A stretch of DNA of 64,000 nt. Source: Loktanella salsilacus. GTDB lineage: Bacteria; Pseudomonadota; Alphaproteobacteria; Rhodobacterales; Rhodobacteraceae. Numbering within the stretch: the first letter of the stretch is position 1; each line of letters starts with the position of its first letter. Below the pieces are notes generated by a model, which was given only the letters and a program-made list of their open reading frames with translations, was not told where the DNA came from and did no database searches. The stretch spans positions 1-64,000 of the forward strand of contig NZ_FOTF01000016.1 of assembly GCF_900114485.1 (NCBI RefSeq), read 5' to 3'. Made by a program: the position numbers and the translations under genes. Of this stretch, positions 1-64,000 are shown one piece after another.

Positions 1-267
1 GCCGTCATCGCGCCACGCGTAGAAATAGCCCCGAACCGTTGAAACCGGCGGGAAGTCGTTGGGCAACATACGCCATTGGCATCCGGTCGTTGCAATGTAG
101 AGGAGTGCGTCGACCACGTCGCGCAAACATGTCGTACGGGGCCGACCAGTTGTCTTCGGCGGCGACATCGAAGGCGCTATCAACGCCCATTCCGCATCCT
201 TCATATCGCTTGCGTATTTATCGCCTTTTCGATCATGTTGACGGCGGGTGAGTTCAGTCCAAGCCAT
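1..267 (-). CDS. IS5-family transposase, N-terminal part (runs off the left edge)
   Basis: The minus-strand frame opens with ATG at 267 and stays open to the window edge (89 residues, MAWTELTRRQHDRKGDKYAS at the start). The W-x-L-I-x-P pattern (residues 28-33), the RTTCLRDVVDALLYIATTGC stretch (residues 44-63) and the following W-R-M-L-P are typical of the N-terminal DUF4096 domain of IS5/IS427-type transposases, which cut and paste the element through a DDE domain. That catalytic domain lies outside the window, so completeness cannot be judged. The remaining IS end lies upstream at about 344. Confidence 0.85.
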   Translation of the reverse strand, partial: MAWTELTRRQHDRKGDKYASDMKDAEWALIAPSMSPPKTTGRPRTTCLRDVVDALLYIATTGCQWRMLPNDFPPVSTVRGYFYAWRDDG

Positions 268-344
268 TGTGATCTCCATTCAGCTTCACAACCGAACAGA
301 ATCACAAACCACTGAACTCACTCAAATAGTTTTAAATCGGGCTC
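268..344 (-). mobile_element. Outer end of the IS5-family element (putative terminal inverted repeat)
   Basis: On the minus strand the stretch ahead of the transposase begins GAGCCCGATTTAAAACTATT at 344. This resembles the start of IS427-type elements and precedes the transposase ATG by about 77 bp. The boundary is inferred: the other end and the target duplication are outside the window. Between 345 and 419 I see no gene. Confidence 0.5.
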
Positions 345-419
345 TTAGGCTTCAGTTGTGCGACACCTTTGGACATCGGCGCGATGGCTGGGTTCCCGTG
401 GGAAGCAGCAAAAGCAGCG

Positions 420-1406
420 CTACGGCCCGCAGGGGCGCCCCACTATGCTGGATTGCAATGCATCGGCGATCGACCTGTTGCGCGGGTCGCCCGCGATCAC
501 AGTTGTCAGCGCCATGCGCTTGCTTGCGTACATCGCGCGGTCGGCGGCCTTTTCAATGTCCTGTATGGTATCCCCGTTATCGGGATAGCGGGCGATCCCC
601 ATGGCGGCCGATAGCTGCTGGACCCGTTCGCCCGGAAGTATGACGCTATGCTGTGCAAGCGTGGTGGCAATCGCCTCTCCGATATCGCGCAGAACATTTG
701 TCGAATGAACATGCAGGGCCAGCAATGCAAATTCGTCGCCGCCGATGCGCGCCGCAACGTCGCGATCGCGCGAGTTTTCCTTGATGGCTCGCGCCAGCGT
801 CTGGATCGCCTGATCGCCTGCCTCGTGCCCCAAGGCGTCATTGATGACCTTCAGGCCGTTCATGTCGATATAGAAAAGCGCAAAGACCTTTCGTTGGGCG
901 ATGGCGTCCTCCATCATCCGGTGCAGGCCGCGGGCATTCAAAAGGCCGGTCATCGGGTCCGTTTCGACCTGTGTCGCCAGCACCTGATTTTCCTGCTCTA
1001 ACCGTATTTTTTGCAGGTGAAGCCGTTTCGCCCTTTGCAGATTGCTGCGGTGGGCCGTTGTCATATTTGCGAACCCCGTTTTGATCCGCAGCGTTTCCAC
1101 CAGCTTTACCGCGATAAGATCATGGGATTGGAACGCGCCGCCCAGCCGCCAGCCGCAGGCCGTCAGTCCTTGGCCCGCTTCAGTCTGCATCGCAAACCTG
1201 ATCTGCGCTGTACTGCCAAAGCATGCCGTCAACTTGTGCTTTTCAAGCGGGGCATTCAAAACCCAATCCAGAAACGTATCCCCGGCCTGTAGCGCAAACG
1301 AACTGCGCGCTAGATCGTTTCCCGCAACAACATGCAGGCCCCGGTTCAGCACGACGCATGGTTCAGAGCTGAAGGACAGCATCGTTTCGATCAGGCGACG
1401 TTCCAT
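420..1406 (-). CDS. Diguanylate cyclase (GGDEF domain) with PAS-like N-terminus
   Basis: A 328-residue protein that should condense two GTP into cyclic di-GMP. Residues 1-110 form a short PAS-like sensor region, 120-145 a heptad-like linker, and 150-310 the GGDEF domain. The active-site motif GGDEF is intact at 222-226. An RxxD inhibitory site (R213-D216) sits exactly five residues before it, so product feedback inhibition is likely. No membrane segment is seen, so it is probably cytoplasmic. It starts 3 bp after the stop of the methanogen-output-domain gene, so the two form one operon behind the CtrA-type site at 1982-1996. Confidence 0.93.
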   Translation of the reverse strand: MERRLIETMLSFSSEPCVVLNRGLHVVAGNDLARSSFALQAGDTFLDWVLNAPLEKHKLTACFGSTAQIRFAMQTEAGQGLTACGWRLGGAFQSHDLIAVKLVETLRIKTGFANMTTAHRSNLQRAKRLHLQKIRLEQENQVLATQVETDPMTGLLNARGLHRMMEDAIAQRKVFALFYIDMNGLKVINDALGHEAGDQAIQTLARAIKENSRDRDVAARIGGDEFALLALHVHSTNVLRDIGEAIATTLAQHSVILPGERVQQLSAAMGIARYPDNGDTIQDIEKAADRAMYASKRMALTTVIAGDPRNRSIADALQSSIVGRPCGP

Positions 1407-1409
1407 AAG

Positions 1410-1943
1410 TCAGTCTGCGAAAAATTCAGACCCGGACGTCGGGGCATTTTCGTCAATCTGCAGCGCGACGACCACATGGCAATGGCTATCGTGGCGCGCG
1501 ATGGACTTGTCGATTGTGACGTGGGCATAGCCGTTGCGGTCAGCGACCACGCGGCCAAAGACATTGGTCGTCATCATGCAAAGCGATGGACGGCCCGTCA
1601 CCTTGTCGCCAAAGGGACAGCGCCCGGCGCGCATGATGATTTGGGTGCTATCCGCAGACACGACTTCAAAGTTGCCCCCGATCCGCGTTTTGAGATCAAG
1701 CAAAACCTGCGCGAGTTGGTCAGGAGCGGCGCTGCTGGCGTCTGCGGGGTAAAGGCCAGAGATTTCTTTACCGATATGGCTGCCGACAGTACTGATGAAG
1801 CCTTCCGCATCTTGCAGCCCGATGATCGTTTCCAACAGCTCTGCCAGATCGCCGAGGACATTCGCAAAGAAATCCGGTTGGTTCAGTGATTGCGCTGATT
1901 GCGCTGTGGCTACATCGATCTTCTGTTCGAACATCTTGGCCAT
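1410..1943 (-). CDS. Methanogen output domain 1 (MetOD1)-type protein
   Basis: A 177-residue soluble protein without signal peptide. It resembles the MetOD1 family (PF18546), small sensory domains found beside cyclic-di-GMP and histidine kinase proteins. Cysteines at 109, 122 and 155 in the GRCPFG and SLCMMT contexts could bind a metal or cofactor; that is inference. It is the first gene of a two-gene operon with the diguanylate cyclase (3 bp gap) and so probably feeds a signal to it. The start at 1943 has a weak ribosome site; Met4 is an alternative. Confidence 0.7.
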   Translation of the reverse strand: MAKMFEQKIDVATAQSAQSLNQPDFFANVLGDLAELLETIIGLQDAEGFISTVGSHIGKEISGLYPADASSAAPDQLAQVLLDLKTRIGGNFEVVSADSTQIIMRAGRCPFGDKVTGRPSLCMMTTNVFGRVVADRNGYAHVTIDKSIARHDSHCHVVVALQIDENAPTSGSEFFAD

Positions 1944-1981
1944 CCATATTTGCGTTGTGGCCTATCCTATGGCGGCAAACT

Positions 1982-1996
1982 TTAACGCCAGCTTAA
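1982..1996. promoter_or_regulatory. CtrA-type binding site upstream of the diguanylate cyclase operon
   Basis: The bases read TTAA-CGCCAGC-TTAA, a perfect match to the TTAA-N7-TTAA consensus of the alphaproteobacterial cell-cycle regulator CtrA. It lies about 40 bp upstream of the MetOD1 start codon at 1943 and 61 bp before the acetyltransferase start at 2057, so it could serve either divergent gene. Function is inferred from consensus and position. Confidence 0.6.
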
Positions 1997-2056
1997 TTCC
2001 TGACCACAGATCAGGTTTGGCTGGGCAAATTGCAAAAGGCGCGCCATGGTGGCGTT

Positions 2057-2569
2057 ATGCAATTTCCCGGCTTTATCCGTCCCGCCAGCTCTGGCGATAT
2101 CCCCGCTATCGATGCGCTGCTCAAGGCGGCCTTTGGCGGCAGTGAGGAGGTCGCCATTGTCCACGCGCTGCGCCGTGACGGGGCTATTCGGGGCGAGCAG
2201 GTGATCCCGCTTGGGGATGAAATCATTGGCTATTATGCGCTATCTGCAATGAAGTCCCCGGCGGGCTGGCTTTGCCTTGCGCCTGTCGCAATTGCGCCCG
2301 GCTGGCAGGGCCGCGGGCATGGGCGGCGGCTGGTGTCGCAGCTTGCGGCATGGGCGGATCAGACGCAGACTGTGATCGCTGTGCTGGGCGCGCCTGCATT
2401 TTATGCCAAGGCGGGGTTCGTCGCCGCTGCGGCCGCTGCGCTGACATCGCCCTATCCAGTGGCGCAAACCTTGCTGGCCGGGGCAGGGGGTAAGGTCCCA
2501 CAGCAAAAGCTGATCTATCCAGTAGCTTTCGGCAAAGGCCCGACTGCTCCGAAAAACGCGTCTGCCTAG
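2057..2569 (+). CDS. GNAT-family N-acetyltransferase
   Basis: A 170-residue acetyltransferase of the YhbS-like type, predicted to transfer acetyl from acetyl-CoA to an unknown amine. The acetyl-CoA loop appears as APGWQGRGHGRRL (residues about 83-95), and the C-terminal part contains the usual FYAKAGF strand-loop. I chose the ATG at 2057 because the domain begins immediately (FIRPASSGDIPAI); an in-frame ATG at 2030 would add nine residues with no domain. Its stop overlaps the stop of the convergent NUDIX gene by 4 bp. Confidence 0.85.
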   Translation: MQFPGFIRPASSGDIPAIDALLKAAFGGSEEVAIVHALRRDGAIRGEQVIPLGDEIIGYYALSAMKSPAGWLCLAPVAIAPGWQGRGHGRRLVSQLAAWADQTQTVIAVLGAPAFYAKAGFVAAAAAALTSPYPVAQTLLAGAGGKVPQQKLIYPVAFGKGPTAPKNASA

Positions 2570-3012
2570 CGAATGATCGGCTCTAACGGGTCGTAAAGCA
2601 TCATACCTGCTTCGCCCCAAGCCGCTTGGATCAGCGCATCAGGCTTGACGTGCATATCTTGCGCCTGATCCTTTGTGACCCACCGGCGATGCGTGACGAT
2701 CCCTTCAAGATCGGCCCAATCGGGGTCTAGGGTGCCCTGCGTGATGCTGGCATGAAAGTAGATGTCGATTTGGTGGAAATCACGCTCTACGTCGTGGAAT
2801 TCGTTCACAAGGCATGGGGGGCCGACGCAAATCGTCAGGCCGGTTTCCTCGAACACTTCTCGGATCAGGTTATCGTGTAGGCTGGCGTGGGCCTCGACTC
2901 CGCCGCCGGGGGCGCACCACAGGTCGGTCCGCCCGGCATAGGCGTTGACCAGCAACAGGCGATCCTGATGCAGAATAACGGCGCGGACAGCGGTGCGGGG
3001 CGGGCGTGACAT
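2566..3012 (-). CDS. NUDIX hydrolase
   Basis: A 148-residue NUDIX-fold pyrophosphohydrolase with unknown nucleoside-diphosphate substrate. The box lies at residues 36-60 and keeps the metal-binding core REVFEETG. The first Glu of the canonical GX5E element is Ala here, a tolerated change because the REUXEE part carries the essential ligands. It converges on the acetyltransferase with a 4-bp overlap and diverges from the lipase-like gene. Confidence 0.9.
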
Positions 3013-3090
3013 AGCGGCAACCTGACCTGCGGCGCAAGTTTGTGCAAGCGCTGGACTAGGACTTTGCCGCAGCGGTGCTATCTAGGGCGA

Positions 3091-3837
3091 ATGAAATATA
3101 TCACCTTGATGATGCTTGTGTTGTTGACGGCCTGCGCACGCGGCGGACCCGTCGTTGCACAATCGCGCGAATGCGTTGTGCTGCTGCACGGGCTTGCGCG
3201 CAGTGAAATCAGCCTGACCCCGATGCAGCTTTATCTGGAAGGGAAAGGCTATTTCGTCGTCAATCGCGGCTATCCATCGACCGAAGACCCCATTCAGAAG
3301 TTAGTCGCCGAGAACGTGGGGCAGGATATCGCTGCCTGCGGTGATCGGCGTGTGAATGTGGTCACGCATTCGATGGGCGGCATCTTGATCCGCGCCTATT
3401 TGGCCAATCACCACCCGGAAAACTGGGGCCGTGTCGTCATGCTGGCCCCCCCAAACGAGGGGTCCGATTTGGTCGACGTTTTTGGGACGTGGGAGCCGTT
3501 CAAATGGATTAATGGTCCGGCAGGGCTGCAGCTTGGTACCGATCCAGACAGCTTTCCGAATGAACTGCCGGGGGCAGAGGGATATGAGCTGGGCATTATC
3601 GCAGGATCGCGCAGTTTGAACCCTGTCTATTCGGCGGTGATTGACGGCGGTGATGACGGCAAGGTCAGCGTCGAAAGCACGCAGTTGGCAGGCATGCAGG
3701 ACCACATCGTGCTGCCCGTGACGCATACCTTTATGATGAACAATCCGCTGGTCATGGCGCAGGTGCTAGCGTTCTTGCAAAGCGGCAGCTTTGATCGCGG
3801 GCTCAGCCTGACCGGGGTGATCTTTGGTGAGGAATAA
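3091..3837 (+). CDS. Alpha/beta-hydrolase, lipase-like lipoprotein
   Basis: A 248-residue exported hydrolase. The N-terminus is a lipoprotein signal with lipobox LTAC (Cys15). The oxyanion-hole HG is at 33-34 and the nucleophile elbow THSMGG contains Ser94 as in GxSxG lipases; a C-terminal His (PVTHTF) completes a likely triad. It resembles the small triacylglycerol-lipase/PGAP1-like group that may act on acyl esters at the envelope. ATG at 3091 is chosen because the signal peptide begins there. A repeat element with a strong hairpin follows directly. Confidence 0.85.
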
Positions 3838-3838
3838 T

Positions 3839-3896
3839 ATCAGGTTTTCGTTGAAAACCTGATGCCTCCGGCGGGAGTTTTTCCGGCAAGGTGAAT
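3839..3896 (+). repeat. Dispersed palindromic repeat, copy 1
   Basis: An 11-bp perfect stem (ATCAGGTTTTC / GAAAACCTGAT, loop GTT) is followed by CCTCCGGCGGGAG and the tail TTTTTCCGGCAAGGTGAA. It starts 1 bp after the lipase stop and lies between convergent genes (lipase-like and ubiK), fitting a terminator-like role. Confidence 0.75.
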
Positions 3897-3961
3897 GGGG
3901 GCGTGCGGGTCTGCACAAAAGGCCATGCGCGGGTGGCGCGGCCTTTTGCGGCGTTTTATAT

Positions 3962-4207
3962 TCAGCCTTGCTTGGCTTCGAGGGCAGCAATGCGCGCGGA
4001 CAGGGCCGCGTTTTCTTCGCGCGCTTTTTGCGCCATTGTGCGCACGGCGTCGAATTCTTCGCGGGTGACCAGATCGCGGTCAGCCAGCCAGCGGTCCATC
4101 ATGGATTTCATGGCGTTGTTCGCCTCATCCTTTGCCCCTTGGGCGACGCCCATGGCGTTGGTCATCAGGCTGCTGAGGTCGTCGAAAATCTTGCCCTTGG
4201 GTTGCAT
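3962..4207 (-). CDS. ubiK: Ubiquinone biosynthesis accessory factor UbiK (BMFP family)
   Basis: An 81-residue protein of the BMFP/YqiC family: amphipathic N-terminal half (IFDDLSSLMTNAMGVAQGAK) and a C-terminal coiled coil rich in Arg/Glu/Ala (residues about 48-78). The family helps aerobic ubiquinone biosynthesis by binding UbiJ and membranes. The start at 4207 (MQPKGKIF) fits the family; longer frames add unrelated sequence. It is divergent from lgt. Confidence 0.85.
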   Translation of the reverse strand: MQPKGKIFDDLSSLMTNAMGVAQGAKDEANNAMKSMMDRWLADRDLVTREEFDAVRTMAQKAREENAALSARIAALEAKQG

Positions 4208-4325
4208 CGGGTTTCTCCATCCGGTTGCGGGGCACAGCCCCGTTTCCCTTCCTATATGGTGTTGTGATGGCTGGGCTGCAAGCGGGCGGTTGACTTCGCC
4301 GATGCTGCACCACAGGAATAGCGCC

Positions 4326-5204
4326 ATGTTGGCTGCCATTCCCTTTCCCGATATCTCGCCCGAGATTTTCTCGGTCACGCTATTTGGCGCGACCTTTGCG
4401 CTGCGCTGGTATGCGGTGTCCTATATCGTGGGGATCGCGATCGGGTACCGTATGATTGCCGGGGCCCTTAAACGGCCCGCGCTGTGGCGGGGCGAGCCGC
4501 CAATCGCGCCGGCGCGCCTAGAGGATTACCTGACTTATATCGTCATCGGTGTGATTGTGGGCGGACGGCTGGGCTACTGTCTGTTCTATCAGCCGGGATA
4601 TTACTTGACGCATCCACTGGAAATTCCGGCGATCTGGACCGGCGGCATGTCGTTTCATGGCGGCTTTTTAGGGGTCGTTCTGGCGGTCATCGTCTTTGCC
4701 CGCCGTAACGGTGTGGCGCTTGGGTCGATGGCCGATGTGACGGCCTTGGCCGCGACGCCTGCCATTTTGTTGGTGCGGATTGCGAATTTTATCAACGACG
4801 AACTGTGGGGCCGGCCGACCGATCTGCCGTGGGGTGTCGTGTTTCCATCTGCGGCAGCGCAGGATTGCGCCGGTGTCGTCGGCCTATGTGCACGGCACCC
4901 AAGCCAGTTGTATGAATCCGCGCTTGAAGGTCTGGTGCTGGGCGCGCTGCTGCTTTTCCTCGTCTACCGGCGGGGCGCGTTGAAGTTCCCTTGGCTGACG
5001 ACGGGCGTCTTTTGTGCGGGCTATGCGCTCGTGCGGTTCATGCTGGAATTTGTGCGCCAGCCGGATGCGCAGTTTCGCGGCACGGATAACCCGCTAGGCT
5101 GGGCGCTTGATTTCGGCGATTGGGGCCTGACGATGGGGCAATGCCTGTCGCTGCCCATGTTCCTATTTGGGGTCAGCCTGATCGTGCTGTCGCGCCGCCG
5201 GTGA
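4326..5204 (+). CDS. lgt: Prolipoprotein diacylglyceryl transferase Lgt
   Basis: A 292-residue inner-membrane enzyme with about seven hydrophobic segments. It transfers diacylglycerol from phosphatidylglycerol to the lipobox Cys of prolipoproteins, the first step of lipoprotein maturation. The family hallmark HGGFLG is at 111-116, with a conserved Arg in GGRLGY (81) and RIANFINDELWGR further on. ATG at 4326 gives the usual N-terminus before the first membrane helix. Its stop overlaps the GTG start of the next gene (GTGA), so translation is probably coupled. Confidence 0.96.
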   Translation: MLAAIPFPDISPEIFSVTLFGATFALRWYAVSYIVGIAIGYRMIAGALKRPALWRGEPPIAPARLEDYLTYIVIGVIVGGRLGYCLFYQPGYYLTHPLEIPAIWTGGMSFHGGFLGVVLAVIVFARRNGVALGSMADVTALAATPAILLVRIANFINDELWGRPTDLPWGVVFPSAAAQDCAGVVGLCARHPSQLYESALEGLVLGALLLFLVYRRGALKFPWLTTGVFCAGYALVRFMLEFVRQPDAQFRGTDNPLGWALDFGDWGLTMGQCLSLPMFLFGVSLIVLSRRR

Positions 5205-6256
5205 GCCTTGCTGCGCAGCTACGCGCGCGGATAGCGCAAAGCGGGCCGATGACGCTCGCCGATTACATGGCCGCCTGCCTGCTGGACCCGGCGCATGGGT
5301 ATTATGCGACCCGCGACCCTTTCGGCGCTGGGGGCGATTTCATCACCTCGCCCGAGATTAGTCAGATGTTTGGAGAAATGATTGGCCTGTGTCTGGCGCA
5401 GACCTGGCTGGATCAGGGATCGCCCGCCCCCTTTACGCTGGCAGAGGCGGGGCCGGGGCGCGGCACGCTGATGGCGGATATTCTGCGCGCCACGCGCGGT
5501 GTGCCGGGGTTCCTTGACGCGGCGCAGGTGCATTTGATCGAGGCTTCTGCAACCTTGCGTGCTGCGCAGGCAGAGCGCGTGCCGGGGGCGATCTGGCTGG
5601 ATCACGTGGACCAACTGCCGCAGCAGCCGCTGCTGTTCGTCGCGAACGAGTTCTATGACGCGCTGCCGATCCGCCAGTTCCGCCGTGACGGGGCAGGGTG
5701 GCGCGAAGTCGTTGTCGGGCTGCAAGGTGATCAGCTGGCCTTTGGCGTGACTGACCCCGCGCCGTTGGCGGCGTTGGCGCACCGGATTGAGGATACCAAA
5801 GACGGTGATCTGGTCGAGGTTTGCCCCGCATTAGCACCTATCACCGCAGCCATCAGCGCGCTTATCGCCGCGCATGGCGGGGCGGCGCTGATGATCGACT
5901 ATGGCGACTGGACGTCGCTTGGCGATACCTTTCAGGCGGTGCAGGCGCACCGCGTGACCGACCCGCTGGCGAACCCCGGACAGGCGGATCTGACGGCGCA
6001 TGTCGATTTTGCCGCGCTGGCCGCCGCAGCTGCGCCAGCCAAGCATACCCGCCTGACGCCGCAGGGCGTGTTCCTGGAGCGCCTTGGGATTACGCAACGT
6101 GCGCAAGCGCTGGCGGCTGGGCTGTCCGGCCCGGCGCTGGACGCGCATGTCGCCGCACATCGCCGCTTGACCCACCCTGCCGATATGGGCGACCATTTTA
6201 AGGTGATCGGGATTTATCCCGATGGCGCTACCCCACCACCGGGACTGACCGCATGA
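5201..6256 (+). CDS. Class I SAM-dependent methyltransferase, MidA/NDUFAF7 family
   Basis: A 351-residue cytoplasmic protein. The SAM-binding motif EAGPGRG lies at 82-88, the family motif PEISQMFGE near 51-59 and NEFYDALP at 149-156. The eukaryotic homologue NDUFAF7 dimethylates an arginine of a complex I subunit; the bacterial substrate is not established. The GTG at 5201 is chosen because it overlaps the lgt stop (GTGA) and begins at the family N-terminus. It overlaps pgeF by ATGA, so lgt, this gene and pgeF form one coupled operon. Confidence 0.88.
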   Translation: MSLAAQLRARIAQSGPMTLADYMAACLLDPAHGYYATRDPFGAGGDFITSPEISQMFGEMIGLCLAQTWLDQGSPAPFTLAEAGPGRGTLMADILRATRGVPGFLDAAQVHLIEASATLRAAQAERVPGAIWLDHVDQLPQQPLLFVANEFYDALPIRQFRRDGAGWREVVVGLQGDQLAFGVTDPAPLAALAHRIEDTKDGDLVEVCPALAPITAAISALIAAHGGAALMIDYGDWTSLGDTFQAVQAHRVTDPLANPGQADLTAHVDFAALAAAAAPAKHTRLTPQGVFLERLGITQRAQALAAGLSGPALDAHVAAHRRLTHPADMGDHFKVIGIYPDGATPPPGLTA

Positions 6257-7008
6257 CACTGGATATCATTACTGCACCCTTGCTGGACCCTGTGCGCCAC
6301 GGGTTCTTTACCCGCATTGGCGGGGCATCTTCGGGTGTATTCTCAGGCTTGAACTGCGGTTTTGGCAGTAGCGATCAGTCGGACATTGTTGCGATCAACC
6401 GGGGCCGCGTTGCGGACGCGATGGATGTTGCGCATGACGGGCTGGCGGGGGTGCATCAGGTGCATTCCGCCGATGTCGTCGCTGTAACCGCCGCGCCTGT
6501 GAATAAACCCAAGGCCGATGGTCTGGTCACGGCCACGCCGGGCGTTGCCCTGTCGGTGCTGACCGCCGATTGCCAGCCGATCCTGTTTGCCGACCCGGTG
6601 GCGGGTGTCATCGGGGCCTGCCACGCAGGCTGGCAAGGCGCGCTGGACGGCGTCATCGATGCGACCGTCAAGGCGATGGAAGCACTGGGCGCGCGCGCCG
6701 CTGATATTCGCGCGGTCATTGGACCCACGATCAGCCAGCGCGCCTATGAGGTCGGGCCAGAATTCCGCGACCGCTTTATGGCGCTGGACGCGAGCGCAGA
6801 GCGTTTCTTTGTCGCGGGGCAGGGGGATCGCCTGCATTTCGATCTGCCCGCTTACGGCCTTTACCGTTTGCGTGGTGCGGGCGTGGGGCAGGCCGAATGG
6901 ACGCGGCACTGCACATATGCTGATCCTGCGCGATTCTTTTCCTATCGTCGCAGCGTGCATAGCAAAGATCCGGACTATGGCCGCCTGATCGCAGCAATTT
7001 CGCTGTAA
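6253..7008 (+). CDS. pgeF: Peptidoglycan editing factor PgeF (laccase-domain, YfiH family)
   Basis: A 251-residue protein of the COG1496 family. The metal-site residues His71 (HQVHSADV), Cys107 (TADCQP) and His124 (ACHAGWQG) are present at their usual positions. Family members remove incorrectly added amino acids from UDP-MurNAc peptide precursors, and some act as purine nucleosidases. It overlaps the methyltransferase by 4 bp. Confidence 0.92.
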   Translation: MTLDIITAPLLDPVRHGFFTRIGGASSGVFSGLNCGFGSSDQSDIVAINRGRVADAMDVAHDGLAGVHQVHSADVVAVTAAPVNKPKADGLVTATPGVALSVLTADCQPILFADPVAGVIGACHAGWQGALDGVIDATVKAMEALGARAADIRAVIGPTISQRAYEVGPEFRDRFMALDASAERFFVAGQGDRLHFDLPAYGLYRLRGAGVGQAEWTRHCTYADPARFFSYRRSVHSKDPDYGRLIAAISL

Positions 7009-7283
7009 TCAGGCGCAAATGCGGCGGGCGGCGGCCCAGATCCCGCCTTGATCTGCGCAACAATGCGCGCCTTTATAAGGTGATTGGCGCTGCTACCGCG
7101 CGCAATCGTGTTAAAAGCTTGAGGTTTCCGCCTGCGCAACAATGCGGCCCTATTCGCCGGGATTAGCGCTGCATTTTTATTTGGAAACCGCGTGAATGGC
7201 CCAATTTGTGCCGCAGCCCGGGGTGACAGTGGTCCTATCAGCTGCAGGACCTGCAGCCACACAAACACTCAGAGGACCACCCC

Positions 7284-7466
7284 ATGACAATGCAAAAGCG
7301 CTGGATGACCAACATGATTTCCGAGGCCGAGGCCTGCACCACCAAGATGCCTTGGGAGCGTGGATTGCGCCGCCAAGCAATGATCTCCCGGCGACTGGAC
7401 ACTGAAGAGCGCAAGGTCAAAGTGACCCTGCCGCCGATGCCCGCTGGCATCAGCCTGGCCAGCTAA
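7284..7466 (+). CDS. Small conserved protein, 60 residues
   Basis: A basic protein (MTMQKRWMTNMISEAEACTT start, then PWERGLRRQAMISRR). I recognise this Trp/Arg pattern from small uncharacterised proteins of Rhodobacterales but no function is known. It has a ribosome site (AGGACC, about 9 bp upstream) and is followed by a clear intrinsic terminator at 7518-7553, so it looks like a single-gene transcript. Confidence 0.65.
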   Translation: MTMQKRWMTNMISEAEACTTKMPWERGLRRQAMISRRLDTEERKVKVTLPPMPAGISLAS

Positions 7467-7517
7467 AACCGACCCATTCCCCGGCCGCTGGGTTTTCCCT
7501 GCCTGCGGTCAGACGAT

Positions 7518-7553
7518 CCCGCGCAGTTCACCCCTCTGGCTGCGCGGGTTTTT
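7518..7553 (+). terminator. Intrinsic terminator of the 60-residue gene
   Basis: A 9-bp perfect stem (CCCGCGCAG / CTGCGCGGG) with a 13-nt loop is followed directly by TTTTT. It lies 51 bp after the stop. Confidence 0.88.
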
Positions 7554-7759
7554 CATGTTTCCGGCAGCGCTGCGATCCGCCGCTGACCGATGTCATGATG
7601 TGATTGCTTCAAATTCGATTGTGATGGGCTTCACCTGCTGCCGTCGGTTGCTGGTCTGGCAGGATCGCAGGGTCGAGGGGCCGTTGATTCGGCCCAAAAT
7701 AGGGCATGAATGGCCCAGATTGTGGCGTCACTGATCTGCGATCGTGGACAATCACACGT

Positions 7760-7786
7760 TTAATTAACTGATTAGTAGTTAATTAA
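7760..7786. promoter_or_regulatory. TTAA-rich perfect inverted repeat upstream of the Hint-domain gene
   Basis: Arms TTAATTAACT and AGTTAATTAA are perfect 10-bp inverted repeats around GATTAGT. It contains four TTAA half-sites, as in CtrA operators, but none is spaced by exactly 7 bp, so CtrA binding is only suggested. It lies about 127 bp before the chosen start at 7913. Confidence 0.5.
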
Positions 7787-7912
7787 GGGCGTTTGAGAAA
7801 ACACTTTGACAGCCCCACCCCTTTTTTGACACAATTAGGACAACAGCAACGATCTCCTCAGATGTTGTCGGTGGGGCCGGCAGATGATGTGACAAACCGC
7901 AAGGTAGTGCAC

Positions 7913-8713
7913 ATGACTCTAAAGACTCCTACTGCCGCCGCAGGCCTCGCGGCGGATCGCTATACTAATCCGGTGTCCTCAGACCGGATCGCTAGTCCAG
8001 ATGGGCAACCTAGACGCGTGATGCCTCTCATGCGTCGGTACGAGGTTGCCCACCTGACGACTTCCTTAGAAACCCATGAATTTCACCGCCTTGCGCCGGC
8101 TAGTCCCGTGTTCGAAGACTGCTTTGGCGCGCTTGGTCGCGGCGCAATCCTGCAAACTGATTCCGGACCGCGCGCAGTCGAGGATCTATGGCCCGGCGAC
8201 CGCATCTTGACGGTCAGCCATGGCATGCAGACCTTGCAATGGCGCGGCCAGATGCAGATCGTGCCGCGTAGCACGCAAATGCGTCCTGAAATCGGCACCA
8301 TGGTCCGCATCACGTCAGAGGCGATGGGCCTGTCCCGTCCAGCGCAGGATTTGGTGCTGGGGCCAACCGCCCGCATCGCCCACCGCGCCCCCGGCACCCA
8401 GCGTCTGACCGGGGACGAGGTTGCCTTCGTCCCCGCGCGTGACTTCGTTGATCATTGCAGCGTGATTGCGCTGCAACCAATCGCGCCGGTGCACGCCTAT
8501 CAGCTGGGCTTTGCCGACCATGCCGCCGTCAGCGTCAATGGGATAGAGGTCGAAACCCTGCATCCTGGCCTGCCGCATCAGCTGAACCTGCGCGGCGAAA
8601 CGGCGGCGACGCTGATGGCGCTGTTCCCGCATAAATCGACGCTGTCTGACTTTGGTCCATTGCTGCACCCTCGCATCGCCCTGCGCGATCTGGACCTGTT
8701 CAGCGCCGCTTGA
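7913..8713 (+). CDS. Hint (hedgehog/intein) domain-containing protein
   Basis: A 266-residue protein with a Hint_2-type module. The likely nucleophilic Cys is Cys70 (EDCFGALGRG), followed by the pattern GPRAVEDLWPGDRILT and the W-R-G-Q strand characteristic of Rhodobacterales Hint proteins, usually secreted autoprocessing proteins of unknown role. No classic signal peptide or RTX repeat is visible. The start at 7913 has AAGG 8 bp upstream; in-frame ATGs at 7793 and 7862 are possible. Confidence 0.8.
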   Translation: MTLKTPTAAAGLAADRYTNPVSSDRIASPDGQPRRVMPLMRRYEVAHLTTSLETHEFHRLAPASPVFEDCFGALGRGAILQTDSGPRAVEDLWPGDRILTVSHGMQTLQWRGQMQIVPRSTQMRPEIGTMVRITSEAMGLSRPAQDLVLGPTARIAHRAPGTQRLTGDEVAFVPARDFVDHCSVIALQPIAPVHAYQLGFADHAAVSVNGIEVETLHPGLPHQLNLRGETAATLMALFPHKSTLSDFGPLLHPRIALRDLDLFSAA

Positions 8714-8807
8714 CGCAGATCAAGGCGGGCGGCGGGGCTGTGTCCCATAGTCATCGTGCAAGGCTGGGCCGTGCGGCCCCGCCTGCATGATGCATGGGAG
8801 CAGACAG

Positions 8808-9545
8808 ATGATCACAATCAACACCGTCGCCACGCCCGGACAGTTGGAATGCCGCGTGTCCGGCCACCTGACGCAAGCAGATTACGAGGACACGCTGTCG
8901 CCTGCCCTAGAGCAGGCATTTTCGACGTCGGACACGCTGCGTGTGCTTGTCATCATCGACAATGATTTGAGCGGCATGGACGCCGGTGCCGTCTGGGAAG
9001 ATACCAAGTTGGGGCTGGCGCATTGGCGCGGGTTTGACCGTTTGGCCGTTGTCACCGATCTGGGATTCGCCCGTGTTGGTGTGCGCGCTTTTGCGCCGCT
9101 GATGCCATGCCCCGTGCAGGTCTTTGCCCACGTCGATATCGATGCAGCGCGCCTGTGGTTGCGCGAATCCCTTGGCACGATCCACGCACAAGAGCTTGCC
9201 CCCGGCACGATGGAGCTATGCCTGCTGGGCGAGGTCGATGCAGACGCCTACACCCGCGCGAACGAGGCTTTGGCTGCCCATGTCACGCAGGGCGAAGAGT
9301 TGCGCCTCTTGCTGGACGTACGCGGGTTTGATGGCTGGCAGGGTCCAGCCGCAATGGCAGCGCATCTGCGCACGGTCATGGCCCACGCCGGGCAAGCCAA
9401 GCGTATCGCCATCGTCGGCGCGTCGCACTGGCAGCACGCGGCAGAGCTGATCGGCAAGCGCGTATTGGCGGCCAAGGTTAACTACTTTGACTCCGATAAA
9501 TACGCCGAGGCCCGCGAATGGGTGCTGGGCACCAAGGCGGCTTAA
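8808..9545 (+). CDS. Tandem SpoIIAA-like (STAS-fold) domain protein
   Basis: A 245-residue soluble protein made of two successive SpoIIAA-like domains (PF11964 type), residues about 1-118 and 122-243. Each ends in the family pattern: first A-V-V-T-D then A-R-L-W-L, second I-A-I-V-G-A then A-R-E-W-V. Single-domain members bind lipids or act as anti-anti-sigma-like modules; no function is established. It converges on the Lrp regulator with stops overlapping by 4 bp. ATG at 8808 gives the MITIN start normal for the fold. Confidence 0.75.
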   Translation: MITINTVATPGQLECRVSGHLTQADYEDTLSPALEQAFSTSDTLRVLVIIDNDLSGMDAGAVWEDTKLGLAHWRGFDRLAVVTDLGFARVGVRAFAPLMPCPVQVFAHVDIDAARLWLRESLGTIHAQELAPGTMELCLLGEVDADAYTRANEALAAHVTQGEELRLLLDVRGFDGWQGPAAMAAHLRTVMAHAGQAKRIAIVGASHWQHAAELIGKRVLAAKVNYFDSDKYAEAREWVLGTKAA

Positions 9546-10042
9546 GCGTCTTTCGCCAGCCGCGCTTCAAGCACCTCAAAGGGGACGCCGGGTTCATCCT
9601 TGGCGCCCCGGATGACCAAAGACGTCTTAACGCTGGCCACATTGGGCGCGCTGGTCAGCTCTTCTGTCAGGAACCTCTGGAAAGAACGCAGGTCAGGCGC
9701 GACGCATTTGAGGATGAAGTCCACCTCGCCGTTTAGCATGTGACACTCGCGCACCAGCGGCCAGCCTTTGCAGCGGCCTTCAAAGGCGCTCAGATCCGCC
9801 TCTGCCTGACTGACCAGCCCGACCATTGCGAAAACCTGCACTTCAAAGCCCAGCTCGCGCGGGTCGATGTCGGCGTGATAGCCGCGGATGTAACCTTGCT
9901 CTTCCAGCGTGCGAACGCGGCGCAGGCAGGGCGGGGCGCTGATGCCGACGCGCTTGGCCAATTCAACGTTGGTCATGCGTCCGTCGGCTTGCAGCTCGGC
10001 AAGAATCATACGATCAATCTCGTCGAGTTTGGCGCCTGGCAT
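9542..10042 (-). CDS. Lrp/AsnC-family transcriptional regulator
   Basis: A 166-residue DNA-binding protein: helix-turn-helix at about 15-60 (DGRMTNVELAKRVGISAPPC) and an effector-binding RAM domain at about 70-150. Such regulators sense amino acids and act as octamers. It is divergent from trxB, a pairing common in Rhodobacterales, so it may control itself and trxB. A TTGC-N7-GCAA palindrome lies 15 bp before its start. Confidence 0.92.
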   Translation of the reverse strand: MPGAKLDEIDRMILAELQADGRMTNVELAKRVGISAPPCLRRVRTLEEQGYIRGYHADIDPRELGFEVQVFAMVGLVSQAEADLSAFEGRCKGWPLVRECHMLNGEVDFILKCVAPDLRSFQRFLTEELTSAPNVASVKTSLVIRGAKDEPGVPFEVLEARLAKDA

Positions 10043-10056
10043 AATCTTCGGTCCTC

Positions 10057-10071
10057 TTGCGAATTTTGCAA
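10057..10071. promoter_or_regulatory. Candidate Lrp operator (imperfect palindrome)
   Basis: The bases TTGCGAATTTTGCAA form a near-palindrome with an AT-rich centre, like Lrp-family operators, 15 bp upstream of the regulator start in the divergent lrp/trxB gap. Assignment is by pattern and position only. Confidence 0.35.
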
Positions 10072-10198
10072 TTCATACGCGGTCGCTGCGGTGGGCGCAA
10101 TAATATAACAAACCTGCGCAACAACTGACAACGCGCAGTGGGTTTTCACGGTGCCGCCGCGCGCCTATATCCACACCAAAGCCATCAGGAGGCATCCC

Positions 10199-11203
10199 AT
10201 GACGGATCGCAACACACATACCAAGGTCTTGATCGTCGGCTCTGGCCCCGCCGGATATACCGCCGGCGTCTATGCCAGCCGCGCGATGCTGGAACCCATG
10301 CTGATCCAAGGGATCGAGCCGGGCGGCCAGCTGACCACCACAACCGAGGTCGAAAACTGGCCCGGCGATACCGAAGTGCAGGGTCCCGACCTGATGGCCC
10401 GGATGGAGGCACACGCCCGCGCCATGGGCACGAACATCGTGCATGACATCGTGACCTCGCTCGATCTGTCCAAGCGTCCTTTTACGGCGACCTGCGACAG
10501 CGGCGCGGTTGTCACGGCGGATGCGGTTATTCTGGCGACTGGCGCGCGCGCCAAATGGCTGGGCCTGCCGTCCGAGGAAAAGTTCAAGGGCTTTGGCGTC
10601 AGCGCCTGCGCCACCTGTGACGGCTTCTTTTATCGTGGTCAGGAAATCGTCGTCGTCGGCGGCGGCAACACCGCCGTCGAAGAGGCACTGTTTCTGACGA
10701 ACTTCGCGTCCAAAGTCACGCTGGTCCACCGCCGCGATACGCTGCGCGCGGAAAAAATCTTGCAGGACCGCTTGCTCAAGAACCCCAAGATCGTCACGCT
10801 TTGGCACCATGCGGTCGAAGAAGTCGTCGGCACCACCAGTCCGCTGGGCGTCGAGGCCGTGCGCGTCAAACACGTCGAGACCGGAGAGATTACTGAAATT
10901 CCTGCAAAGGGTCTGTTCATCGCGATCGGCCATGCCCCGGCGTCGGAATTGGTGAAGGATCAGCTGGAAACGCACAACGGCGGCTACGTCAAGGTAGAGC
11001 CCGGCACGACCCGCACCGCAATTCCCGGCGTCTTTGCGGCCGGCGATTTGACCGATCATATCTACCGCCAGGCTGTCACCTCGGCCGGGATGGGCTGCAT
11101 GGCCGCATTGGACGCAGAGCGATTCTTGGCGGAACACGGTGAAGCGGAACGCGAGGACGTGACGCTGCCCCTAGGCTACGGCGCGGAAGCACCCGCCGAA
11201 TAA
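10199..11203 (+). CDS. trxB: Thioredoxin-disulfide reductase TrxB
   Basis: A 334-residue flavoenzyme that transfers electrons from NADPH through FAD and a redox disulfide to thioredoxin. The FAD-binding GSGPAGY is at 14-20, the redox motif CATC at 137-140, the NADPH-binding [11 protein letters not shown] near 157-167, and the C-terminal FAD motif [10 protein letters not shown] follows. A CAGGAGG ribosome site precedes the ATG at 10199. Confidence 0.96.
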
Positions 11204-11212
11204 CATCCGCAA

Positions 11213-11241
11213 CTGGCCCCCGCCAAAGGGTGGTGGGCCAG
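11213..11241 (+). terminator. Possible terminator hairpin after trxB
   Basis: CTGGCCC and GGGCCAG can pair around a purine-rich loop 9 bp after the trxB stop. There is no T-run after it, so it may only be a 3'-end stabiliser. Confidence 0.35.
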
Positions 11242-11285
11242 CTTGACGCCGCGCCGCGCCGTTCTGCTATTGGCGCGTTTTTCGG

Positions 11286-11314
11286 AATAATGTTCCCGTA
11301 ATCGGGGCATTATT
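11286..11314. promoter_or_regulatory. Interrupted palindrome upstream of the sulfate-activation gene
   Basis: AATAATG and CATTATT flank an inner CCCG-TAAT-CGGG pair, giving a 29-bp symmetrical site in the 220-bp gap before the sulfate adenylyltransferase gene. It could be an operator of a sulfur regulator; no known consensus is matched. Confidence 0.35.
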
Positions 11315-11423
11315 GATCCATTGCGCCCCGAGTTATTTCGAATCTTCGTGCAGGTCTTGATACTGCCACGATTCCATGTTTCGGACGCTACTTAATTGAA
11401 ACGACATTTTTACAGGTCTGCCC

Positions 11424-13127
11424 ATGCCTCAGAATCTCTCGCCGATCCCCGAACTCTTTGTCTCTCCTGACAGTGCGCAAAAGCTGAAGCAAGAGGCAGG
11501 CGAGCTGATTAGTCACGACCTGACATCTCGTCAGATTTGCGACCTAGAGCTGCTGATGAACGGTGGTTTCTATCCGCTTAAGGGCTTCCTGCCCGAAGCC
11601 GATTACGATTCCGTCGTGTCCGACATGCGCCTTGCCGATGGCAAGCTGTGGCCTATGCCGATCAACTTGGATGTATCGCAAAAGTTCGCCGATACCATCG
11701 AGCTGGGCACCGATATTGCCCTGCGCGACCAAGAGGGCGTGATCCTTGCGACCATGACCGTCACCGACAAGTGGGTACCGAACAAGTCGCTGGAGGCCGA
11801 GAAGGTCTTTGGCGCTGATGATTCCGCGCACCCTGCTGTGAACTATCTGCACAACACCGCTGGCGCGGTCTATCTGGGCGGCCCGGTCACCGGGATCCAG
11901 CAGCCTGTGCACTATGACTTCCGGTCCAAGCGCGACACCCCGAACGAGCTGCGCGCCCTGTTCCGCAAGCTGGGCTGGCGCAAGGTCGTCGCTTTCCAGA
12001 CTCGCAACCCGCTGCACCGCGCGCATCAGGAACTGACGTTCCGCGCCGCGAAAGAAGCGCAAGCTAACCTGCTGATCCACCCTGTCGTCGGCATGACCAA
12101 GCCGGGTGACGTGGACCACTTTACCCGCGTGCGCTGCTACGAGGCGGTCCTGGACCAGTACCCCCAGTCCACGACGACCATGTCGTTGCTGAACTTGGCC
12201 ATGCGTATGGCTGGCCCACGCGAAGCTGTCTGGCACGGCCTGATCCGCGCCAACCACGGTTGCACCCACTTCATCGTTGGCCGTGACCACGCTGGCCCCG
12301 GCAAGAACTCTGCAGGTAAGGATTTCTACGGCCCCTACGATGCGCAGGAGCTGTTCAAAAAGCATGAGGAAGAGATCGGCCTGGAAATGGTCGACTTCAA
12401 GCACATGGTCTACGTGCAGGAAAAGGCACAATACTATCCTGCGGACGAAGTCCCCGAAGGTGGCACCGTGTTGGATATCTCCGGCACCGAACTGCGTCGC
12501 CGTCTGGCCGAAGGTCTGGAGATCCCTGAATGGTTCTCTTTCCCGCAGGTCGTGTCAGAGCTGCGCCGCACCCGTCCGGCCCGCAACAAGCAGGGCTTTA
12601 CGGTGTTCTTCACCGGCTTCTCTGGCTCGGGCAAATCCACCATCGCGAACGCGTTGATGGTCAAGCTGATGGAAATGGGCGGCCGTCCGGTCACGCTGCT
12701 TGATGGTGATATCGTTCGTAAGAACCTGTCGTCTGAACTGGGCTTTTCCAAAGAGCACCGCGACCTGAACATTCGCCGCATCGGCTATGTCGCGTCGGAA
12801 ATCACCAAGAACGGCGGCATCGCGATCTGTGCGCCCATCGCGCCCTATGCGACCACCCGCCGCGCTGTGCGTGAAGATATCGAAGCTTTCGGTGCCTTCA
12901 TCGAAGTCCACGTCGCCACGTCCATCGAGGAATGTGAACGCCGTGACCGCAAGGGCCTGTACAAGCTGGCCCGCGAAGGCAAGATCAAGGAATTCACTGG
13001 TATTTCTGATCCCTACGACGTTCCAGAGACCCCTGAAATGCGGATCGAGACTGAGTCCACCGAAGTCGACAACTGCGCGCATCAGGTCATCCTAAAGCTG
13101 GAATCGATGGGCCTGATCACCGGCTAA
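11424..13127 (+). CDS. Bifunctional sulfate adenylyltransferase / adenylylsulfate kinase
   Basis: A 567-residue enzyme that activates sulfate to APS and phosphorylates APS to PAPS, the entry to assimilatory sulfate reduction and sulfation. The N-terminal ATP-sulfurylase part (about 1-385) shows QTRNPLHRAH at 192-201 and GRDHAGPG near 286. The C-terminal APS-kinase part (about 390-567) has the Walker A GFSGSGKST at 398-406 and DGDIVRKNLS. Both halves look catalytically intact. It stands alone with a palindrome upstream and a strong terminator downstream. Confidence 0.95.
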   Translation: MPQNLSPIPELFVSPDSAQKLKQEAGELISHDLTSRQICDLELLMNGGFYPLKGFLPEADYDSVVSDMRLADGKLWPMPINLDVSQKFADTIELGTDIALRDQEGVILATMTVTDKWVPNKSLEAEKVFGADDSAHPAVNYLHNTAGAVYLGGPVTGIQQPVHYDFRSKRDTPNELRALFRKLGWRKVVAFQTRNPLHRAHQELTFRAAKEAQANLLIHPVVGMTKPGDVDHFTRVRCYEAVLDQYPQSTTTMSLLNLAMRMAGPREAVWHGLIRANHGCTHFIVGRDHAGPGKNSAGKDFYGPYDAQELFKKHEEEIGLEMVDFKHMVYVQEKAQYYPADEVPEGGTVLDISGTELRRRLAEGLEIPEWFSFPQVVSELRRTRPARNKQGFTVFFTGFSGSGKSTIANALMVKLMEMGGRPVTLLDGDIVRKNLSSELGFSKEHRDLNIRRIGYVASEITKNGGIAICAPIAPYATTRRAVREDIEAFGAFIEVHVATSIEECERRDRKGLYKLAREGKIKEFTGISDPYDVPETPEMRIETESTEVDNCAHQVILKLESMGLITG

Positions 13128-13150
13128 TCGCACGCGATTTTTAAAATACA

Positions 13151-13180
13151 AAAGGCCGGACCCTCGCGTCCGGCCTTTTT
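13151..13180. terminator. Bidirectional intrinsic terminator
   Basis: A 10-bp perfect stem AAGGCCGGAC / GTCCGGCCTT with a 6-nt loop has a T-run on the plus strand and an A-run before it, so it can end both the sulfate gene and the convergent hsp20-DUF1150 transcript. Confidence 0.9.
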
Positions 13181-13251
13181 CTATGTCGTGCCCTGCGGGC
13201 TAAGCATCTTGCCAGATGGCCCTAAGGGCGCAAAGGCAGCAGCCGAACGGG

Positions 13252-13476
13252 TTAGTGCAGCGTGACCAGCTGCATGTCATGCTCGTCTGCCAGATGGGTT
13301 GCAATGCCCTGACTGGCCACCAGCGCAACCTGTTCGCCCATGGTGTTATGCACCGCAAACAGTGTCTTCAGATCACCCGCCTGCGCGCGCACGTCATCGG
13401 GCAGATCGGCCGTCAGTACGGGCTTCAGATAGACGATATTTTGACCCAAAGATTGCAGATCGTTTTTCGTGAACAT
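13252..13476 (-). CDS. DUF1150 family protein
   Basis: A 74-residue protein matching DUF1150 (PF06620), a small family found next to Hsp20 genes in Rhodobacterales; function unknown. It starts 3 bp after the hsp20 stop, so it is co-transcribed and probably heat-inducible. Sequence features include ENIVYLKPV-like and GEQVALVAS segments, no membrane helix and no cysteines. Confidence 0.85.
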   Translation of the reverse strand: MFTKNDLQSLGQNIVYLKPVLTADLPDDVRAQAGDLKTLFAVHNTMGEQVALVASQGIATHLADEHDMQLVTLH

Positions 13477-13479
13477 GGC

Positions 13480-13893
13480 TTATCCTTTCCGGATCTGTAT
13501 TGTTTGTATAACGCGGTCAGGTTCGCTTCGGTTCAGATCGATGTGCAGCAGACCATTTTCAATGGTTGCGGCACCGACCTCGACCCCCTCTGCCAACACA
13601 AAAGAGCGTTGAAATTGCCGACCCGCGATGCCGCGATGCAGGAATACTCGCTCGCCGTTCTCTTCACTTTGGCGGCCGCGCACGACCAGCGTTGAATCCT
13701 CGACCGTGATGGCTAGGTCATCCTCGGCAAAGCCAGCAACCGCCAGCGTAATGCGATACGACCGCTCAGAGGTCTGTTCGATGTTATACGGGGGGTAGCC
13801 GTCGTTACCCGTCTTGGCGGTGCGTTCCACCAAGCGTTCAAGCTGCTCAAACCCCAGCAGGAACGGATGTGTTCCCAAAGCCAGTTTCGTCAT
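13480..13893 (-). CDS. Hsp20/alpha-crystallin small heat-shock protein
   Basis: A 137-residue chaperone that binds unfolding proteins and prevents aggregation. The alpha-crystallin domain spans about 28-125, with YRITLAVAGF near its start and the GLLHIDL strand near 112. The chosen ATG at 13893 gives the usual N-terminus MTKLALG; a longer frame from 13947 adds a cysteine-rich stretch unlike the family. A heat-shock-type promoter lies about 67 bp upstream. Confidence 0.92.
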   Translation of the reverse strand: MTKLALGTHPFLLGFEQLERLVERTAKTGNDGYPPYNIEQTSERSYRITLAVAGFAEDDLAITVEDSTLVVRGRQSEENGERVFLHRGIAGRQFQRSFVLAEGVEVGAATIENGLLHIDLNRSEPDRVIQTIQIRKG

Positions 13894-13959
13894 GCGGCAC
13901 GTCCTTACCTTTAAGCGACATCTGCAAAGCGGTCCCGCGTTTGGCAACCGCTACATCCA

Positions 13960-13988
13960 ATATGGGAACCTTTGCGTCCTGTCGCAAG
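13960..13988 (-). promoter_or_regulatory. RpoH (sigma-32)-type heat-shock promoter of hsp20
   Basis: On the minus strand the -35 CTTGCG is followed by 15 bp and the -10 TCCCATAT, close to the sigma-32 consensus CTTGAA-N13-15-CCCCATNT. It lies about 67 bp upstream of the hsp20 ATG. Support is by consensus, spacing and the heat-shock nature of the gene. Confidence 0.7.
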
Positions 13989-14104
13989 TCACGGTCTTCG
14001 CTTGCGTTTACGGGACTGAAACCTCTAGGCGTTTTTGTCGAAAAGCGATAGGATTACAGCAACCCGGCACGGACGGCGATCCGCGCACAGATTGAAAGAC
14101 CACC

Positions 14105-14323
14105 ATGAATTCCTCTTCCCGCATGAGCGAGGCAGAGATCCTGACCATCGAAATCGCCGTCCTGCGCGGCGAGCATCGGGATCTGGATCTTGCAATCGCT
14201 GCTCTACAAGAACGTCACCCCGGTGATGTGCTGACGCTGTCGCGCCTCAAGAAAAAGAAGCTGTCGCTCAAAGATCTGATCGCCCGGCTCGAGGATCGCT
14301 TGAACCCTGATATCATCGCCTAA
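14105..14323 (+). CDS. DUF465 (YdcH-type) small protein
   Basis: A 72-residue helical protein of the DUF465 family, function unknown. The C-terminal half holds the family core DVLTLSRLKKKKLSLKDLIARL, a basic coiled-coil-like helix. It precedes purE by 83 bp in the same direction. Confidence 0.8.
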   Translation: MNSSSRMSEAEILTIEIAVLRGEHRDLDLAIAALQERHPGDVLTLSRLKKKKLSLKDLIARLEDRLNPDIIA

Positions 14324-14406
14324 GGATTGGGCCCTTATAAGGCCCGTTACTTGCCGCTGCGTGCGCGCGCGGTATAAGGCAAATGCAACAGCACAAGGGG
14401 GACGTC

Positions 14407-14895
14407 ATGGCAGACGTGCAGATCGGCATCATCATGGGCAGCCAATCCGATTGGCCCACCATGAAAGAAGCCGCCGACATCCTAGATGCGCTTGGTATCC
14501 CGTACGAGAAAAAGATCGTCAGCGCCCACCGGACGCCCGACCGGCTGTGGGATTATGGCAAAACGGCCGTTGATCGCGGCCTGCAGGTCATCATCGCCGG
14601 GGCAGGGGGCGCGGCCCATCTGCCCGGTATGATGGCGTCGAAAACGCGCGTGCCCGTGCTGGGCGTGCCGATCCAGACGCGCGCGCTGTCGGGTGTGGAC
14701 AGCCTTTATTCCATTTTGCAAATGCCGCGAGGCTTTCCCGTCGGCACCATGGCGATTGGCGCAGCCGGTGCGGCGAACGCGGGCCTGATGGCCGCCGCGA
14801 TCCTTGCGCTGCATGATCCCGCTTTGGCGCAGCGCCTTGACCAATGGCGCAGCGATTTGTCTGCCTCTATCCCGCAGGAGCCGATTGATGACTAA
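14407..14895 (+). CDS. purE: N5-carboxyaminoimidazole ribonucleotide mutase PurE
   Basis: A 162-residue cytoplasmic enzyme of purine synthesis that converts N5-CAIR to CAIR. The signature GSQSDWPTM lies at 12-20 and SAHRTPDRL at 39-47; [11 protein letters not shown] follows. The ATG at 14407 has an AAGGGGG ribosome site. It overlaps purK by 8 bp, so the two are coupled. Confidence 0.96.
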
Positions 14896-15961
14896 ACCGC
14901 TTGCCCCCGGCGCAACCATCGGCATTTTGGGCGGCGGCCAATTAGGGCGTATGCTGTCCGTCGCGGCCGCGCGCCTTGGCTTTAAAACCTGCATCTTTGA
15001 ACCCGCCGGCGACTGCCCTGCGTCCCATGTCGCGAACTTTCACATGCAGGCGGATTACGACGACACCGACGCCTTGACCCGCTTCGCGCAATCCTGCGAC
15101 GTCATCACGTTTGAATTCGAAAACATCCCGACCGCCGCCCTTGATACGATCGAGGCGCTGCGCCCGATCCATCCGCCCCGCGCGGCCCTCGCGACCTCTC
15201 AGGACCGGCTGACCGAAAAGGCGTTTCTACAAGGCCTCGGTCTGACCACCGCCCCCTTTGCCGATATCACCGATGCAGCCAGCCTTGACGCTGCAATCGC
15301 CACCATCGGCACCCCCGCGATCCTGAAAACCCGCCGCATGGGCTATGACGGTAAGGGACAGGCGCGCATCATGACGCCGGCTGACGCCGCAACTGCGCTG
15401 GCCGATATGAACGGCCAGCCTGCGATCCTTGAAGGTTTCGTCGATTTCACGCACGAGGTTTCCGTCATCGCCGCCCGCGGCCAAGACGGCGCGGTCGCCT
15501 GTTTCGATCCCGGACAGAACGTCCATCACAGCGGTATCTTGCACACCACCACGGTGCCAGCGACCCTGACGCCGACCCAGCGCACGGACGCCATCCTGAT
15601 CGCCGCGCGTATCTTGAACGCGCTCGACTATGTCGGTGTCCTTGGCGTCGAACTCTTCGTAACGCCCAAAGCCCTTATCGTGAACGAAATCGCGCCGCGC
15701 GTGCACAACTCCGGTCACTGGACGCAAAACGGCTGCGCCATCGACCAGTTTGAACAGCACATCCGTGCGGTGGCGGGCTGGCCGCTGGGCGATGGGTCAC
15801 GGCATAGCAACGTCACAATGGAAAACCTGATCGGCGACGACGTGGACCGCATCCCGTTGATCGCAAAAGAGCCCGCGAGCCTGCACCTTTACGGCAAACC
15901 GCAGGCGCGCCCCGGCCGCAAAATGGGCCACGTAAACCGCGTCACCGGCCCCGCGACATAA
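14888..15961 (+). CDS. purK: 5-(carboxyamino)imidazole ribonucleotide synthase PurK
   Basis: A 357-residue ATP-grasp enzyme that makes N5-CAIR from AIR, bicarbonate and ATP, the step before PurE. The N-terminal GGGQLGRML lies near 16-24; the ATP-grasp part shows [12 protein letters not shown] near 148-159 and the metal-site motif [14 protein letters not shown] near 264-277. The start overlaps the end of purE. Confidence 0.96.
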
Positions 15962-15977
15962 TTGGCAGTTGGCCCAC

Positions 15978-16041
15978 TTCATCTGGCCAAATAAACTCCC
16001 GCGCGGCGCGCTGAGGTTTTTCGCGACGCGGAAAACCTCAC
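15978..16041 (-). repeat. Dispersed palindromic repeat, copy 2
   Basis: Read on the minus strand: a TGAGGTTTTC...GAAAAACCTCA hairpin, then GCGCGCCGCGCGGGAG and the tail TTTATTTGGCCAGATGAA. It lies 16 bp after the purK stop, in the purK-comM gap. Confidence 0.75.
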
Positions 16042-16056
16042 ATCTGCTCGCCTGAA

Positions 16057-16103
16057 TTAACCAATTAGCAACCATCACACCGCTACCTGTTAACTGTAGT
16101 TAA
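16057..16103. promoter_or_regulatory. CtrA-like sites upstream of comM
   Basis: Two candidates precede comM: TTAA-N7-GCAA at 16057-16071 (one imperfect half) and TTAA-N6-TTAA at 16090-16103 (spacing one short of consensus). The second is 14 bp before the comM ATG. CtrA is known to control competence and gene-transfer functions, including comM homologues, in several Rhodobacterales. Confidence 0.45.
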
Positions 16104-16117
16104 TCTAAGGAGCGCGC

Positions 16118-17632
16118 ATGGTTGCGATGGCCTATACCGTCGCTTTTGACGGCATCGATGCGCGTCTGGTGCAGGTGCAATGTGCGATCAGTCCCGGCCT
16201 GCCGGGGTTTTCTATCGTCGGCCTGCCCGACAAAGCTGTGTCAGAGGCGCGCGAGCGGGTCCGCGCTGCGCTGACTTCGATGGCGATCGCGCTGCCCAGC
16301 CAACGGATCAGCATTAACCTCTCCCCCGCTGATATGCCGAAAGAGGGGTCTCACTTTGACCTGCCCATCGCGCTGGCGGTATTGGCGGCGCTGGACGTCG
16401 TTCCGCACGAAGAAGTCTCCGACCTTGTGGCGCTGGGCGAGCTGTCGCTTGACGGCACACTGGTCCCCGTGATTGGCGCGCTGCCTGCTGCAGTGGCGGC
16501 GGGTGACGGCGACCGATCCTTGATGTGCCCCGCCGCCTGCGGGGCAGAGGCGGCATGGGTCGACAGCGTCCGCGTGATCGCACCAACGTCACTTGCGCAG
16601 GCCATCTCTCATCTGACCGGCCGCGCCGTGCTGGACCCCGCCGTGCCCGGCGATGTGACCCATGCGAGCGGCGCGCGCTGCCTGTCAGAAGTCAAAGGTC
16701 AAGAACGCGCTAAGCGTGGCTTGGAAATCGCCGCGGCCGGGCGGCATCATATGCTGCTGGTCGGCAGTCCCGGCTCTGGCAAATCCATGCTTGCCGCCCG
16801 TATTCCCGGCATCCTGCCCGCCCTCACTCCGATTGAGGCGCTGGAGACGTCGATGATTCACTCGCTTGCTGGACTTCTGGACGACGGCGGCATTTCCCGC
16901 ACCCGCCCGTTTCGCGAACCGCATCACACTGCGTCAATGGCGGCCATCGTTGGCGGCGGACGCGGCGCAAAGCCAGGAGAGATCAGCCTCGCCCACAACG
17001 GCGTGCTGTTCATGGACGAATTCCCCGAATTTCCGCGCGCCGTTCTGGAAACCCTGCGCCAACCGATCGAAACCGGCGAGGTCGTCGTCGCCCGCGCCAA
17101 TGCCCACGTCCGTTATCCCTGCCGCTTTATGTTGGTCGCCGCCGCGAACCCCTGCAAATGCGGCTATCTGGCCGACGCCGCCCGCGCCTGCAGTCGCGCG
17201 CCGATCTGCGGAGAGGATTATATGGGCCGGATCAGCGGCCCCCTGATGGACCGCTTCGATCTGCGGATCGAGGTGCCCCCCGTTGCCTTTACCGACCTTG
17301 ATCTGCCGATGTCCGGCGACACATCAGCCGATATCGCAGCGCGCGTTGCCCAGGCCCGCGCGGTGCAAGTCGCACGCTACGACGGCCACGCGGGGATGTG
17401 GGCCAATGCCGATGCGCAAGGCGCTGTACTGGAACAAGTCGCGACCCCGGACGCAGAGGGCCGCGATTTGCTGCTGCGCGTGGCAGAGCGGTTTGGGCTG
17501 TCTGCCCGCGGCTATCATCGTGTCCTGCGGGTCGCGCGCACGATCGCAGATCTGGATGGATCAGCAGACGTGCGGCGCAATCATATCGCCGAGGCCGTGA
17601 GCTTTCGTCTGACTCTGACGAAGGAGGTCTAA
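16118..17632 (+). CDS. comM: ComM/YifB-family Mg-chelatase-like AAA+ ATPase
   Basis: A 504-residue ATPase. The N-terminal part is a Lon-protease-fold (ChlI) domain, followed by the AAA+ module with Walker A GSPGSGKS (about 216-223), Walker B GVLFMDEFPE (about 296-305) and a C-terminal Mg-chelatase domain with a cysteine-bearing CKCGYL...CSRAPICG region. In Vibrio the homologue is a hexameric helicase promoting branch migration during natural transformation. A perfect AAGGAG ribosome site precedes the ATG at 16118. Confidence 0.93.
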   Translation: MVAMAYTVAFDGIDARLVQVQCAISPGLPGFSIVGLPDKAVSEARERVRAALTSMAIALPSQRISINLSPADMPKEGSHFDLPIALAVLAALDVVPHEEVSDLVALGELSLDGTLVPVIGALPAAVAAGDGDRSLMCPAACGAEAAWVDSVRVIAPTSLAQAISHLTGRAVLDPAVPGDVTHASGARCLSEVKGQERAKRGLEIAAAGRHHMLLVGSPGSGKSMLAARIPGILPALTPIEALETSMIHSLAGLLDDGGISRTRPFREPHHTASMAAIVGGGRGAKPGEISLAHNGVLFMDEFPEFPRAVLETLRQPIETGEVVVARANAHVRYPCRFMLVAAANPCKCGYLADAARACSRAPICGEDYMGRISGPLMDRFDLRIEVPPVAFTDLDLPMSGDTSADIAARVAQARAVQVARYDGHAGMWANADAQGAVLEQVATPDAEGRDLLLRVAERFGLSARGYHRVLRVARTIADLDGSADVRRNHIAEAVSFRLTLTKEV

Positions 17633-17657
17633 GGCAGGCAGGCGTGCGGGAGGTGTT

Positions 17658-17714
17658 CCGAATTTTCGGATGAAAATTCGGGGCCTCCGGCGGGAGTTTA
17701 TTTGGCAAGGTGAA
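17658..17714 (+). repeat. Dispersed palindromic repeat, copy 3
   Basis: CCGAATTTTC and GAAAATTCGG form a 10-bp stem with loop GGAT, followed by CCTCCGGCGGGAG and the tail TTTATTTGGCAAGGTGAA. It fills the gap between the convergent comM and GST genes. Confidence 0.78.
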
Positions 17715-17720
17715 GCTGGA

Positions 17721-18602
17721 TCAACTCTGATACAGGGCCATGAAAGCGGGCCATGCGGCGGGATCGGCAACAGTTTTGTCCCGGCAGAAGGCATTGCAGA
17801 AGCCGAAGATGCGGCCGTCGATTCGCAGCAGGTGGGTGACAGGATCGCCGGAGTAGGGGCAAGTTGCATTTTCTGCCGTGCCATCGGTGACGGGCGCGGC
17901 GGCGAGCGGCGCGGGGCCGGGCCATGGGCGCGCAGCGCCACCGTATTCGAAAACGTCAGAGGTCTGGTTCGCGGCCAGCCCCATCGCGCGCCAGCGGCGC
18001 AGGGCCGGATCGGCTAGATGGGCGGCGACATAGGCTTTCGTTGTGGGGCGCGTGTCAAAGCCGTAGTTGGCCAGTCGCACGGCCATGGGGGCGAATATCG
18101 CATCAGCAATGCTGTAATCGCCGCACAGCCAGGGTGTGTCTTGCGCTGTGACGCGGCGGGCGTGGGTCCAAATTTCCTCTAGCCGGTCTAGCTCAGCCGC
18201 GACTGCGGGGGAGGGTATGATTGGGGCGTAGCTGCGATGCAGGTTGACGGGCCAGTCTGATCGCAGGGCGCGAAAGCTGCTGTGCATCTCGTTGGCAAGC
18301 GTGCGGGCGGTGCCGCGGGCAAGGGGGGCTGCTGGCCACAGGCCCGCGTTTGGGTGGAGGCTTGCGAGTTCTTCGGCGATGGCCATGCTGTCCGATAGGA
18401 TCGCGCCGCCCGCGGTGATCATCGTCGGCAATGTGCGCGCTGGGGCGTAATCTGTCATCAGCGCGGCTACGCCGTCCTCTGATGCGGGGTAGAGCACAGT
18501 TGTCTTGACCTGATCTGACAGACCGAAACGTTCGACCATCAACCATGCGGCAAGCGACCAGCTGAAGTAGAGGCGATTTCCGATGATCAGCTGATGGGTC
18601 AT
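17721..18602 (-). CDS. Glutathione S-transferase with C-terminal YHS-like cysteine tail
   Basis: A 293-residue protein. Residues about 1-85 form the thioredoxin-like GST N-domain (NRLYFSWSLAAWL, then APARTLPTM with the cis-Pro) and about 90-210 the helical C-domain (WLCGDYSIADAIFAP). Residues 247-293 are an unusual tail with CPYSGDP and GFCNAFCRDKTVADP, cysteines at 248, 269 and 273, like a YHS metal-binding domain. It lies 13 bp after the phosphatase gene, in the cobU operon. Substrate unknown. Confidence 0.85.
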   Translation of the reverse strand: MTHQLIIGNRLYFSWSLAAWLMVERFGLSDQVKTTVLYPASEDGVAALMTDYAPARTLPTMITAGGAILSDSMAIAEELASLHPNAGLWPAAPLARGTARTLANEMHSSFRALRSDWPVNLHRSYAPIIPSPAVAAELDRLEEIWTHARRVTAQDTPWLCGDYSIADAIFAPMAVRLANYGFDTRPTTKAYVAAHLADPALRRWRAMGLAANQTSDVFEYGGAARPWPGPAPLAAAPVTDGTAENATCPYSGDPVTHLLRIDGRIFGFCNAFCRDKTVADPAAWPAFMALYQS

Positions 18603-18615
18603 GGCGGCTTTGTCC

Positions 18616-19194
18616 TTATGGGCGGTGGTTGATTTGGCCGATGTGCCAGCGGTCCGCGTGGGCGGTGATGTCGGTCACGCCAAGCGGGTCTATGCTGTGC
18701 GCCATGGCCTGATAGGCTGTCTGGCCCGTTGCGCGGGGGATTTGTGACATGATCGCGCCCATATGCGCCACGATGATCAGGTGGGCCGGGGTATGGGTGA
18801 TCATCAGCGCATGAATGGCAGTTGCGACCCGGGCTGTGACGGCGTTCCAGCTTTCGCCATCGGGCGCTTTCAGATCGCCGGGGTTTTCCCAAAACTGACG
18901 TGACAACACGGGATCGCGCGCGCTGACTTGCGTATGGTGAAGGCCGTCCCACGCGCCAAAGTCGATCTCTCGCAGATCGCTGCGGTGGGGCAGGCGGGTG
19001 CGGCTGGCGGTCAGAGCGTCGGCGGTTTGCACAGCGCGTGTTAGGTCAGACGAGACGATCAATGCATCCTGCGGCAGGTACGCGTTGAGCCGTGCCAGCG
19101 CTGCCGTATCGGACAGATCAACCGGTACATCACGCCAACCCGTCATCACCTTTTGATGGGTGGGGCCATGACGCACAAGCCACAGCCGGGTCAC
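18616..19194 (-). CDS. Histidine phosphatase family protein (possibly CobC-like)
   Basis: A 192-residue phosphatase with the catalytic RHG at 8-10 and a second His in VAHMGA. Being translated from a GTG that overlaps the cobU stop (GTGA), it probably acts in the same pathway; CobC-type members remove phosphate from alpha-ribazole or adenosylcobalamin phosphate in B12 assembly. The substrate is inferred from context and is not proven by sequence. Confidence 0.85.
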   Translation of the reverse strand: MTRLWLVRHGPTHQKVMTGWRDVPVDLSDTAALARLNAYLPQDALIVSSDLTRAVQTADALTASRTRLPHRSDLREIDFGAWDGLHHTQVSARDPVLSRQFWENPGDLKAPDGESWNAVTARVATAIHALMITHTPAHLIIVAHMGAIMSQIPRATGQTAYQAMAHSIDPLGVTDITAHADRWHIGQINHRP

Positions 19195-19718
19195 GGCAGA
19201 TCGCCTTTCAACGCCAGCGGCAGGCCTGCCATGACGGCAACCACAGTGTCTGCCTGGGCGGCAAGGCGGCGGTTGATCTGGCCCTGCGCGTTCCGAAACC
19301 GCCTTGAGAGCGCGTTGTCGGGGACGATGCCCATCCCGACCTCGTTTGATACGACGACGACAGGGCAGGGGCAGGCGGCAAGGGCGGCGAGCAGGTCATC
19401 GCAGGCAGCTGATATGTCGCGGTCAGCCAGTAGCACGTTTGTCAGCCAAAGCGTCACGCAGTCCAGCAGCACGATGTCGCCAGAGCCTTGCAGCCGCAGT
19501 ACCGACGCAGGGTCAAGCGGCGCGTCCGTTGTCGTCCAGCCGGGTCCGCGTTGGATAATATGCGCGGCGATTTTCTCTTCCATCTCGGCGTCAAAGGCCT
19601 GCGCGGTCGCGATGTAAGTCTTTGGTCTGCCTGTGGAAATCACCAAACCTTCTGCGTAGGCCGATTTCCCTGACGACGCGCCACCTAGTATGAATGTGAG
19701 GTTATGCAACTTCTTCAT
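19191..19718 (-). CDS. cobU: Adenosylcobinamide kinase / guanylyltransferase CobU
   Basis: A 175-residue bifunctional enzyme that phosphorylates adenosylcobinamide and links it to GMP in B12 assembly and salvage. Walker A GGASSGKS is at 12-19, with the family segments LDCVTLWLTN and SNEVGMGIVP. First gene of a three-gene operon. A B12-dependent ribonucleotide reductase is encoded near the window end. Confidence 0.94.
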   Translation of the reverse strand: MKKLHNLTFILGGASSGKSAYAEGLVISTGRPKTYIATAQAFDAEMEEKIAAHIIQRGPGWTTTDAPLDPASVLRLQGSGDIVLLDCVTLWLTNVLLADRDISAACDDLLAALAACPCPVVVVSNEVGMGIVPDNALSRRFRNAQGQINRRLAAQADTVVAVMAGLPLALKGDLP

Positions 19719-19810
19719 GGAACTTTCGCTGCGGCAACGGGTTTGAACTCACATAGAGACTGCCTCGCCAAAAGACACAAGCAGTTCGCGCAACCCTGGG
19801 GGATACCACA

Positions 19811-20689
19811 ATGGCTTTTGACGGATATTCAGATCAAACCATGTCGCGGACTGCGATGAAAGCAGAGCTGCTGGATGCTGAAACCGAACTGCGGTTAGCT
19901 TATGCATGGCGGGATGAGCGGTGCGAGGAAAGCCTGCACCGCCTGATCACCGCTTACATGCGTTTGGCGATTTCCATGGCTGCGAAATTCAAGCGGTACG
20001 GGGCACCGATGAACGACCTCATTCAAGAGGCCTCTGTGGGTCTCATGAAGGCGGCCGAAAAGTTCGACCCCGACCGCGGCGTGCGGTTTTCGACCTATGC
20101 GGTCTGGTGGATCAAGGCGAGCATTCAGGACTATGTGATGCGCAACTGGTCGATGGTGCGCACCGGGTCCACGTCCTCTCAGAAATCGTTGTTTTTCAAC
20201 CTGCGCCGCGTGCAGGCGCGTCTGGAACGGGAAGCCGCTGCAGAAGGGCGCAAGCTGGAAGGTCACATCATGCGCCAGATGATCGCGACCGAGGTCGGTG
20301 TGCCGCTTCATGACGTCGAGATGATGGAAGGCCGCCTGTCCGGTTCCGATTTCAGCCTGAACGCGACCCAGTCGTCCGAGGATGAAGGCCGCGAGTGGAT
20401 TGATGCGCTGGAAGACGATAGCTCTCAGGCGGCGGAAAACGTCGAATTGGCCCATGATAACGCGCAACTGCGTCAGTGGCTGCTGACAGCGTTGGGCGAT
20501 CTGAACGACCGCGAGCGGTTTATCGTGCGCGAGCGAAAGCTGCGTGACGACCCGCGCACGCTGGAAAGCCTTGGTGGTGAGTTGGGCCTGAGCAAAGAGC
20601 GCGTGCGCCAGCTAGAGGCCGCGGCCTTTGGCAAAATGCGCAAGAACTTGGAAAGCCAAAGCCGCGAAGTGGTTGCGTTTTTCGCATGA
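19811..20689 (+). CDS. rpoH: RNA polymerase sigma-32-type factor (RpoH, RpoHII-like)
   Basis: A 292-residue sigma factor. Region 2 shows RLAISMAAKFKRYGAPMNDL and FSTYAVWWIKASIQDYV; the RpoH box appears as QKSLFFNLRR (about 122-131); region 4 ends with LGLSKERVRQLEAAAFGKMR. Such factors direct heat-shock or singlet-oxygen response genes; many Rhodobacterales have two copies, and this one looks closer to RpoHII, which is inference. A weak GGAAC-N16-GGTT match lies upstream. ATGA overlap with the next gene. Confidence 0.92.
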   Translation: MAFDGYSDQTMSRTAMKAELLDAETELRLAYAWRDERCEESLHRLITAYMRLAISMAAKFKRYGAPMNDLIQEASVGLMKAAEKFDPDRGVRFSTYAVWWIKASIQDYVMRNWSMVRTGSTSSQKSLFFNLRRVQARLEREAAAEGRKLEGHIMRQMIATEVGVPLHDVEMMEGRLSGSDFSLNATQSSEDEGREWIDALEDDSSQAAENVELAHDNAQLRQWLLTALGDLNDRERFIVRERKLRDDPRTLESLGGELGLSKERVRQLEAAAFGKMRKNLESQSREVVAFFA

Positions 20690-21495
20690 TCTTAAAGTAC
20701 CTGATCCGCGCGGCTCTGCTCGCTGTGCTGGTCGGGCAAGTGGCCCCTGTGGCCGCAGATGTCGGCCCGCTGCCACGGGCCGACATTTTCGTTCTGGGCG
20801 AAGTGCATGACAACGCTGCGACCCACGTGGTGCAGGCGCAGATCATCGAAAAGGTCGCACCGCGCGCGCTGGTGTTTGAAATGCTGACCCCTGCGCAGGC
20901 CAAGGCGGCGATGGGCGTTGATCGCAGCGATCCAGATGCGGTGGCGCAGGCCACGGATTGGGCAAACAGCGGCTGGCCGGATTTCGCGATCTATGCACCC
21001 ATCTTTGCAGCCGCGCCGAAGGCGGCGATCATTGGCGCAGCTGTGCCGCGTGAACGCCTGATGACAGCGATGCAGGACGGCACCGCCGCGGCCTTGGGTT
21101 CAGCGGCTGCGATGTGGCTATCGCCAATCGCCCCAGCCGATCAGCAAGCCCGCGAGGCAGAACAGGCAGAGGCGCATTGCGGTGCCTTACCGCCCGAGAT
21201 GCTGCCCGGCATGGTCGCGGCGCAGCAGCTGCGCGACGTTGCATTCGCCCGCGCCGCAGCGGGTGCGTTTGATGATATGGGCGGTCCGGTCGTGCTGATC
21301 ACAGGCACCGGGCATGCGCGCAAGGACGTCGGCGTGCCGTCCTATCTGGCCGCCGCCCGCCCTGATTTAGCTGTCTTTGCCTTGGGCCAGTTCGAGGGCA
21401 GCGCGCCCGGCGCGGATGTTCAGGACGCTTTCGACAGGATCATCCTGTCCGATCGGGCCAATCGTCCCGATCCCTGCGCTGCCTTCACCAACTAG
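20686..21495 (+). CDS. ChaN-family exported protein (haem-binding uptake, Tiki superfamily)
   Basis: A 269-residue protein with an N-terminal signal peptide (about 1-24) and the ChaN-fold pattern FVLGEVHDNAATH near 35-47 and TGTGHARKDVGVP near 207-219. ChaN of Campylobacter binds haem and belongs to the EreA/TIKI hydrolase-like group; the function here is not known. No lipobox is seen. It overlaps rpoH by 4 bp, so it may be stress-coupled. Confidence 0.8.
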   Translation: MILKYLIRAALLAVLVGQVAPVAADVGPLPRADIFVLGEVHDNAATHVVQAQIIEKVAPRALVFEMLTPAQAKAAMGVDRSDPDAVAQATDWANSGWPDFAIYAPIFAAAPKAAIIGAAVPRERLMTAMQDGTAAALGSAAAMWLSPIAPADQQAREAEQAEAHCGALPPEMLPGMVAAQQLRDVAFARAAAGAFDDMGGPVVLITGTGHARKDVGVPSYLAAARPDLAVFALGQFEGSAPGADVQDAFDRIILSDRANRPDPCAAFTN

Positions 21496-21555
21496 CCTTG
21501 TTGTCATCGCGGGTTTGGCCCCCTACATCTGGAGCGCAACAAAGGGGGCGGGTCC

Positions 21556-22752
21556 ATGCTGCACGACAAGCGTATTTTGCTGATCATTGGCGGCGGTATC
21601 GCGGCTTATAAATCGCTGGAACTGATCCGTCTGCTACGGACTGCGGGCGCGGCGGTGACCCCAGTCATGACGCGCGCGGCATCCGAATTTGTAACCCCGC
21701 TGAGCGTTGCGGCGCTGGCCGGGGAAAAGGCCTATACCGATCTGTTCGATCTGACAGACGAGGCAGAGATGGGTCATATCCAGCTGTCCCGGGTCGCTGA
21801 TCTGATCGTCGTCGCTCCGGCCACAGCCGACCTGATGGCCAAGGCCGCAACCGGGCTGGCAGGCGATCTGGCGACAACGCTTTTGCTGGCCACGGACACG
21901 CCTGTGATGATGGCTCCGGCGATGAACGTGCGGATGTGGGACCACCCCGCTACGCAGCGCAATCTGGCAGTCTTGCAGGGTGACGGCGTCAGCTTTGTCG
22001 GCCCTGACGTGGGCGATATGGCTTGCGGGGAACATGGTCCGGGGCGTCTGGCTGAACCTGCGGCGATCTTGGCTGCGATCCAGAGCCACTTTGCCAGCGG
22101 ACCGCTGAGCGGGAAGCATATCATCGTGACCTCTGGCCCCACGCACGAGCCGATTGATCCTGTGCGTTATATCGCGAACCGGTCCTCTGGTGCGCAGGGC
22201 ACGGCGATTGCGCAGGCTTTGGTCGCGCTGGGCGCGCAGGTGACCTTTGTCACCGGCCCCGCAAGCGTGCCGCCGCCGACAGGCGTGACGCTGGTCAAAG
22301 TTGAGACCGCCCAGCAGATGAAAGACGCTGTTATGGCCGCGCTGCCCGCGCAGTCCGCCGTCTTTGCCGCCGCTGTGGCCGACTGGCGTGTGGCGAATGC
22401 AGGCACGCAAAAGATAAAGAAAACCGCAGGCGGTCTGCCCGCGCTAGAGTTTGCAGAAAATCCCGACATCCTTGCCACGGTCAGCAGTTTGGACGCAGCG
22501 ATGCGCCCCGCGCTCGTCGTGGGTTTTGCCGCAGAAACGCAGGATGTGACTGAACTGGCGCGCGAAAAACGCGCGCGCAAAGGGTGCGATTGGATCGTGG
22601 CGAATGACGTCAGCGACGGCACAGGCATCATGGGCGGCACGGAAAACGCGGTTACCCTTATTACCGCTAAGGGTGCCGAGGATTGGCCGCGCATGGCCAA
22701 GGCAGCGGTGGCGCAGCGTCTAGCGCAGCGCATGGCCGAGGCGCTGGGATGA
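21556..22752 (+). CDS. coaBC: Phosphopantothenoylcysteine decarboxylase / synthase CoaBC
   Basis: A 398-residue bifunctional enzyme of coenzyme A synthesis. The N-terminal FMN-dependent CoaC part (about 1-180) carries APAMNVRMW and the substrate clamp [14 protein letters not shown]; the C-terminal CoaB part (about 186-398) carries [15 protein letters not shown] and the late KIKK motif. It precedes dut, with which it may overlap if the upstream dut start is used. Confidence 0.96.
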
Positions 22753-22773
22753 GCGTCGGGGCATCGGAGGTTA

Positions 22774-22823
22774 ATTCGGCTGCGCCGAATGACATAGAAG
22801 GGAGTATTTTTGGCAAGATGAAA
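22774..22823 (+). repeat. Dispersed palindromic repeat, copy 4 (overlaps the dut start)
   Basis: ATTCGGC-TGC-GCCGAAT hairpin, then GGGAG and the tail TATTTTTGGCAAGATGAA. The ATG within this tail (22818) is the likely dut start codon, so the repeat extends into the gene. Confidence 0.72.
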
Positions 22824-23306
22824 CCGGAAATGCGTGTCGCGCTGGCTTATGTTGCGGGAGCTGATGAGGCATTGCCACTGCCCAGCTATCAGAGCGCCGG
22901 GGCGGCGGGTGCGGATGTTTGTGCAAATTTGGCTGCGGATGATCGGGCGTTGGGCGTGACGCTGGCCCCCGGTGCGCGGGCCTTGATCCCGACAGGGTTG
23001 CGCCTTGCGATCCCGCAGGGGTTCGAGGTGCAGGTCCGCGCCCGTTCCGGCCTTGCGTTAAAGCACGGGATTGCGCTGGTGAATGCGCCGGGCACAATCG
23101 ATAGCGATTATCGTGGCCCGCTGGGGGTGCTTGTCGTGAACTTAGGACAAGAAGCGTTCACTGTGACGCACGGAATGCGGATTGCGCAGCTGGTCGTGGC
23201 CCCTGTGGTGCAGGCTGATTTTGCGCTGGGTGATCTGGACAATACGGCGCGGGGTGCCGGCGGGTTTGGATCAACTGGGTCTGGAACAGATGGGGGCGCA
23301 TCATGA
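22818..23306 (+). CDS. dut: dUTP diphosphatase Dut
   Basis: A 162-residue trimeric dUTPase that hydrolyses dUTP to dUMP. The five motifs are visible: [38 protein letters not shown] and the C-terminal [11 protein letters not shown] chose ATG 22818 because it gives the normal N-terminus. An ATG at 22749, overlapping the coaBC stop (ATGA), would add 23 residues encoded largely by repeat copy 4. Its stop overlaps the next start. Confidence 0.92.
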
Positions 23307-24376
23307 TTATGGTCGGGTTTCTGGCTGCCGTGATTTGGGGCGTGGGGGCGGCCATGGGTGCGCCGCGCCGGGCGCGGTGGGTCATGCTGGCGCTGCTCAT
23401 TGGCGCTGTGATTGCAGTGCAGCTTGCCTTGCCCACCGGTCACCCGCTGCGCGAGGCGACGGGCGGTGATGTGCGCCTGTGGTTGCTGCTTCTTGGGTTT
23501 GGCGCTGTGATCTGGGGCTATGCCGCGATTCTGCGCGCCGTCAAATCGCGCGCGCAGGCAAAGCCCGCGCCTGCCGCGGCGGCCAAGGCGGGCTTTTCGG
23601 ACGATGAACTGCAACGCTATGCGCGCCACATCATGCTGCGCGAAGTGGGCGGCACTGGGCAGGCGGCCTTGGGCCGCGCAAAGGTGCTGGTGATCGGAGC
23701 AGGCGGGCTGGGATCGCCCGCATTGCAATATCTGGCCGCGAGCGGCGTTGGGACGATCGGCATCATTGATGACGATGTGGTCGACAACAGCAACCTGCAG
23801 CGGCAGGTGATTTACGGCGAGGCTGACGTGGGCCAGCCCAAGGTTCAGATCGCCGCGCAAGAGATCACGCGCCGCAATCGCCATGTCACGGTGCGACCCT
23901 ATCAGCGCCGCCTGACCGCCGACATCGCGGCTGATTTGATCGCCGAGTATGATCTGGTGCTGGATGGCTGCGATAATTTCGATACGCGTTATCTTGTAAA
24001 CCAGACCTGCACCGCACTGGGCGTGCCGCTGATCGCGGCCGCGATGACCCAGTGGGAGGGGCAGATCAGCCTTTATGATCCTGCCCATGGCACGCCGTGC
24101 TTTGCCTGCGTCTTTCCCGATCGCCCTGCACCCGGCCTTGTGCCTAGCTGCGCCGAAGCGGGGGTCATCGGCCCGCTGCCTGGCGTCATGGGGTCGATGA
24201 TGGCGCTAGAGGCGGTCAAGGCGATCACCGGGGCCGGGCAGGGGCTGGGGGGGCGTTTGCTGATTTACGATGCGCTTTATGCCGATACGCGGATCATGCA
24301 GGCGGCGGTGCGGGCCGATTGCGCCGTCTGCCATGGCAAAGGCTTGCAGGCCGCCGCGCAAGCGGCCAAGGTCTGA
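23303..24376 (+). CDS. MoeB/ThiF-family adenylyltransferase with N-terminal membrane segments
   Basis: A 357-residue protein. Residues about 1-80 hold two or three hydrophobic helices, unusual for the family. The E1-like domain (about 95-350) has the ATP-binding [10 protein letters not shown] (about 130-139), the catalytic Asp in DNFDTR, and two zinc CxxC pairs (CFAC, CAVC). MoeB and ThiF activate the C-terminal Gly of MoaD or ThiS by adenylation. The membrane part suggests an anchored version. It overlaps dut by 4 bp. Confidence 0.88.
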
Positions 24377-24406
24377 GCCGGGACATCATCTGGGATCGGA
24401 ACTGCC

Positions 24407-25186
24407 ATGAAAATCTTGACCACTCTTGCAGCCGTTATGCTGGCGACCACTGCAACCGCCGAAAGCCATCTGCCCGATCTGGGCGGGCAGGTTGTGACCG
24501 TCGTGACCGAAAACGCCTATCCGCCGTTGCAGTTCATCCAGAACGGCGACGCGATCGGCTGGGAATATGACGCGATGGCAGAGATCGCACGCCGCCTGAA
24601 CATCGACGTCGTCTATGAAAACAGCAGCTGGGACGCGATGATCCCCGCCGTGTCCGAAGCGCAGTATGACATCGGCATGACCGGGATCACGATCCGCGAT
24701 GACCGGGCCGAAGTCGTTGATTTTTCTGACCCCTACATGACATCCGAAATGGTCATGCTGGTGCGCGGCGATGAAGACCGTTTCAGCGACGCCGCCAGCT
24801 TTGCCGCCGATGCCGACCTGCTGATGGCCGCGCAGCCCGGCACGACGCCGTTTTACGTCGGCGTCTATGACGTGTTGGACGGGGACGAGGCGAACCCGCG
24901 GATTCGGACGATGGAAACCTTTGGCGCGACAGTGCAGGCGCTGCGCACCGGCGATGTTGATCTGGTGCTGACGGACGGCACGGCCGGGCAGGGCTATGTC
25001 GATGCCTCTGACGGGGCGCTAAAGATCGTTGGAGAGAAGCTGGGGACCGAAGACTTTGGCTTTATCTTTCCCAAAGGCTCGCCCCTTGTCGGGCCGATCA
25101 ATCTGGCCATTGCGGATATGAAGGCTGACGGCACGCTTGATGCGCTGAATACCCAATGGTTCCTTGATTTCAAAATGGGCGAATAA
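24407..25186 (+). CDS. Amino-acid-type ABC transporter substrate-binding protein
   Basis: A 259-residue periplasmic protein with a signal peptide ending near ATAESH (residue about 19). The bilobal SBP_bac_3 fold shows the ligand motifs ENAYPPLQF and [12 protein letters not shown], then [20 protein letters not shown]. These proteins bind polar amino acids or related compounds. It precedes the permease by 6 bp. Confidence 0.9.
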
Positions 25187-25192
25187 GACAAC

Positions 25193-25960
25193 GTGACGCC
25201 CGGCGGCCGCGACTTTCCCTATTGGCTGGTTGCGGCCTGCCTGATCGGCGCTGCGATGTTCGCCGCCGTGCTGGGCGATCCTACGTCACGGGGTGTGCTT
25301 GTTACGCTGATGCAGGGCGTCAAGACGACGGTGTTCGTCACGCTCATTAGCTACGCGATGGCCTGCGCGCTGGGGCTTTCGCTCGCGTTGATGGCGGGGT
25401 CGGGGTCGATTGTGCTGCGGCAAATCTCTCGGTTCTATGTCGAGGTGATGCGCGGCATCCCAATCCTTGTCTTGCTGCTTTACGTCGCCTTTGTGCTGGC
25501 ACCGGCGCTGGTGGCCGGGTGGAACGCACTGGGCCTGCCAGAGGCGCGCACCCGCGATTTTCCGCTGCTATGGCGTGCCATCATCGCCCTGTTTCTGGCC
25601 TACTCTGCCTTTCTGGCCGAAGTGTTTCGTGCGGGTTTGCAATCGGTCGATAAAGGCCAGATCGAGGCGGGCCGCGCCCTGGGCCTGTCACGCTGGCACC
25701 GTTTCCGCTTTGTGGTTTGGCCGCAGGCGTTCCGCACGATCCTGCCGCCGCTGGGCAACGATTTCGTGGCGATGGTGAAGGATTCGTCCTTGGTGTCGGT
25801 GCTGGGCGTCGCGGATATCACGCAGCTGGGCAAGGTGCTGGCGGCGGGCAATTTCCGCTATTTTGAGACCTATAACGTCGTGGTGTTGGTGTATCTGACC
25901 ATGACGATCACCCTGTCCATCGTCCTGCGCCGGTTCGAGCGGGGCCAGCGCCGCGGGTGA
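25193..25960 (+). CDS. Amino-acid ABC transporter permease (HisM/GlnP type)
   Basis: A 255-residue inner-membrane permease with about five hydrophobic segments and the EAA loop seen as EAGRALGLSRWHRFRFVVWP. It is translated from a GTG at 25193, 6 bp after the binding-protein stop. No ATP-binding subunit follows, so the transporter must borrow one encoded elsewhere. Confidence 0.9.
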   Translation: MTPGGRDFPYWLVAACLIGAAMFAAVLGDPTSRGVLVTLMQGVKTTVFVTLISYAMACALGLSLALMAGSGSIVLRQISRFYVEVMRGIPILVLLLYVAFVLAPALVAGWNALGLPEARTRDFPLLWRAIIALFLAYSAFLAEVFRAGLQSVDKGQIEAGRALGLSRWHRFRFVVWPQAFRTILPPLGNDFVAMVKDSSLVSVLGVADITQLGKVLAAGNFRYFETYNVVVLVYLTMTITLSIVLRRFERGQRRG

Positions 25961-25981
25961 GTATTTAGAGCAAGATGATGT
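25951..25981 (+). repeat. Dispersed palindromic repeat, copy 5 (weak)
   Basis: GCCGCGGGTGAG followed by TATTTAGAGCAAGATGAT, a degenerate copy overlapping the permease stop. A second copy follows within 35 bp. Confidence 0.45.
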
Positions 25982-26004
25982 ACAAGGCCTGCGCTTTGGG
26001 AGCG

Positions 26005-26038
26005 CGCCGGGATTGAGTTTATTTTGCCAGATGAACAT
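26005..26038 (+). repeat. Dispersed palindromic repeat, copy 6
   Basis: GCGCGCCGGGATTGAG followed by TTTATTTTGCCAGATGAA. It pairs with the weak copy just upstream in the permease-peptidase gap. Confidence 0.65.
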
Positions 26039-26094
26039 GGGGCGGTGGCGCCTGTGCGGGTGCGGCCTTACCTTGAGCGCAAAGGAGATTTGCT

Positions 26095-28116
26095 ATGACC
26101 AATCCGCTGTTGACCCCTTGGGATACGCCCCATGCCTTGCCGCCGTTTGATGCGATCAAAGACGCCGATTTCGCGCCTGCCGTTGAGGCCGCACTGAGCG
26201 AGGCGCGCGGCAACATCGCAGCGATCGCGGACAATCCGGATGCGCCGACCTTTGACAACACTATCGCGGCGCTGGAGTTGGCGGAGGCGACATTGGGGCG
26301 GGTCTTGGGCGTATTTTATGGCGTGGCAGGGGCGGACAGCAATCCGGCACGCGAGGCGCTTCAGCGCGACTTTTCCCCGCTGCTGAGCGCGTTTGGGTCG
26401 GAAGTGACCGCAAATGCGGCCCTGTTTGCCCGGATCGAGGATCTTTGGACGCGGCGGGATGATTTGGATTTGAGCGAAGAGCAGGCCCGCGTCTTAATGC
26501 TGAGCCGGCGCGGTTTTGTGCGGCAGGGGGCGCAGCTGACGGGAGCTGCTGCGGACCGGTTGCGGGATGTGAAGTCGCGGCTTGCGGTTCTGGGCACGCA
26601 ATTTACGCAAAACTTGCTGGCGGATGAACGGGATTGGTTCATGCCTTTGGCCGAGGAAGATCTGGTTGGCTTGCCCGATTTCGTGATTGATGCGGCCCGT
26701 GCGGCGGGCGAAGCCGGTGATCATGGCGGGCCTGTGGTGACCCTGTCGCGGTCGCTGATTGTGCCATTCTTGCAGTTTTCACCGCGCCGCGATTTGCGCC
26801 AGCGGGCCTATGCCGCTTGGACGGCGCGGGGCATGAATGGCGGGGCGACGGATAACCGCGCCTTAGCCGCAGAAACGCTGGCGCTGCGGGGCGAGCGGGC
26901 AAAGCTGCTTGGGTATGACAGCTTTGCCGATTATAAGCTGGAGACAGAGATGGCGGGCACGCCGGGTGCGGTCCGCGATCTGTTGATGCAGGTCTGGGCC
27001 CCGGCAAAGGCATCCGCTGAGGCGGACGCTGAAAAGCTGACCGCCCTTCTGCACGCTGACAGCATCGCAGGACCGCTAGAGCCTTGGGATTGGCGCTATT
27101 ATTCCGAAAAGCGCCGTCAGGCCGAGCATGATTTGGACGAGGCGGCGCTGAAGCCCTATCTGCAGCTTGACCGCATGATCGAGTCGTCCTTCGCCTGCGC
27201 GACGCGGTTGTTTGGGTTGCAGTTCGAACCATTTGACGGGCCGGTTTACCACCCAGATGTGCGGCTGTGGAACGTGACGCGGGACGGCAAGCATATTGCT
27301 GTTTTCGTTGGCGATTACTTTGCCCGCGCGTCCAAGCGGTCAGGCGCGTGGTGCATGGCGATGCGCAGCCAGCAAAAGCTGGCGGGTGATGTGCAGCCTA
27401 TCGTCGTGAACGTATGCAACTTTGCCAAGCCAGCAGCGGGCAAGCCCGCGCTGCTGTCTTATGATGATGCACGGACGCTGTTTCACGAGTTTGGCCACGC
27501 CCTGCACCAGATGCTGTCGGATGTGACCTATGAAAGCATTAGCGGCACGTCCGTGGCGCGGGACTTCGTCGAGCTGCCCAGCCAGCTGTATGAGCATTGG
27601 CTGGAGGTGCCTGCGGTGCTGTCCGAATTTGCCGTTCATGCTGAAACCGGCGCGCCGATGCCGCAGGATATGCTGGACCGTATGCTGAACGCAGCCACCT
27701 ATGACATGGGCTTTCAGACGGTCGAATATATCGCCAGCGCCTTGGTCGATTTGGAATTTCACGCAGGCCCGCCCCCGGCTGATCCGATGCAGCGGCAAGC
27801 GGAAATCTTGGGCGATCTGGGGCTGCCGCATGCGATCGGGATGCGGCATGCGACGCCGCATTTCGCCCATGTTTTTGCGGGTGACGGCTATTCCAGTGGC
27901 TACTACAGCTACATGTGGTCCGAAGTGATGGACGCGGACGCCTTTGCTGCGTTTGAAGAGGCGGGCGATCCGTTTGATCCGGCGCTCGCGCAGCGGCTAG
28001 AGCAGACTGTGCTGTCCTCTGGCGGCTCTGTCGATGCGGCCGCGCTCTACCAGCAGTTCCGCGGGCGGATGCCGGGGGTAGAGGCGCTTTTGAAAGGGCG
28101 CGGGTTGGCGGCCTAA
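26095..28116 (+). CDS. M3-family metallopeptidase (oligopeptidase A / Dcp type)
   Basis: A 673-residue cytoplasmic zinc peptidase that degrades small peptides. The zinc site HEFGH is at 464-468 within LFHEFGHALHQML, followed by a downstream Glu ligand in SQLYEHW. Length and order match oligopeptidase A / peptidyl-dipeptidase. An AAAGGAG ribosome site precedes the ATG. Confidence 0.94.
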   Translation: MTNPLLTPWDTPHALPPFDAIKDADFAPAVEAALSEARGNIAAIADNPDAPTFDNTIAALELAEATLGRVLGVFYGVAGADSNPAREALQRDFSPLLSAFGSEVTANAALFARIEDLWTRRDDLDLSEEQARVLMLSRRGFVRQGAQLTGAAADRLRDVKSRLAVLGTQFTQNLLADERDWFMPLAEEDLVGLPDFVIDAARAAGEAGDHGGPVVTLSRSLIVPFLQFSPRRDLRQRAYAAWTARGMNGGATDNRALAAETLALRGERAKLLGYDSFADYKLETEMAGTPGAVRDLLMQVWAPAKASAEADAEKLTALLHADSIAGPLEPWDWRYYSEKRRQAEHDLDEAALKPYLQLDRMIESSFACATRLFGLQFEPFDGPVYHPDVRLWNVTRDGKHIAVFVGDYFARASKRSGAWCMAMRSQQKLAGDVQPIVVNVCNFAKPAAGKPALLSYDDARTLFHEFGHALHQMLSDVTYESISGTSVARDFVELPSQLYEHWLEVPAVLSEFAVHAETGAPMPQDMLDRMLNAATYDMGFQTVEYIASALVDLEFHAGPPPADPMQRQAEILGDLGLPHAIGMRHATPHFAHVFAGDGYSSGYYSYMWSEVMDADAFAAFEEAGDPFDPALAQRLEQTVLSSGGSVDAAALYQQFRGRMPGVEALLKGRGLAA

Positions 28117-28148
28117 AACCTTTCGTCCGAAAAATCTTGGGCGCAGCG

Positions 28149-29060
28149 CTAAACGGATGGATCGTCGGGGTGTTTTTGCACCCCGACGGGGTCCTTGTGG
28201 ATCAGGACATCGGCACCGGGATAAGTGTGCAGGATCGCGCGGCGCAGGGCTGCGCCGATGGCGTGGGCACGGTGCAGGGACTGATCGCCGTCCAGTTCGA
28301 TATGCAGGTTCACAAAGACCCGGCTGCCAGCGCGGCGGGTTTTCAGATCATGAAAACCGTGGACGCCGTCGAAACCCTGCGCGATGGCCGCGATTCCGGC
28401 GATCATCTCTGGGTCGGCTTGCCGGTCCATTAGGGCGTCCCACGCCTCTTTGCCGATGCGCAGCGCGCCAAAGGCCAGCAACAAGGCCGCGCCCAAGGCG
28501 ACAACACTATCGACCTGCGCAAGGCCCAATGCGGATGATGCCCAAAGCGCAAGGATCGCGCCGACATTGGGGATCAGGTCGCCCAAGTAGTGCAGGCTGT
28601 CTGCCTTGACGACAGGGTTGTTAGTACGGGCCGCGACCCGGCGCTGCCAGACGACAAGGCCCAGCGTCAACACGATGGAAAGGGTGACGATCGCGATGCC
28701 AGCGCCTTCGTTTTCGGGTAGGCTCGGATCACCCTGCCACAACCGCCAGACCGCCGCAGTGCCGATCACGGCAGAGGAGGCGAGGATAATCAGGGACTGC
28801 CCAAGGGCCGCCAGATCCTCGGCCGAGGTGTGGCCAAAGTTGTGATCGTCGTCGGCGGGTTTGGCGGCATAGGCGATGGCGGCCAAGGCGGCCAGCGACA
28901 TCATCAGGTCCATCGCAGAATCGGCAAGCGTGGCAGCAATGGCCAGAGAGCCGGTTTGCTGAAATGCCCAAAGCTTCGCCACGACCAACGTCAGCGCGAC
29001 GGCGCAGGACAAAAGGCCAGCGGACAGGTTCAGGCGTTTATCGGATACGGCGCTACTCAT
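28149..29060 (-). CDS. Cation diffusion facilitator family transporter
   Basis: A 303-residue inner-membrane metal/proton antiporter with six hydrophobic segments and a cytoplasmic C-terminal domain. Metal-site motifs are ADSAMD (helix 2), HNFGH (usually HPFGH), and ADSLHYLGDL (helix 5). Substrate is probably Zn, Fe or Mn; the sequence alone does not decide. It converges on the M3 peptidase. Confidence 0.92.
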   Translation of the reverse strand: MSSAVSDKRLNLSAGLLSCAVALTLVVAKLWAFQQTGSLAIAATLADSAMDLMMSLAALAAIAYAAKPADDDHNFGHTSAEDLAALGQSLIILASSAVIGTAAVWRLWQGDPSLPENEGAGIAIVTLSIVLTLGLVVWQRRVAARTNNPVVKADSLHYLGDLIPNVGAILALWASSALGLAQVDSVVALGAALLLAFGALRIGKEAWDALMDRQADPEMIAGIAAIAQGFDGVHGFHDLKTRRAGSRVFVNLHIELDGDQSLHRAHAIGAALRRAILHTYPGADVLIHKDPVGVQKHPDDPSV

Positions 29061-29098
29061 GCGGGCCGTCTAGCCCATGATCGCTGCGCGCGAAAGCG

Positions 29099-29635
29099 TC
29101 AGTCTGCGTCGACGCCCCAAAGCACGGATTTATGCGCCCAGCCCGTATAGCCGCCGGCGGTCAGCTCGCACCAGTCCGCCTCGCACTCGCCAAGGCGGGC
29201 GATGACGTTCAGTTCAAGTTCTGCGCGTTCGGCTGCCGTATCGGTGGGCTTAACGCGCAGGGGCAAGCGGTCTTGGTCGACGATGACCGTGCGCACGCCG
29301 GACAGCATGGTGTAATGGACCCAGCCGCCTTGACCGTCGCGGTCGATGACCCGGCGCCAGTGGCCGTATTCGGCGACGACCTGCAATGGCATGTCGCGGC
29401 GCTGGAACACCCAGTCAATGCGGTGCGTCAGGCTGGGGCCGCGGCGCACGTTCGCCTCTTTCGCTTTTAGGCTGACGTAGCGGGGCAGGGGCAGGTTCGT
29501 TTCTGGCCCAACCTCTGGCCCAACCTCTGGCGCATCGACCTCTGGCGCATCAACATTGGCTGTGGTGTCCTGCGCGTTTGCTGGCACCGCGACACAGGTC
29601 GCAAGGACAAGACACAGAATGTGCGTAATTTTCAT
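29099..29635 (-). CDS. SH3-domain exported protein
   Basis: A 178-residue protein with a signal peptide (cleavage near ANAQD, residue about 22), an acidic spacer built of DAPEV and GPEV repeats (about 28-45), and a bacterial SH3-like region (about 52-175) with VRRGPSLTHRIDWV and GGWVHYTMLSG. Such domains often bind peptidoglycan. The start at 29635 is chosen because the signal peptide begins there. It is divergent from the hydroxyacid dehydrogenase. Confidence 0.85.
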   Translation of the reverse strand: MKITHILCLVLATCVAVPANAQDTTANVDAPEVDAPEVGPEVGPETNLPLPRYVSLKAKEANVRRGPSLTHRIDWVFQRRDMPLQVVAEYGHWRRVIDRDGQGGWVHYTMLSGVRTVIVDQDRLPLRVKPTDTAAERAELELNVIARLGECEADWCELTAGGYTGWAHKSVLWGVDAD

Positions 29636-29743
29636 GGGTACAGCCTCGATCCGCCTGATGGGCGCGTTGGTTCTTGTGCCCCGCGTCCCTGACTGGCAAC
29701 CTGACACTACAACGACCTTTTGAAAAGTGCTGCAGGAGCCCAC

Positions 29744-30730
29744 ATGCCGAGCAAGAAGCTGAGTGTTGTCGTCACGCGACGGTTGCCGCAGGTGGTCGAG
29801 ACGCGGATGACTGAATTGTTCGACGTGACGTTGCGCGAGGATGACGCGCCAATGACCCGCGAGGCGCTTGTCGCGGCGATGCAGGACGCGGATGTGCTTG
29901 TGCCGACGATCACCGACCAGATTGACGCGCGATTGCTGGCACAGGCCGGCGATCGGTTGAAGCTGATCGCGAACTACGGGGCAGGGGTCGATAATATCGA
30001 CGTCGCCACGGCGCGGCAGCGCGGGATCTTGGTATCCAACACACCGGGCGTGCTGACCGACGATACCGCTGACATGACGCTGGCGCTGATGCTGTCCGTG
30101 CTGCGCCGTATTCCCGAAGGCATGCGCGTGGCGCAATCGGACGAATGGGCGGGCTGGGCGCCGACGGCCATGCTCGGCGGGCGCGTCGCGGGCCGCCGCC
30201 TTGGCATTTTGGGGATGGGCCGGATTGGACAAGCCGTCGCGCGCCGCGCCCGCGCCTTTGGCATGCAGATCCATTATCACAACCGTAAACGCCTGCGACC
30301 AGAGGCAGAGGAGCCGCTGGACGCGACCTATTGGGAAAGCCTTGATCAGATGGTCGCGCGGATGGATGTGATCAGCATCAACTGCCCGCATACGCCGTCC
30401 ACGTTCCACCTGATGAACGCTCGCCGGCTCAAGTTGATGAAGCCTGACGCCGTGATCGTGAACACCAGCCGCGGCGAGGTGATCGACGAAAATGCGCTGA
30501 CGCGGATGCTGCGCGCCAATGAAATCGCAGGCGCTGGCCTTGACGTGTTCGAGCGCGGAGGAGAGATCAATCCCCGCCTGAAAGCCTTGCCCAACGTGAT
30601 TTTGCTGCCTCATATGGGCTCGGCCACCACCGAAGGCCGGATCGAGATGGGAGAGAAGGTTTTGATCAACATTAAAACCTTTGCCGACGGCCACCGTCCG
30701 CCTGATTTGGTCGTGCCGGGGCAAATGTAA
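29744..30730 (+). CDS. D-isomer 2-hydroxyacid dehydrogenase (glyoxylate/hydroxypyruvate reductase-like)
   Basis: A 328-residue NAD(P)-dependent enzyme. The Rossmann motif GMGRIGQ is at 157-163. The catalytic set is visible: Arg in VNTSRGEVIDE, a Glu further on, and His in LLPHMGSATTEGR. The family reduces glyoxylate or hydroxypyruvate or oxidises D-glycerate. Start at 29744 with AGGA upstream. Confidence 0.92.
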   Translation: MPSKKLSVVVTRRLPQVVETRMTELFDVTLREDDAPMTREALVAAMQDADVLVPTITDQIDARLLAQAGDRLKLIANYGAGVDNIDVATARQRGILVSNTPGVLTDDTADMTLALMLSVLRRIPEGMRVAQSDEWAGWAPTAMLGGRVAGRRLGILGMGRIGQAVARRARAFGMQIHYHNRKRLRPEAEEPLDATYWESLDQMVARMDVISINCPHTPSTFHLMNARRLKLMKPDAVIVNTSRGEVIDENALTRMLRANEIAGAGLDVFERGGEINPRLKALPNVILLPHMGSATTEGRIEMGEKVLINIKTFADGHRPPDLVVPGQM

Positions 30731-30790
30731 CACCGCGGGTTTGACGCGGCCGCGCTTTGCGCCACGTCAGGCCCAATGTTTAAAGGAGAA

Positions 30791-31120
30791 ATGTCGATGA
30801 TGAAATTCGTGATGCCAGCCGCCGTGCTGGCTGTGCTGGGGGCCTGTGCCACACCAGTGCCGTCCAGTTTTAACGGATCAGAATCGCAGGTCGGCAACGC
30901 CGTGCCGCTGGTTATCCCCGCCGTGCCACAGCCGATCTTGGTCGATCCACCCACGCCGGTCAGCACCACGTCGCTTGATGGCCCGGCTTCATCGCCTGTA
31001 CCGCGGCCATCGTCCACCGGCATGCCGCCGCCGCCCGTTGAAATCGGCGTTGTTGGCCCGGTCCCAGCGGACCTGCCTGCCTTCGAGCCGCTGATTATGG
31101 ATGAAGACGTTTCCGGCTGA
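30791..31120 (+). CDS. Small proline-rich lipoprotein
   Basis: A 109-residue protein with a lipoprotein signal (lipobox LGAC, Cys19) and a Pro/Val/Ser-rich mature part (from about residue 40) with no recognised fold. AAAGGAG ribosome site 4 bp before the ATG. Function unknown; the low-complexity tail could span the periplasm. Confidence 0.7.
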   Translation: MSMMKFVMPAAVLAVLGACATPVPSSFNGSESQVGNAVPLVIPAVPQPILVDPPTPVSTTSLDGPASSPVPRPSSTGMPPPPVEIGVVGPVPADLPAFEPLIMDEDVSG

Positions 31121-31183
31121 CGCAAAGGCGGAAGGGCTGCACCGATCGCAGTGCAGCCTGAAAACTGTAGGTAATATGGCATG

Positions 31184-31213
31184 AGGCGCAGATATTCTGC
31201 GCCTTTTGCTTTT
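31184..31213 (+). terminator. Intrinsic terminator after the proline-rich lipoprotein
   Basis: AGGCGCAGA and TCTGCGCCT form a 9-bp stem with a 3-nt loop, followed by TTTGCTTTT. It abuts the stop of the convergent small lipoprotein gene. Confidence 0.82.
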
Positions 31214-31360
31214 CTACTTTGACCGCTCTAGCGCGGGCGAATAGCTCATGGTTGAAAACCGCATCATATTGGTATCAGCGCGACCTGCTTCTGGCTCTGG
31301 CGAAATACAACCGCCCAAAACCATGAGTGCAGCCACCGCATAAAGCGTGGTGCGTTTCAT
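31214..31360 (-). CDS. Small lipoprotein, 48 residues
   Basis: A 48-residue protein with a lipobox LGGC (Cys18) after a hydrophobic signal; the mature part is only 31 residues and has no known domain. A ribosome site GGAG precedes the ATG at 31360. It converges on the proline-rich lipoprotein. Confidence 0.65.
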   Translation of the reverse strand: MKRTTLYAVAALMVLGGCISPEPEAGRADTNMMRFSTMSYSPALERSK

Positions 31361-31555
31361 AGTGCTCTCCTCAAATCCGCATCTGACGTGCGGTACTGGA
31401 GATATAACACTAAATTGTCGCAATTGATCCCCCCTCCTAATCAAAAGATCACGAAACGGGCTAGCCCGTGTCAAAAATACAAATACAGATCAACGATATT
31501 GGGGGGTTACGCCCGGAAGATGGCGCAGATGCGCTGTTTTCCGGGCGTTTGGGGC

Positions 31556-32368
31556 TTAGCGGTATACTTCGTCTTCGGTGGGGAATGCGCGGGATTTGAC
31601 GTCTTCGGCATAGCGTTTGACGGAATCTTCGATCATCGGGCCAAGCTGGCCGTAGACCTTGACGAACTTTGGCGTCCAAGGATTCAGGCCCAGCATATCC
31701 TCTAGCACCAGAATCTGCCCGTCGCAGTCGGCAGAGGCCCCAATGCCGATGGTCGGGATCTCGACCTCTTTTGTGATTCGGGCGGCCAGCGGCTCGACCA
31801 TGCCTTCTAGGACAACGGCAAAGGCACCGGCGTCGGCCACAGCGCGGGCATCATTGCTGTGCGCGTCCCAGCTTTCCTCGTCCCGGCCTTGGGTCTTGAA
31901 GCCGCCCATAACGTGGGACGATTGCGGCGTCAGGCCGGTGTGGGCCATGACGGGAATGCCGCGTTCCACCAGAAAGTGGATCGTCTCGGCCATGCGCGCG
32001 CCGCCCTCTAGCTTGACCGCGCCGCAGCCGGTTTCTTTCATGATCTTGGCCGCATTGCGGAACGCCATATTGGGCGATTCCTCGTAGGTGCCAAAGGGCA
32101 TGTCCACGACGATCAGCGCCTTTTTGGTGCCGCGCACAACAGCTTTGCCATGCATGATCATCAGATCCAGCGGCACGCCAACGGTGCTTTCCATGCCGTG
32201 CATCACCATGCCAAGGCTGTCACCGACCAGAATAAAGTCGGCGTATTTGTCCACAATCGCGGCGGTATGCGCGTGGTAAGACGTCAGCGAGACGATCGGC
32301 TCGCCGCCCTTGCGGTTGCGGATTTGCGGCACGGTTGTGCGGCGAACGGTTGGGGTTTGCGTGCTCAT
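31556..32368 (-). CDS. panB: 3-methyl-2-oxobutanoate hydroxymethyltransferase PanB
   Basis: A 270-residue TIM-barrel enzyme that makes ketopantoate from alpha-ketoisovalerate and methylene-THF. The family segments [11 protein letters not shown] and KLEGG are intact, with the Mg-binding Asp in GDS. It overlaps panC by 4 bp, so the pantothenate genes form one operon; a coaBC gene lies in the same window. Confidence 0.96.
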
Positions 32369-33207
32369 GGCGTGATTTCCTTTTGGTCGATAAGTAACAC
32401 GGTCATGAACTGGACCGCGATCATGATGCCGATTTTCCGGGTGGGGACGCCGGTGACGGGCGCAAAGGTTTCGGCGTCAACGATATCCAGCCCCGCCAGT
32501 GTCGCCCCGCGCTTGGACGCGATGACGCCGCGAATCGTCTCGGCGATCACCTCGATGGTTGCGCCTTCTTTCACCATCGCCGCGGCGACGGTCAGCGACA
32601 GGTTCAAAACGCGCGCGTCATAGCGTTCGTCCCCGATCAGGCGCACGTTGCGTGACGACATCGCCAGCCCGTCAGCATCCCTGACTGTCGGGACGCCGTG
32701 GATGGCCACGGGGATAAATAAATCGGCGACCATGCGGCGAATGACGGCAAGCTGTTGGTAATCCTTCTCGCCAAAGTAGGCGGCATCAGGCCCCACGATA
32801 TTCAGCAGCTTGGTCACCACCGTTGCCACGCCGCGAAAATGCCCCGGACGCACTGCGCCATGTAGAATATTCGCCAGATGTGTCGTCTCGACGATCGTCT
32901 CGTCGCCCGCCGGATACATCACATCAGGGGTCGGCATAAACACCGCCGCCACGCCTGCGGCCTCTAGCATCGCCAGATCAGCCGCTTCGGTGCGCGGATA
33001 GTTTTCCAAATCCTTGGCGTCGCCAAATTGGGTCGGATTGACGAAAATCGTCGCAACAACTGATGCATGATCACGGGCCGCAGCAGCGACCAGCGCCATA
33101 TGCCCCGCATGCAGCGCCCCCATCGTTGTCACTAGTCCGACAGTCCCTGCCTTGCGCAGGCCCGCCACGGCGGTTTTCACCTCGGCCACGGTTTTGCAGA
33201 TCAGCAT
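32365..33207 (-). CDS. panC: Pantoate-beta-alanine ligase PanC
   Basis: A 280-residue ATP-dependent synthetase that joins pantoate and beta-alanine. The nucleotide-binding MGALHAGH is at 29-36, followed by FVNPTQF and the KMSKS-like MSSRNVRL. First gene of the panC-panB operon. Confidence 0.96.
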
Positions 33208-33409
33208 CTTCGCTCCCTGTTTCCTTTGCCTGACGTTCTAGGGCGCGGCAGCCGCCATGTCACGCGCGCACCCGTGCATCGTTGCGTCGGTAAAGGCCCG
33301 CTTTGTCCGCCCTTGTCGTATTCATGCCGATTTGCGTCGGCTGGTTCTTTCGCTGCGCGCTGCTTTGCAGCAGATTGCCAGCAACATAGCAGGCTTCGGG
33401 GAATCGAAC

Positions 33410-35908
33410 ATGAAAACCAACGTCAAAGCACTGGTCATCGGCGGCGGTGCCGTTGGCACGTCGATTGCCTATCATCTGGCCGCGGCCGGCTGGGACGATG
33501 TCATGCTGCTGGAACGGGACGAGCTGACATCAGGCTCGACCTGGCACGCCGCTGGCCTGCTGCCCTATTTCAACATGAGCTTTGCAACCACCCACATCCA
33601 CGACTACTCGATCCGCTTCTACAAAACGCTAGAGGAAGAGACAGGCCTGAACGCAGGCTTCGCCGTCGTCGGCAACCTGCGCATGGCCCAGACGGACGAG
33701 CGGATGGAGGAATATCAGCTTTATGCCTCTACGGCGGAAACCTGCGGCGTGCCGTACGTCTTTCTGACACCGGACGAAATCAAGGCAAGATGGCCTCTGA
33801 TCGAAACCTCTGACCTGAAGGGCGCACTTTATCACAACACCGACGGTTACATTAACCCCGCCGATGTGACGATGGCGATGGCCAAGGGCGCGCGCCAGCG
33901 CGGCGTGATGATCGAACGCCGCTGGCAGGCGGACGCGTTTCATTGGAACGGCACCCACTGGGAAGTCACCGCCACCAAAATGGTGGAAAAGGGCGGCAAC
34001 CTTGTCCCATCTGACGAACAGATCTTCATTACCGCCGAACATGTCGTCACCGCCTCTGGCAACCACGCGCAGCGCACCGCGAAAATGCTCGGCATCAAGA
34101 TCCCCGCGATCCCCGTCGAACACCAGTTCATCGTGATGGACGTCGACCCCGCGCTTCAGGAATACCGCAAGACCAACCCCGAACACCCCGTCGTGCGCGA
34201 CGCCGACGCCCAATCCTATGTCCGCGAAGAACGCGGCGGCTGGATCCTTGGCGTCTATGAAAAGCACGCGCCGGCGCGGTTCGAATACGGCGTCCCTGAC
34301 AGCTTCCGGGCCGATCTGTTCGAACTCAATCTGGAACGGATCGAAGAGCAGTATCTCGCGATGATCCACCGCATCCCGTCTTGCGAGGATTCTGGCCTGA
34401 AAAACGACTTCAACGGCCCGATCTGCTACACCCCCGATGGCAACCCCCTCGTCGGCCCGGCCCCCGGCCTGCACAACATGTGGCTGGCCGAAGGATTCAG
34501 CTTTGGCATCACCGCGGCGGGCGGCACCGGCTACTACCTTGCGCAGATGATGGTGAAGGGAGAGGCCGAAATCGACATGGCGTCCCTTGATCCCAAGCGG
34601 TACGGCCCGTGGATGACGACTGAATGGGCCGCTCGCAAGAACGAGGAAGCCTACGAGCACGTCTATATCCTACACCACCCGGACGAAGAACGCCCCGCCT
34701 GCCGCCCGCTGCGCACCACGCCCGCGTTTGATCGGCAAAAGGCCCGCGGCGCGCAATTTGGCTGGGTCAACGGATGGGAACGCCCGAACTACTTTGGTCC
34801 CGTGGACGCCCCGGAAAGCTTCGACCACGACGCCCGCAGCTTCCGCCGTGGCGGCTGGTGGAAACATGCTGTCGAAGAAGCTAAGGCGATCCGGACAGGT
34901 GTTGGCCTGATCGACGCCTCGGCCTTTACCAAGCACCGCATCAGCGGCCCAGGTGCCACCGCGTTCCTTGACTGGTTTACGACAAACAAGCTGCCCAAGG
35001 TCGGCCGCATCAACCTCACCTATGCGCTGACCGGGGCAGGGACCACGCGCACCGAATACACCATCGCCCGCACCGGGGATGACGACTATTACCTGATCTC
35101 TGCCGGCGCATGGACGGCCTACGACCAAGATTACCTTTATAAGGCGATCATGGAACACGAGGGCCGCTTCGGTCGTATCAACGAACAAGAGGTCACGACC
35201 CAGTGGGGCGTCTTCGCCATCGCTGGCCCCAAATCCCGCGACGTGCTGCAATCCATCATCAAGGACGCCGACCCCGCGACCGCCCTGTCCAACAAACGCT
35301 TTCCTTGGCTGTCCGTGCGCGACATCGAACTGGGCATGTGCCCCGTCCGCGCCATCCGCGTCGCCTATACCGGCGAGCTTGGCTGGGAGTTGCACCACCC
35401 GATTGAGATGCAGAACTACCTGTTCGATCTGCTGGAAAAGGCAGGCGAAGCGCATGGCATGAAGCTTGTCGGTGCGCGCGCCCAGAACTGGCTGCGGCAG
35501 GAAAAATCCTACCGCGCCTTTGGCAACGAACTCGGCCGTGACGCCACCCCGATGGAAGCCGACCTGCCGCGCTTTGTTGATCTGAACAAAGACTTCCACG
35601 GCAAGGCTGAAATGCAGGCCAAAGGCATCCGCTCGACCTGCGTCACGCTGCTGATCGACGGGCCGGATAATGCCGACCCTTGGGGCCGCGAAGTCCTCTA
35701 CCACGGCGACACCCGGGTCGGCCGCCTGACCTCTGGTGGATATTCGGTCCACTTCGGCAAAAGCATCGGCATGGGCTACGTCCACCCGGACCACGCCGCC
35801 GTTGGCACCCAGCTACAGGTCAAGATGTTCGACCAGCTTTGGCCTGCGACAATCGTGGAAGACTCTCCTTACGATCCGCAAAACGCCACGATCCGCAAAG
35901 ACGGCTGA
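33410..35908 (+). CDS. FAD-dependent oxidoreductase / GcvT-type aminomethyltransferase (DMGDH-like)
   Basis: An 832-residue protein. The N-terminal FAD part (about 1-400) has GGGAVGTS (11-18) and the flavin-linking-type region STWHAAGLLP. The C-terminal part (about 440-832) is a folate-binding GcvT domain (LIDASAFTKHRISGPGA, TGELGWELHHP). Homologues demethylate dimethylglycine or sarcosine and pass the carbon to tetrahydrofolate; the exact substrate is unknown. The start has a GGGG-type ribosome site and opens at the FAD motif. Confidence 0.9.
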   Translation: MKTNVKALVIGGGAVGTSIAYHLAAAGWDDVMLLERDELTSGSTWHAAGLLPYFNMSFATTHIHDYSIRFYKTLEEETGLNAGFAVVGNLRMAQTDERMEEYQLYASTAETCGVPYVFLTPDEIKARWPLIETSDLKGALYHNTDGYINPADVTMAMAKGARQRGVMIERRWQADAFHWNGTHWEVTATKMVEKGGNLVPSDEQIFITAEHVVTASGNHAQRTAKMLGIKIPAIPVEHQFIVMDVDPALQEYRKTNPEHPVVRDADAQSYVREERGGWILGVYEKHAPARFEYGVPDSFRADLFELNLERIEEQYLAMIHRIPSCEDSGLKNDFNGPICYTPDGNPLVGPAPGLHNMWLAEGFSFGITAAGGTGYYLAQMMVKGEAEIDMASLDPKRYGPWMTTEWAARKNEEAYEHVYILHHPDEERPACRPLRTTPAFDRQKARGAQFGWVNGWERPNYFGPVDAPESFDHDARSFRRGGWWKHAVEEAKAIRTGVGLIDASAFTKHRISGPGATAFLDWFTTNKLPKVGRINLTYALTGAGTTRTEYTIARTGDDDYYLISAGAWTAYDQDYLYKAIMEHEGRFGRINEQEVTTQWGVFAIAGPKSRDVLQSIIKDADPATALSNKRFPWLSVRDIELGMCPVRAIRVAYTGELGWELHHPIEMQNYLFDLLEKAGEAHGMKLVGARAQNWLRQEKSYRAFGNELGRDATPMEADLPRFVDLNKDFHGKAEMQAKGIRSTCVTLLIDGPDNADPWGREVLYHGDTRVGRLTSGGYSVHFGKSIGMGYVHPDHAAVGTQLQVKMFDQLWPATIVEDSPYDPQNATIRKDG

Positions 35909-35914
35909 TTTGCA

Positions 35915-35972
35915 TTCACCTTGCCAGATAAACTCCGGGGGAGGGCGCAGCCCGGGGGCAGCGCCCCCTCAG
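35915..35972 (-). repeat. Dispersed palindromic repeat, copy 7 (hybrid form)
   Basis: On the minus strand: GGGGGCGCTGCCCCC hairpin, then CTCCCCCGGAG and the tail TTTATCTGGCAAGGTGAA. It joins the C-rich hairpin form to the TTTATTTGGCAAGATGAA tail form and lies between convergent genes. Confidence 0.75.
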
Positions 35973-36298
35973 TCGTCGCGCTTCTCCCGCCGCCGCTGAC
36001 GAAATCTGTCAGCCCGGCGGCGCAAGCGAATGATCGCCCCTGACACGGGGCGGCGCAGCCACGGCACATCGACCGCCAGCAGCAGCAGACCCACCGGGAT
36101 CATCCACAACCCGAACACGGGCAGGATCGCTAGAAACCCACCCAGTATAAACGTCACGCCCACCGGCACCCGTATCAGCGCCCATCCCGGGCGGCTGATG
36201 CGGAACAGGACGCTCCCCATGCGGGGATAGTCACGGCGCAGCCGTTCGAATTGGCGGTGCAGGCGGCGGCCTTCGGGATTGATGCGGTGTCTGATCAT
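35969..36298 (-). CDS. Small membrane protein, 109 residues
   Basis: A basic protein with one long or two short hydrophobic helices (about residues 46-82, VPVGVTFILGGFLAILPVFG then MIPVGLLLLAVDVPWL) flanked by Arg-rich ends. Such proteins are widespread in Rhodobacterales but have no known function. I chose ATG at 36298; a start at 36325 would add nine residues. No membrane partner is seen nearby. Confidence 0.7.
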   Translation of the reverse strand: MIRHRINPEGRRLHRQFERLRRDYPRMGSVLFRISRPGWALIRVPVGVTFILGGFLAILPVFGLWMIPVGLLLLAVDVPWLRRPVSGAIIRLRRRADRFRQRRREKRDD

Positions 36299-36522
36299 GA
36301 GCAGGACATGGCTGCGCGGGGCCAATCATCAAGTGGCGCAGTGCTACATATTTTATCCCAGCCGGGCATGCAGGTTACTCATCTGGCAAAAACGATAGAC
36401 AAGTCATGTCAGGCCACTGGCCGCGACGACATCTCTTGCTCAGATCCATTACCGCAACCTTGCGGCAGCAACCATCCATAACGCCGCATGCCCGCTCTGT
36501 ATCGCAACCTCGCCCGCTGGCC

Positions 36523-37596
36523 CTAGCCAAAGCGGGCCGGTGACAGCGCCGCGGCCAGATCAGCGCCCAGCTGCGGCGTGCGGTTTGCGACGACATCGGC
36601 GATCAACGCAGATGCGGCGGGCGCGGTCTGGAACCCGTATCCGCCTTGTCCCGCACACCAGATAAAGGTTGGCGCATCCACCGCCCGCCCCAGAACCAAC
36701 TGACGGTCCGGGGCAAAGGTACGCAGGCCAGCCCAAGTTGCGACAGGGCGCGTGACCTCTGGCGTGACATATTCCTGATAGCGCGCCAGCCCTTCAGCCA
36801 AGGTCATGTCGTCGGCAAACGCATCATGAGGATCAACCAAGTCTTCCTCCGCTGGCGACACCAGTAGCGCCCCCGCGTCGGGTTTGGCGTACCAGCTTTC
36901 GCCGGGTCCGAATATCATGGGCCAGTTGCTGACCGCATGTCCGCCCGGTGCGGCCAACCGCGCCATAGACCGCCGCAGCGGCGTCAGCCCCAGTGGGCGC
37001 ACCCCGGCTGATACGGCAACCTGATCGGCCCAAGCCCCCGCGGCGTTTACAATCACGCGGCAGGTCACATCGCCCGCAGGTGTCGTCAGCTGCCATCCGG
37101 CCCGTGTGCGGGTGATGGTCTCTACGCGCGCGCCTGTCATGACGCTGCCGCCATTGCCGCGCAGTTCGCGCAGCCAGTTCTGCATCAGCAAATCGGTGTC
37201 GATATCCCATGCCGCAGCGTGATAGGCCGCGCGGTCCACGTAATCCGATAGGATCGGCACCAACGCCCGTGCCTCTGCCGTGGTGATCTGCTCTAGCCCC
37301 ATATCCGCAACATCAGCGGCAAAGCGATCGGCCTCGTCCTTTGCCCCCAGCAGCATCAACCCGCGCGGCGATAGCACGCCGCCATTGGCGTTTTCGTGGA
37401 AATCGCGGCTGGCGGCGTTTAGCGCCCGGGTGGAGGGCTTGCCGTAGTTTTCCTCGAACAAAGCGGCAGAGCGGGCAGAGCTGTGATAACCCGTCTGCGC
37501 CTCTGCTTCGATCAAGGTGACGTTGCCCAGATGCGAAAGTCGGGCTGCAGCAGAAATGCCAGCAACCCCGCCGCCAATCACTACGATATCAGTCAT
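36523..37596 (-). CDS. FAD-dependent amino acid oxidase (DadA/glycine oxidase-like)
   Basis: A 357-residue flavoenzyme. The FAD motif GGGVAGISAA lies at 8-17 and the C-terminal GQGGYGFQTAPA closes the site. The family oxidises D-amino acids, glycine or related secondary amines. The start at 37596 overlaps the aldo/keto reductase stop (ATGA), so the two are coupled and may share a pathway. Confidence 0.9.
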   Translation of the reverse strand: MTDIVVIGGGVAGISAAARLSHLGNVTLIEAEAQTGYHSSARSAALFEENYGKPSTRALNAASRDFHENANGGVLSPRGLMLLGAKDEADRFAADVADMGLEQITTAEARALVPILSDYVDRAAYHAAAWDIDTDLLMQNWLRELRGNGGSVMTGARVETITRTRAGWQLTTPAGDVTCRVIVNAAGAWADQVAVSAGVRPLGLTPLRRSMARLAAPGGHAVSNWPMIFGPGESWYAKPDAGALLVSPAEEDLVDPHDAFADDMTLAEGLARYQEYVTPEVTRPVATWAGLRTFAPDRQLVLGRAVDAPTFIWCAGQGGYGFQTAPAASALIADVVANRTPQLGADLAAALSPARFG

Positions 37597-38525
37597 ACTT
37601 CTTCTAACCGATCCGTGGCAGGGGCGGGGGTCGGGCTCAGCGCGCTGATCTGAGTATAGAGTGCATCGGTCATCGCGAAATCCTGTGCGGCCAGCGACGG
37701 CGCAAGCTGCGCCATCGACTTGGCTGATATGATGGGCGAGGGGGCAGTGGGATGCGCTGCAACCCAAGCGACGGCCAAAGTCGCCGCATCCGTCCCCAAT
37801 TCATCCGCCATATCCGCCAAAGCGGCCCCGGCGGCATGCATCCAGTCGGGATTATAACGGGCGGCATACATTTTATCTTCGCTCAGCCGTCCTGTGCCGC
37901 CGCGCGCGTACTTTCCGGTCAGCAATCCGCCCCCAAGCGGGGAATAGGCGCAGACTTGTATCCCCTGATCGGCGGTCATCGGTAGAATCTCGACCTCTGC
38001 CTGCCGTTTGACCAGATTATACATCGGTTGCATCACATCAATCTGCGTTCCAAGGCTTGCACAGACCGCTTGCGCCTTCATAACTTGCCACGCGGCATAG
38101 TTGCTGACGCCAATATGGCGGATTGCGCCGTCCGATTGCAGGCGCGCAAGCGTCTCAAATGTTTCAATCAGTGGCGTGGCATCGTCCCAGCGGTGCAAAT
38201 ACAGCAGATCGACGCTGTCCACGTCCAATTGTTGGCGACAAATTTCGAACTGCGCCAAAATATTTGTTTTGCCCGCACCGCCCGCGAAGGCAACTTTGGT
38301 CGCAAGATAGATCGAATCCCGTTCAGGCGCGATCATCGGCCCGAGCAGCAGCTCGCTTGCGCCGTCGTTATAGCGGACGGCGGTGTCGAAATGATTGACG
38401 CCGGCCGCGCGCGCCCCACTATACATGGCTTTACTGGCCTGCTCATCGGCGCGGCCGCCGAATTGCATGGTGCCAAATGTCAGTCGGGACAAAGCGGTCC
38501 CGTCGCGTGTATGCAGCTGTTTCAT
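37593..38525 (-). CDS. Aldo/keto reductase
   Basis: A 310-residue NADPH-dependent reductase. The tetrad residues Asp47 (FDTA), Tyr52 (RYN) and Lys77 (ATKVAF) are present, and the cofactor site shows QPMYNLVKRQAE and AYSPLGGGLLTGKY. The carbonyl substrate is unknown; coupling to the amine oxidase hints at removal of an aldehyde, which is inference. Confidence 0.93.
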   Translation of the reverse strand: MKQLHTRDGTALSRLTFGTMQFGGRADEQASKAMYSGARAAGVNHFDTAVRYNDGASELLLGPMIAPERDSIYLATKVAFAGGAGKTNILAQFEICRQQLDVDSVDLLYLHRWDDATPLIETFETLARLQSDGAIRHIGVSNYAAWQVMKAQAVCASLGTQIDVMQPMYNLVKRQAEVEILPMTADQGIQVCAYSPLGGGLLTGKYARGGTGRLSEDKMYAARYNPDWMHAAGAALADMADELGTDAATLAVAWVAAHPTAPSPIISAKSMAQLAPSLAAQDFAMTDALYTQISALSPTPAPATDRLEEV

Positions 38526-38705
38526 GACGCAACGATGACACGCAGGGGGCCGCCTAGCAATCTACTTGGGCGCCTTGTCAATCACACTACGCCGAAAGTT
38601 CCACATTCCGTCTGTGTAAAATAAATCTGTCTTGTGTGCGTAAATGCAGACATCACATTAAAGTTTACATCTGGGTGTGCACATTCGCAAAAAACCTCCC
38701 TATAT

Positions 38706-38743
38706 CGTTTGGCAGAAGAGGACACGATGTCCCTCACCAAACG
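38706..38743 (+). promoter_or_regulatory. 5'-leader stem-loop of the secreted small protein
   Basis: CGTTTGG/CCAAACG and an inner GAGGACA/TGTCCCTC pair form a nested stem-loop in the leader, 12 bp before the ATG at 38756. A CCTATAT-like -10 lies just upstream at about 38698-38705, so the mRNA may begin with this structure, which would stabilise it. Confidence 0.5.
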
Positions 38744-38755
38744 AAAGATAAGACA

Positions 38756-39073
38756 ATGACAAACTTCAAATCCTCCCTGATCGTCGCCGCTCTGGTTTCT
38801 GCATTCGGCGTGACCGCTGCTTCCGCCGCTGACTTCCAGCCCACCAAAAGCTTCAACGACCTGTCCGCTGCTGGCGTCGCCGCAACCGAAGCAAACATTG
38901 CAGCCCTGGGCGTGAGCAACCGCGCTGGTAACGTGCTGACAACCGGCGAGCTGACCGCGATCCAGCAGATCATTCTGGACCAGTCGAACGAAGCATCGAA
39001 AGCCAAGCGCGTGAACCTGATCGTGAACGGCGAGTCCGCAGGCTACGGCCCCGGCTACTCCGTCACTTACTAA
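38756..39073 (+). CDS. Small secreted protein, 105 residues (paralogue A)
   Basis: A protein with a signal peptide ending at ASAAD (about residue 25) and a mature part rich in Ala/Asn. Residues 63-92 align without gaps, at the same residue numbers, with 63-93 of the protein encoded at 39327 (shared Q70, I72, D75, S77, K82, A83, R85, V90, N91), so the two genes are paralogues. The C-terminal tail is Gly/Tyr-rich. Function unknown. The leader carries a stable stem-loop. Confidence 0.75.
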   Translation: MTNFKSSLIVAALVSAFGVTAASAADFQPTKSFNDLSAAGVAATEANIAALGVSNRAGNVLTTGELTAIQQIILDQSNEASKAKRVNLIVNGESAGYGPGYSVTY

Positions 39074-39077
39074 TCGC
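39008..39077 (+). repeat. 70-bp direct repeat, left copy (3' end of paralogue A)
   Basis: This stretch from codon Arg85 through the TAA stop plus four bases is identical to 39155-39224, base for base by reading. The offset is 147 bp. Confidence 0.9.
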
Positions 39078-39154
39078 TTCTTAGCGACCTTCCTCCCTCC
39101 GCTCCTCCCAGCGGGAAATACACAGGGCGCTGCCCTGAGAATATAAAACGAAAC

Positions 39155-39224
39155 CGCGTGAACCTGATCGTGAACGGCGAGTCCGCAGGCTACGGCCCCG
39201 GCTACTCCGTCACTTACTAATCGC
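39155..39224 (+). pseudogene. Fossil duplicate of the 3' end of paralogue A
   Basis: A perfect second copy of 39008-39077 that encodes only the last 21 residues and the stop, without start or signal peptide. The 77-bp spacer contains no gene. It looks like the residue of a tandem duplication of the secreted gene, or of copy-choice repair. Confidence 0.8.
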
Positions 39225-39249
39225 AGGCTAACGGCCACGCCGTGCCGAA

Positions 39250-39278
39250 GGGCCTGCCTGTTATAGGCAGGCCCTTTT
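39250..39278 (+). terminator. Intrinsic terminator after the duplicated segment
   Basis: GGGCCTGCCT and AGGCAGGCCC form a 10-bp perfect stem with a 5-nt loop, followed by TTTT. Confidence 0.92.
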
Positions 39279-39326
39279 GCGTTCTAAAACTTCGACCATG
39301 TTGCGCCCGCACAAAGGAATTCGACG

Positions 39327-39635
39327 ATGTCGTTTCATGCCAAACCCGCCCTGATGATGGCCGCGATGATGGCCAGCCTTGCCGCTGCACCGGCTGGCGC
39401 ACAAAGCCTGAGTGAGATGAAGATCGCTGACACCAGCCCCGCAATGCGCGCGGCCTTTGATCTTAACCTTGATCTGCTGCGCGTGCAGCTTGATCGCGGG
39501 AAATCGTTCAATCTGGATACGTATATTCAGGCGCAGCGGATTATGAATGACCGCTCGGACCCATCGCTCAAGGCGAGCCGGATCGAAAACCTTGTCAATA
39601 ACGGCAATGAGTTTGATCCGCGACGCGGCGACTGA
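39327..39635 (+). CDS. Small secreted protein, 102 residues (paralogue B)
   Basis: Signal peptide with cleavage near PAGAQS (residue about 26), then a helical mature domain. It is paralogous to the gene at 38756 over residues 63-93. An AAGGA ribosome site lies 10 bp before the ATG. Function unknown; pairs of such small periplasmic proteins recur in the group. A bidirectional terminator follows. Confidence 0.72.
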   Translation: MSFHAKPALMMAAMMASLAAAPAGAQSLSEMKIADTSPAMRAAFDLNLDLLRVQLDRGKSFNLDTYIQAQRIMNDRSDPSLKASRIENLVNNGNEFDPRRGD

Positions 39636-39654
39636 CACCGCCCCGAAAATGCAA

Positions 39655-39679
39655 AAAGGCCCGCCAATGGCGGGCCTTT
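39655..39679. terminator. Bidirectional intrinsic terminator
   Basis: AAAGGCCCGCC and GGCGGGCCTTT form an 11-bp stem with a 3-nt loop; on the minus strand it is followed by a T-run. It ends paralogue B and the convergent BMP gene. Confidence 0.88.
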
Positions 39680-39702
39680 CGCGTATCGCAGAAACGTTTC
39701 GC

Positions 39703-40785
39703 TTATTGCGGAATGTCGCCTTCGATGCCTTCAACGTAGAAGTTCATGCCCAGCAGTGTGCCGTCATCAGCGGTCTCGCCGTCAGCCAGCCAGACAGAGC
39801 CGTCCTGCTTGTTGACCGGACCGGTGAAGGGGTGGATTTCGCCAGCGGCAATCGCGTCGCGCAGCGCTTCTGCGCTGGCTTTCACGTCAGCGGGGACTGC
39901 GTCGGTGATCTCGCCGATGCCGACCATGCCGGCGCCGATACCATCCCAAGTGCTGTCGGATTCCCAAGTGCCGTCCATGACAGCCTTGGTGCGCGCGATG
40001 TAGTAGGGGGCCCAGTTGTCGATGATCGACGACACGCGCGGCATTGGACCATATTCGGCCATGTCGGACGCCTGACCAAAGGTGTAAACGTTGCCAGCGG
40101 CCTGCGCGGCGGCCTGCGGCGCGGTCGAGTCGGTGTGCTGCAGCACAACGTCAGCGCCTTGCTCGATCAGCACATTGGCTGCTTCAGCTTCTTTCGCCGG
40201 ATCAAACCAAGTGTAGGCCCAGACGATCTTGAACTCGACGTCAGGGTTCACAGCCTTGGCGGCCAGATAGGCAGCGTTGATGCCGCGCACGACTTCGGGG
40301 ATCGGGAAGGACCCGATGTAGCCGATGATGTTGGACTTTGTCAGGTTGCCAGCGATGTGACCCTGCACGGCGCGGCCTTCGTAAAAGCGCGCGGAATAGA
40401 TGCCGACGTTGTCAGCGGTCTTAAAGCCGGTCGCATGCTCGAACTTCACATCGGGGAACTTGGCCGCGACTTCCAGCGTCTGGTCCATGTAGCCAAAGGA
40501 CGTTGTGAAAATCAGGTCAGCGCCGTCCAGCGCCATCTGCTGCATCACGCGCACAGCATCGGGGCCTTCGGGCACGGATTCGACGAACACCGTCTCGACT
40601 GCATCGCCGAACTCGGCCTCGACCGCTTGGCGGCCCTTGTCATGCTCGTATGTCCAGCCGCCATCGCCGACGGGGCCGACATAGACGAAACCGACCTTGG
40701 TCTTGTCTTGTGCCAGTGCGGGCAGGCCGGCCATTGCCAGCGTCGCTGCTGCAACGCCAGATGCGAGAAGTGTTCTTCTTTTCAT
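39703..40785 (-). CDS. BMP-family ABC transporter substrate-binding protein (probably purine or nucleoside)
   Basis: A 360-residue periplasmic binding protein with signal peptide (first 25-28 residues, cleavage near ALAQD) and a BMP-type fold (FVYVGPVGDGGWTYEHDKGR near the start). BMP proteins such as PnrA bind purine nucleosides or related ligands. It ends a minus-strand operon with xanthine dehydrogenase genes, so it likely brings in purines. It follows the permease by 24 bp. Confidence 0.92.
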   Translation of the reverse strand: MKRRTLLASGVAAATLAMAGLPALAQDKTKVGFVYVGPVGDGGWTYEHDKGRQAVEAEFGDAVETVFVESVPEGPDAVRVMQQMALDGADLIFTTSFGYMDQTLEVAAKFPDVKFEHATGFKTADNVGIYSARFYEGRAVQGHIAGNLTKSNIIGYIGSFPIPEVVRGINAAYLAAKAVNPDVEFKIVWAYTWFDPAKEAEAANVLIEQGADVVLQHTDSTAPQAAAQAAGNVYTFGQASDMAEYGPMPRVSSIIDNWAPYYIARTKAVMDGTWESDSTWDGIGAGMVGIGEITDAVPADVKASAEALRDAIAAGEIHPFTGPVNKQDGSVWLADGETADDGTLLGMNFYVEGIEGDIPQ

Positions 40786-40809
40786 TGGTATATCCCCTGT
40801 AGTCGCCGC

Positions 40810-41724
40810 TTATCTTGCGGCATGAAAGATTCGGCCCAAGCTTCCGGGCGCGCGTCCGGCGGACATGATGACCAGAACCGCGATGGTGGCAAGGTAGGGT
40901 GACATTGAAAGATATTCGACCGGTACCGCAACCCCTGCTGCCTGCAAATTAAGCTGTAGCACGGTAACGCCGCCAAAAAGATAGGCACCCAGCACCAATC
41001 GCCCCGGTTTCCAGCTGGCGAAGACGACAATCGCTAGCGCGATCCAGCCCGCGCCTGCGGTCATGCCTTCGGTCCATTGCGGCACCCGCACAAGGCTTAG
41101 GTAAGCCCCGCCAAGGCCCGCGCATGCCCCGCCGAACATGATCGCCAGCATCCGTGTGCGGCGCACATGATAACCCAGCGCGTGGGCGGCATCATGGTTT
41201 TCGCCTACCGCCCGCAGGATCAAACCGCCGCGGGTGCGGTTCAGGAAAAACCACACACTAGCCACGATCAGCAGCCCGATATAGACCATGGGATCATGCT
41301 GAAACACGATGGGACCAATTACGGGAATATCGCCCAGCAAAGGGATATGCCAATCAGGAAAGGACGGCGCGCGGATGCCCAGATACCCTTGTCCCATCAA
41401 CGCCGACAGGCCTAAACCGAACAGCGTCAGCGCCAGACCCGTCGCGACTTGGTTGGACAGCAGGAACTGCGTCAGCACCCCAAACAGCAGCGACAACATC
41501 GCGCCGCCAATCGCGGCCCCAATAAAGCCCAGCCATGGGCTTCCCGTCGCCACGGCGATGATAAAGCCGCAGATGGCACCGGTGATCATCATCCCCTCAA
41601 CGCCAAGGTTCAGCACGCCCGCGCGTTCCACCACCAATTCGCCAATCGCGGCCAGCAGGATCGGCGTGGCGGCGACCATCAAGGACGCCAGCAGCAGGAT
41701 CGGATTGATTGCACTTAGGTCCAT
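40810..41724 (-). CDS. ABC transporter permease (BMP-type system)
   Basis: A 304-residue inner-membrane permease of the BPD_transp_2 (YufQ-like) family with about nine hydrophobic segments and the pattern VVERAGVLNLGVEGMM near the start. Its start overlaps the stop of the upstream permease (TAATG). Confidence 0.93.
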   Translation of the reverse strand: MDLSAINPILLLASLMVAATPILLAAIGELVVERAGVLNLGVEGMMITGAICGFIIAVATGSPWLGFIGAAIGGAMLSLLFGVLTQFLLSNQVATGLALTLFGLGLSALMGQGYLGIRAPSFPDWHIPLLGDIPVIGPIVFQHDPMVYIGLLIVASVWFFLNRTRGGLILRAVGENHDAAHALGYHVRRTRMLAIMFGGACAGLGGAYLSLVRVPQWTEGMTAGAGWIALAIVVFASWKPGRLVLGAYLFGGVTVLQLNLQAAGVAVPVEYLSMSPYLATIAVLVIMSAGRAPGSLGRIFHAAR

Positions 41725-42806
41725 TACGCCGCCACCCTATTGGAAAACCGCACGCGGTAGTTTGTCAGCACATCAACCGCGAGCAGGAAAAACAGCAGCA
41801 TCCCCTGCAGTAGGCTGATCGCCGCGGCAGGCAGGCCCAGATTGCTTTGCGCAATGCCGCCGCCGATATAGGTCAGCGCCATCACAGCCCCCGCCAGCAA
41901 GATACCCACGGGATGCAAACGCCCCAGAAACGCGACGATGATCGCGGTGAAACCGTAGCCGACGTTAAAATCGATCGTCACCTGACCTGCCGGGCCGGAC
42001 ACCTCGAACATGCCCGCTAAACCGGCCAGCGCGCCCGATAGGCCCATGCAAATCAGGATCATGCGCGCCGGATTGACGCCCGCAAACCGCGCGGCCCGCG
42101 GCGCTTGCCCCGCCAGCCGCACCTGAAACCCGAACATGTGTCGCGCCAGCAGCACATAGGCAAAGATCACGGCAATCAGCGCGGCAACCACACCCCAATG
42201 CATGCCAGAGCCTGAAATCAGCTCCAGATTAGCCGCGCTCGGATATTGCGACAGGTTCCGGCTGCCCGGAAATCCCATGCCTTCGGGGTTTTTCAACGGC
42301 CCTAGCGCCATCGCGGCCAGCAAGCTTTCGGCTACATAAACCAGCATCAAGGACACCAAAATCTCGTTGGTGCCAAAACGCACCTTCAATAGCCCCGGGA
42401 TCAACCCCCAAAGTGCCCCGCCAATCGCCCCCGCCATAATCATCAGCGGGAAAATCAGCCACGATTCCATCGGATAAAACGCAAGCCCCACCGCCGCGCC
42501 GCACAGCGCGCCCATGATATACTGGCCTTCAGCGCCAATATTCCAAATCCCCGCGCGAAAGCCGAAACTTAAGCCGACCGCGATCAGCACCAACGGCGCG
42601 CCTTTGATCAGCAGTTGCGGGCGATAAAACCACGCGTTCTTGGAAAACAGCGGATCAAGGAAAATCGTCCGGATCACCTCTACCGGGTTCTTGCCCAGCG
42701 CGGCAAACAGGATGCCCCCCACCACCATTGTCAGCACAACCGCCAACACGGGCGCGGCATAGCTCCACATCCGGCTCGGCTGTGGCCGCTTGTCCAGAAC
42801 GATCAT
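41724..42806 (-). CDS. ABC transporter permease (BMP-type system), second subunit
   Basis: A 360-residue permease of the YufP-like type, with nine or ten hydrophobic segments and the conserved GFRAGIWNIGAEGQYIMGA motif. It pairs with the neighbouring permease and is separated from the ATPase gene by 123 bp carrying two repeat copies. Confidence 0.93.
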   Translation of the reverse strand: MIVLDKRPQPSRMWSYAAPVLAVVLTMVVGGILFAALGKNPVEVIRTIFLDPLFSKNAWFYRPQLLIKGAPLVLIAVGLSFGFRAGIWNIGAEGQYIMGALCGAAVGLAFYPMESWLIFPLMIMAGAIGGALWGLIPGLLKVRFGTNEILVSLMLVYVAESLLAAMALGPLKNPEGMGFPGSRNLSQYPSAANLELISGSGMHWGVVAALIAVIFAYVLLARHMFGFQVRLAGQAPRAARFAGVNPARMILICMGLSGALAGLAGMFEVSGPAGQVTIDFNVGYGFTAIIVAFLGRLHPVGILLAGAVMALTYIGGGIAQSNLGLPAAAISLLQGMLLFFLLAVDVLTNYRVRFSNRVAA

Positions 42807-42819
42807 CGCCGCATCCCCG

Positions 42820-42856
42820 TTTTCATCTGGCCACCTGAACTCCCGCCGGAGGCGCC
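42820..42856 (-). repeat. Dispersed palindromic repeat, copy 8
   Basis: On the minus strand GGCGCCTCCGGCGGGAG is followed by TTCAGGTGGCCAGATGAA. It lies in the ATPase-permease gap inside the operon. Confidence 0.65.
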
Positions 42857-42887
42857 AAAGCCTTCCCCCAGCACAGCGCCGCCTTTA

Positions 42888-42924
42888 TTCATCATCTTGC
42901 CGAAAATACTCGCCCGCGGCAGGC
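42888..42924 (-). repeat. Dispersed palindromic repeat, copy 9
   Basis: On the minus strand CCTGCCGCGGGCGAG is followed by TATTTTCGGCAAGATGAT. It pairs with copy 8 about 40 bp away, just after the ATPase stop. Confidence 0.68.
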
Positions 42925-42929
42925 GTTCC

Positions 42930-44453
42930 TTACGTCGCCACATGCGCGACCTCCAGATCATGGGCGCCGCCCAGCATCATCCCGATATCTTCAACACTCA
43001 GCCCCCGCGCAGGCCGCGCAGGCGACAATCGCCCATCGGTTAATGCGCAAAACCGGTCAGAGACTTCCATCAATTCATCCAGATCCTGCGAGATCACAAT
43101 CACCGCAGCACCCTCGTCGGCCAGCGTCAACAGCGCTTGCCGGATCGCCGCCGCAGCAGAGGCATCGACCCCCCAAGTCGGCTGGTTCACCACCAACACG
43201 CTTGGATTTTGCATAATCTCGCGGCCGATCACAAATTTCTGCAAGTTTCCGCCTGACAGCGACCGCGCCGTATTTCCCGGCCCCGGCGTGCGTACGTCAA
43301 ACGCCTCAATGATCTCTTTTGCGAAAGCCGTGGCAGCGGGCCAGCGCAGAAATCCGCGCTGTTCCAGATGCTTGCGACGCACCCCGGTCAGCAATGCGTT
43401 TTCGGTCAGCGTCATATCAGGGGCGGCGGCATGTCCTAGCCGTTCCTCTGGCGCGCACAGCAATCCGGCCGCGCGCCGCGCATTGACCGCATCCGCGCCA
43501 ATCGGCGTGCCGTCCAGCTCTACCATCGCGGACGCGACAGGCATCTCGCCTGACAGCGCTGCAATCAGCTCGTCCTGCCCATTGCCAGCGACGCCGCCAA
43601 TACCCAGCACTTCGCCCGCGCGCACCGTGATCGTCACATCCTTCAGTGCTGTGCCAAACCGTTGCGGGGCAGGGGCGCTTAGCCCCTTCAGCGCAAGCCG
43701 GATCGGCCCCTCTGGCCGCGCCGTGCGCACGGGCGATTGCAGCACCGTGCCCACCATCAGCTCTGCCATTTCGCGCGGAGCCGTCTGGCGCGGATCACAG
43801 GTCGCCACGACCTGTCCCAGTCGCAGCACCGTCGCATTGTCGCAAAGCGCCGCGATCTCTCCAAGCTTATGAGAGATATACAGGATCGACGTCCCTTCTG
43901 CCGCCAGCTTGCGCAGCGTCAGGAACAGGATGTCCACCTCTTGCGGCGTCAGCACGCTGGTCGGCTCGTCCATAATCAGCAGTTTGGGGTCCTGCAAAAG
44001 GCAGCGAATAATCTCGACCCGCTGCCGTTCCCCCGCCGACAAATCGCCAACGATCCGGTCCGGATCCAGCGGCAGGCCATACAGATGCGATACCCGCCGC
44101 ACCTCGCCCGCAATCGCGCGGGGGGATGGCGGATTATCCATGCCCAGCACGATATTTTCGGCCACGCTCATCGCATCAAACAGCGAAAAATGCTGGAACA
44201 CCATCGCGACGCCCGCCTTGCGCGCATCCCCTGGCTCGCCCGGTGCAAAGGGCACCCCGTTCAGTGTCATCGTGCCGCTGTCAGGCTTCACCAGGCCGTA
44301 AATCGACTTCACCAGCGTCGATTTCCCCGCCCCGTTTTCCCCCAGCAGCGCGTGAATCTCACCGCGTTCAATGGAAAATGACACGTCCTTGTTGGCGACC
44401 ACGCCCGGATAGGCCTTGGTCAGCCCATCGAGTGTCAAAAGGGTCTCGCTCAT
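42930..44453 (-). CDS. ABC transporter ATP-binding protein with two nucleotide-binding domains
   Basis: A 507-residue ATPase of the sugar/nucleoside (YufO/RbsA) type. The first domain has Walker A GENGAGKST (38-46), signature LSAGERQR and Walker B LLIMDEP. The second has a degenerate Walker A (GGVAGNGQDEL) but a full signature LSGGNLQK. The overlap with xdhC (ATGA) couples transport to xanthine dehydrogenase maturation. Confidence 0.95.
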   Translation of the reverse strand: MSETLLTLDGLTKAYPGVVANKDVSFSIERGEIHALLGENGAGKSTLVKSIYGLVKPDSGTMTLNGVPFAPGEPGDARKAGVAMVFQHFSLFDAMSVAENIVLGMDNPPSPRAIAGEVRRVSHLYGLPLDPDRIVGDLSAGERQRVEIIRCLLQDPKLLIMDEPTSVLTPQEVDILFLTLRKLAAEGTSILYISHKLGEIAALCDNATVLRLGQVVATCDPRQTAPREMAELMVGTVLQSPVRTARPEGPIRLALKGLSAPAPQRFGTALKDVTITVRAGEVLGIGGVAGNGQDELIAALSGEMPVASAMVELDGTPIGADAVNARRAAGLLCAPEERLGHAAAPDMTLTENALLTGVRRKHLEQRGFLRWPAATAFAKEIIEAFDVRTPGPGNTARSLSGGNLQKFVIGREIMQNPSVLVVNQPTWGVDASAAAAIRQALLTLADEGAAVIVISQDLDELMEVSDRFCALTDGRLSPARPARGLSVEDIGMMLGGAHDLEVAHVAT

Positions 44454-45190
44454 CCCGCCGCCTCAATCTGCCTAGCTGCATTTCGGCCCAGCATCGCCAT
44501 GGCGACGCCGATGGCAATGGCCTGAGGATGTTTTCCAAGCCGCGTGTCGCCAATGGGACAGGCAATGCGCGCAATGGTTGCAGGGCTATGCCCAAGGGCC
44601 GCCAGCCGCCCGCGAAACCGCGCCCATTTCGTCGCAGACCCGATTAACCCGCAACTGGCAAAGGGACGCGACAGGACCGCGTGGCACAGCTCCAGATCGA
44701 TCGCATGGCTATAGGTCAGGATCAGGTGATGCGCATCCGCTGGCGCATGCGCCGCTGCCCGCGCCGGATCAGCGGCGACAAGCACTGCGGCCTTTGCATC
44801 CTGTGGAAACCGATCTGCGCCTGTATCAACCCAAGTGATGTCCCACTCCGGCAGCGGCGCCATTACATCGACCAGTGCGCGGCCCACATGCCCCGCACCG
44901 TAAATCCAAAGCGGCGCACCCTTCGGTGCCTCCAAAGCATCCGCTTGCGCGAGTTCCAGCGTCACCGATCCGCCGCAGCATTGGCCTAGCGCCGGCCCCA
45001 GCGGCAAGGTCAAAACCTGCGCCGCGCGGCCCTGCGTGATCATGCGGCGGGCAGCCGCCATGGCTTCCCACTCCAGCGCGCCGCCACCAATGGTGCCTGC
45101 GGTGCGATCCGCCCAAACCATCATCTGCGTGCCCGCCTCGCGCGGCACCGACCCGGCGGTGCGCGCGACTGTGACCTTAATCCCGCTCAT
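44450..45190 (-). CDS. xdhC: Xanthine dehydrogenase accessory protein XdhC
   Basis: A 246-residue protein that binds molybdenum cofactor and inserts it, with its sulfur, into XdhB. The XdhC N-domain (TAGSVPREAGTQM near 10-22, GGGALEWEA, then QCCGG) and C-terminal Rossmann part (YGAGHVGRALV, then GLIGS) are both present. The ATG at 45190 overlaps the xdhB stop; the N-terminus is some 20 residues shorter than many homologues. Confidence 0.9.
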   Translation of the reverse strand: MSGIKVTVARTAGSVPREAGTQMMVWADRTAGTIGGGALEWEAMAAARRMITQGRAAQVLTLPLGPALGQCCGGSVTLELAQADALEAPKGAPLWIYGAGHVGRALVDVMAPLPEWDITWVDTGADRFPQDAKAAVLVAADPARAAAHAPADAHHLILTYSHAIDLELCHAVLSRPFASCGLIGSATKWARFRGRLAALGHSPATIARIACPIGDTRLGKHPQAIAIGVAMAMLGRNAARQIEAAG

Positions 45191-47625
45191 CCGCGTGCGC
45201 GCTTTACAGCAGCCAAGATCGCCTCTGGCGTCGCAGGGGCCTGCAAATCTGGCCAAACAGGCCCGCAAGCCGCCACCGCATCGCCAAGCGCGGCAAAGGC
45301 AGAAATGCCGTGCATAAACGGCGGCTCGCCCACGGCTTTCGAGCGATAGATCGTCGCCGCCGGATTGGGCTGATCCCACAGCGCGACGTTGAACACATCC
45401 GGCCGGTCGCCGCAGGCGGGGATCTTGTAGGTGCTTGGCGCATGGGTCCGCAACCGGCCCTTGTCGTCCCAGATCAGCTCTTCCGTCGTCAGCCAGCCTG
45501 CGCCCTGCACATAGCCGCCCTCGATCTGTCCCAGATCCAGCGCGGGGTTCAGCGAGTCCCCCGCATCATGCAAAATATCGCAGCGCAGAATCCGGTTTTC
45601 CCCGGTCAGCGTGTCAATCACGACCTCTGTCACTGCCGCCCCTTGGGCAAAGTAAAAGAATGGCCGCCCCTGACCTTTGACCCGGTCCCATGCCAAATCC
45701 GGCGTTTTGTAAAAGCCCGTCGCGCTTAAGGATACACGCGCTTGATAGGCCAACATCGCCGCCTCGGCAAAGCTCATGTCCTTGCCTCCCACACGCACGC
45801 GGCCTTGGGCGAATTGCACATCCGCGACAGCGGTCTGATGCGCATCTGCTAAATGTTCAGCAATCCGCGCGCGAATAATATCGCAGGCGTTCGCGACAGC
45901 CATTCCGTTCAGGTCGGCCCCACTCGACGCCGCCGTCGCCGACGTATTTGGCACCTTGCCTGTATCCGTCGCCGTGATCTTGACCTGTGCGACATCAATC
46001 CCGAACCGCGCCGCCGCGACTTGCGCAACCTTCTGGAACAAACCCTGTCCCATCTCGGTCCCGCCATGGTTCAGATGAACCGAGCCGTCCTGATACACAT
46101 GCACCAAGGCGCCGGCCTGATTAAGATGCGTCAGCGTAAAGGAAACCCCGAACTTCACCGGACTAAACCCAATGCCGCGCTTCAGCAGGGGATTGGCGGC
46201 ATTCCAATCCGCAATCGCCGCCTTGCGCGCGTGGTAATCACTCGTCGCCAGCAGGCTCTCGGTCATTGCATCCAGAATGAAATCCGTGACTGCCATGCCA
46301 TAAGGCGTGGTGTTCACCGCCGCCTCTGGCACTGCAACCCGGTCATCGGCCACAGTCTGCGCCCCGCGCGACGTTAAATCCGCTTCGCTCTCTGTTTTGG
46401 AAATATCCTCGGGGGGGGGCGCAGGCCGGGGGGCAGACAGCCCCCCTGCAACGTGGCCGCCTGCACCGTCAGTCGCGGCATTCATCGGCGCATAGTAATT
46501 CACGCGCCGCAACGCGACCGGGTCCATACCCAGCACATGGGCCGCGTGATCCATCACCCGCTCAATCCCCAGCACACCCTGCGGGCCGCCAAAGCCGCGG
46601 AACGCCGTGGCGCTTTGCGTGTGGGTCTTCAGCCGATGCGACGTGATGCGGCAGGCGTCCAGCAGATAGGCGTTGTCGCTATGCAGCATCGCCCGGTCGG
46701 CGACGGGCAGGGACAGGTCCATCGCCCAGCCGCAGCGCGTATACTGGGTAAAATCCACGCCCAGCAGCCGCCCGCCCTCATCAAAGCCGGCGTCATAATC
46801 AATGCGGAAATCATGACGCTTGCCGGTGACGATCATGTCGTCATCCCGGTCATAGCGCATCTTGCATGGCCGCCCGGTTGCGCGGGCCGCCACGGCGCAG
46901 GCGACGGCCAGCGCATTGCCCTGGCTTTCCTTGCCGCCAAATCCGCCGCCCATGCGCCGCACCTCGACCCGCACGGCGTGCATCGGCACGCCAAGCGCCT
47001 CGGCCACTTTGTGCTGGATTTCCGTGGGATGCTGGGTGCTGGAATGGACGGTCATGTCGCCGCCTTCTTGCGGCAGGGCAAGGGCGGCTTGGCCTTCCAG
47101 ATAGAAATGCTCTTGCCCGCCCATATCGATCCGGCCCTTGATCCGGTGCGCGGCGCCGGACAATGCGGTACCGACGTCGCCCTTGGTCCAGATGCGGGGT
47201 CCATCCTCGAACCGGCTGTTCGCTGCCAGCGCGTCCTCGACTGTTAGGATCGGGGTCTCGGCTGCAATCTTGATCTGACCAAGCCGCGCCGCATGGCGGG
47301 CGTTCAGGTGGCTGTCGGCGACAACGGCAAAGATCGGCTGCCCGGCGTAATGCACCCGGCCCACGGCCAACAAAGGCTCGTCATGATTGCTGGGCGATAC
47401 GTCATTGGCAAAGGGCAGATCATCCGCCGTCAGCACCATGACGACGCCCGGCGCGGCGCGCACCGCGTCCAGATCAACCGAGGTGATGGCGCCGCACGCG
47501 ACCTCGCTTAGGCCAAAGGCAAGGTGCAGCGTACCTGCGGGCACCGGCAGATCGTCGATATACCGCGCGGTGCCCGTCACATGCAGGGCGGCGCTGTCGT
47601 GGGGCAGGGGGCTTGCGACGCTCAT
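45187..47625 (-). CDS. xdhB: Xanthine dehydrogenase molybdopterin-binding subunit XdhB with repeat-derived insert
   Basis: An 812-residue subunit that oxidises hypoxanthine and xanthine at a molybdenum site. Typical parts are present: [19 protein letters not shown] and [12 protein letters not shown]. The family is usually near 780 residues. Here residues about 383-436, between NYYAPMNAA and NTTPYGM, form an extra Pro/Ser/Glu-rich linker, of which about 393-413 are encoded by repeat copy 10. A run of nine G in this copy makes the frame prone to slippage. It overlaps xdhA and xdhC by 4 bp each. Confidence 0.95.
46387..46450 (-). repeat. Dispersed palindromic repeat, copy 10 (in frame inside xdhB)
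   Basis: On the minus strand GGGGGGCTGTCTGCCCCCC is followed by a GC-rich bridge and then CCCCCGAGG and ATATTTCCAAAACAGAGAG, matching the intergenic copies at 54336 and 49191. It is translated as part of a linker and contains a nine-base homopolymer at 46411-46419. Confidence 0.75.
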
Positions 47626-48974
47626 GCCGACACCTCCCGCACGTTGACGCTGACACCAGAAAGGTCCGCGAAATACCGCTGCAACATGTTTTGTGCGGCC
47701 TCCAGCCGGTAGGCGGCACTGGCGCGCATATCGCTCAGCGGTTCAAAGTCTGCCGCAAAGGCGGGCAAGGCATCTGCTATCGTCTGTGCGTTCCAAGGCT
47801 GGCCGATCAGCGCGGCCTCGACCGCCGCTGCCCGCTTTGGCACGCCTGCCATGCCGCCAAAGGCGATGCAGGCGGCGGTGACATTGCCGTCCGAAACCGT
47901 GACGTCAAAGCCGCCGCAGACGGCGCTGATATCCTGATCGAACCGTTTCGACAGTTTATAGACGCGGTGCGCATCCCGTCCGCGCGGGATGGTGACGCCG
48001 GTGACGAACTCGCCGGGCTGCCGGTCCTGTTTGCCGTAGGCCAGAAAGTAATCCTGCAACGCGACATCGCGCAGCGCATCCCCGCGCCGCAGATGCAAGG
48101 TCGCCCCCAGCGCGATCAGCGCAGGCGGGTTGTCCCCGATGGGGCTGCCGTTGGCGATATTGCCGCCAATCGTCGCCGCATTGCGCACCTGAACCGAGCC
48201 ATAGCGCCGGATCATCGCCGCATAGGACGGATAGTCCGCCGCCACTGCGTCTAGCACCTGCGTCATGGTCACGCCCGCACCAAACCGGATCGCGTTGTCA
48301 GTGACGTCAATCGTTTGCAGATCGGTGCAGGCGTGCAGAAACGCCACATCGCCCAGATCGCGGAACTGCTTGGTAACCCATAGGCCCACATCGGTGGCCC
48401 CTGCGATCAATGTTCCGTTCGGGTGGTCCAGATACCAGGCGGCCAGATCGTCCGCGCTTGTGGGGGCATGGGGTGTCTTGGCGTCTGGCGCAGTGTCGCG
48501 CATCCAGACCGGCACCGGCGCATCCGCCGCCGCCTTTGCAGCGCGCACGATCGGGGCGTAGCCTGTGCAGCGGCACAGATTACCTGCCAGTTGGTCATCG
48601 TGATCGCTGCGCCCGTTCAGATGCGCCGTCGCCATGCTGACGACGAACCCCGGCGTGCAGAACCCGCATTGCGAGCCGTGATGATCCACCATCGCCTGCT
48701 GCACCGGATGCAAAGCGCCATCCGGGCCGGCGATGCCTTCGACCGTGCGGACAGCCTTGCCCGCAAGCTGCCCCATAAAAAGGATGCAAGCATTCAGGCT
48801 GCGCGCGCCGCTGGCGTCGGTGACCATGACGGTGCAGGCCCCGCAATCGCCCTCATTGCAGCCCTCTTTTGTGCCATTCAGCCCGCGCTCTGTGCGCAGC
48901 CAATCCAACAGAGTGACTGTTGGGGCCGCTTGGGCGGTGACAGTCTCTCCGTTCAGAAGAAACGTGATATCCAT
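47622..48974 (-). CDS. xdhA: Xanthine dehydrogenase small subunit XdhA (2Fe-2S and FAD)
   Basis: A 450-residue subunit that passes electrons from the molybdenum site to NAD. The plant-type 2Fe-2S cluster has Cys39, Cys44 and Cys47 (CNEGDCGAC), the second cluster CGFC and CRCTGY, and the FAD domain follows from about 180 ([14 protein letters not shown]). First gene of the purine operon. The upstream gap has two repeats and a weak promoter. Confidence 0.95.
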
Positions 48975-49090
48975 GTGAAAACCTGCCGCCTTACCAGGTC
49001 AATCGGGTCACGGCACGACGTCGATGCGGCGTAGAGATCGGCCCCCGTTTGGCACAGCAAAGCCGCTTGGCGTCTGATTTGCAAGAGCAG

Positions 49091-49148
49091 AGGGGGCGCT
49101 GCCCCTCGGCGGCGGCGTCCCCCGGGATATTTTTTACGAGAAGAAGGG
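49091..49148 (+). repeat. Dispersed palindromic repeat, copy 11
   Basis: GGGGGCGCTGCCCC hairpin, GC-rich bridge, CCCCCGGG and the tail ATATTTTTTACGAGAAGAAG. It lies in the xdhA upstream gap and is followed at 49191 by copy 12. The rest of 48975-49250 shows no gene. Confidence 0.75.
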
Positions 49149-49190
49149 GGAGGTCTGCCTGATTTATAGGCATGTTTTTTGGGCGGGGGT

Positions 49191-49247
49191 GAGGGGGCTC
49201 TGCCCCCGGCTGCGCCTCCCCCGAGGTATTTGGGACCAGAAGAAGGG
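49191..49247 (+). repeat. Dispersed palindromic repeat, copy 12
   Basis: GGGGGCTCTGCCCCC hairpin, bridge, CCCCCGAGG and the tail TATTTGGGACCAGAAGAAG. It abuts the stop of the SRPBCC gene and pairs with copy 11. Confidence 0.8.
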
Positions 49248-49250
49248 CGG

Positions 49251-49730
49251 TTAGAGGCTGCTGGCGAGCGCGCCGAGTTGCGTTGTGGCGGTGCCCCAGC
49301 CATCGTAAAAGCCCATGTCTTTGTGGGCTTGCGCTGATTGCGCCGAGGCGTGTGTGACAGTTGCGGTGTAGGTGCAGCCGCCGGGGGCGGGGGCAAGCAG
49401 GATTTCGGCCGTAAAGGCAAAGTCCATCGGGCCATTGCCGATCTTGTTCGGGTGAAAGCCGGGGCCAAGCGCGTTGGTCCAGACCAGCCGCCGTGCTGTT
49501 TCGGCAACAAGAATGCAGCCTGCGTCGCCGGCCATGGTGCCGTAGTCGGGAACGACCATCACGGTGCGAAAGGTACCGCCGGGCACGGGGTCAATCTCGA
49601 CCTCGGTCGTCTGCACAGGGGCCGGGGCGAACCATTGTTTGATCAGGTCAGGTTCGGTCCAGCAGCGCCAGATATTGGCGGGGCTTGCGGACAGCGTGCG
49701 GGTAAAACTGAGGGTCAGATCGTCGCTCAT
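49251..49730 (-). CDS. SRPBCC/AHSA1-family protein
   Basis: A 159-residue START-like fold protein with the Aha1 C-terminal-type pattern (SFTRTLSASPANIWRCWTEP at about 8-27, then W at the start of helix). Members bind hydrophobic ligands, but the ligand here is unknown. It overlaps the ArsR gene by ATGA, a classic regulator-effector pair. The start at 49730 is favoured over longer frames lacking homology. Confidence 0.86.
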   Translation of the reverse strand: MSDDLTLSFTRTLSASPANIWRCWTEPDLIKQWFAPAPVQTTEVEIDPVPGGTFRTVMVVPDYGTMAGDAGCILVAETARRLVWTNALGPGFHPNKIGNGPMDFAFTAEILLAPAPGGCTYTATVTHASAQSAQAHKDMGFYDGWGTATTQLGALASSL

Positions 49731-50071
49731 TCGTCTTCCTGCCGGGCAGAATCGCTGTCCAAGGCTAGCGCTAATTGGTCGACGTGATCTAGCCGTGTTT
49801 CCCACAGGCGGCGTTGCCACGCCAGCCAGCCTTGGGCTGTCACCAGCGGCGTTGCGTCCAGATGGCACATCCGCACCCGGCCTTTTTTGATCGTGTGCAC
49901 CAAGCCCGCTTTTTCCAGCACGCCAAGGTGTTTCATGAAGGTCGGCAGCGCCATCGGATGCGGTGCCGCAAGGTCACTGACGGATGCCGGACCTGCGGCA
50001 AGGCGTTCGATCACCGCGCGGCGGGTCGGGTCCGATAGGGCGGAAAAGAAGTGATTCAGGGGCGATGTCAT
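49727..50071 (-). CDS. ArsR-family transcriptional regulator
   Basis: A 114-residue winged-helix regulator (DPTRRAVIERLAAGPASVSD, then LPTFMKHLGVLEKAGLV). The SRPBCC partner makes it a member of the ArsR/SRPBCC pair class, which senses small molecules rather than metals in some cases. No metal-binding Cys cluster is seen. Start at 50071 (MTSPLNHFF) is chosen for family length. It is divergent from dnaE. Confidence 0.9.
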   Translation of the reverse strand: MTSPLNHFFSALSDPTRRAVIERLAAGPASVSDLAAPHPMALPTFMKHLGVLEKAGLVHTIKKGRVRMCHLDATPLVTAQGWLAWQRRLWETRLDHVDQLALALDSDSARQEDE

Positions 50072-50173
50072 GGCGGCGAACTTGCGCCGGGGGCGGGCCA
50101 GCGTCAACGCGCTTAGCTGCGTGACTAAGCGTTAGCGGCTTTCCCCCATCCGCCGGGCGATCTAGGGTGGCGC

Positions 50174-53100
50174 ATGACCCAATCCCCTCGATTCATTCAC
50201 CTGCGCGTGCACACCGAATATTCCCTTTTGGAAGGGGCTGTTCCGGTGAAAAAGCTATCCGGTATGGCCGAGGCGGCTGGCATGCCGGCCGTCGCCGTGA
50301 CCGATACAAACAACATGTTCGCTGCCCTTGAATTCAGCGAATATGCGTCAAAGGCGGGCATCCAGCCGATCATCGGCTGTCAGATGTCGCTGGCCTATAC
50401 GGTGCCAGAGCCGGGCAAGCGTGCACCAGATCCGGCACCTATCGTTCTGCTGGCCCAGTCCGAGCAGGGCTATCTGAACCTGATGAAGCTGAACTCTGCC
50501 GCGTATCTGGATAACGAGGGCCAGTTGCCGCAGATCGATTTTGATGACCTGAGCCATCATAACGCTGGACTGATCTGTTTGACCGGCGGGCCGGACGGGC
50601 CTGTCGGGCGTCTGTTGCAGCAGGGCCAGCAGCCGCGGGCAGAGCAGGTGCTTGATACGCTGCATGCGCTGTTTGGCGACCGGCTTTATGTTGAATTGCA
50701 GCGCCATCCTGACGGCGGCGGTCTGCCGCAGGCCGAGGTTTTGACCGAGCGCGGCCTGATCGAGATGGCCTATGCCAAGGGTCTGCCGATTGTCGCGACC
50801 AATGACGTCTATTTTCCTAAAACGGGTCTGTACGAGGCGCATGACGCCCTGCTGTGCATTTCCGAAGGGTCCTATGTCGACCAGTCCGAACCGCGCCGCC
50901 GCTTGACGCCGCAGCATTATTTCAAATCCGAGCGCGAGATGGCAACCCTGTTTGCCGACCTGCCAGAGGCGTTGGAAAACACGGTCGAGATCGCCAAGCG
51001 CTGTGCTTTTAAGGTCTACAAACGCCCGCCGATCCTGCCCAAGTTCGCAGATGACGAGGTCGCCGAACTGCGGCGTCAGGCGCAAGAGGGGCTTAAGTTT
51101 CGCCTATCGATCATCCCCCACGCGGTCAGCGTCGAGGAATACGAGAAGCGGCTTGAGTTCGAGCTTGGCATTATCGAAGGCATGGGGTTCCCCGGCTATT
51201 TCCTGATCGTGGCCGACTTTATCAAGTGGGCCAAAGACAACGGCATCCCCGTCGGGCCGGGCCGTGGTTCGGGTGCGGGTTCGCTCGTGGCCTATGCTCT
51301 TTTGATTACTGACCTTGATCCGCTGCGATATTCTTTGCTGTTCGAGCGTTTCTTGAATCCAGAACGGGTGTCGATGCCCGACTTCGACATCGACTTTTGC
51401 ATGGACCGGCGCGAGGAAGTGATCCGCTACGTCCAAGACAAATATGGTCGTGATAAGGTGGGGCAGATCATCACCTTTGGTGCGCTGCTGTCCAAGGCCG
51501 CCGTGCGCGATGTGGGCCGCGTGCTGCAGATGCCCTATGGTCAGGTCGACCGTCTGTCCAAGATGATTCCGGTCGAGGGGGTCAAACCCGTCAGTATTGA
51601 AAAGGCCTTGGCAGACGAGCCGCGCCTGCGCGAAGAGGCCAAGAACGAAGAGGTGGTCGAACGCCTTCTGCGCTATGCCCAACAGGTCGAAGGTTTGCTG
51701 CGGAACGCGTCCACTCACGCCGCCGGTGTGGTGATCGGCGACCGCCCGCTGGACGAGCTGGTGCCGCTGTATCAGGATCCCCGGTCCGACATGCCCGCGA
51801 CCCAGTTCAACATGAAATGGGTCGAACAAGCGGGTCTGGTGAAGTTCGACTTTCTGGGCCTGAAAACGCTGACCGTCATCCAGAACGCTGTAGAGCTTGT
51901 CCGCAAAAACGGACGGCCGTTGAATAAATCCGCTGACGGGCGAGAGCTTTATCAGCCACCCGCCGGGTTTGAATACGACATCGGGGCGATCCCGCTGGAC
52001 GACGAAGCGTCCTATAAACTTTATGCTAGTGCGAAAACTGTCGCCGTGTTCCAGGTGGAATCCAGCGGCATGATGGACGCGCTGAAACGGATGAAGCCGA
52101 CCTGTATCGAGGATATCGTCGCCCTTGTGGCGCTGTATCGTCCCGGTCCGATGGAAAACATCCCGGTCTATTGCGAGGTCAAGAATGGCCAGCGCGAGAT
52201 CGAATCCGTCCACGAATCCATCGACTATCTGCTGGCCGAAACCCAAGGCATCATCGTTTATCAGGAACAGGTGATGCAGATCGCGCAGGTCATGGCGGGC
52301 TATTCGCTTGGCGGCGCCGACCTGCTGCGCCGGGCCATGGGTAAAAAGATCGCCGAGGAGATGGCGAAGGAACGTCCCAAATTCGAAAAAGGGGCGATGG
52401 AAAACGGCGTTGCGAAAAAGAAAGCCTCTGAGGTTTTCGACCTTTTGGAAAAGTTCGCCAACTACGGGTTCAACAAATCCCACGCCGCCGCCTATGCGGT
52501 CGTCAGCTATCAAACAGCTTGGCTAAAAGCGAACCACCCGGTCGAGTTCATGGCTGGTGTGATGAACTGCGATATTCACCTGACAGACAAGCTGGGGGTT
52601 TATTTCCAAGAGGTGAAAAAGGGTCTGGGGCTGGAATACATTCCGCCCTGCGTGAACCGGTCGATGGCGACTTTTGACGTCCGCGACGGCAAGCTGATCT
52701 ATGCGCTGGGCGCACTAAAAAACGTCGGTGTCGAGGCCATGAAGCTGATCGTGGAAGGGCGGGGCGACCGGCCTTTCGTGAACCTGTTCGACGTCGCCCG
52801 CCGGGTGGACCTGAAAAAGGTCGGCAAACGCCCGATGGAAATGCTGGCCCGTGCAGGCGCATTTGATATTTTGGACCCTAATCGCCGCCGGGTCATGTCC
52901 TCTCTTGATGCGCTAGTCGGATACTCTGCCGCGATCCACGACCAAAAGAACAGCAATCAGGTGTCCTTGTTCGGAGAGGCGGGCGACGACTTGCCAGAGC
53001 CGCGCCTTGCAGGCGGCGACGACTGGTTGCCAGCGGAACGTCTGGCCGAGGAATTCAAGGCCATCGGTTTCTACCTCTCTGGCCACCCGCTGGACGACTA

Positions 53101-53674
53101 CATGGGCGCGCTCAAGCGCAAGAACGTGCTGACGCTGGACGAGGTCATCGTCAAAGCGGGCCGCGCCGCTTGTATCGTTAAGATGGCAGGCACCGTGTCT
53201 GGGCGGCAGGAACGCAAATCGGCGCGGGGCAATCGTTTTGCCTTTGCCCAGCTGAGCGATCCGACCGGCCAGTACGAGGTGACGCTGTTCAGCGATACGC
53301 TGGAACTGGCGCGCGAGCATTTGGAGACCGGCTCTCACGTCGTGATCCAGGTCGAGGCGACGATGGAATCCGATCAGCTGAAGCTGCTGGGCCGGTCCGT
53401 CAGCCCGATCGACACCGCCGTCGTGGATGCCACCAGCAATGGGCTGCGGGTGTTCCTAGATTGCGCTGATGCGATCCCTTCGGTCGCGTCGATTTTGGAA
53501 TCGGCGATGAAGGATAAGGTCAAAGGCGCGCGCGGGCCTGTGTATTTCTGCCTGATGGACCCGTCTTTACCGGGAGAGGTGGAGCTGGATCTGGGGCAGG
53601 ACTTTCCGGTCAATCCGCAGATCCGCGGCGCCCTGCGCAGCCTTGGCGGCGTGATCGAGGTCGAAGACGCGTGA
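50174..53674 (+). CDS. dnaE: DNA polymerase III alpha subunit DnaE
   Basis: A 1166-residue replicative polymerase. The N-terminal PHP domain begins LRVHTEYSLLEGA. The polymerase active-site Asp residues lie in PDFDIDF (about 401-407). The C-terminal half has the finger and HhH regions, then an OB-fold (AGTVSGRQERKSARGNRFAF). Length and order match the replicative type, not the error-prone DnaE2 type. Confidence 0.97.
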   Translation: MTQSPRFIHLRVHTEYSLLEGAVPVKKLSGMAEAAGMPAVAVTDTNNMFAALEFSEYASKAGIQPIIGCQMSLAYTVPEPGKRAPDPAPIVLLAQSEQGYLNLMKLNSAAYLDNEGQLPQIDFDDLSHHNAGLICLTGGPDGPVGRLLQQGQQPRAEQVLDTLHALFGDRLYVELQRHPDGGGLPQAEVLTERGLIEMAYAKGLPIVATNDVYFPKTGLYEAHDALLCISEGSYVDQSEPRRRLTPQHYFKSEREMATLFADLPEALENTVEIAKRCAFKVYKRPPILPKFADDEVAELRRQAQEGLKFRLSIIPHAVSVEEYEKRLEFELGIIEGMGFPGYFLIVADFIKWAKDNGIPVGPGRGSGAGSLVAYALLITDLDPLRYSLLFERFLNPERVSMPDFDIDFCMDRREEVIRYVQDKYGRDKVGQIITFGALLSKAAVRDVGRVLQMPYGQVDRLSKMIPVEGVKPVSIEKALADEPRLREEAKNEEVVERLLRYAQQVEGLLRNASTHAAGVVIGDRPLDELVPLYQDPRSDMPATQFNMKWVEQAGLVKFDFLGLKTLTVIQNAVELVRKNGRPLNKSADGRELYQPPAGFEYDIGAIPLDDEASYKLYASAKTVAVFQVESSGMMDALKRMKPTCIEDIVALVALYRPGPMENIPVYCEVKNGQREIESVHESIDYLLAETQGIIVYQEQVMQIAQVMAGYSLGGADLLRRAMGKKIAEEMAKERPKFEKGAMENGVAKKKASEVFDLLEKFANYGFNKSHAAAYAVVSYQTAWLKANHPVEFMAGVMNCDIHLTDKLGVYFQEVKKGLGLEYIPPCVNRSMATFDVRDGKLIYALGALKNVGVEAMKLIVEGRGDRPFVNLFDVARRVDLKKVGKRPMEMLARAGAFDILDPNRRRVMSSLDALVGYSAAIHDQKNSNQVSLFGEAGDDLPEPRLAGGDDWLPAERLAEEFKAIGFYLSGHPLDDYMGALKRKNVLTLDEVIVKAGRAACIVKMAGTVSGRQERKSARGNRFAFAQLSDPTGQYEVTLFSDTLELAREHLETGSHVVIQVEATMESDQLKLLGRSVSPIDTAVVDATSNGLRVFLDCADAIPSVASILESAMKDKVKGARGPVYFCLMDPSLPGEVELDLGQDFPVNPQIRGALRSLGGVIEVEDA

Positions 53675-53753
53675 ATCTGCCGCATCACGCAACCGCTACT
53701 CGGCGCGCCTTTCGGGGCATGGTAGTCAAATTCAATCAGCGGAGGGGCCAGTT

Positions 53754-54329
53754 ATGAAGTTTATGTTTTCGAGTGTTATTGCCTGTTTGGCCCTTGCTGG
53801 CTGCGCTGGCGTCGGTGCCACCGGAACCGGGACGCCGATCATGAATAGTGACGTTGATATCGGGCAAGCCGCCCCGGGGGCTGGGCTGGCCTTTGGCAAG
53901 ATTGACACGACGTGCGGTGTTGCGCCCGCCAGCCTTGGGACCGCTGTGGCCAGCGCCTCTGGCTATACGGTCTACGATTCGAAACCCACCAGCACCGCGC
54001 CTCGCGCACATTATGTCGATGGATTCACCGATGGCTGCTTGCGGCAGTTCACTGCGGCGCTGGTGTTGACTGGCGATGTGCAGACCCACGAGGGCGTCCG
54101 CTATCAAGCCTCGAACACGCGGCCTTATTCGGAAACGGATACGGCATACGAGGTGATTAAGGGCAAGTACTGCGGCGCGCCCTCTGGTCAGAGCTGCGGT
54201 GCGAAGATTGATGCGCTTGGGCGGCGCACTGTGTTTTTGACCGCCTATCCATCGTTCTCTGATAGCGACAACTGGGTTGAGTATCTGCTGCACGAAGGCG
54301 TCGTCGCCGACGCCGGGGCAGAACGCTAA
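53754..54329 (+). CDS. Lipoprotein of unknown function, 191 residues
   Basis: A lipoprotein signal with lipobox LAGC (Cys17) precedes a mature domain with three cysteines in GVAPAS-preceding DTTCG, DGCL, and YCGAPSGQSCG (possible disulfides) and no family I can name. GGAGG ribosome site 8 bp upstream. It is followed by two repeat copies. Confidence 0.7.
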   Translation: MKFMFSSVIACLALAGCAGVGATGTGTPIMNSDVDIGQAAPGAGLAFGKIDTTCGVAPASLGTAVASASGYTVYDSKPTSTAPRAHYVDGFTDGCLRQFTAALVLTGDVQTHEGVRYQASNTRPYSETDTAYEVIKGKYCGAPSGQSCGAKIDALGRRTVFLTAYPSFSDSDNWVEYLLHEGVVADAGAER

Positions 54330-54335
54330 CTATCA

Positions 54336-54394
54336 CAGGGGGCGCTGCCCCCCGGCTTCGCCTTCCCCCCGAGGTATTTTTGACCAGAAGAAGA
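54336..54394 (+). repeat. Dispersed palindromic repeat, copy 13
   Basis: GGGGGCGCTGCCCCCC hairpin, bridge, CCCCCCGAGG and the tail TATTTTTGACCAGAAGAAG. It lies in the convergent gap between the lipoprotein and slyX genes. Confidence 0.82.
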
Positions 54395-54410
54395 GTGATG
54401 TGTGTCGGTA

Positions 54411-54471
54411 GAGGGGGCGCTGCCCCCGCCGGTGGCGCGGCCCCCCAGGGATTTTAGGACGATAAGAAGAG
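54411..54471 (+). repeat. Dispersed palindromic repeat, copy 14
   Basis: GGGGGCGCTGCCCCC hairpin, bridge, CCCCCCAGGG and the tail ATTTTAGGACGATAAGAAG. It is paired with copy 13, 16 bp away. Confidence 0.78.
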
Positions 54472-54478
54472 GACGGCC

Positions 54479-54682
54479 TTACCAGTGCGGCGGGCGTTCA
54501 TCGCCAAGGGGGATCGTGCCGCCGGCGTCGGCCTCTCGCGTGGCTTCACGCTGCATCAGCATCTCGATCCGGCGCTGGGCCGTGTCGATGGTGCGGTCTT
54601 GGCGGGCGACAACGTCGCTTAAGTCCTCCACCAAGCGGGTGAGGTGGGCAATTTGTTCTTCAAGGCGCAGGATATCGGTCAT
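54479..54682 (-). CDS. slyX: SlyX-family coiled-coil protein
   Basis: A 67-residue protein with the SlyX pattern: RLEEQIAHLTRLVEDLSDVV coiled coil at about 6-25 and a C-terminal PPHW. Function is not established in any organism. It lies divergent from hisS, 217 bp away. Confidence 0.82.
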   Translation of the reverse strand: MTDILRLEEQIAHLTRLVEDLSDVVARQDRTIDTAQRRIEMLMQREATREADAGGTIPLGDERPPHW

Positions 54683-54788
54683 GAGGCAAGTTCTAGCGTA
54701 GGGGCGGGGACTGCGCCACAGCTTGATGTGGCTGGATTGACGGATTTTGTGAATAAGTTATTAATTTCAGTGCCTTATTTAACATAAT

Positions 54789-54808
54789 ATGTTTCGCGTG
54801 CGAAACAT
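54789..54808. promoter_or_regulatory. Perfect 9-bp inverted repeat upstream of hisS
   Basis: ATGTTTCGC-GT-GCGAAACAT lies about 90 bp before the hisS start, in an AT-rich promoter region. It is shaped like a dimeric-regulator operator; no regulator is assigned. Confidence 0.5.
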
Positions 54809-54899
54809 TTAGGTTTTGCAATGTAAATCGCACCGCCATTGCCACGCTGGCCCCTGCGGGTTATGTCGCGCAGCGATGACCAGCGGATGCGAGGATGCC

Positions 54900-56531
54900 A
54901 TGGCCAAGGAAAAGAAGACCCCGCGCCCTAAGGCGGAAACGCCCAAAGGCTTTCGCGACTATTTCGGCGCGCAGGTGACGCAGCGCACCCAGATGCTGCG
55001 CCAGATCGCCGAGGTTTATCATCGTTATGGCTTTGATCCGCTGGAAACCTCTGGCGTAGAGACGGTCGAGGCGCTGGGCAAGTTCCTGCCCGATGTTGAT
55101 CGCCCGAACGAGGGCGTCTTTGCTTGGGAAGAAGACAGCGACTGGCTGGCCCTGCGCTATGACCTGACGGCGCCGCTTGCCCGCGTCGCGGCGCAGTATC
55201 GCAATGATTTACCCTCGCCGTACCGCCGCTATGCGATGGGTCCGGTGTGGCGCAATGAAAAGCCGGGGCCGGGGCGTTTCCGTCAGTTTTATCAGTGCGA
55301 TGCGGATACGGTCGGCGCACCTTCTGTTGCGGCTGACGCCGAAATTTGCGCGATGCTGTCCGACACGCTAGAGGCCGTCGGCATCAAGCGCGGCGACTAT
55401 GTAATCCGGGTGAATAACCGCAAAGTCTTGAACGGCGTGCTTGAAGTCGCGGGTTTGGCGGGCGACGACAAAGAGGCTGCGCGCGGGATCGTGCTGCGGG
55501 CCATCGACAAGCTGGACCGCCTTGGCGTGGACGGCGTGCGCGCTTTGCTGGGCGAGGGACGCAAGGACGAGAGCGGCGATTTTACCAAGGGTGCGGGGCT
55601 TGATGATCAGCAAGCGGAAGTGATCCTTAGATTTTTTGACTGGGAGACTTCTCGCAAGAACTTAGTTCGACAGGGTATTAACGCTTCCTTGATGCTGGAA
55701 AATGACGATTGGCAAAGTTGGCTTAACGCTGGGATTTCGGCTGATCCACAATTGCGCAAAGGTCTGGATGATCCAGAAAACGCTGATGAATTGAGAAACC
55801 GGATGGCCATTTTTCATTTGGCCGATTTAGTCCGTGATTCCTCTATTGGAATGGAAGGCGTTCGCGAACTGAAAGAGATCGCGGACTTGCTGTCGGCCCA
55901 AGGTTACGGCCCCGACCGCATCGTGATCGACCCGTCCGTCGTGCGCGGTTTGGGCTATTATACCGGGCCGGTTTACGAGGCCGAACTGACCTTTGAAGTC
56001 ACGGACGAAAAGGGCAATGTGCGCAACTTCGGCTCTGTTGCGGGCGGCGGGCGTTATGACGATCTGGTCAAACGCTTTACCGGGCAAGAGGTGCCTGCGA
56101 CGGGCGTGTCCATCGGCGTGGATCGCCTGCTGGCGGCGCTGCATGCGACGGGGCGGCTGGATACCAAGGACGTGGGGCCTGTCGTGGTGACCGTCATGGA
56201 TAAGGCGCGGATGGCGGATTATCAGACCATGGTCGCCGAATTGCGCAATGCAGGCGTGCGGGCCGAGGTTTATCTGGGCAACCCAAAGAACTTTGGCAAC
56301 CAGCTGAAATATGCGGACAAGCGGAACAGTCCCATCGCGATCATCGCGGGCGGGGATGAGTTTGAGAAAGGCATCGTGCAGATCAAGGACCTGATCCTTG
56401 GCGCGCAGATGGCCGAAAACGCGACGCTGGAAGAGTGGAAAGACCGCCCAAGCCAGATTGAAGTCGCGAGGACTGATCTTGTGGCCGAAGTGCAAAAGAT
56501 GCTGGCCGGACAACAGGAATCGCAATCGTGA
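54900..56531 (+). CDS. hisS: Histidine-tRNA ligase HisS with an AT-rich insert
   Basis: A 543-residue class II synthetase, longer than the usual near-500 of Rhodobacterales. Motif 2 appears as [24 protein letters not shown] region and motif 3 as [13 protein letters not shown]; the HisA box [11 protein letters not shown] is intact. Residues about 238-321 (55613-55862) are encoded at about 45% GC against about 61% around it. The start at 54900 follows a GAGG site and gives [10 protein letters not shown]. The gene overlaps hisZ (GTGA). Confidence 0.95.
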
Positions 56532-57610
56532 CCTTAGCCGCCACACTGACCGAAGCCGACCGCCTGCGCGATTTCTTTGCCGCGCGCGATGCTGTTGTGG
56601 TGCAGACCGACGTGCTGCAATCGGCGGACACTTTGCTGGATTTGTACGGCGAGGATATTCGCGGCCGGTCCTACCTGACCGCCGATCCAATCCGTGGAGA
56701 GATGGTCCTGCGCCCCGACTTTACGGTGCCCGTGGTACAGATGCACATGCAGTCCCACGCGGACCCGGCCCGCTATACCTATGCGGGTAAGGTGTTTCGT
56801 AAGCAGGATAGCGATCCCGACCGGGCGAATGAATTCGTGCAGGTCGGGTACGAGGTCTTTGACGGCGTCAATCCGGCGTTGGCCGATGCCGAAGTCTTTG
56901 CCGCGATCCGTGATGCGCTGGGCGATGTGCCGCTGCGGGCTGCGACGGGGGACATCGGGATTTTGATGGCGGCCGTGTCGGGCCTGCGCACGTCGCAGGC
57001 GCGCAAGGATGCGTTGGCGCGGCACATCTGGCGGCCACGGCGGTTTCGTAATTTGCTCGACCGGTTTGGCGGGCGTACAGCTGTGCCGCCAAGCCGCGCA
57101 GCATTGCTGGCGGCCAGCGATCCCTTTGCCGGGGCGGGTGCTGATATGGGTAAACGCAGCCGCCTTGAGGTTGAACGTCGGATCGAGGCGCTGCGGGCCG
57201 ATGCGGCCACTGCGCCGATCAGCGGCGAGGAACTGGCCTTGCTGGATACGCTGACGGGGCTGCGCGAAACCTCTGACCATGTGTTAAGCCAGCTGCGCGA
57301 TATCGCGGTGGATATGCCGGCGATTGGTCCGGCTGTGACGCGCCTGAATGCACGTCTGGACGCGTTAGAAGATTACGGCGTGGACGTGTCTAAGCTCGAG
57401 TTCGAGGGCAGCTATGGCCGCACCTCGCTTGAATATTACGACGGCTTTGTCTTTGGCTTTTACGCAGCGGACGATCCGACTTTGCCGCCTGTGGCGACCG
57501 GCGGGCGTTATGACGCGCTGACAGCGCGGCTGGGCGAAGGCGTAGCCGTACCTGCCGTGGGCGGTGTGATCCGGCCTGATCTGCTGCTGCAGCTGCGGGG
57601 GGATATCTGA
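56528..57610 (+). CDS. hisZ: ATP phosphoribosyltransferase regulatory subunit HisZ
   Basis: A 360-residue HisS-like protein without tRNA-binding parts, which partners the short HisG to give an active, histidine-sensitive enzyme. It retains the motif-2-like region ([12 protein letters not shown]) but is not catalytic. Starts from GTG at 56528 overlapping hisS; its stop overlaps the hisG start (TGATG). Confidence 0.94.
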
Positions 57611-58299
57611 TGCTGAAGCTGGGTGTGCCGTCCAAAGGGCGGCTGATGGAGAAGACCTTTCAATGGTTTGGCCAGCGCGGTGTGACCCTGCGCAAGTCGG
57701 GCAGTGATCGCGAATATGCGGGCGCTGTTGATGGGATCGACGGTGTCGAGCTGGTGTTGCTGAGCGCTGGCGAAATCCCGCGCGAGCTGGCAGCAGGGCG
57801 CATCCAGATGGGTGTGACCGGATCAGACCTTGTCCGCGAAAAGCTGGTGAATTGGGAAAAGTCGGTGCGAGAGGTCGCGCTGATGGGCTTTGGCGGGGCG
57901 GACCTGATTATCGCCGTGCCGCAGGCTTGGGTCGATGTCGATACGCTCGACGATCTGGATGCAGCGGCTGCCGCTTTTCGTGCGGTGCACGGTCATCGGC
58001 TGCGGATCGCGACCAAGTATCACCGCCTGGTGCGCGAGTTCCTAAAGCAAGCGGGCGTTGCGGACTACGCGCTGATCGACAGCCAGGGCGCGACAGAAGG
58101 CACGGTCAAGAACGAGACCGCCGAGGCGATTGCTGACATCACCTCGACCGGGGAAACACTGCGCGCGAACGGGCTGAAAATTCTAAGCGACGGCATGATC
58201 CATGCGTCGCAGGCGACCTTGTTCCGCACGTCCCGCCGCGACTGGACCATGCAGCAGCGCGCGACCTTTAAGACGCTAGAGCAGTTGCTGGGCACCTAA
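57610..58299 (+). CDS. hisG: ATP phosphoribosyltransferase catalytic subunit HisG (short form)
   Basis: A 229-residue enzyme that starts histidine synthesis by joining ATP and PRPP. The short form lacks the C-terminal regulatory domain and needs HisZ, which is encoded just upstream. The PRPP-binding segment DSQGATEGTVKNE-type loop is present. Confidence 0.95.
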   Translation: MLKLGVPSKGRLMEKTFQWFGQRGVTLRKSGSDREYAGAVDGIDGVELVLLSAGEIPRELAAGRIQMGVTGSDLVREKLVNWEKSVREVALMGFGGADLIIAVPQAWVDVDTLDDLDAAAAAFRAVHGHRLRIATKYHRLVREFLKQAGVADYALIDSQGATEGTVKNETAEAIADITSTGETLRANGLKILSDGMIHASQATLFRTSRRDWTMQQRATFKTLEQLLGT

Positions 58300-58324
58300 A
58301 GACGGGCGCCTTTGTGATGATGTG

Positions 58325-58362
58325 AACGGCCGGGATCCGCTTGTGCAGCGGTCCCGGCCGTT
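58325..58362 (+). terminator. Strong stem-loop after hisG
   Basis: AACGGCCGGGA and TCCCGGCCGTT (11 bp) with an inner CCGC/GCGG pair form a stable structure 25 bp after the stop. No T-run follows, so it may be an mRNA 3'-end or a Rho-linked stop. Confidence 0.45.
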
Positions 58363-58434
58363 GACTTGTGCGCTGGGCCGTGCGGTTGTGTCCGGGCCCT
58401 TAGTCATTTTTCAACCATTTCTGCAGGAGCCGTC

Positions 58435-59208
58435 ATGCGGTCATTTTTCTGTCTTGCTGCCTGTGCTCTTGTCCTTGCCGGCTGCGGCGGGCGCGTGTCC
58501 CGCGACCGCATTGCGACGTCAAGCGCGCCAGTTTATCCGGTTTTTGCCGATGCCGCGCCCCACGCAAACGTCGGGCAATTGCCGTCGTATTATCCGATCC
58601 ACGGGGTTGACGTGTCCCGCTATCAAGGGGCAATTGATTGGCATCAGGCCCGCGCCGGGGGCATTTCCTTTGCCTATATCAAGGCGACAGAGGGCGGCGA
58701 TGTGGCCGATCCGATGTTCCACACCTACCGCGCGGGGGCGACCGCAGCCGGGGTGCGGCATGGGGCTTATCATTTCTATTACTTCTGCCGTTCGCCGCAG
58801 GAGCAGGCGGCGTGGTTTATCCGCAACGTGCCGCGCGACCCGGGTGCGCTGCCGCCGGTGCTGGATATGGAATGGAACCACCAGTCCCGGACGTGCAGCC
58901 GCAAGCCCGATGCCGCCACTGTGCGTGCCGAGGCGACGGCGTTTCTGGACATGCTAGAGCGGCACTATGGCAAGCGGCCGCTGGTTTATACGACGCCTGA
59001 TTTCTATTGGGACACAGCCCTTGGCCAGCTGCCGCGCACGCAGTTCTGGCTGCGGTCCGTCGCGGCGCATCCATCCGAGCGCTATCCCGGTGAGGGCTGG
59101 GCGTTTTGGCAATACACCGGCACCGGGATTGTGCCGGGGATTGCACGGCCTGTCGACGTGAACGCCTTTGCCGGGAGCCCGGCGCAATGGGCGAAGTGGA
59201 TCGAGTAA
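58435..59208 (+). CDS. Glycoside hydrolase family 25 (lysozyme-like) lipoprotein
   Basis: A 257-residue exported muramidase-like protein. The lipobox LAGC (Cys17) follows the signal; the GH25 core has GVDVSRYQGAIDW and the catalytic Asp-x-Glu DMEW (PVLDMEWNHQ), then the WAFWQYTGTG strand. It probably cleaves peptidoglycan glycans. The start has an AGGAG site. A hairpin at 59223-59243 follows. Confidence 0.92.
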   Translation: MRSFFCLAACALVLAGCGGRVSRDRIATSSAPVYPVFADAAPHANVGQLPSYYPIHGVDVSRYQGAIDWHQARAGGISFAYIKATEGGDVADPMFHTYRAGATAAGVRHGAYHFYYFCRSPQEQAAWFIRNVPRDPGALPPVLDMEWNHQSRTCSRKPDAATVRAEATAFLDMLERHYGKRPLVYTTPDFYWDTALGQLPRTQFWLRSVAAHPSERYPGEGWAFWQYTGTGIVPGIARPVDVNAFAGSPAQWAKWIE

Positions 59209-59222
59209 TCGCCTGATGGTGT

Positions 59223-59243
59223 CGCCCCGGCGGTGCCGGGGCG
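59223..59243 (+). terminator. Hairpin after the GH25 gene
   Basis: CGCCCCGGC and GCCGGGGCG form a perfect 9-bp stem with a 3-nt loop; repeat copy 15 follows and may act together with it. Confidence 0.45.
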
Positions 59244-59249
59244 GGCGTT

Positions 59250-59308
59250 GAGGGGGCGCTGCCCCCGCCGCTGCGCGGCCCCCCGAGATATTTTTGACCA
59301 GAAGAAGG
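59250..59308 (+). repeat. Dispersed palindromic repeat, copy 15
   Basis: GGGGGCGCTGCCCCC hairpin, bridge, CCCCCCGAGA and the tail TATTTTTGACCAGAAGAAG. It fills the gap between the convergent GH25 and acyl-CoA ligase genes. Confidence 0.82.
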
Positions 59309-59330
59309 TGAGGGGCTGCGGGTTTTGCGG

Positions 59331-60890
59331 TTAGCCTTCGGCTTTGATTTTGTCGCGCAGGAAGCGGCGCAGGATTTTGCCGGAGGCGGATTTCGGGATT
59401 TCCGTCACGAAGTCGATGCGGTGGACCTGTTTGTAGGACGACAGGGTTTTCGCAAGGTGCGCCTTGATGGTGTCGGCGTCCGGGCCGTTTTCGGTGCGCA
59501 CGATAAAGGCCATGGGGATTTCACCGGCCTCTGGGTCTGGCAGGCCGATGACGGCGGCATCGGTGATGCCGTCCATTGCGACAAGTGTCGCCTCCAGCTC
59601 TGCCGGGGCGACTTGGAAGCCTTTGTATTTGATCAGCTCTTTGAGGCGGTCGACGATGAACATCTGGCCGTCTGCGTCGATCACGGCGATGTCGCCCGTG
59701 CGCAGCCAGCCGTCCTCTACAATGGTTTCGGCAGTGGCTTTGGCGTTGTTGAGGTAGCCCTGCATGACGTTGGGGCCTTTGATCCAAAGCTCGCCTTCTG
59801 CCCCAGTATCAAGGTCTTGCCCGGTTTCGATGTCAACGATGCGGCACAGCACGTTTGGCGCGGCAAGGCCGGAGGCCCCGGGGATGGCGCTGCCCATTGG
59901 GGACAGGTGGCTGACGGGGGACAGTTCGGTCATGCCGTAGCCTTGCAGTGACACGCAGTTCAGGCGGGCACCGACGGCGTTTGACAGGTCGGCACCCAGA
60001 GGGGCGGCACCGGTAAAGACTTGCTGCAGCGCGGACAGGTCGAACTGATCGACCATCGGGTGCTTGGCCAGTGCGAGGGCGACGGGCGGGACGATCCACA
60101 TGCGTTTGGATTTGTAGTCCTGACTGATGCGCAGGAACATTTCCAGATCAAAGCGGGGCAGGGTGACGAGGCCGCCGCCCCCTGCAAGGTGCAGGTTCAT
60201 CAATACGGTCATGCCGTAGATGTGGAAGAACGGCAGGAAGGCGGCAGCGACTTCGCCGCGTTCAAAGTCTGCACCCGCGATGATCTGATCGACGTTCACG
60301 ACCAAGTTGCGGTGCGACAGCATCACGCCTTTGGGCAGGCCGGTGGTGCCAGAGGAATAGGGCAGCACGACAGTATGGTGGTCCAGATCGACGAGGACTT
60401 GGGCGGACAGCGGCTCTTTCATCAGGTCGCTGAGTTCCAGCGTGTTGTCGGCTTTGCCGATGGTCGCGATGTCTGTGACGTTGGTGCCGGGTAGTGCTTC
60501 GCGGGCGGTGTCGAGGAACATCGGCACGGTGATCAGGAATTCAGCGCGGGAATCCTGCAACTGATGGCGGATTTCCGAGGCGGTATAGGTCGGGTTGATC
60601 GTGGTGATAGTGCCGCCAGCGAAGGCGACGGCGTGGAAGATCACGCAGTATTCGGGGCAGTTCGGGGCCATCAAGGCAATGGTGTGACCCGCGCCGAAGC
60701 CGCGTGCGGTAAGCCCGCCCGCGAGGGATTCGACCTGATCAATGAACTGCGCGGCGGTGATGGTGCGGCCCGTGGGGCCGTCGGTCAGCACGACCTCTGA
60801 CGGGCGGTCGCGCAGGCCCTCAAAGACGCGTTCCGTGATCGAGATATCGCGCAGGGCGACGTCGTCGAAGGGGCTTTGGAAAATGGTCAT
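59331..60890 (-). CDS. Class I adenylate-forming acyl-CoA ligase (4-coumarate-CoA ligase-like)
   Basis: A 519-residue AMP-forming ligase. The P-loop YSSGTTGLPKGV begins near 177, followed by GYGMTEL, TGDIAVID and the catalytic Lys in SASGKILRR. It activates a carboxylic acid as acyl-AMP and forms a CoA thioester; the acid is unknown. GAGGAG ribosome site before the ATG at 60890. Confidence 0.93.
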   Translation of the reverse strand: MTIFQSPFDDVALRDISITERVFEGLRDRPSEVVLTDGPTGRTITAAQFIDQVESLAGGLTARGFGAGHTIALMAPNCPEYCVIFHAVAFAGGTITTINPTYTASEIRHQLQDSRAEFLITVPMFLDTAREALPGTNVTDIATIGKADNTLELSDLMKEPLSAQVLVDLDHHTVVLPYSSGTTGLPKGVMLSHRNLVVNVDQIIAGADFERGEVAAAFLPFFHIYGMTVLMNLHLAGGGGLVTLPRFDLEMFLRISQDYKSKRMWIVPPVALALAKHPMVDQFDLSALQQVFTGAAPLGADLSNAVGARLNCVSLQGYGMTELSPVSHLSPMGSAIPGASGLAAPNVLCRIVDIETGQDLDTGAEGELWIKGPNVMQGYLNNAKATAETIVEDGWLRTGDIAVIDADGQMFIVDRLKELIKYKGFQVAPAELEATLVAMDGITDAAVIGLPDPEAGEIPMAFIVRTENGPDADTIKAHLAKTLSSYKQVHRIDFVTEIPKSASGKILRRFLRDKIKAEG

Positions 60891-61009
60891 GATGGATCTC
60901 CTCTTGTGCAGAGCATGCATCGGGGCGGGGCGACTGTCACCGGTTTTGACGCCACGTCATGATATAGACCATTTGGGGGCTTGGGGCGGGTGTCTTGTGC
61001 GCCGGGCGG

Positions 61010-61450
61010 TTAGCGGACGCCGAGGGCGGCGAGGGCTTTTTGCAGCTCTGGGGGGAGGGAATCTTCGGCCTGTTGACTGTCTGTCAAATCGCCGGGCGCG
61101 TCGGCGGGGGACAGGTAGCGCCAGCCTTGGAACGCCTTTTTCGGGGTAGAGGCGGTGCGGATGATTTCGGGTGCAAGCACGATGCCGCAGCGGCGGATAT
61201 CGTCTTGGCCGATCACCTCGCGCAGTTCCAAAATGCGTTGGCGACATTGGATGACGCCCTTGATCACCCAGTAGATACTGCCGCCGTCCAGCAGCTCTGC
61301 CTCGCGTTTGGGCCACATGCGGGTGACATGGTAGTACTGGCCATCACGCGATTGACTGGCGCGTTGCTGCTGCCAGCCGAGCATGTCGTCGATGGACTCG
61401 GTCCCGACAGAGAGTTTCACCAGATTTATGTGAGAGGGCAATGAATTCAC
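61010..61450 (-). CDS. DUF1489 family protein
   Basis: A 146-residue protein with the DUF1489 pattern (INLVKLSVGTESIDDMLGWQ near the N-terminus and GWRYLSPADAPGDL near the C-terminus). No function is known. It is translated from GTG at 61450; start assignment is uncertain because no ATG is in frame nearby. Confidence 0.82.
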   Translation of the reverse strand: MNSLPSHINLVKLSVGTESIDDMLGWQQQRASQSRDGQYYHVTRMWPKREAELLDGGSIYWVIKGVIQCRQRILELREVIGQDDIRRCGIVLAPEIIRTASTPKKAFQGWRYLSPADAPGDLTDSQQAEDSLPPELQKALAALGVR

Positions 61451-61835
61451 CTAGATGTTGTGGTGTGTGTGACGCCTTACCGCAGGTCATCAGTGGTTAT
61501 CAATTAGTCCGGGCGTTGCCAACTGCAAGGCTTGGTAAGCGGGGGGAGGCTCGAGGTGACGCGAGTATTCCTATAAAAATTACCTTGTTGAGTCCGAAGT
61601 TGAGGTCGCTGAGCTAACCTACCCCTAGCCCAGATTCGGCGTTCTGTCGCCAGGGAAGTTAGGGCCACATATGCGGTAGAGTGCGAAGCGCAACCCCATA
61701 TGTTGTGCCTATGCGGCATTTTGGCCTGATATTTTGTGGGCAAAGTGGCCGTAAGCGAATTGCCAATTCAAGACCCGTCACCTAGAACGGACCTCCTTAA
61801 CCCTACTTGATTCCCCCATCCCAAGGATTGCTATC
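61451..61835. other. Non-coding gap before nrdJ
   Basis: This 385-bp stretch has lower GC content than its neighbours. It holds the two NrdR-like boxes at 61693-61739 and presumably the promoters of nrdJ and the DUF1489 gene. I see no reliable gene or B12-riboswitch signature in it. Confidence 0.6.
61693..61739. promoter_or_regulatory. Tandem NrdR-like boxes upstream of nrdJ
   Basis: ACCCCATATGTTGTGC (61693-61708) and GCCTGATATTTTGTGG (61724-61739) match the core of the NrdR consensus (AYATNTTGTG). Their spacing is 31 bp, three helical turns, as is usual for paired NrdR sites. They lie about 97-143 bp before the nrdJ ATG. Confidence 0.6.
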
Positions 61836-64000
61836 ATGACCCGTTTCAGTGCCCCCATCGCCGCGCAGATTTGGGATATGAAATACCGTTTTAAAGAAGC
61901 GGATGGCACGCCGAAGGATATCACGGTCGAGGATACGTGGCGGCGGATTGCGACGTCTTTGGCGTCGGTTGAGAAGTCGCCGAAGGCTTGGGAAGACAAG
62001 TTTTACGGTGCGCTGGAGGATTTCAAATATCTGCCCGCTGGCCGGATCACTGCCGGTGCAGGCACCGCGCGTCAGGTGACACTGTTTAACTGTTTCGTCA
62101 TGGGCACTGTGCCAGACAGCATGGGCGGCATCTTTGACATGCTCAAAGAGGCTGCGTTGACGATGCAGCAGGGCGGCGGGATCGGGTATGACTTTAGCAC
62201 GATCCGCCCCAAGGGCGCGATTGTGCATGGTGTGGCGGCGGATGCTTCTGGTCCGCTGTCATTCATGGATGTCTGGGACGCGATGTGCCGCACGATCATG
62301 TCCGCAGGCTCGCGCCGCGGGGCGATGATGGCGACGATGCGCTGCGATCACCCCGACGTTGAGGATTTCATCACTGCCAAGCATGACGCGGCCCGTCTGC
62401 GGATGTTTAACATGTCGGTGCTGATCACCGATCCGTTTATGGATGCGGTTAAGTCTGGCGGCGACTGGGATCTGGTGTTCAAGGGCACCGTGTACCGCAC
62501 CGTCAAGGCCCGCGATCTGTGGGATGCGATCATGAAGTCGACCTATGAGGTCGCAGAGCCGGGCGTGATTTTCATCGACCGGATCAACAAGGCCAACAAC
62601 CTGAGCTATTGCGAGACGATTGCCGCGACCAACCCCTGCGGCGAGCAGCCTTTGCCCCCCTACGGTGCTTGCCTGCTTGGCTCGATCAACATGGCGCGGC
62701 TGGTCAGCGATCCGTTTGGCGATGCGGCGGCGCTGGATATTGCGGCGCTGGGCGAACTGGTCGCCACCGCTGTGCGGATGATGGACAACGTCGTCGATGC
62801 GTCGCAATTCCCACTGGAAGCGCAGCGCCAAGAGGCGAAGGCCAAGCGCCGGATCGGTCTGGGCGTCACCGGTCTGGCCGATGCGCTGCTGATGGTCGGT
62901 CTGCGCTATGGCTCTGAAGAAGCGGCGCGTCAGACGGATGAGTGGATGCACGCGATCGCCCGCGCCGCCTATCTGGCGTCGGTCGATCTGGCCAAGGAAA
63001 AGGGCGCGTTCCCGCTGTTCGACGCAGAAGCCTACCTTGCGTCCGGTGCGATGGAGGCAATGGACGAGGATGTGCGCGAAGCGATCCGCGAGCATGGCAT
63101 CCGCAACGCGCTGCTGACCTCGATTGCGCCCACTGGCACGATCTCTCTTTACGCGGGCAACGTGTCGTCGGGCATCGAGCCAGTGTTCGCCTATGCCTAC
63201 ACCCGCAAGGTGTTGCAGAAAGACGGGTCGCGCACGGAAGAAGAGGTCGTGGACTATGCCGTGCAGATGTGGCGCGAGCTGAAGGGTGACACCCCGCTGC
63301 CCGACTATTTCGTCAACGCCCAGACGCTGGCCCCGCTAGAGCATGTGCGCATGCAGGCTGCGGCGCAGAAGTGGATCGACTCGTCGATTTCCAAGACGAT
63401 CAACTGCCCCGAAGACATCAGCTTTGACGATTTCAAAGAGGTCTATATGGCCGCTTGGGATCAAGGCTGTAAGGGTTGCACCACCTATCGTCCGAACGCC
63501 GTGACAGGTTCCGTGCTGAGCGTGTCTGACGACAAGCCCGTCGCTGTCGAGCAAGAGAACGGCACCGCCGAGGTCGTCTATATGACCGAGCCGCTGGACC
63601 GCCCGACCGAGCTGGAAGGCGCGACCTACAAGCTGAAGTGGCACGATAGCGAGCACGCGATCTACATCACCGTGAACGATCTGGTCGTCGGCGGGCATCG
63701 CCGTCCGTTCGAGGTATTCATCAACTCCAAAAACATGGAGCATTTCGCCTGGACCGTGGCGCTGACACGGATGATCTCTGCCGTGTTCCGGCGCGGCGGC
63801 GATGTGACCTTTGTGGTTGAAGAGCTGAAGGCGGTGTTCGATCCGCGCGGCGGCGCTTGGATGCAGGGCAAGTACGTGCCTTCGATCTTAGCGGCCATTG
63901 GCGGCGTGATCGAAAAGCACATGATCGCGACGAGCTTTTTGTCGGGCGAGGGCGAAGGCCTGAAGAGCGATCCGCAGGCGGATGTGGTCACCCTTGGCAA
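61836..64000 (+). CDS. nrdJ: Adenosylcobalamin-dependent (class II) ribonucleotide reductase NrdJ, partial
   Basis: The frame runs open to the window end (at least 721 residues of about 1200 expected). It reduces ribonucleotides to deoxyribonucleotides with adenosylcobalamin. The finger-loop motif NPCGEQPLPPYGACLLGSIN starts near residue 266, and the active-site part GTISLYAGNVSSGIEPVF follows. The ATG has an AAGGAT site. Upstream NrdR-like boxes suggest control by the dNTP-sensing repressor. Confidence 0.96.
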   Translation, partial: MTRFSAPIAAQIWDMKYRFKEADGTPKDITVEDTWRRIATSLASVEKSPKAWEDKFYGALEDFKYLPAGRITAGAGTARQVTLFNCFVMGTVPDSMGGIFDMLKEAALTMQQGGGIGYDFSTIRPKGAIVHGVAADASGPLSFMDVWDAMCRTIMSAGSRRGAMMATMRCDHPDVEDFITAKHDAARLRMFNMSVLITDPFMDAVKSGGDWDLVFKGTVYRTVKARDLWDAIMKSTYEVAEPGVIFIDRINKANNLSYCETIAATNPCGEQPLPPYGACLLGSINMARLVSDPFGDAAALDIAALGELVATAVRMMDNVVDASQFPLEAQRQEAKAKRRIGLGVTGLADALLMVGLRYGSEEAARQTDEWMHAIARAAYLASVDLAKEKGAFPLFDAEAYLASGAMEAMDEDVREAIREHGIRNALLTSIAPTGTISLYAGNVSSGIEPVFAYAYTRKVLQKDGSRTEEEVVDYAVQMWRELKGDTPLPDYFVNAQTLAPLEHVRMQAAAQKWIDSSISKTINCPEDISFDDFKEVYMAAWDQGCKGCTTYRPNAVTGSVLSVSDDKPVAVEQENGTAEVVYMTEPLDRPTELEGATYKLKWHDSEHAIYITVNDLVVGGHRRPFEVFINSKNMEHFAWTVALTRMISAVFRRGGDVTFVVEELKAVFDPRGGAWMQGKYVPSILAAIGGVIEKHMIATSFLSGEGEGLKSDPQADVVTLG

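Follow-up and report, generated by a model that had tools for sequence, protein, structure and literature searches.

What supplies the additional residues in the xanthine dehydrogenase of Loktanella salsilacus, and how might they have got there? In the window analysed here, a stretch of 64,000 nucleotides from a genome of 4.13 Mb in 76 contigs, the xdhB gene (45187-47625, minus strand) encodes the 812-residue molybdopterin-binding subunit of the enzyme, as identified from its open reading frame and its match to TIGR02965 (E = 0, 1188 bits against a cut-off of 849.5). The linker between its MoCoBD_1 (residues 146-377) and MoCoBD_2 (residues 459-742) domains is 61 residues long, compared with 7-15 residues in short-linker orthologues. 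We found that residues 394-414 are the in-frame translation of a copy of a repeat that occupies 46384-46446 of the minus strand. The initial annotation had placed such a repeat on this strand at 46387-46450, in frame between the blocks NYYAPM and TTPYGM, and our analysis confirms the strand, the frame and the position between the two blocks. It had also described the protein as about 35 residues longer than usual; the protein is indeed longer, but the figure is approximate since the repeat accounts for 21 residues, the linker has the 61 residues given above, and the protein exceeds the 758-position TIGR02965 model by 54.

In an AlphaFold model built with 24 sequences (mean pLDDT 73.6), residues 383-435 fall below 50, while the flanking ten-residue blocks stand at about 90 on the left and at 74 climbing to 93 on the right, so that the linker has the appearance of a disordered loop in this model. 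The long linker is common to the 8 other same-genus genomes searched (9/9 in all) and to many other genera. No repeat was found in the xdhA gene of this genome (47622-48974, minus strand).

A repeat copy within xdhB

Read on the minus strand, the xdhB copy belongs to the long form of the repeat. It begins with stem-loop 1 (GGGGGGCTGTCTGCCCCCC, 46428-46446), which is evident in the sequence and forms a hairpin in the predicted fold, continues with a C-rich part made up of the variable second-hairpin region, here degenerate (stem of 1), and a C-run (46411-46427), and ends with the conserved 3' part GAGGATATTT and the purine-rich tail CCAAAACAGAGAGCGAA (46384-46410). An nhmmer model of 45 intergenic copies from the same genome, all outside the window, matched 46395-46444 on the minus strand (E = 9.2e-7) and gave no match in the reversed window. 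The covariance model R1 placed the copy third among the scored matches in the genome (E = 1.3e-16); this model leans to xdhA and xdhB copies because 29 of the 38 copies from which it was built come from these genes in other species. When the same codons were recoded synonymously, 1 of 2000 recodings reached the observed repeat score. The tail of the xdhB copy is identical at 25 of 28 positions to that of an intergenic copy of the same tail subtype in its own genome (C41:78462), and at 16-24 of 28 positions to those of seven sister-species xdhB copies, the eighth sister being without an anchor.

It is near certain that the XdhB insert derives from the intergenic repeat. A low-complexity, G+C-rich sequence might invite the suspicion that a G+C-rich linker resembles a G+C-rich repeat by chance, which we regard as vanishingly unlikely given that reversed controls returned no match at E ≤ 0.01 and given the 25 identical positions shared with an own-genome copy. 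Elsewhere in the window, a weak repeat-like match to the own-genome model lies at 22801-22825 on the plus strand (E = 0.015).

The repeat between genes

The long form of the repeat spans about 46-72 bases and two hairpins. Its first hairpin (GGGGGC...GCCCCC) is followed by a second that is variable yet palindromic, then by CCCCCGAGG-TATTT and a tail like GACCAGAAGAAG, whereas the short form has an AT-rich hairpin, GCCTCCGGCGGGAG-TATTT and a tail similar to that of the long form. Among 120 intergenic copies the variable part occurs in 91 different sequences with a mean stem of 4.58, as against 2.42 when shuffled. No Rfam family matched the window at the gathering score.

All 11 further copies examined in the window are intergenic. 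Long-form copies lie at 35911-35970 (minus strand) and, on the plus strand, at 49090-49149, 49191-49248, 54338-54396, 54411-54472 and 59250-59310. Short-form copies, with the AT-rich hairpin and GCCTCCGGCGGGAG, lie at 3838-3899 and 17652-17716 on the plus strand and at 15970-16036, 42812-42858 and 42884-42925 on the minus strand, the last directly after the stop codon of an ABC ATPase gene. In relatives of other genera, 12 short-form copies follow a gene downstream of xdh at what appears to be a similar place (for instance in loci L039, L050, L059, L060, L068, L079, L083 and L085, near +8560 to +8920), as though this site between genes were likewise retained or entered anew.

Our early strict DNA pattern gave two matches in the genome, and profile models were used in its place. 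With gene calls made by a codon-usage script, we determined the context of 57 copies in this genome, 45 of them strong matches and 12 in the window; 56 are intergenic, and the sole genic one is that in xdhB. The intergenic copies include 24 between convergent genes and 1 between divergent genes, and those in tandem-gene spacers are oriented sense in 15 cases and antisense in 16; a further strong match (C19:48666) is also intergenic and lies between convergent genes. The sense to antisense ratios in tandem spacers of other genomes are 10:1 (Rhodosalinus), 8:9, 4:1 and 2:1. A terminator role is disfavoured because both orientations occur in tandem spacers, although Rhodosalinus is sense-biased.

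At E ≤ 1, R1 found at least 144 matches in this genome (150 of 1571 candidates scored), and 8 other genomes contained from 4 to 102 matches at E ≤ 1e-9. At E ≤ 1e-6, 3 of 6 further members of the family matched and none of 12 genomes of other families did. For plasmid records, an incomplete gene table listed no gene at 49 of 55 and at 6 of 9 best places; the remaining places were annotated as 'hypothetical protein' (3), one ABC permease and three DUF1839 (short matches), or carried no annotation (2).

As a separate observation in the window, a gene for a small protein has its 3' end in duplicate (39005-39077 and 39152-39224, 73 bases, 99%), and a GGGCGCTGCCC hairpin sits between the duplicates.

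Recurrence in the linkers of XdhB and XdhA

We then consider how widely the xdh genes of the Rhodobacteraceae share the insert, using loci that are the best search matches rather than a random sample. The repeat was detected (E ≤ 0.01) in the XdhB linker of 67 of 128 distinct proteins, 46 with the long form and 21 with the short form, and 61 were without it. The initial annotation had named as evidence against its reading a linker present in all XdhB orthologues with no resemblance to the repeat, and this is not what the family displays. The repeat was also found in the linker between the 2Fe-2S and FAD domains of XdhA in 29 of 120 proteins, always reversed (for instance in L074, L102, L108 and L110, at about +3090 in 10-kb loci); our first expression for XdhA linkers gave 12 and a widened one gave 123. 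The finding is wider than the initial annotation, and takes in sharing within the genus, many other genera and reversed xdhA insertions.

At the level of DNA, 139 xdh loci held 68 copies in xdhB, all sense, and 29 in xdhA, all antisense, together with 23 intergenic copies and 4 in loci where no gene was called (E ≤ 0.01), and no copy was found within any other script-called gene. Before duplicates were removed, six copies lay in uncalled loci, five of which were second copies of counted loci. A model for which five genomes supplied 123 copies, all intergenic, matched 47 xdhB, 28 xdhA and 14 other copies, and matched none in reversed sequence.

Rhodobacter capsulatus DSM 1710, from which the repeat DNA was read, has a clear copy in xdhA (E = 4.7e-7) and a decayed one in xdhB (E = 0.004). 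The chain sequences of the crystallised strain contain the corresponding segment in XdhA (1JRO and 2W3R, with FTLAQLSSGVRGQTAP in 2W3R), and the XdhB chain sequence in the PDB contains RGGLSAPPSPPEPIATKK. On the evidence of these sequences, Xdh enzymes carry in-frame pieces of a selfish-looking repeat.

The xdhB copies use a single phase in 59 of the 60 that could be anchored, and the exception (L082) reflects a shifted anchor, its codons being read as in the others. Since strand and phase are constant in xdhB, one old insertion followed by conversion is possible there. Such an account would have an ancestor of the family acquire a single insertion in its xdhB linker, which was then inherited, matched to the repeats of each genome by gene conversion and lost many times. 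It would also fit the linker's presence in all nine same-genus genomes searched and the resemblance of xdhB copies to own-genome copies described below. Several features of the linkers sit poorly with it, however. The left offsets vary (0, 5 and 8-9 residues in 20 short-form XdhB copies), one XdhB linker site houses both short and long forms, and the xdhA copies are read in three phases (19, 3 and 2 copies, with 5 lacking an anchor). The use of three phases speaks for what would be several insertions in xdhA.

Presence of the repeat is also scattered nearly as in shuffled data. It requires at least 35 changes over 128 XdhB proteins (a mean of 42.6 and a minimum of 35 in 200 shuffles) and at least 23 over 120 for xdhA (shuffled mean 26.0, lowest 21), counts that rest on a one-gene FastTree of XdhB without the linker and on a detection threshold, so that decayed copies are scored absent, and in which losses weigh like gains. 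On balance, the single ancient insertion strikes us as a possible but rather doubtful history for the XdhB linker.

Sequence likeness beyond the encoded peptide

To what extent is the likeness to the repeat a property of the DNA rather than of the encoded peptide? We scored xdhB copies against a weight matrix of 148 non-coding copies and recoded each synonymously 2000 times with the codon usage of its own gene. Of 68 copies, 8 were unanchored or unreadable, and the observed score of the remaining 60 was reached by no recoding in 33 copies, by at most 20 in 22, by at most 100 in 3 and by more than 100 in 2. In all, 55 of 60 copies had no more than 20 recodings scoring as well, the others being L041, L044, L051, L082 and L092. 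With a scoring set that still included five duplicates of genic copies and an unclassified one, the result was 56 of 60 (33, 23, 2 and 2). The repeat likeness of the xdhB copies lies in the DNA, beyond the peptide.

The copies also resemble the repeats found elsewhere in the same genome. In 25 genomes, each having one or more copies besides that in xdhB, the xdhB tail (12 positions, best of three shifts) had an identity of 0.730 to other copies of its own genome, compared with 0.575 to copies of other genomes and 0.590 to other xdhB copies, and none of 20,000 permutations reached 0.730. In Rhodosalinus sediminis, the xdhA copy agrees with an intergenic copy of the same genome at 68 of 70 bases and the xdhB copy at 64 of 69 (1 gap), whereas among the xdhB linkers of other species the best gives 55 of 62 with 7 gaps.

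Some role of the hairpins inside xdhAB as RNA or DNA is possible. The specific proposal that they act in the xdh mRNA, through attenuation, processing or translation pausing, with the nucleotide sequence itself under selection, could draw on the nucleotide-level match in the recoding test and on the second stem, which is palindromic in 29 coding xdhB copies (mean 3.86 versus 2.32 when shuffled). We nevertheless consider this proposal improbable, as the repeat is sense in xdhB and always reversed in xdhA, is divided 15 to 16 between the two orientations in the tandem spacers of this genome, and is missing from 61 of 128 XdhB proteins.

Probable insertion into tolerant linkers

The explanation we favour, and hold to be likely, is that a non-autonomous double-hairpin repeat of the Rhodobacteraceae has been recurrently inserted and/or converted into tolerant Xdh linkers. 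We infer that the repeat is a transposing 'selfish' element. Its home would normally be the 3' ends of genes, from which copies would insert into the linkers between domains of XdhB and XdhA, and rarely of BchB and CobN, and/or genic copies would be overwritten by gene conversion. With a linker that has the look of a disordered loop, the enzyme may tolerate some 20 extra residues at this place, and copies disrupting the reading frame would be removed by selection. The insert would probably be neutral to slightly costly, with no gain of function needed. Among 128 intergenic copies, the phase used in xdhB is open in 115, the most of any frame, and the other five frames are each open in 72-113; copies may persist because each of the six frames is open in most of them and the linker appears disordered. 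Against this explanation count the lack of any observed transposase, target duplication or movement, the constant strand and phase in xdhB, the fact that XdhB presence is somewhat less scattered than in shuffles (35 versus 42.6), and the 5 of 60 xdhB copies for which more than 20 recodings score as well.

A stronger form of this explanation would have a still-mobile element that invades these two Xdh linkers again and again throughout the family, reversed in XdhA and forward in XdhB, with genic copies continually rewritten from the repeats of their own genome. We find this quite conceivable, if short of probable. If it were true, xanthine dehydrogenase would record the activity of the repeat at the level of protein.

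Copies in other proteins

The initial annotation had called for a search for repeat-encoded linkers in other proteins, and besides XdhA these were found in BchB and CobN, in one genome each. In BchB of Rhodosalinus, one in-frame copy lies between the nitrogenase-like and PCP_red domains (L261:1203-1268), and in CobN of genome G010 there is one in-frame copy (L334:1801-1866) across which the NF008973 model aligns. Genic copies were sought in 61 genomes with a peptide profile (A4) in the XdhB frame only, and 20 candidates with long open frames were examined among the matches listed. Two of these were genic, XdhB of G081 and CobN of G010, and three (L346, L328 and L349) lay near a gene start or upstream. 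Fifteen of the 20 were rejected as genic copies, having no Pfam match and looking like spurious frames. L295, at the start of a nitrite/sulphite reductase open reading frame, was left uncounted because the true start codon is probably later.

The copies in BchB and CobN use the XdhB frame, which was the sole frame searched in the 61 genomes. This shared frame, along with the few aromatic residues in the peptide, might be taken to mean that the peptide is selected as a functional linker and that the DNA likeness is a by-product. We think this highly improbable given the synonymous recoding test, the 61 of 128 XdhB proteins that do without the repeat and the other frames used by XdhA.

Comparison with known repeat systems

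Protein-coding palindromic repeats have reportedly been described in Wolbachia, by Ogata in 2005. The best-described ones are those of Rickettsia. These RPEs are palindromes of 105-146 bp fused in frame to many proteins, as presented in the accessible parts of PMC2229807 and PMC10969869. The initial annotation had drawn a parallel to them, which the copies in XdhA, BchB and CobN bear out. Compared by description, both are palindromic repeats found between as well as inside protein genes, and both stand in frame in several unrelated conserved proteins (here XdhB, XdhA, BchB and CobN). RPEs are tolerated in the protein product (the same parts of PMC2229807 and PMC10969869), as the present repeat may be. 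They differ in build, in that RPEs, of 105-146 bp (PMC2229807), have a long stem-loop and terminal inverted repeats, whereas the present repeat has about 46-72 bases and two hairpins with a variable second stem. Unlike RPEs, the Rhodobacteraceae repeat is overwhelmingly intergenic (1 genic copy of 57 here), recurs in the same two Xdh linkers and tracks the repeat population of its own genome.

REP and REPIN elements, which are moved by the transposase RAYT (Y1_Tnp), resemble the repeat as many-copy short palindromic extragenic repeats near gene ends. An origin of this kind is disfavoured because Y1_Tnp was absent from all 15 genomes tested (0/1 and 0/14), with controls matched in 5 of the 14. 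In the accessible part of the text of PMC3733652, none of six Rhodobacteraceae genus names searched for occurs. ERIC, Correia and Coxiella QMITE1 are MITEs, some of them fused in frame (accessible parts of PMC2229807 and PMC10969869), and small repeats of other kinds have been reported as in-frame fusions in enterobacteria and Neisseria (accessible part of PMC2229807); the likeness to MITEs rests on non-autonomy, hairpin formation and occasional in-frame fusion. As the initial annotation had supposed for this group, the open-access literature, to which the search was largely confined, yielded no description of the repeat or of linkers of this kind in Rhodobacteraceae, most subscription papers lying outside it.

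Linker variability

Across the Rhodobacteraceae the repeat turns up at two recurring positions in an enzyme whose structures have been solved, and it does so in genera with strains in culture; the cost, mobility and conversion of the insertions can therefore be tested. It also accounts for the highly variable linkers of XdhA and XdhB, and alignments of Rhodobacteraceae linkers may record the history of the repeat rather than protein homology. Long XdhB linkers that are free of the repeat have common blocks of their own, one DLASRGA-like (L039, L042 and L086) and a second GTGRRFGGAHSP-like (L035, L040 and L048), and both blocks also adjoin the repeat in the XdhB of some species.
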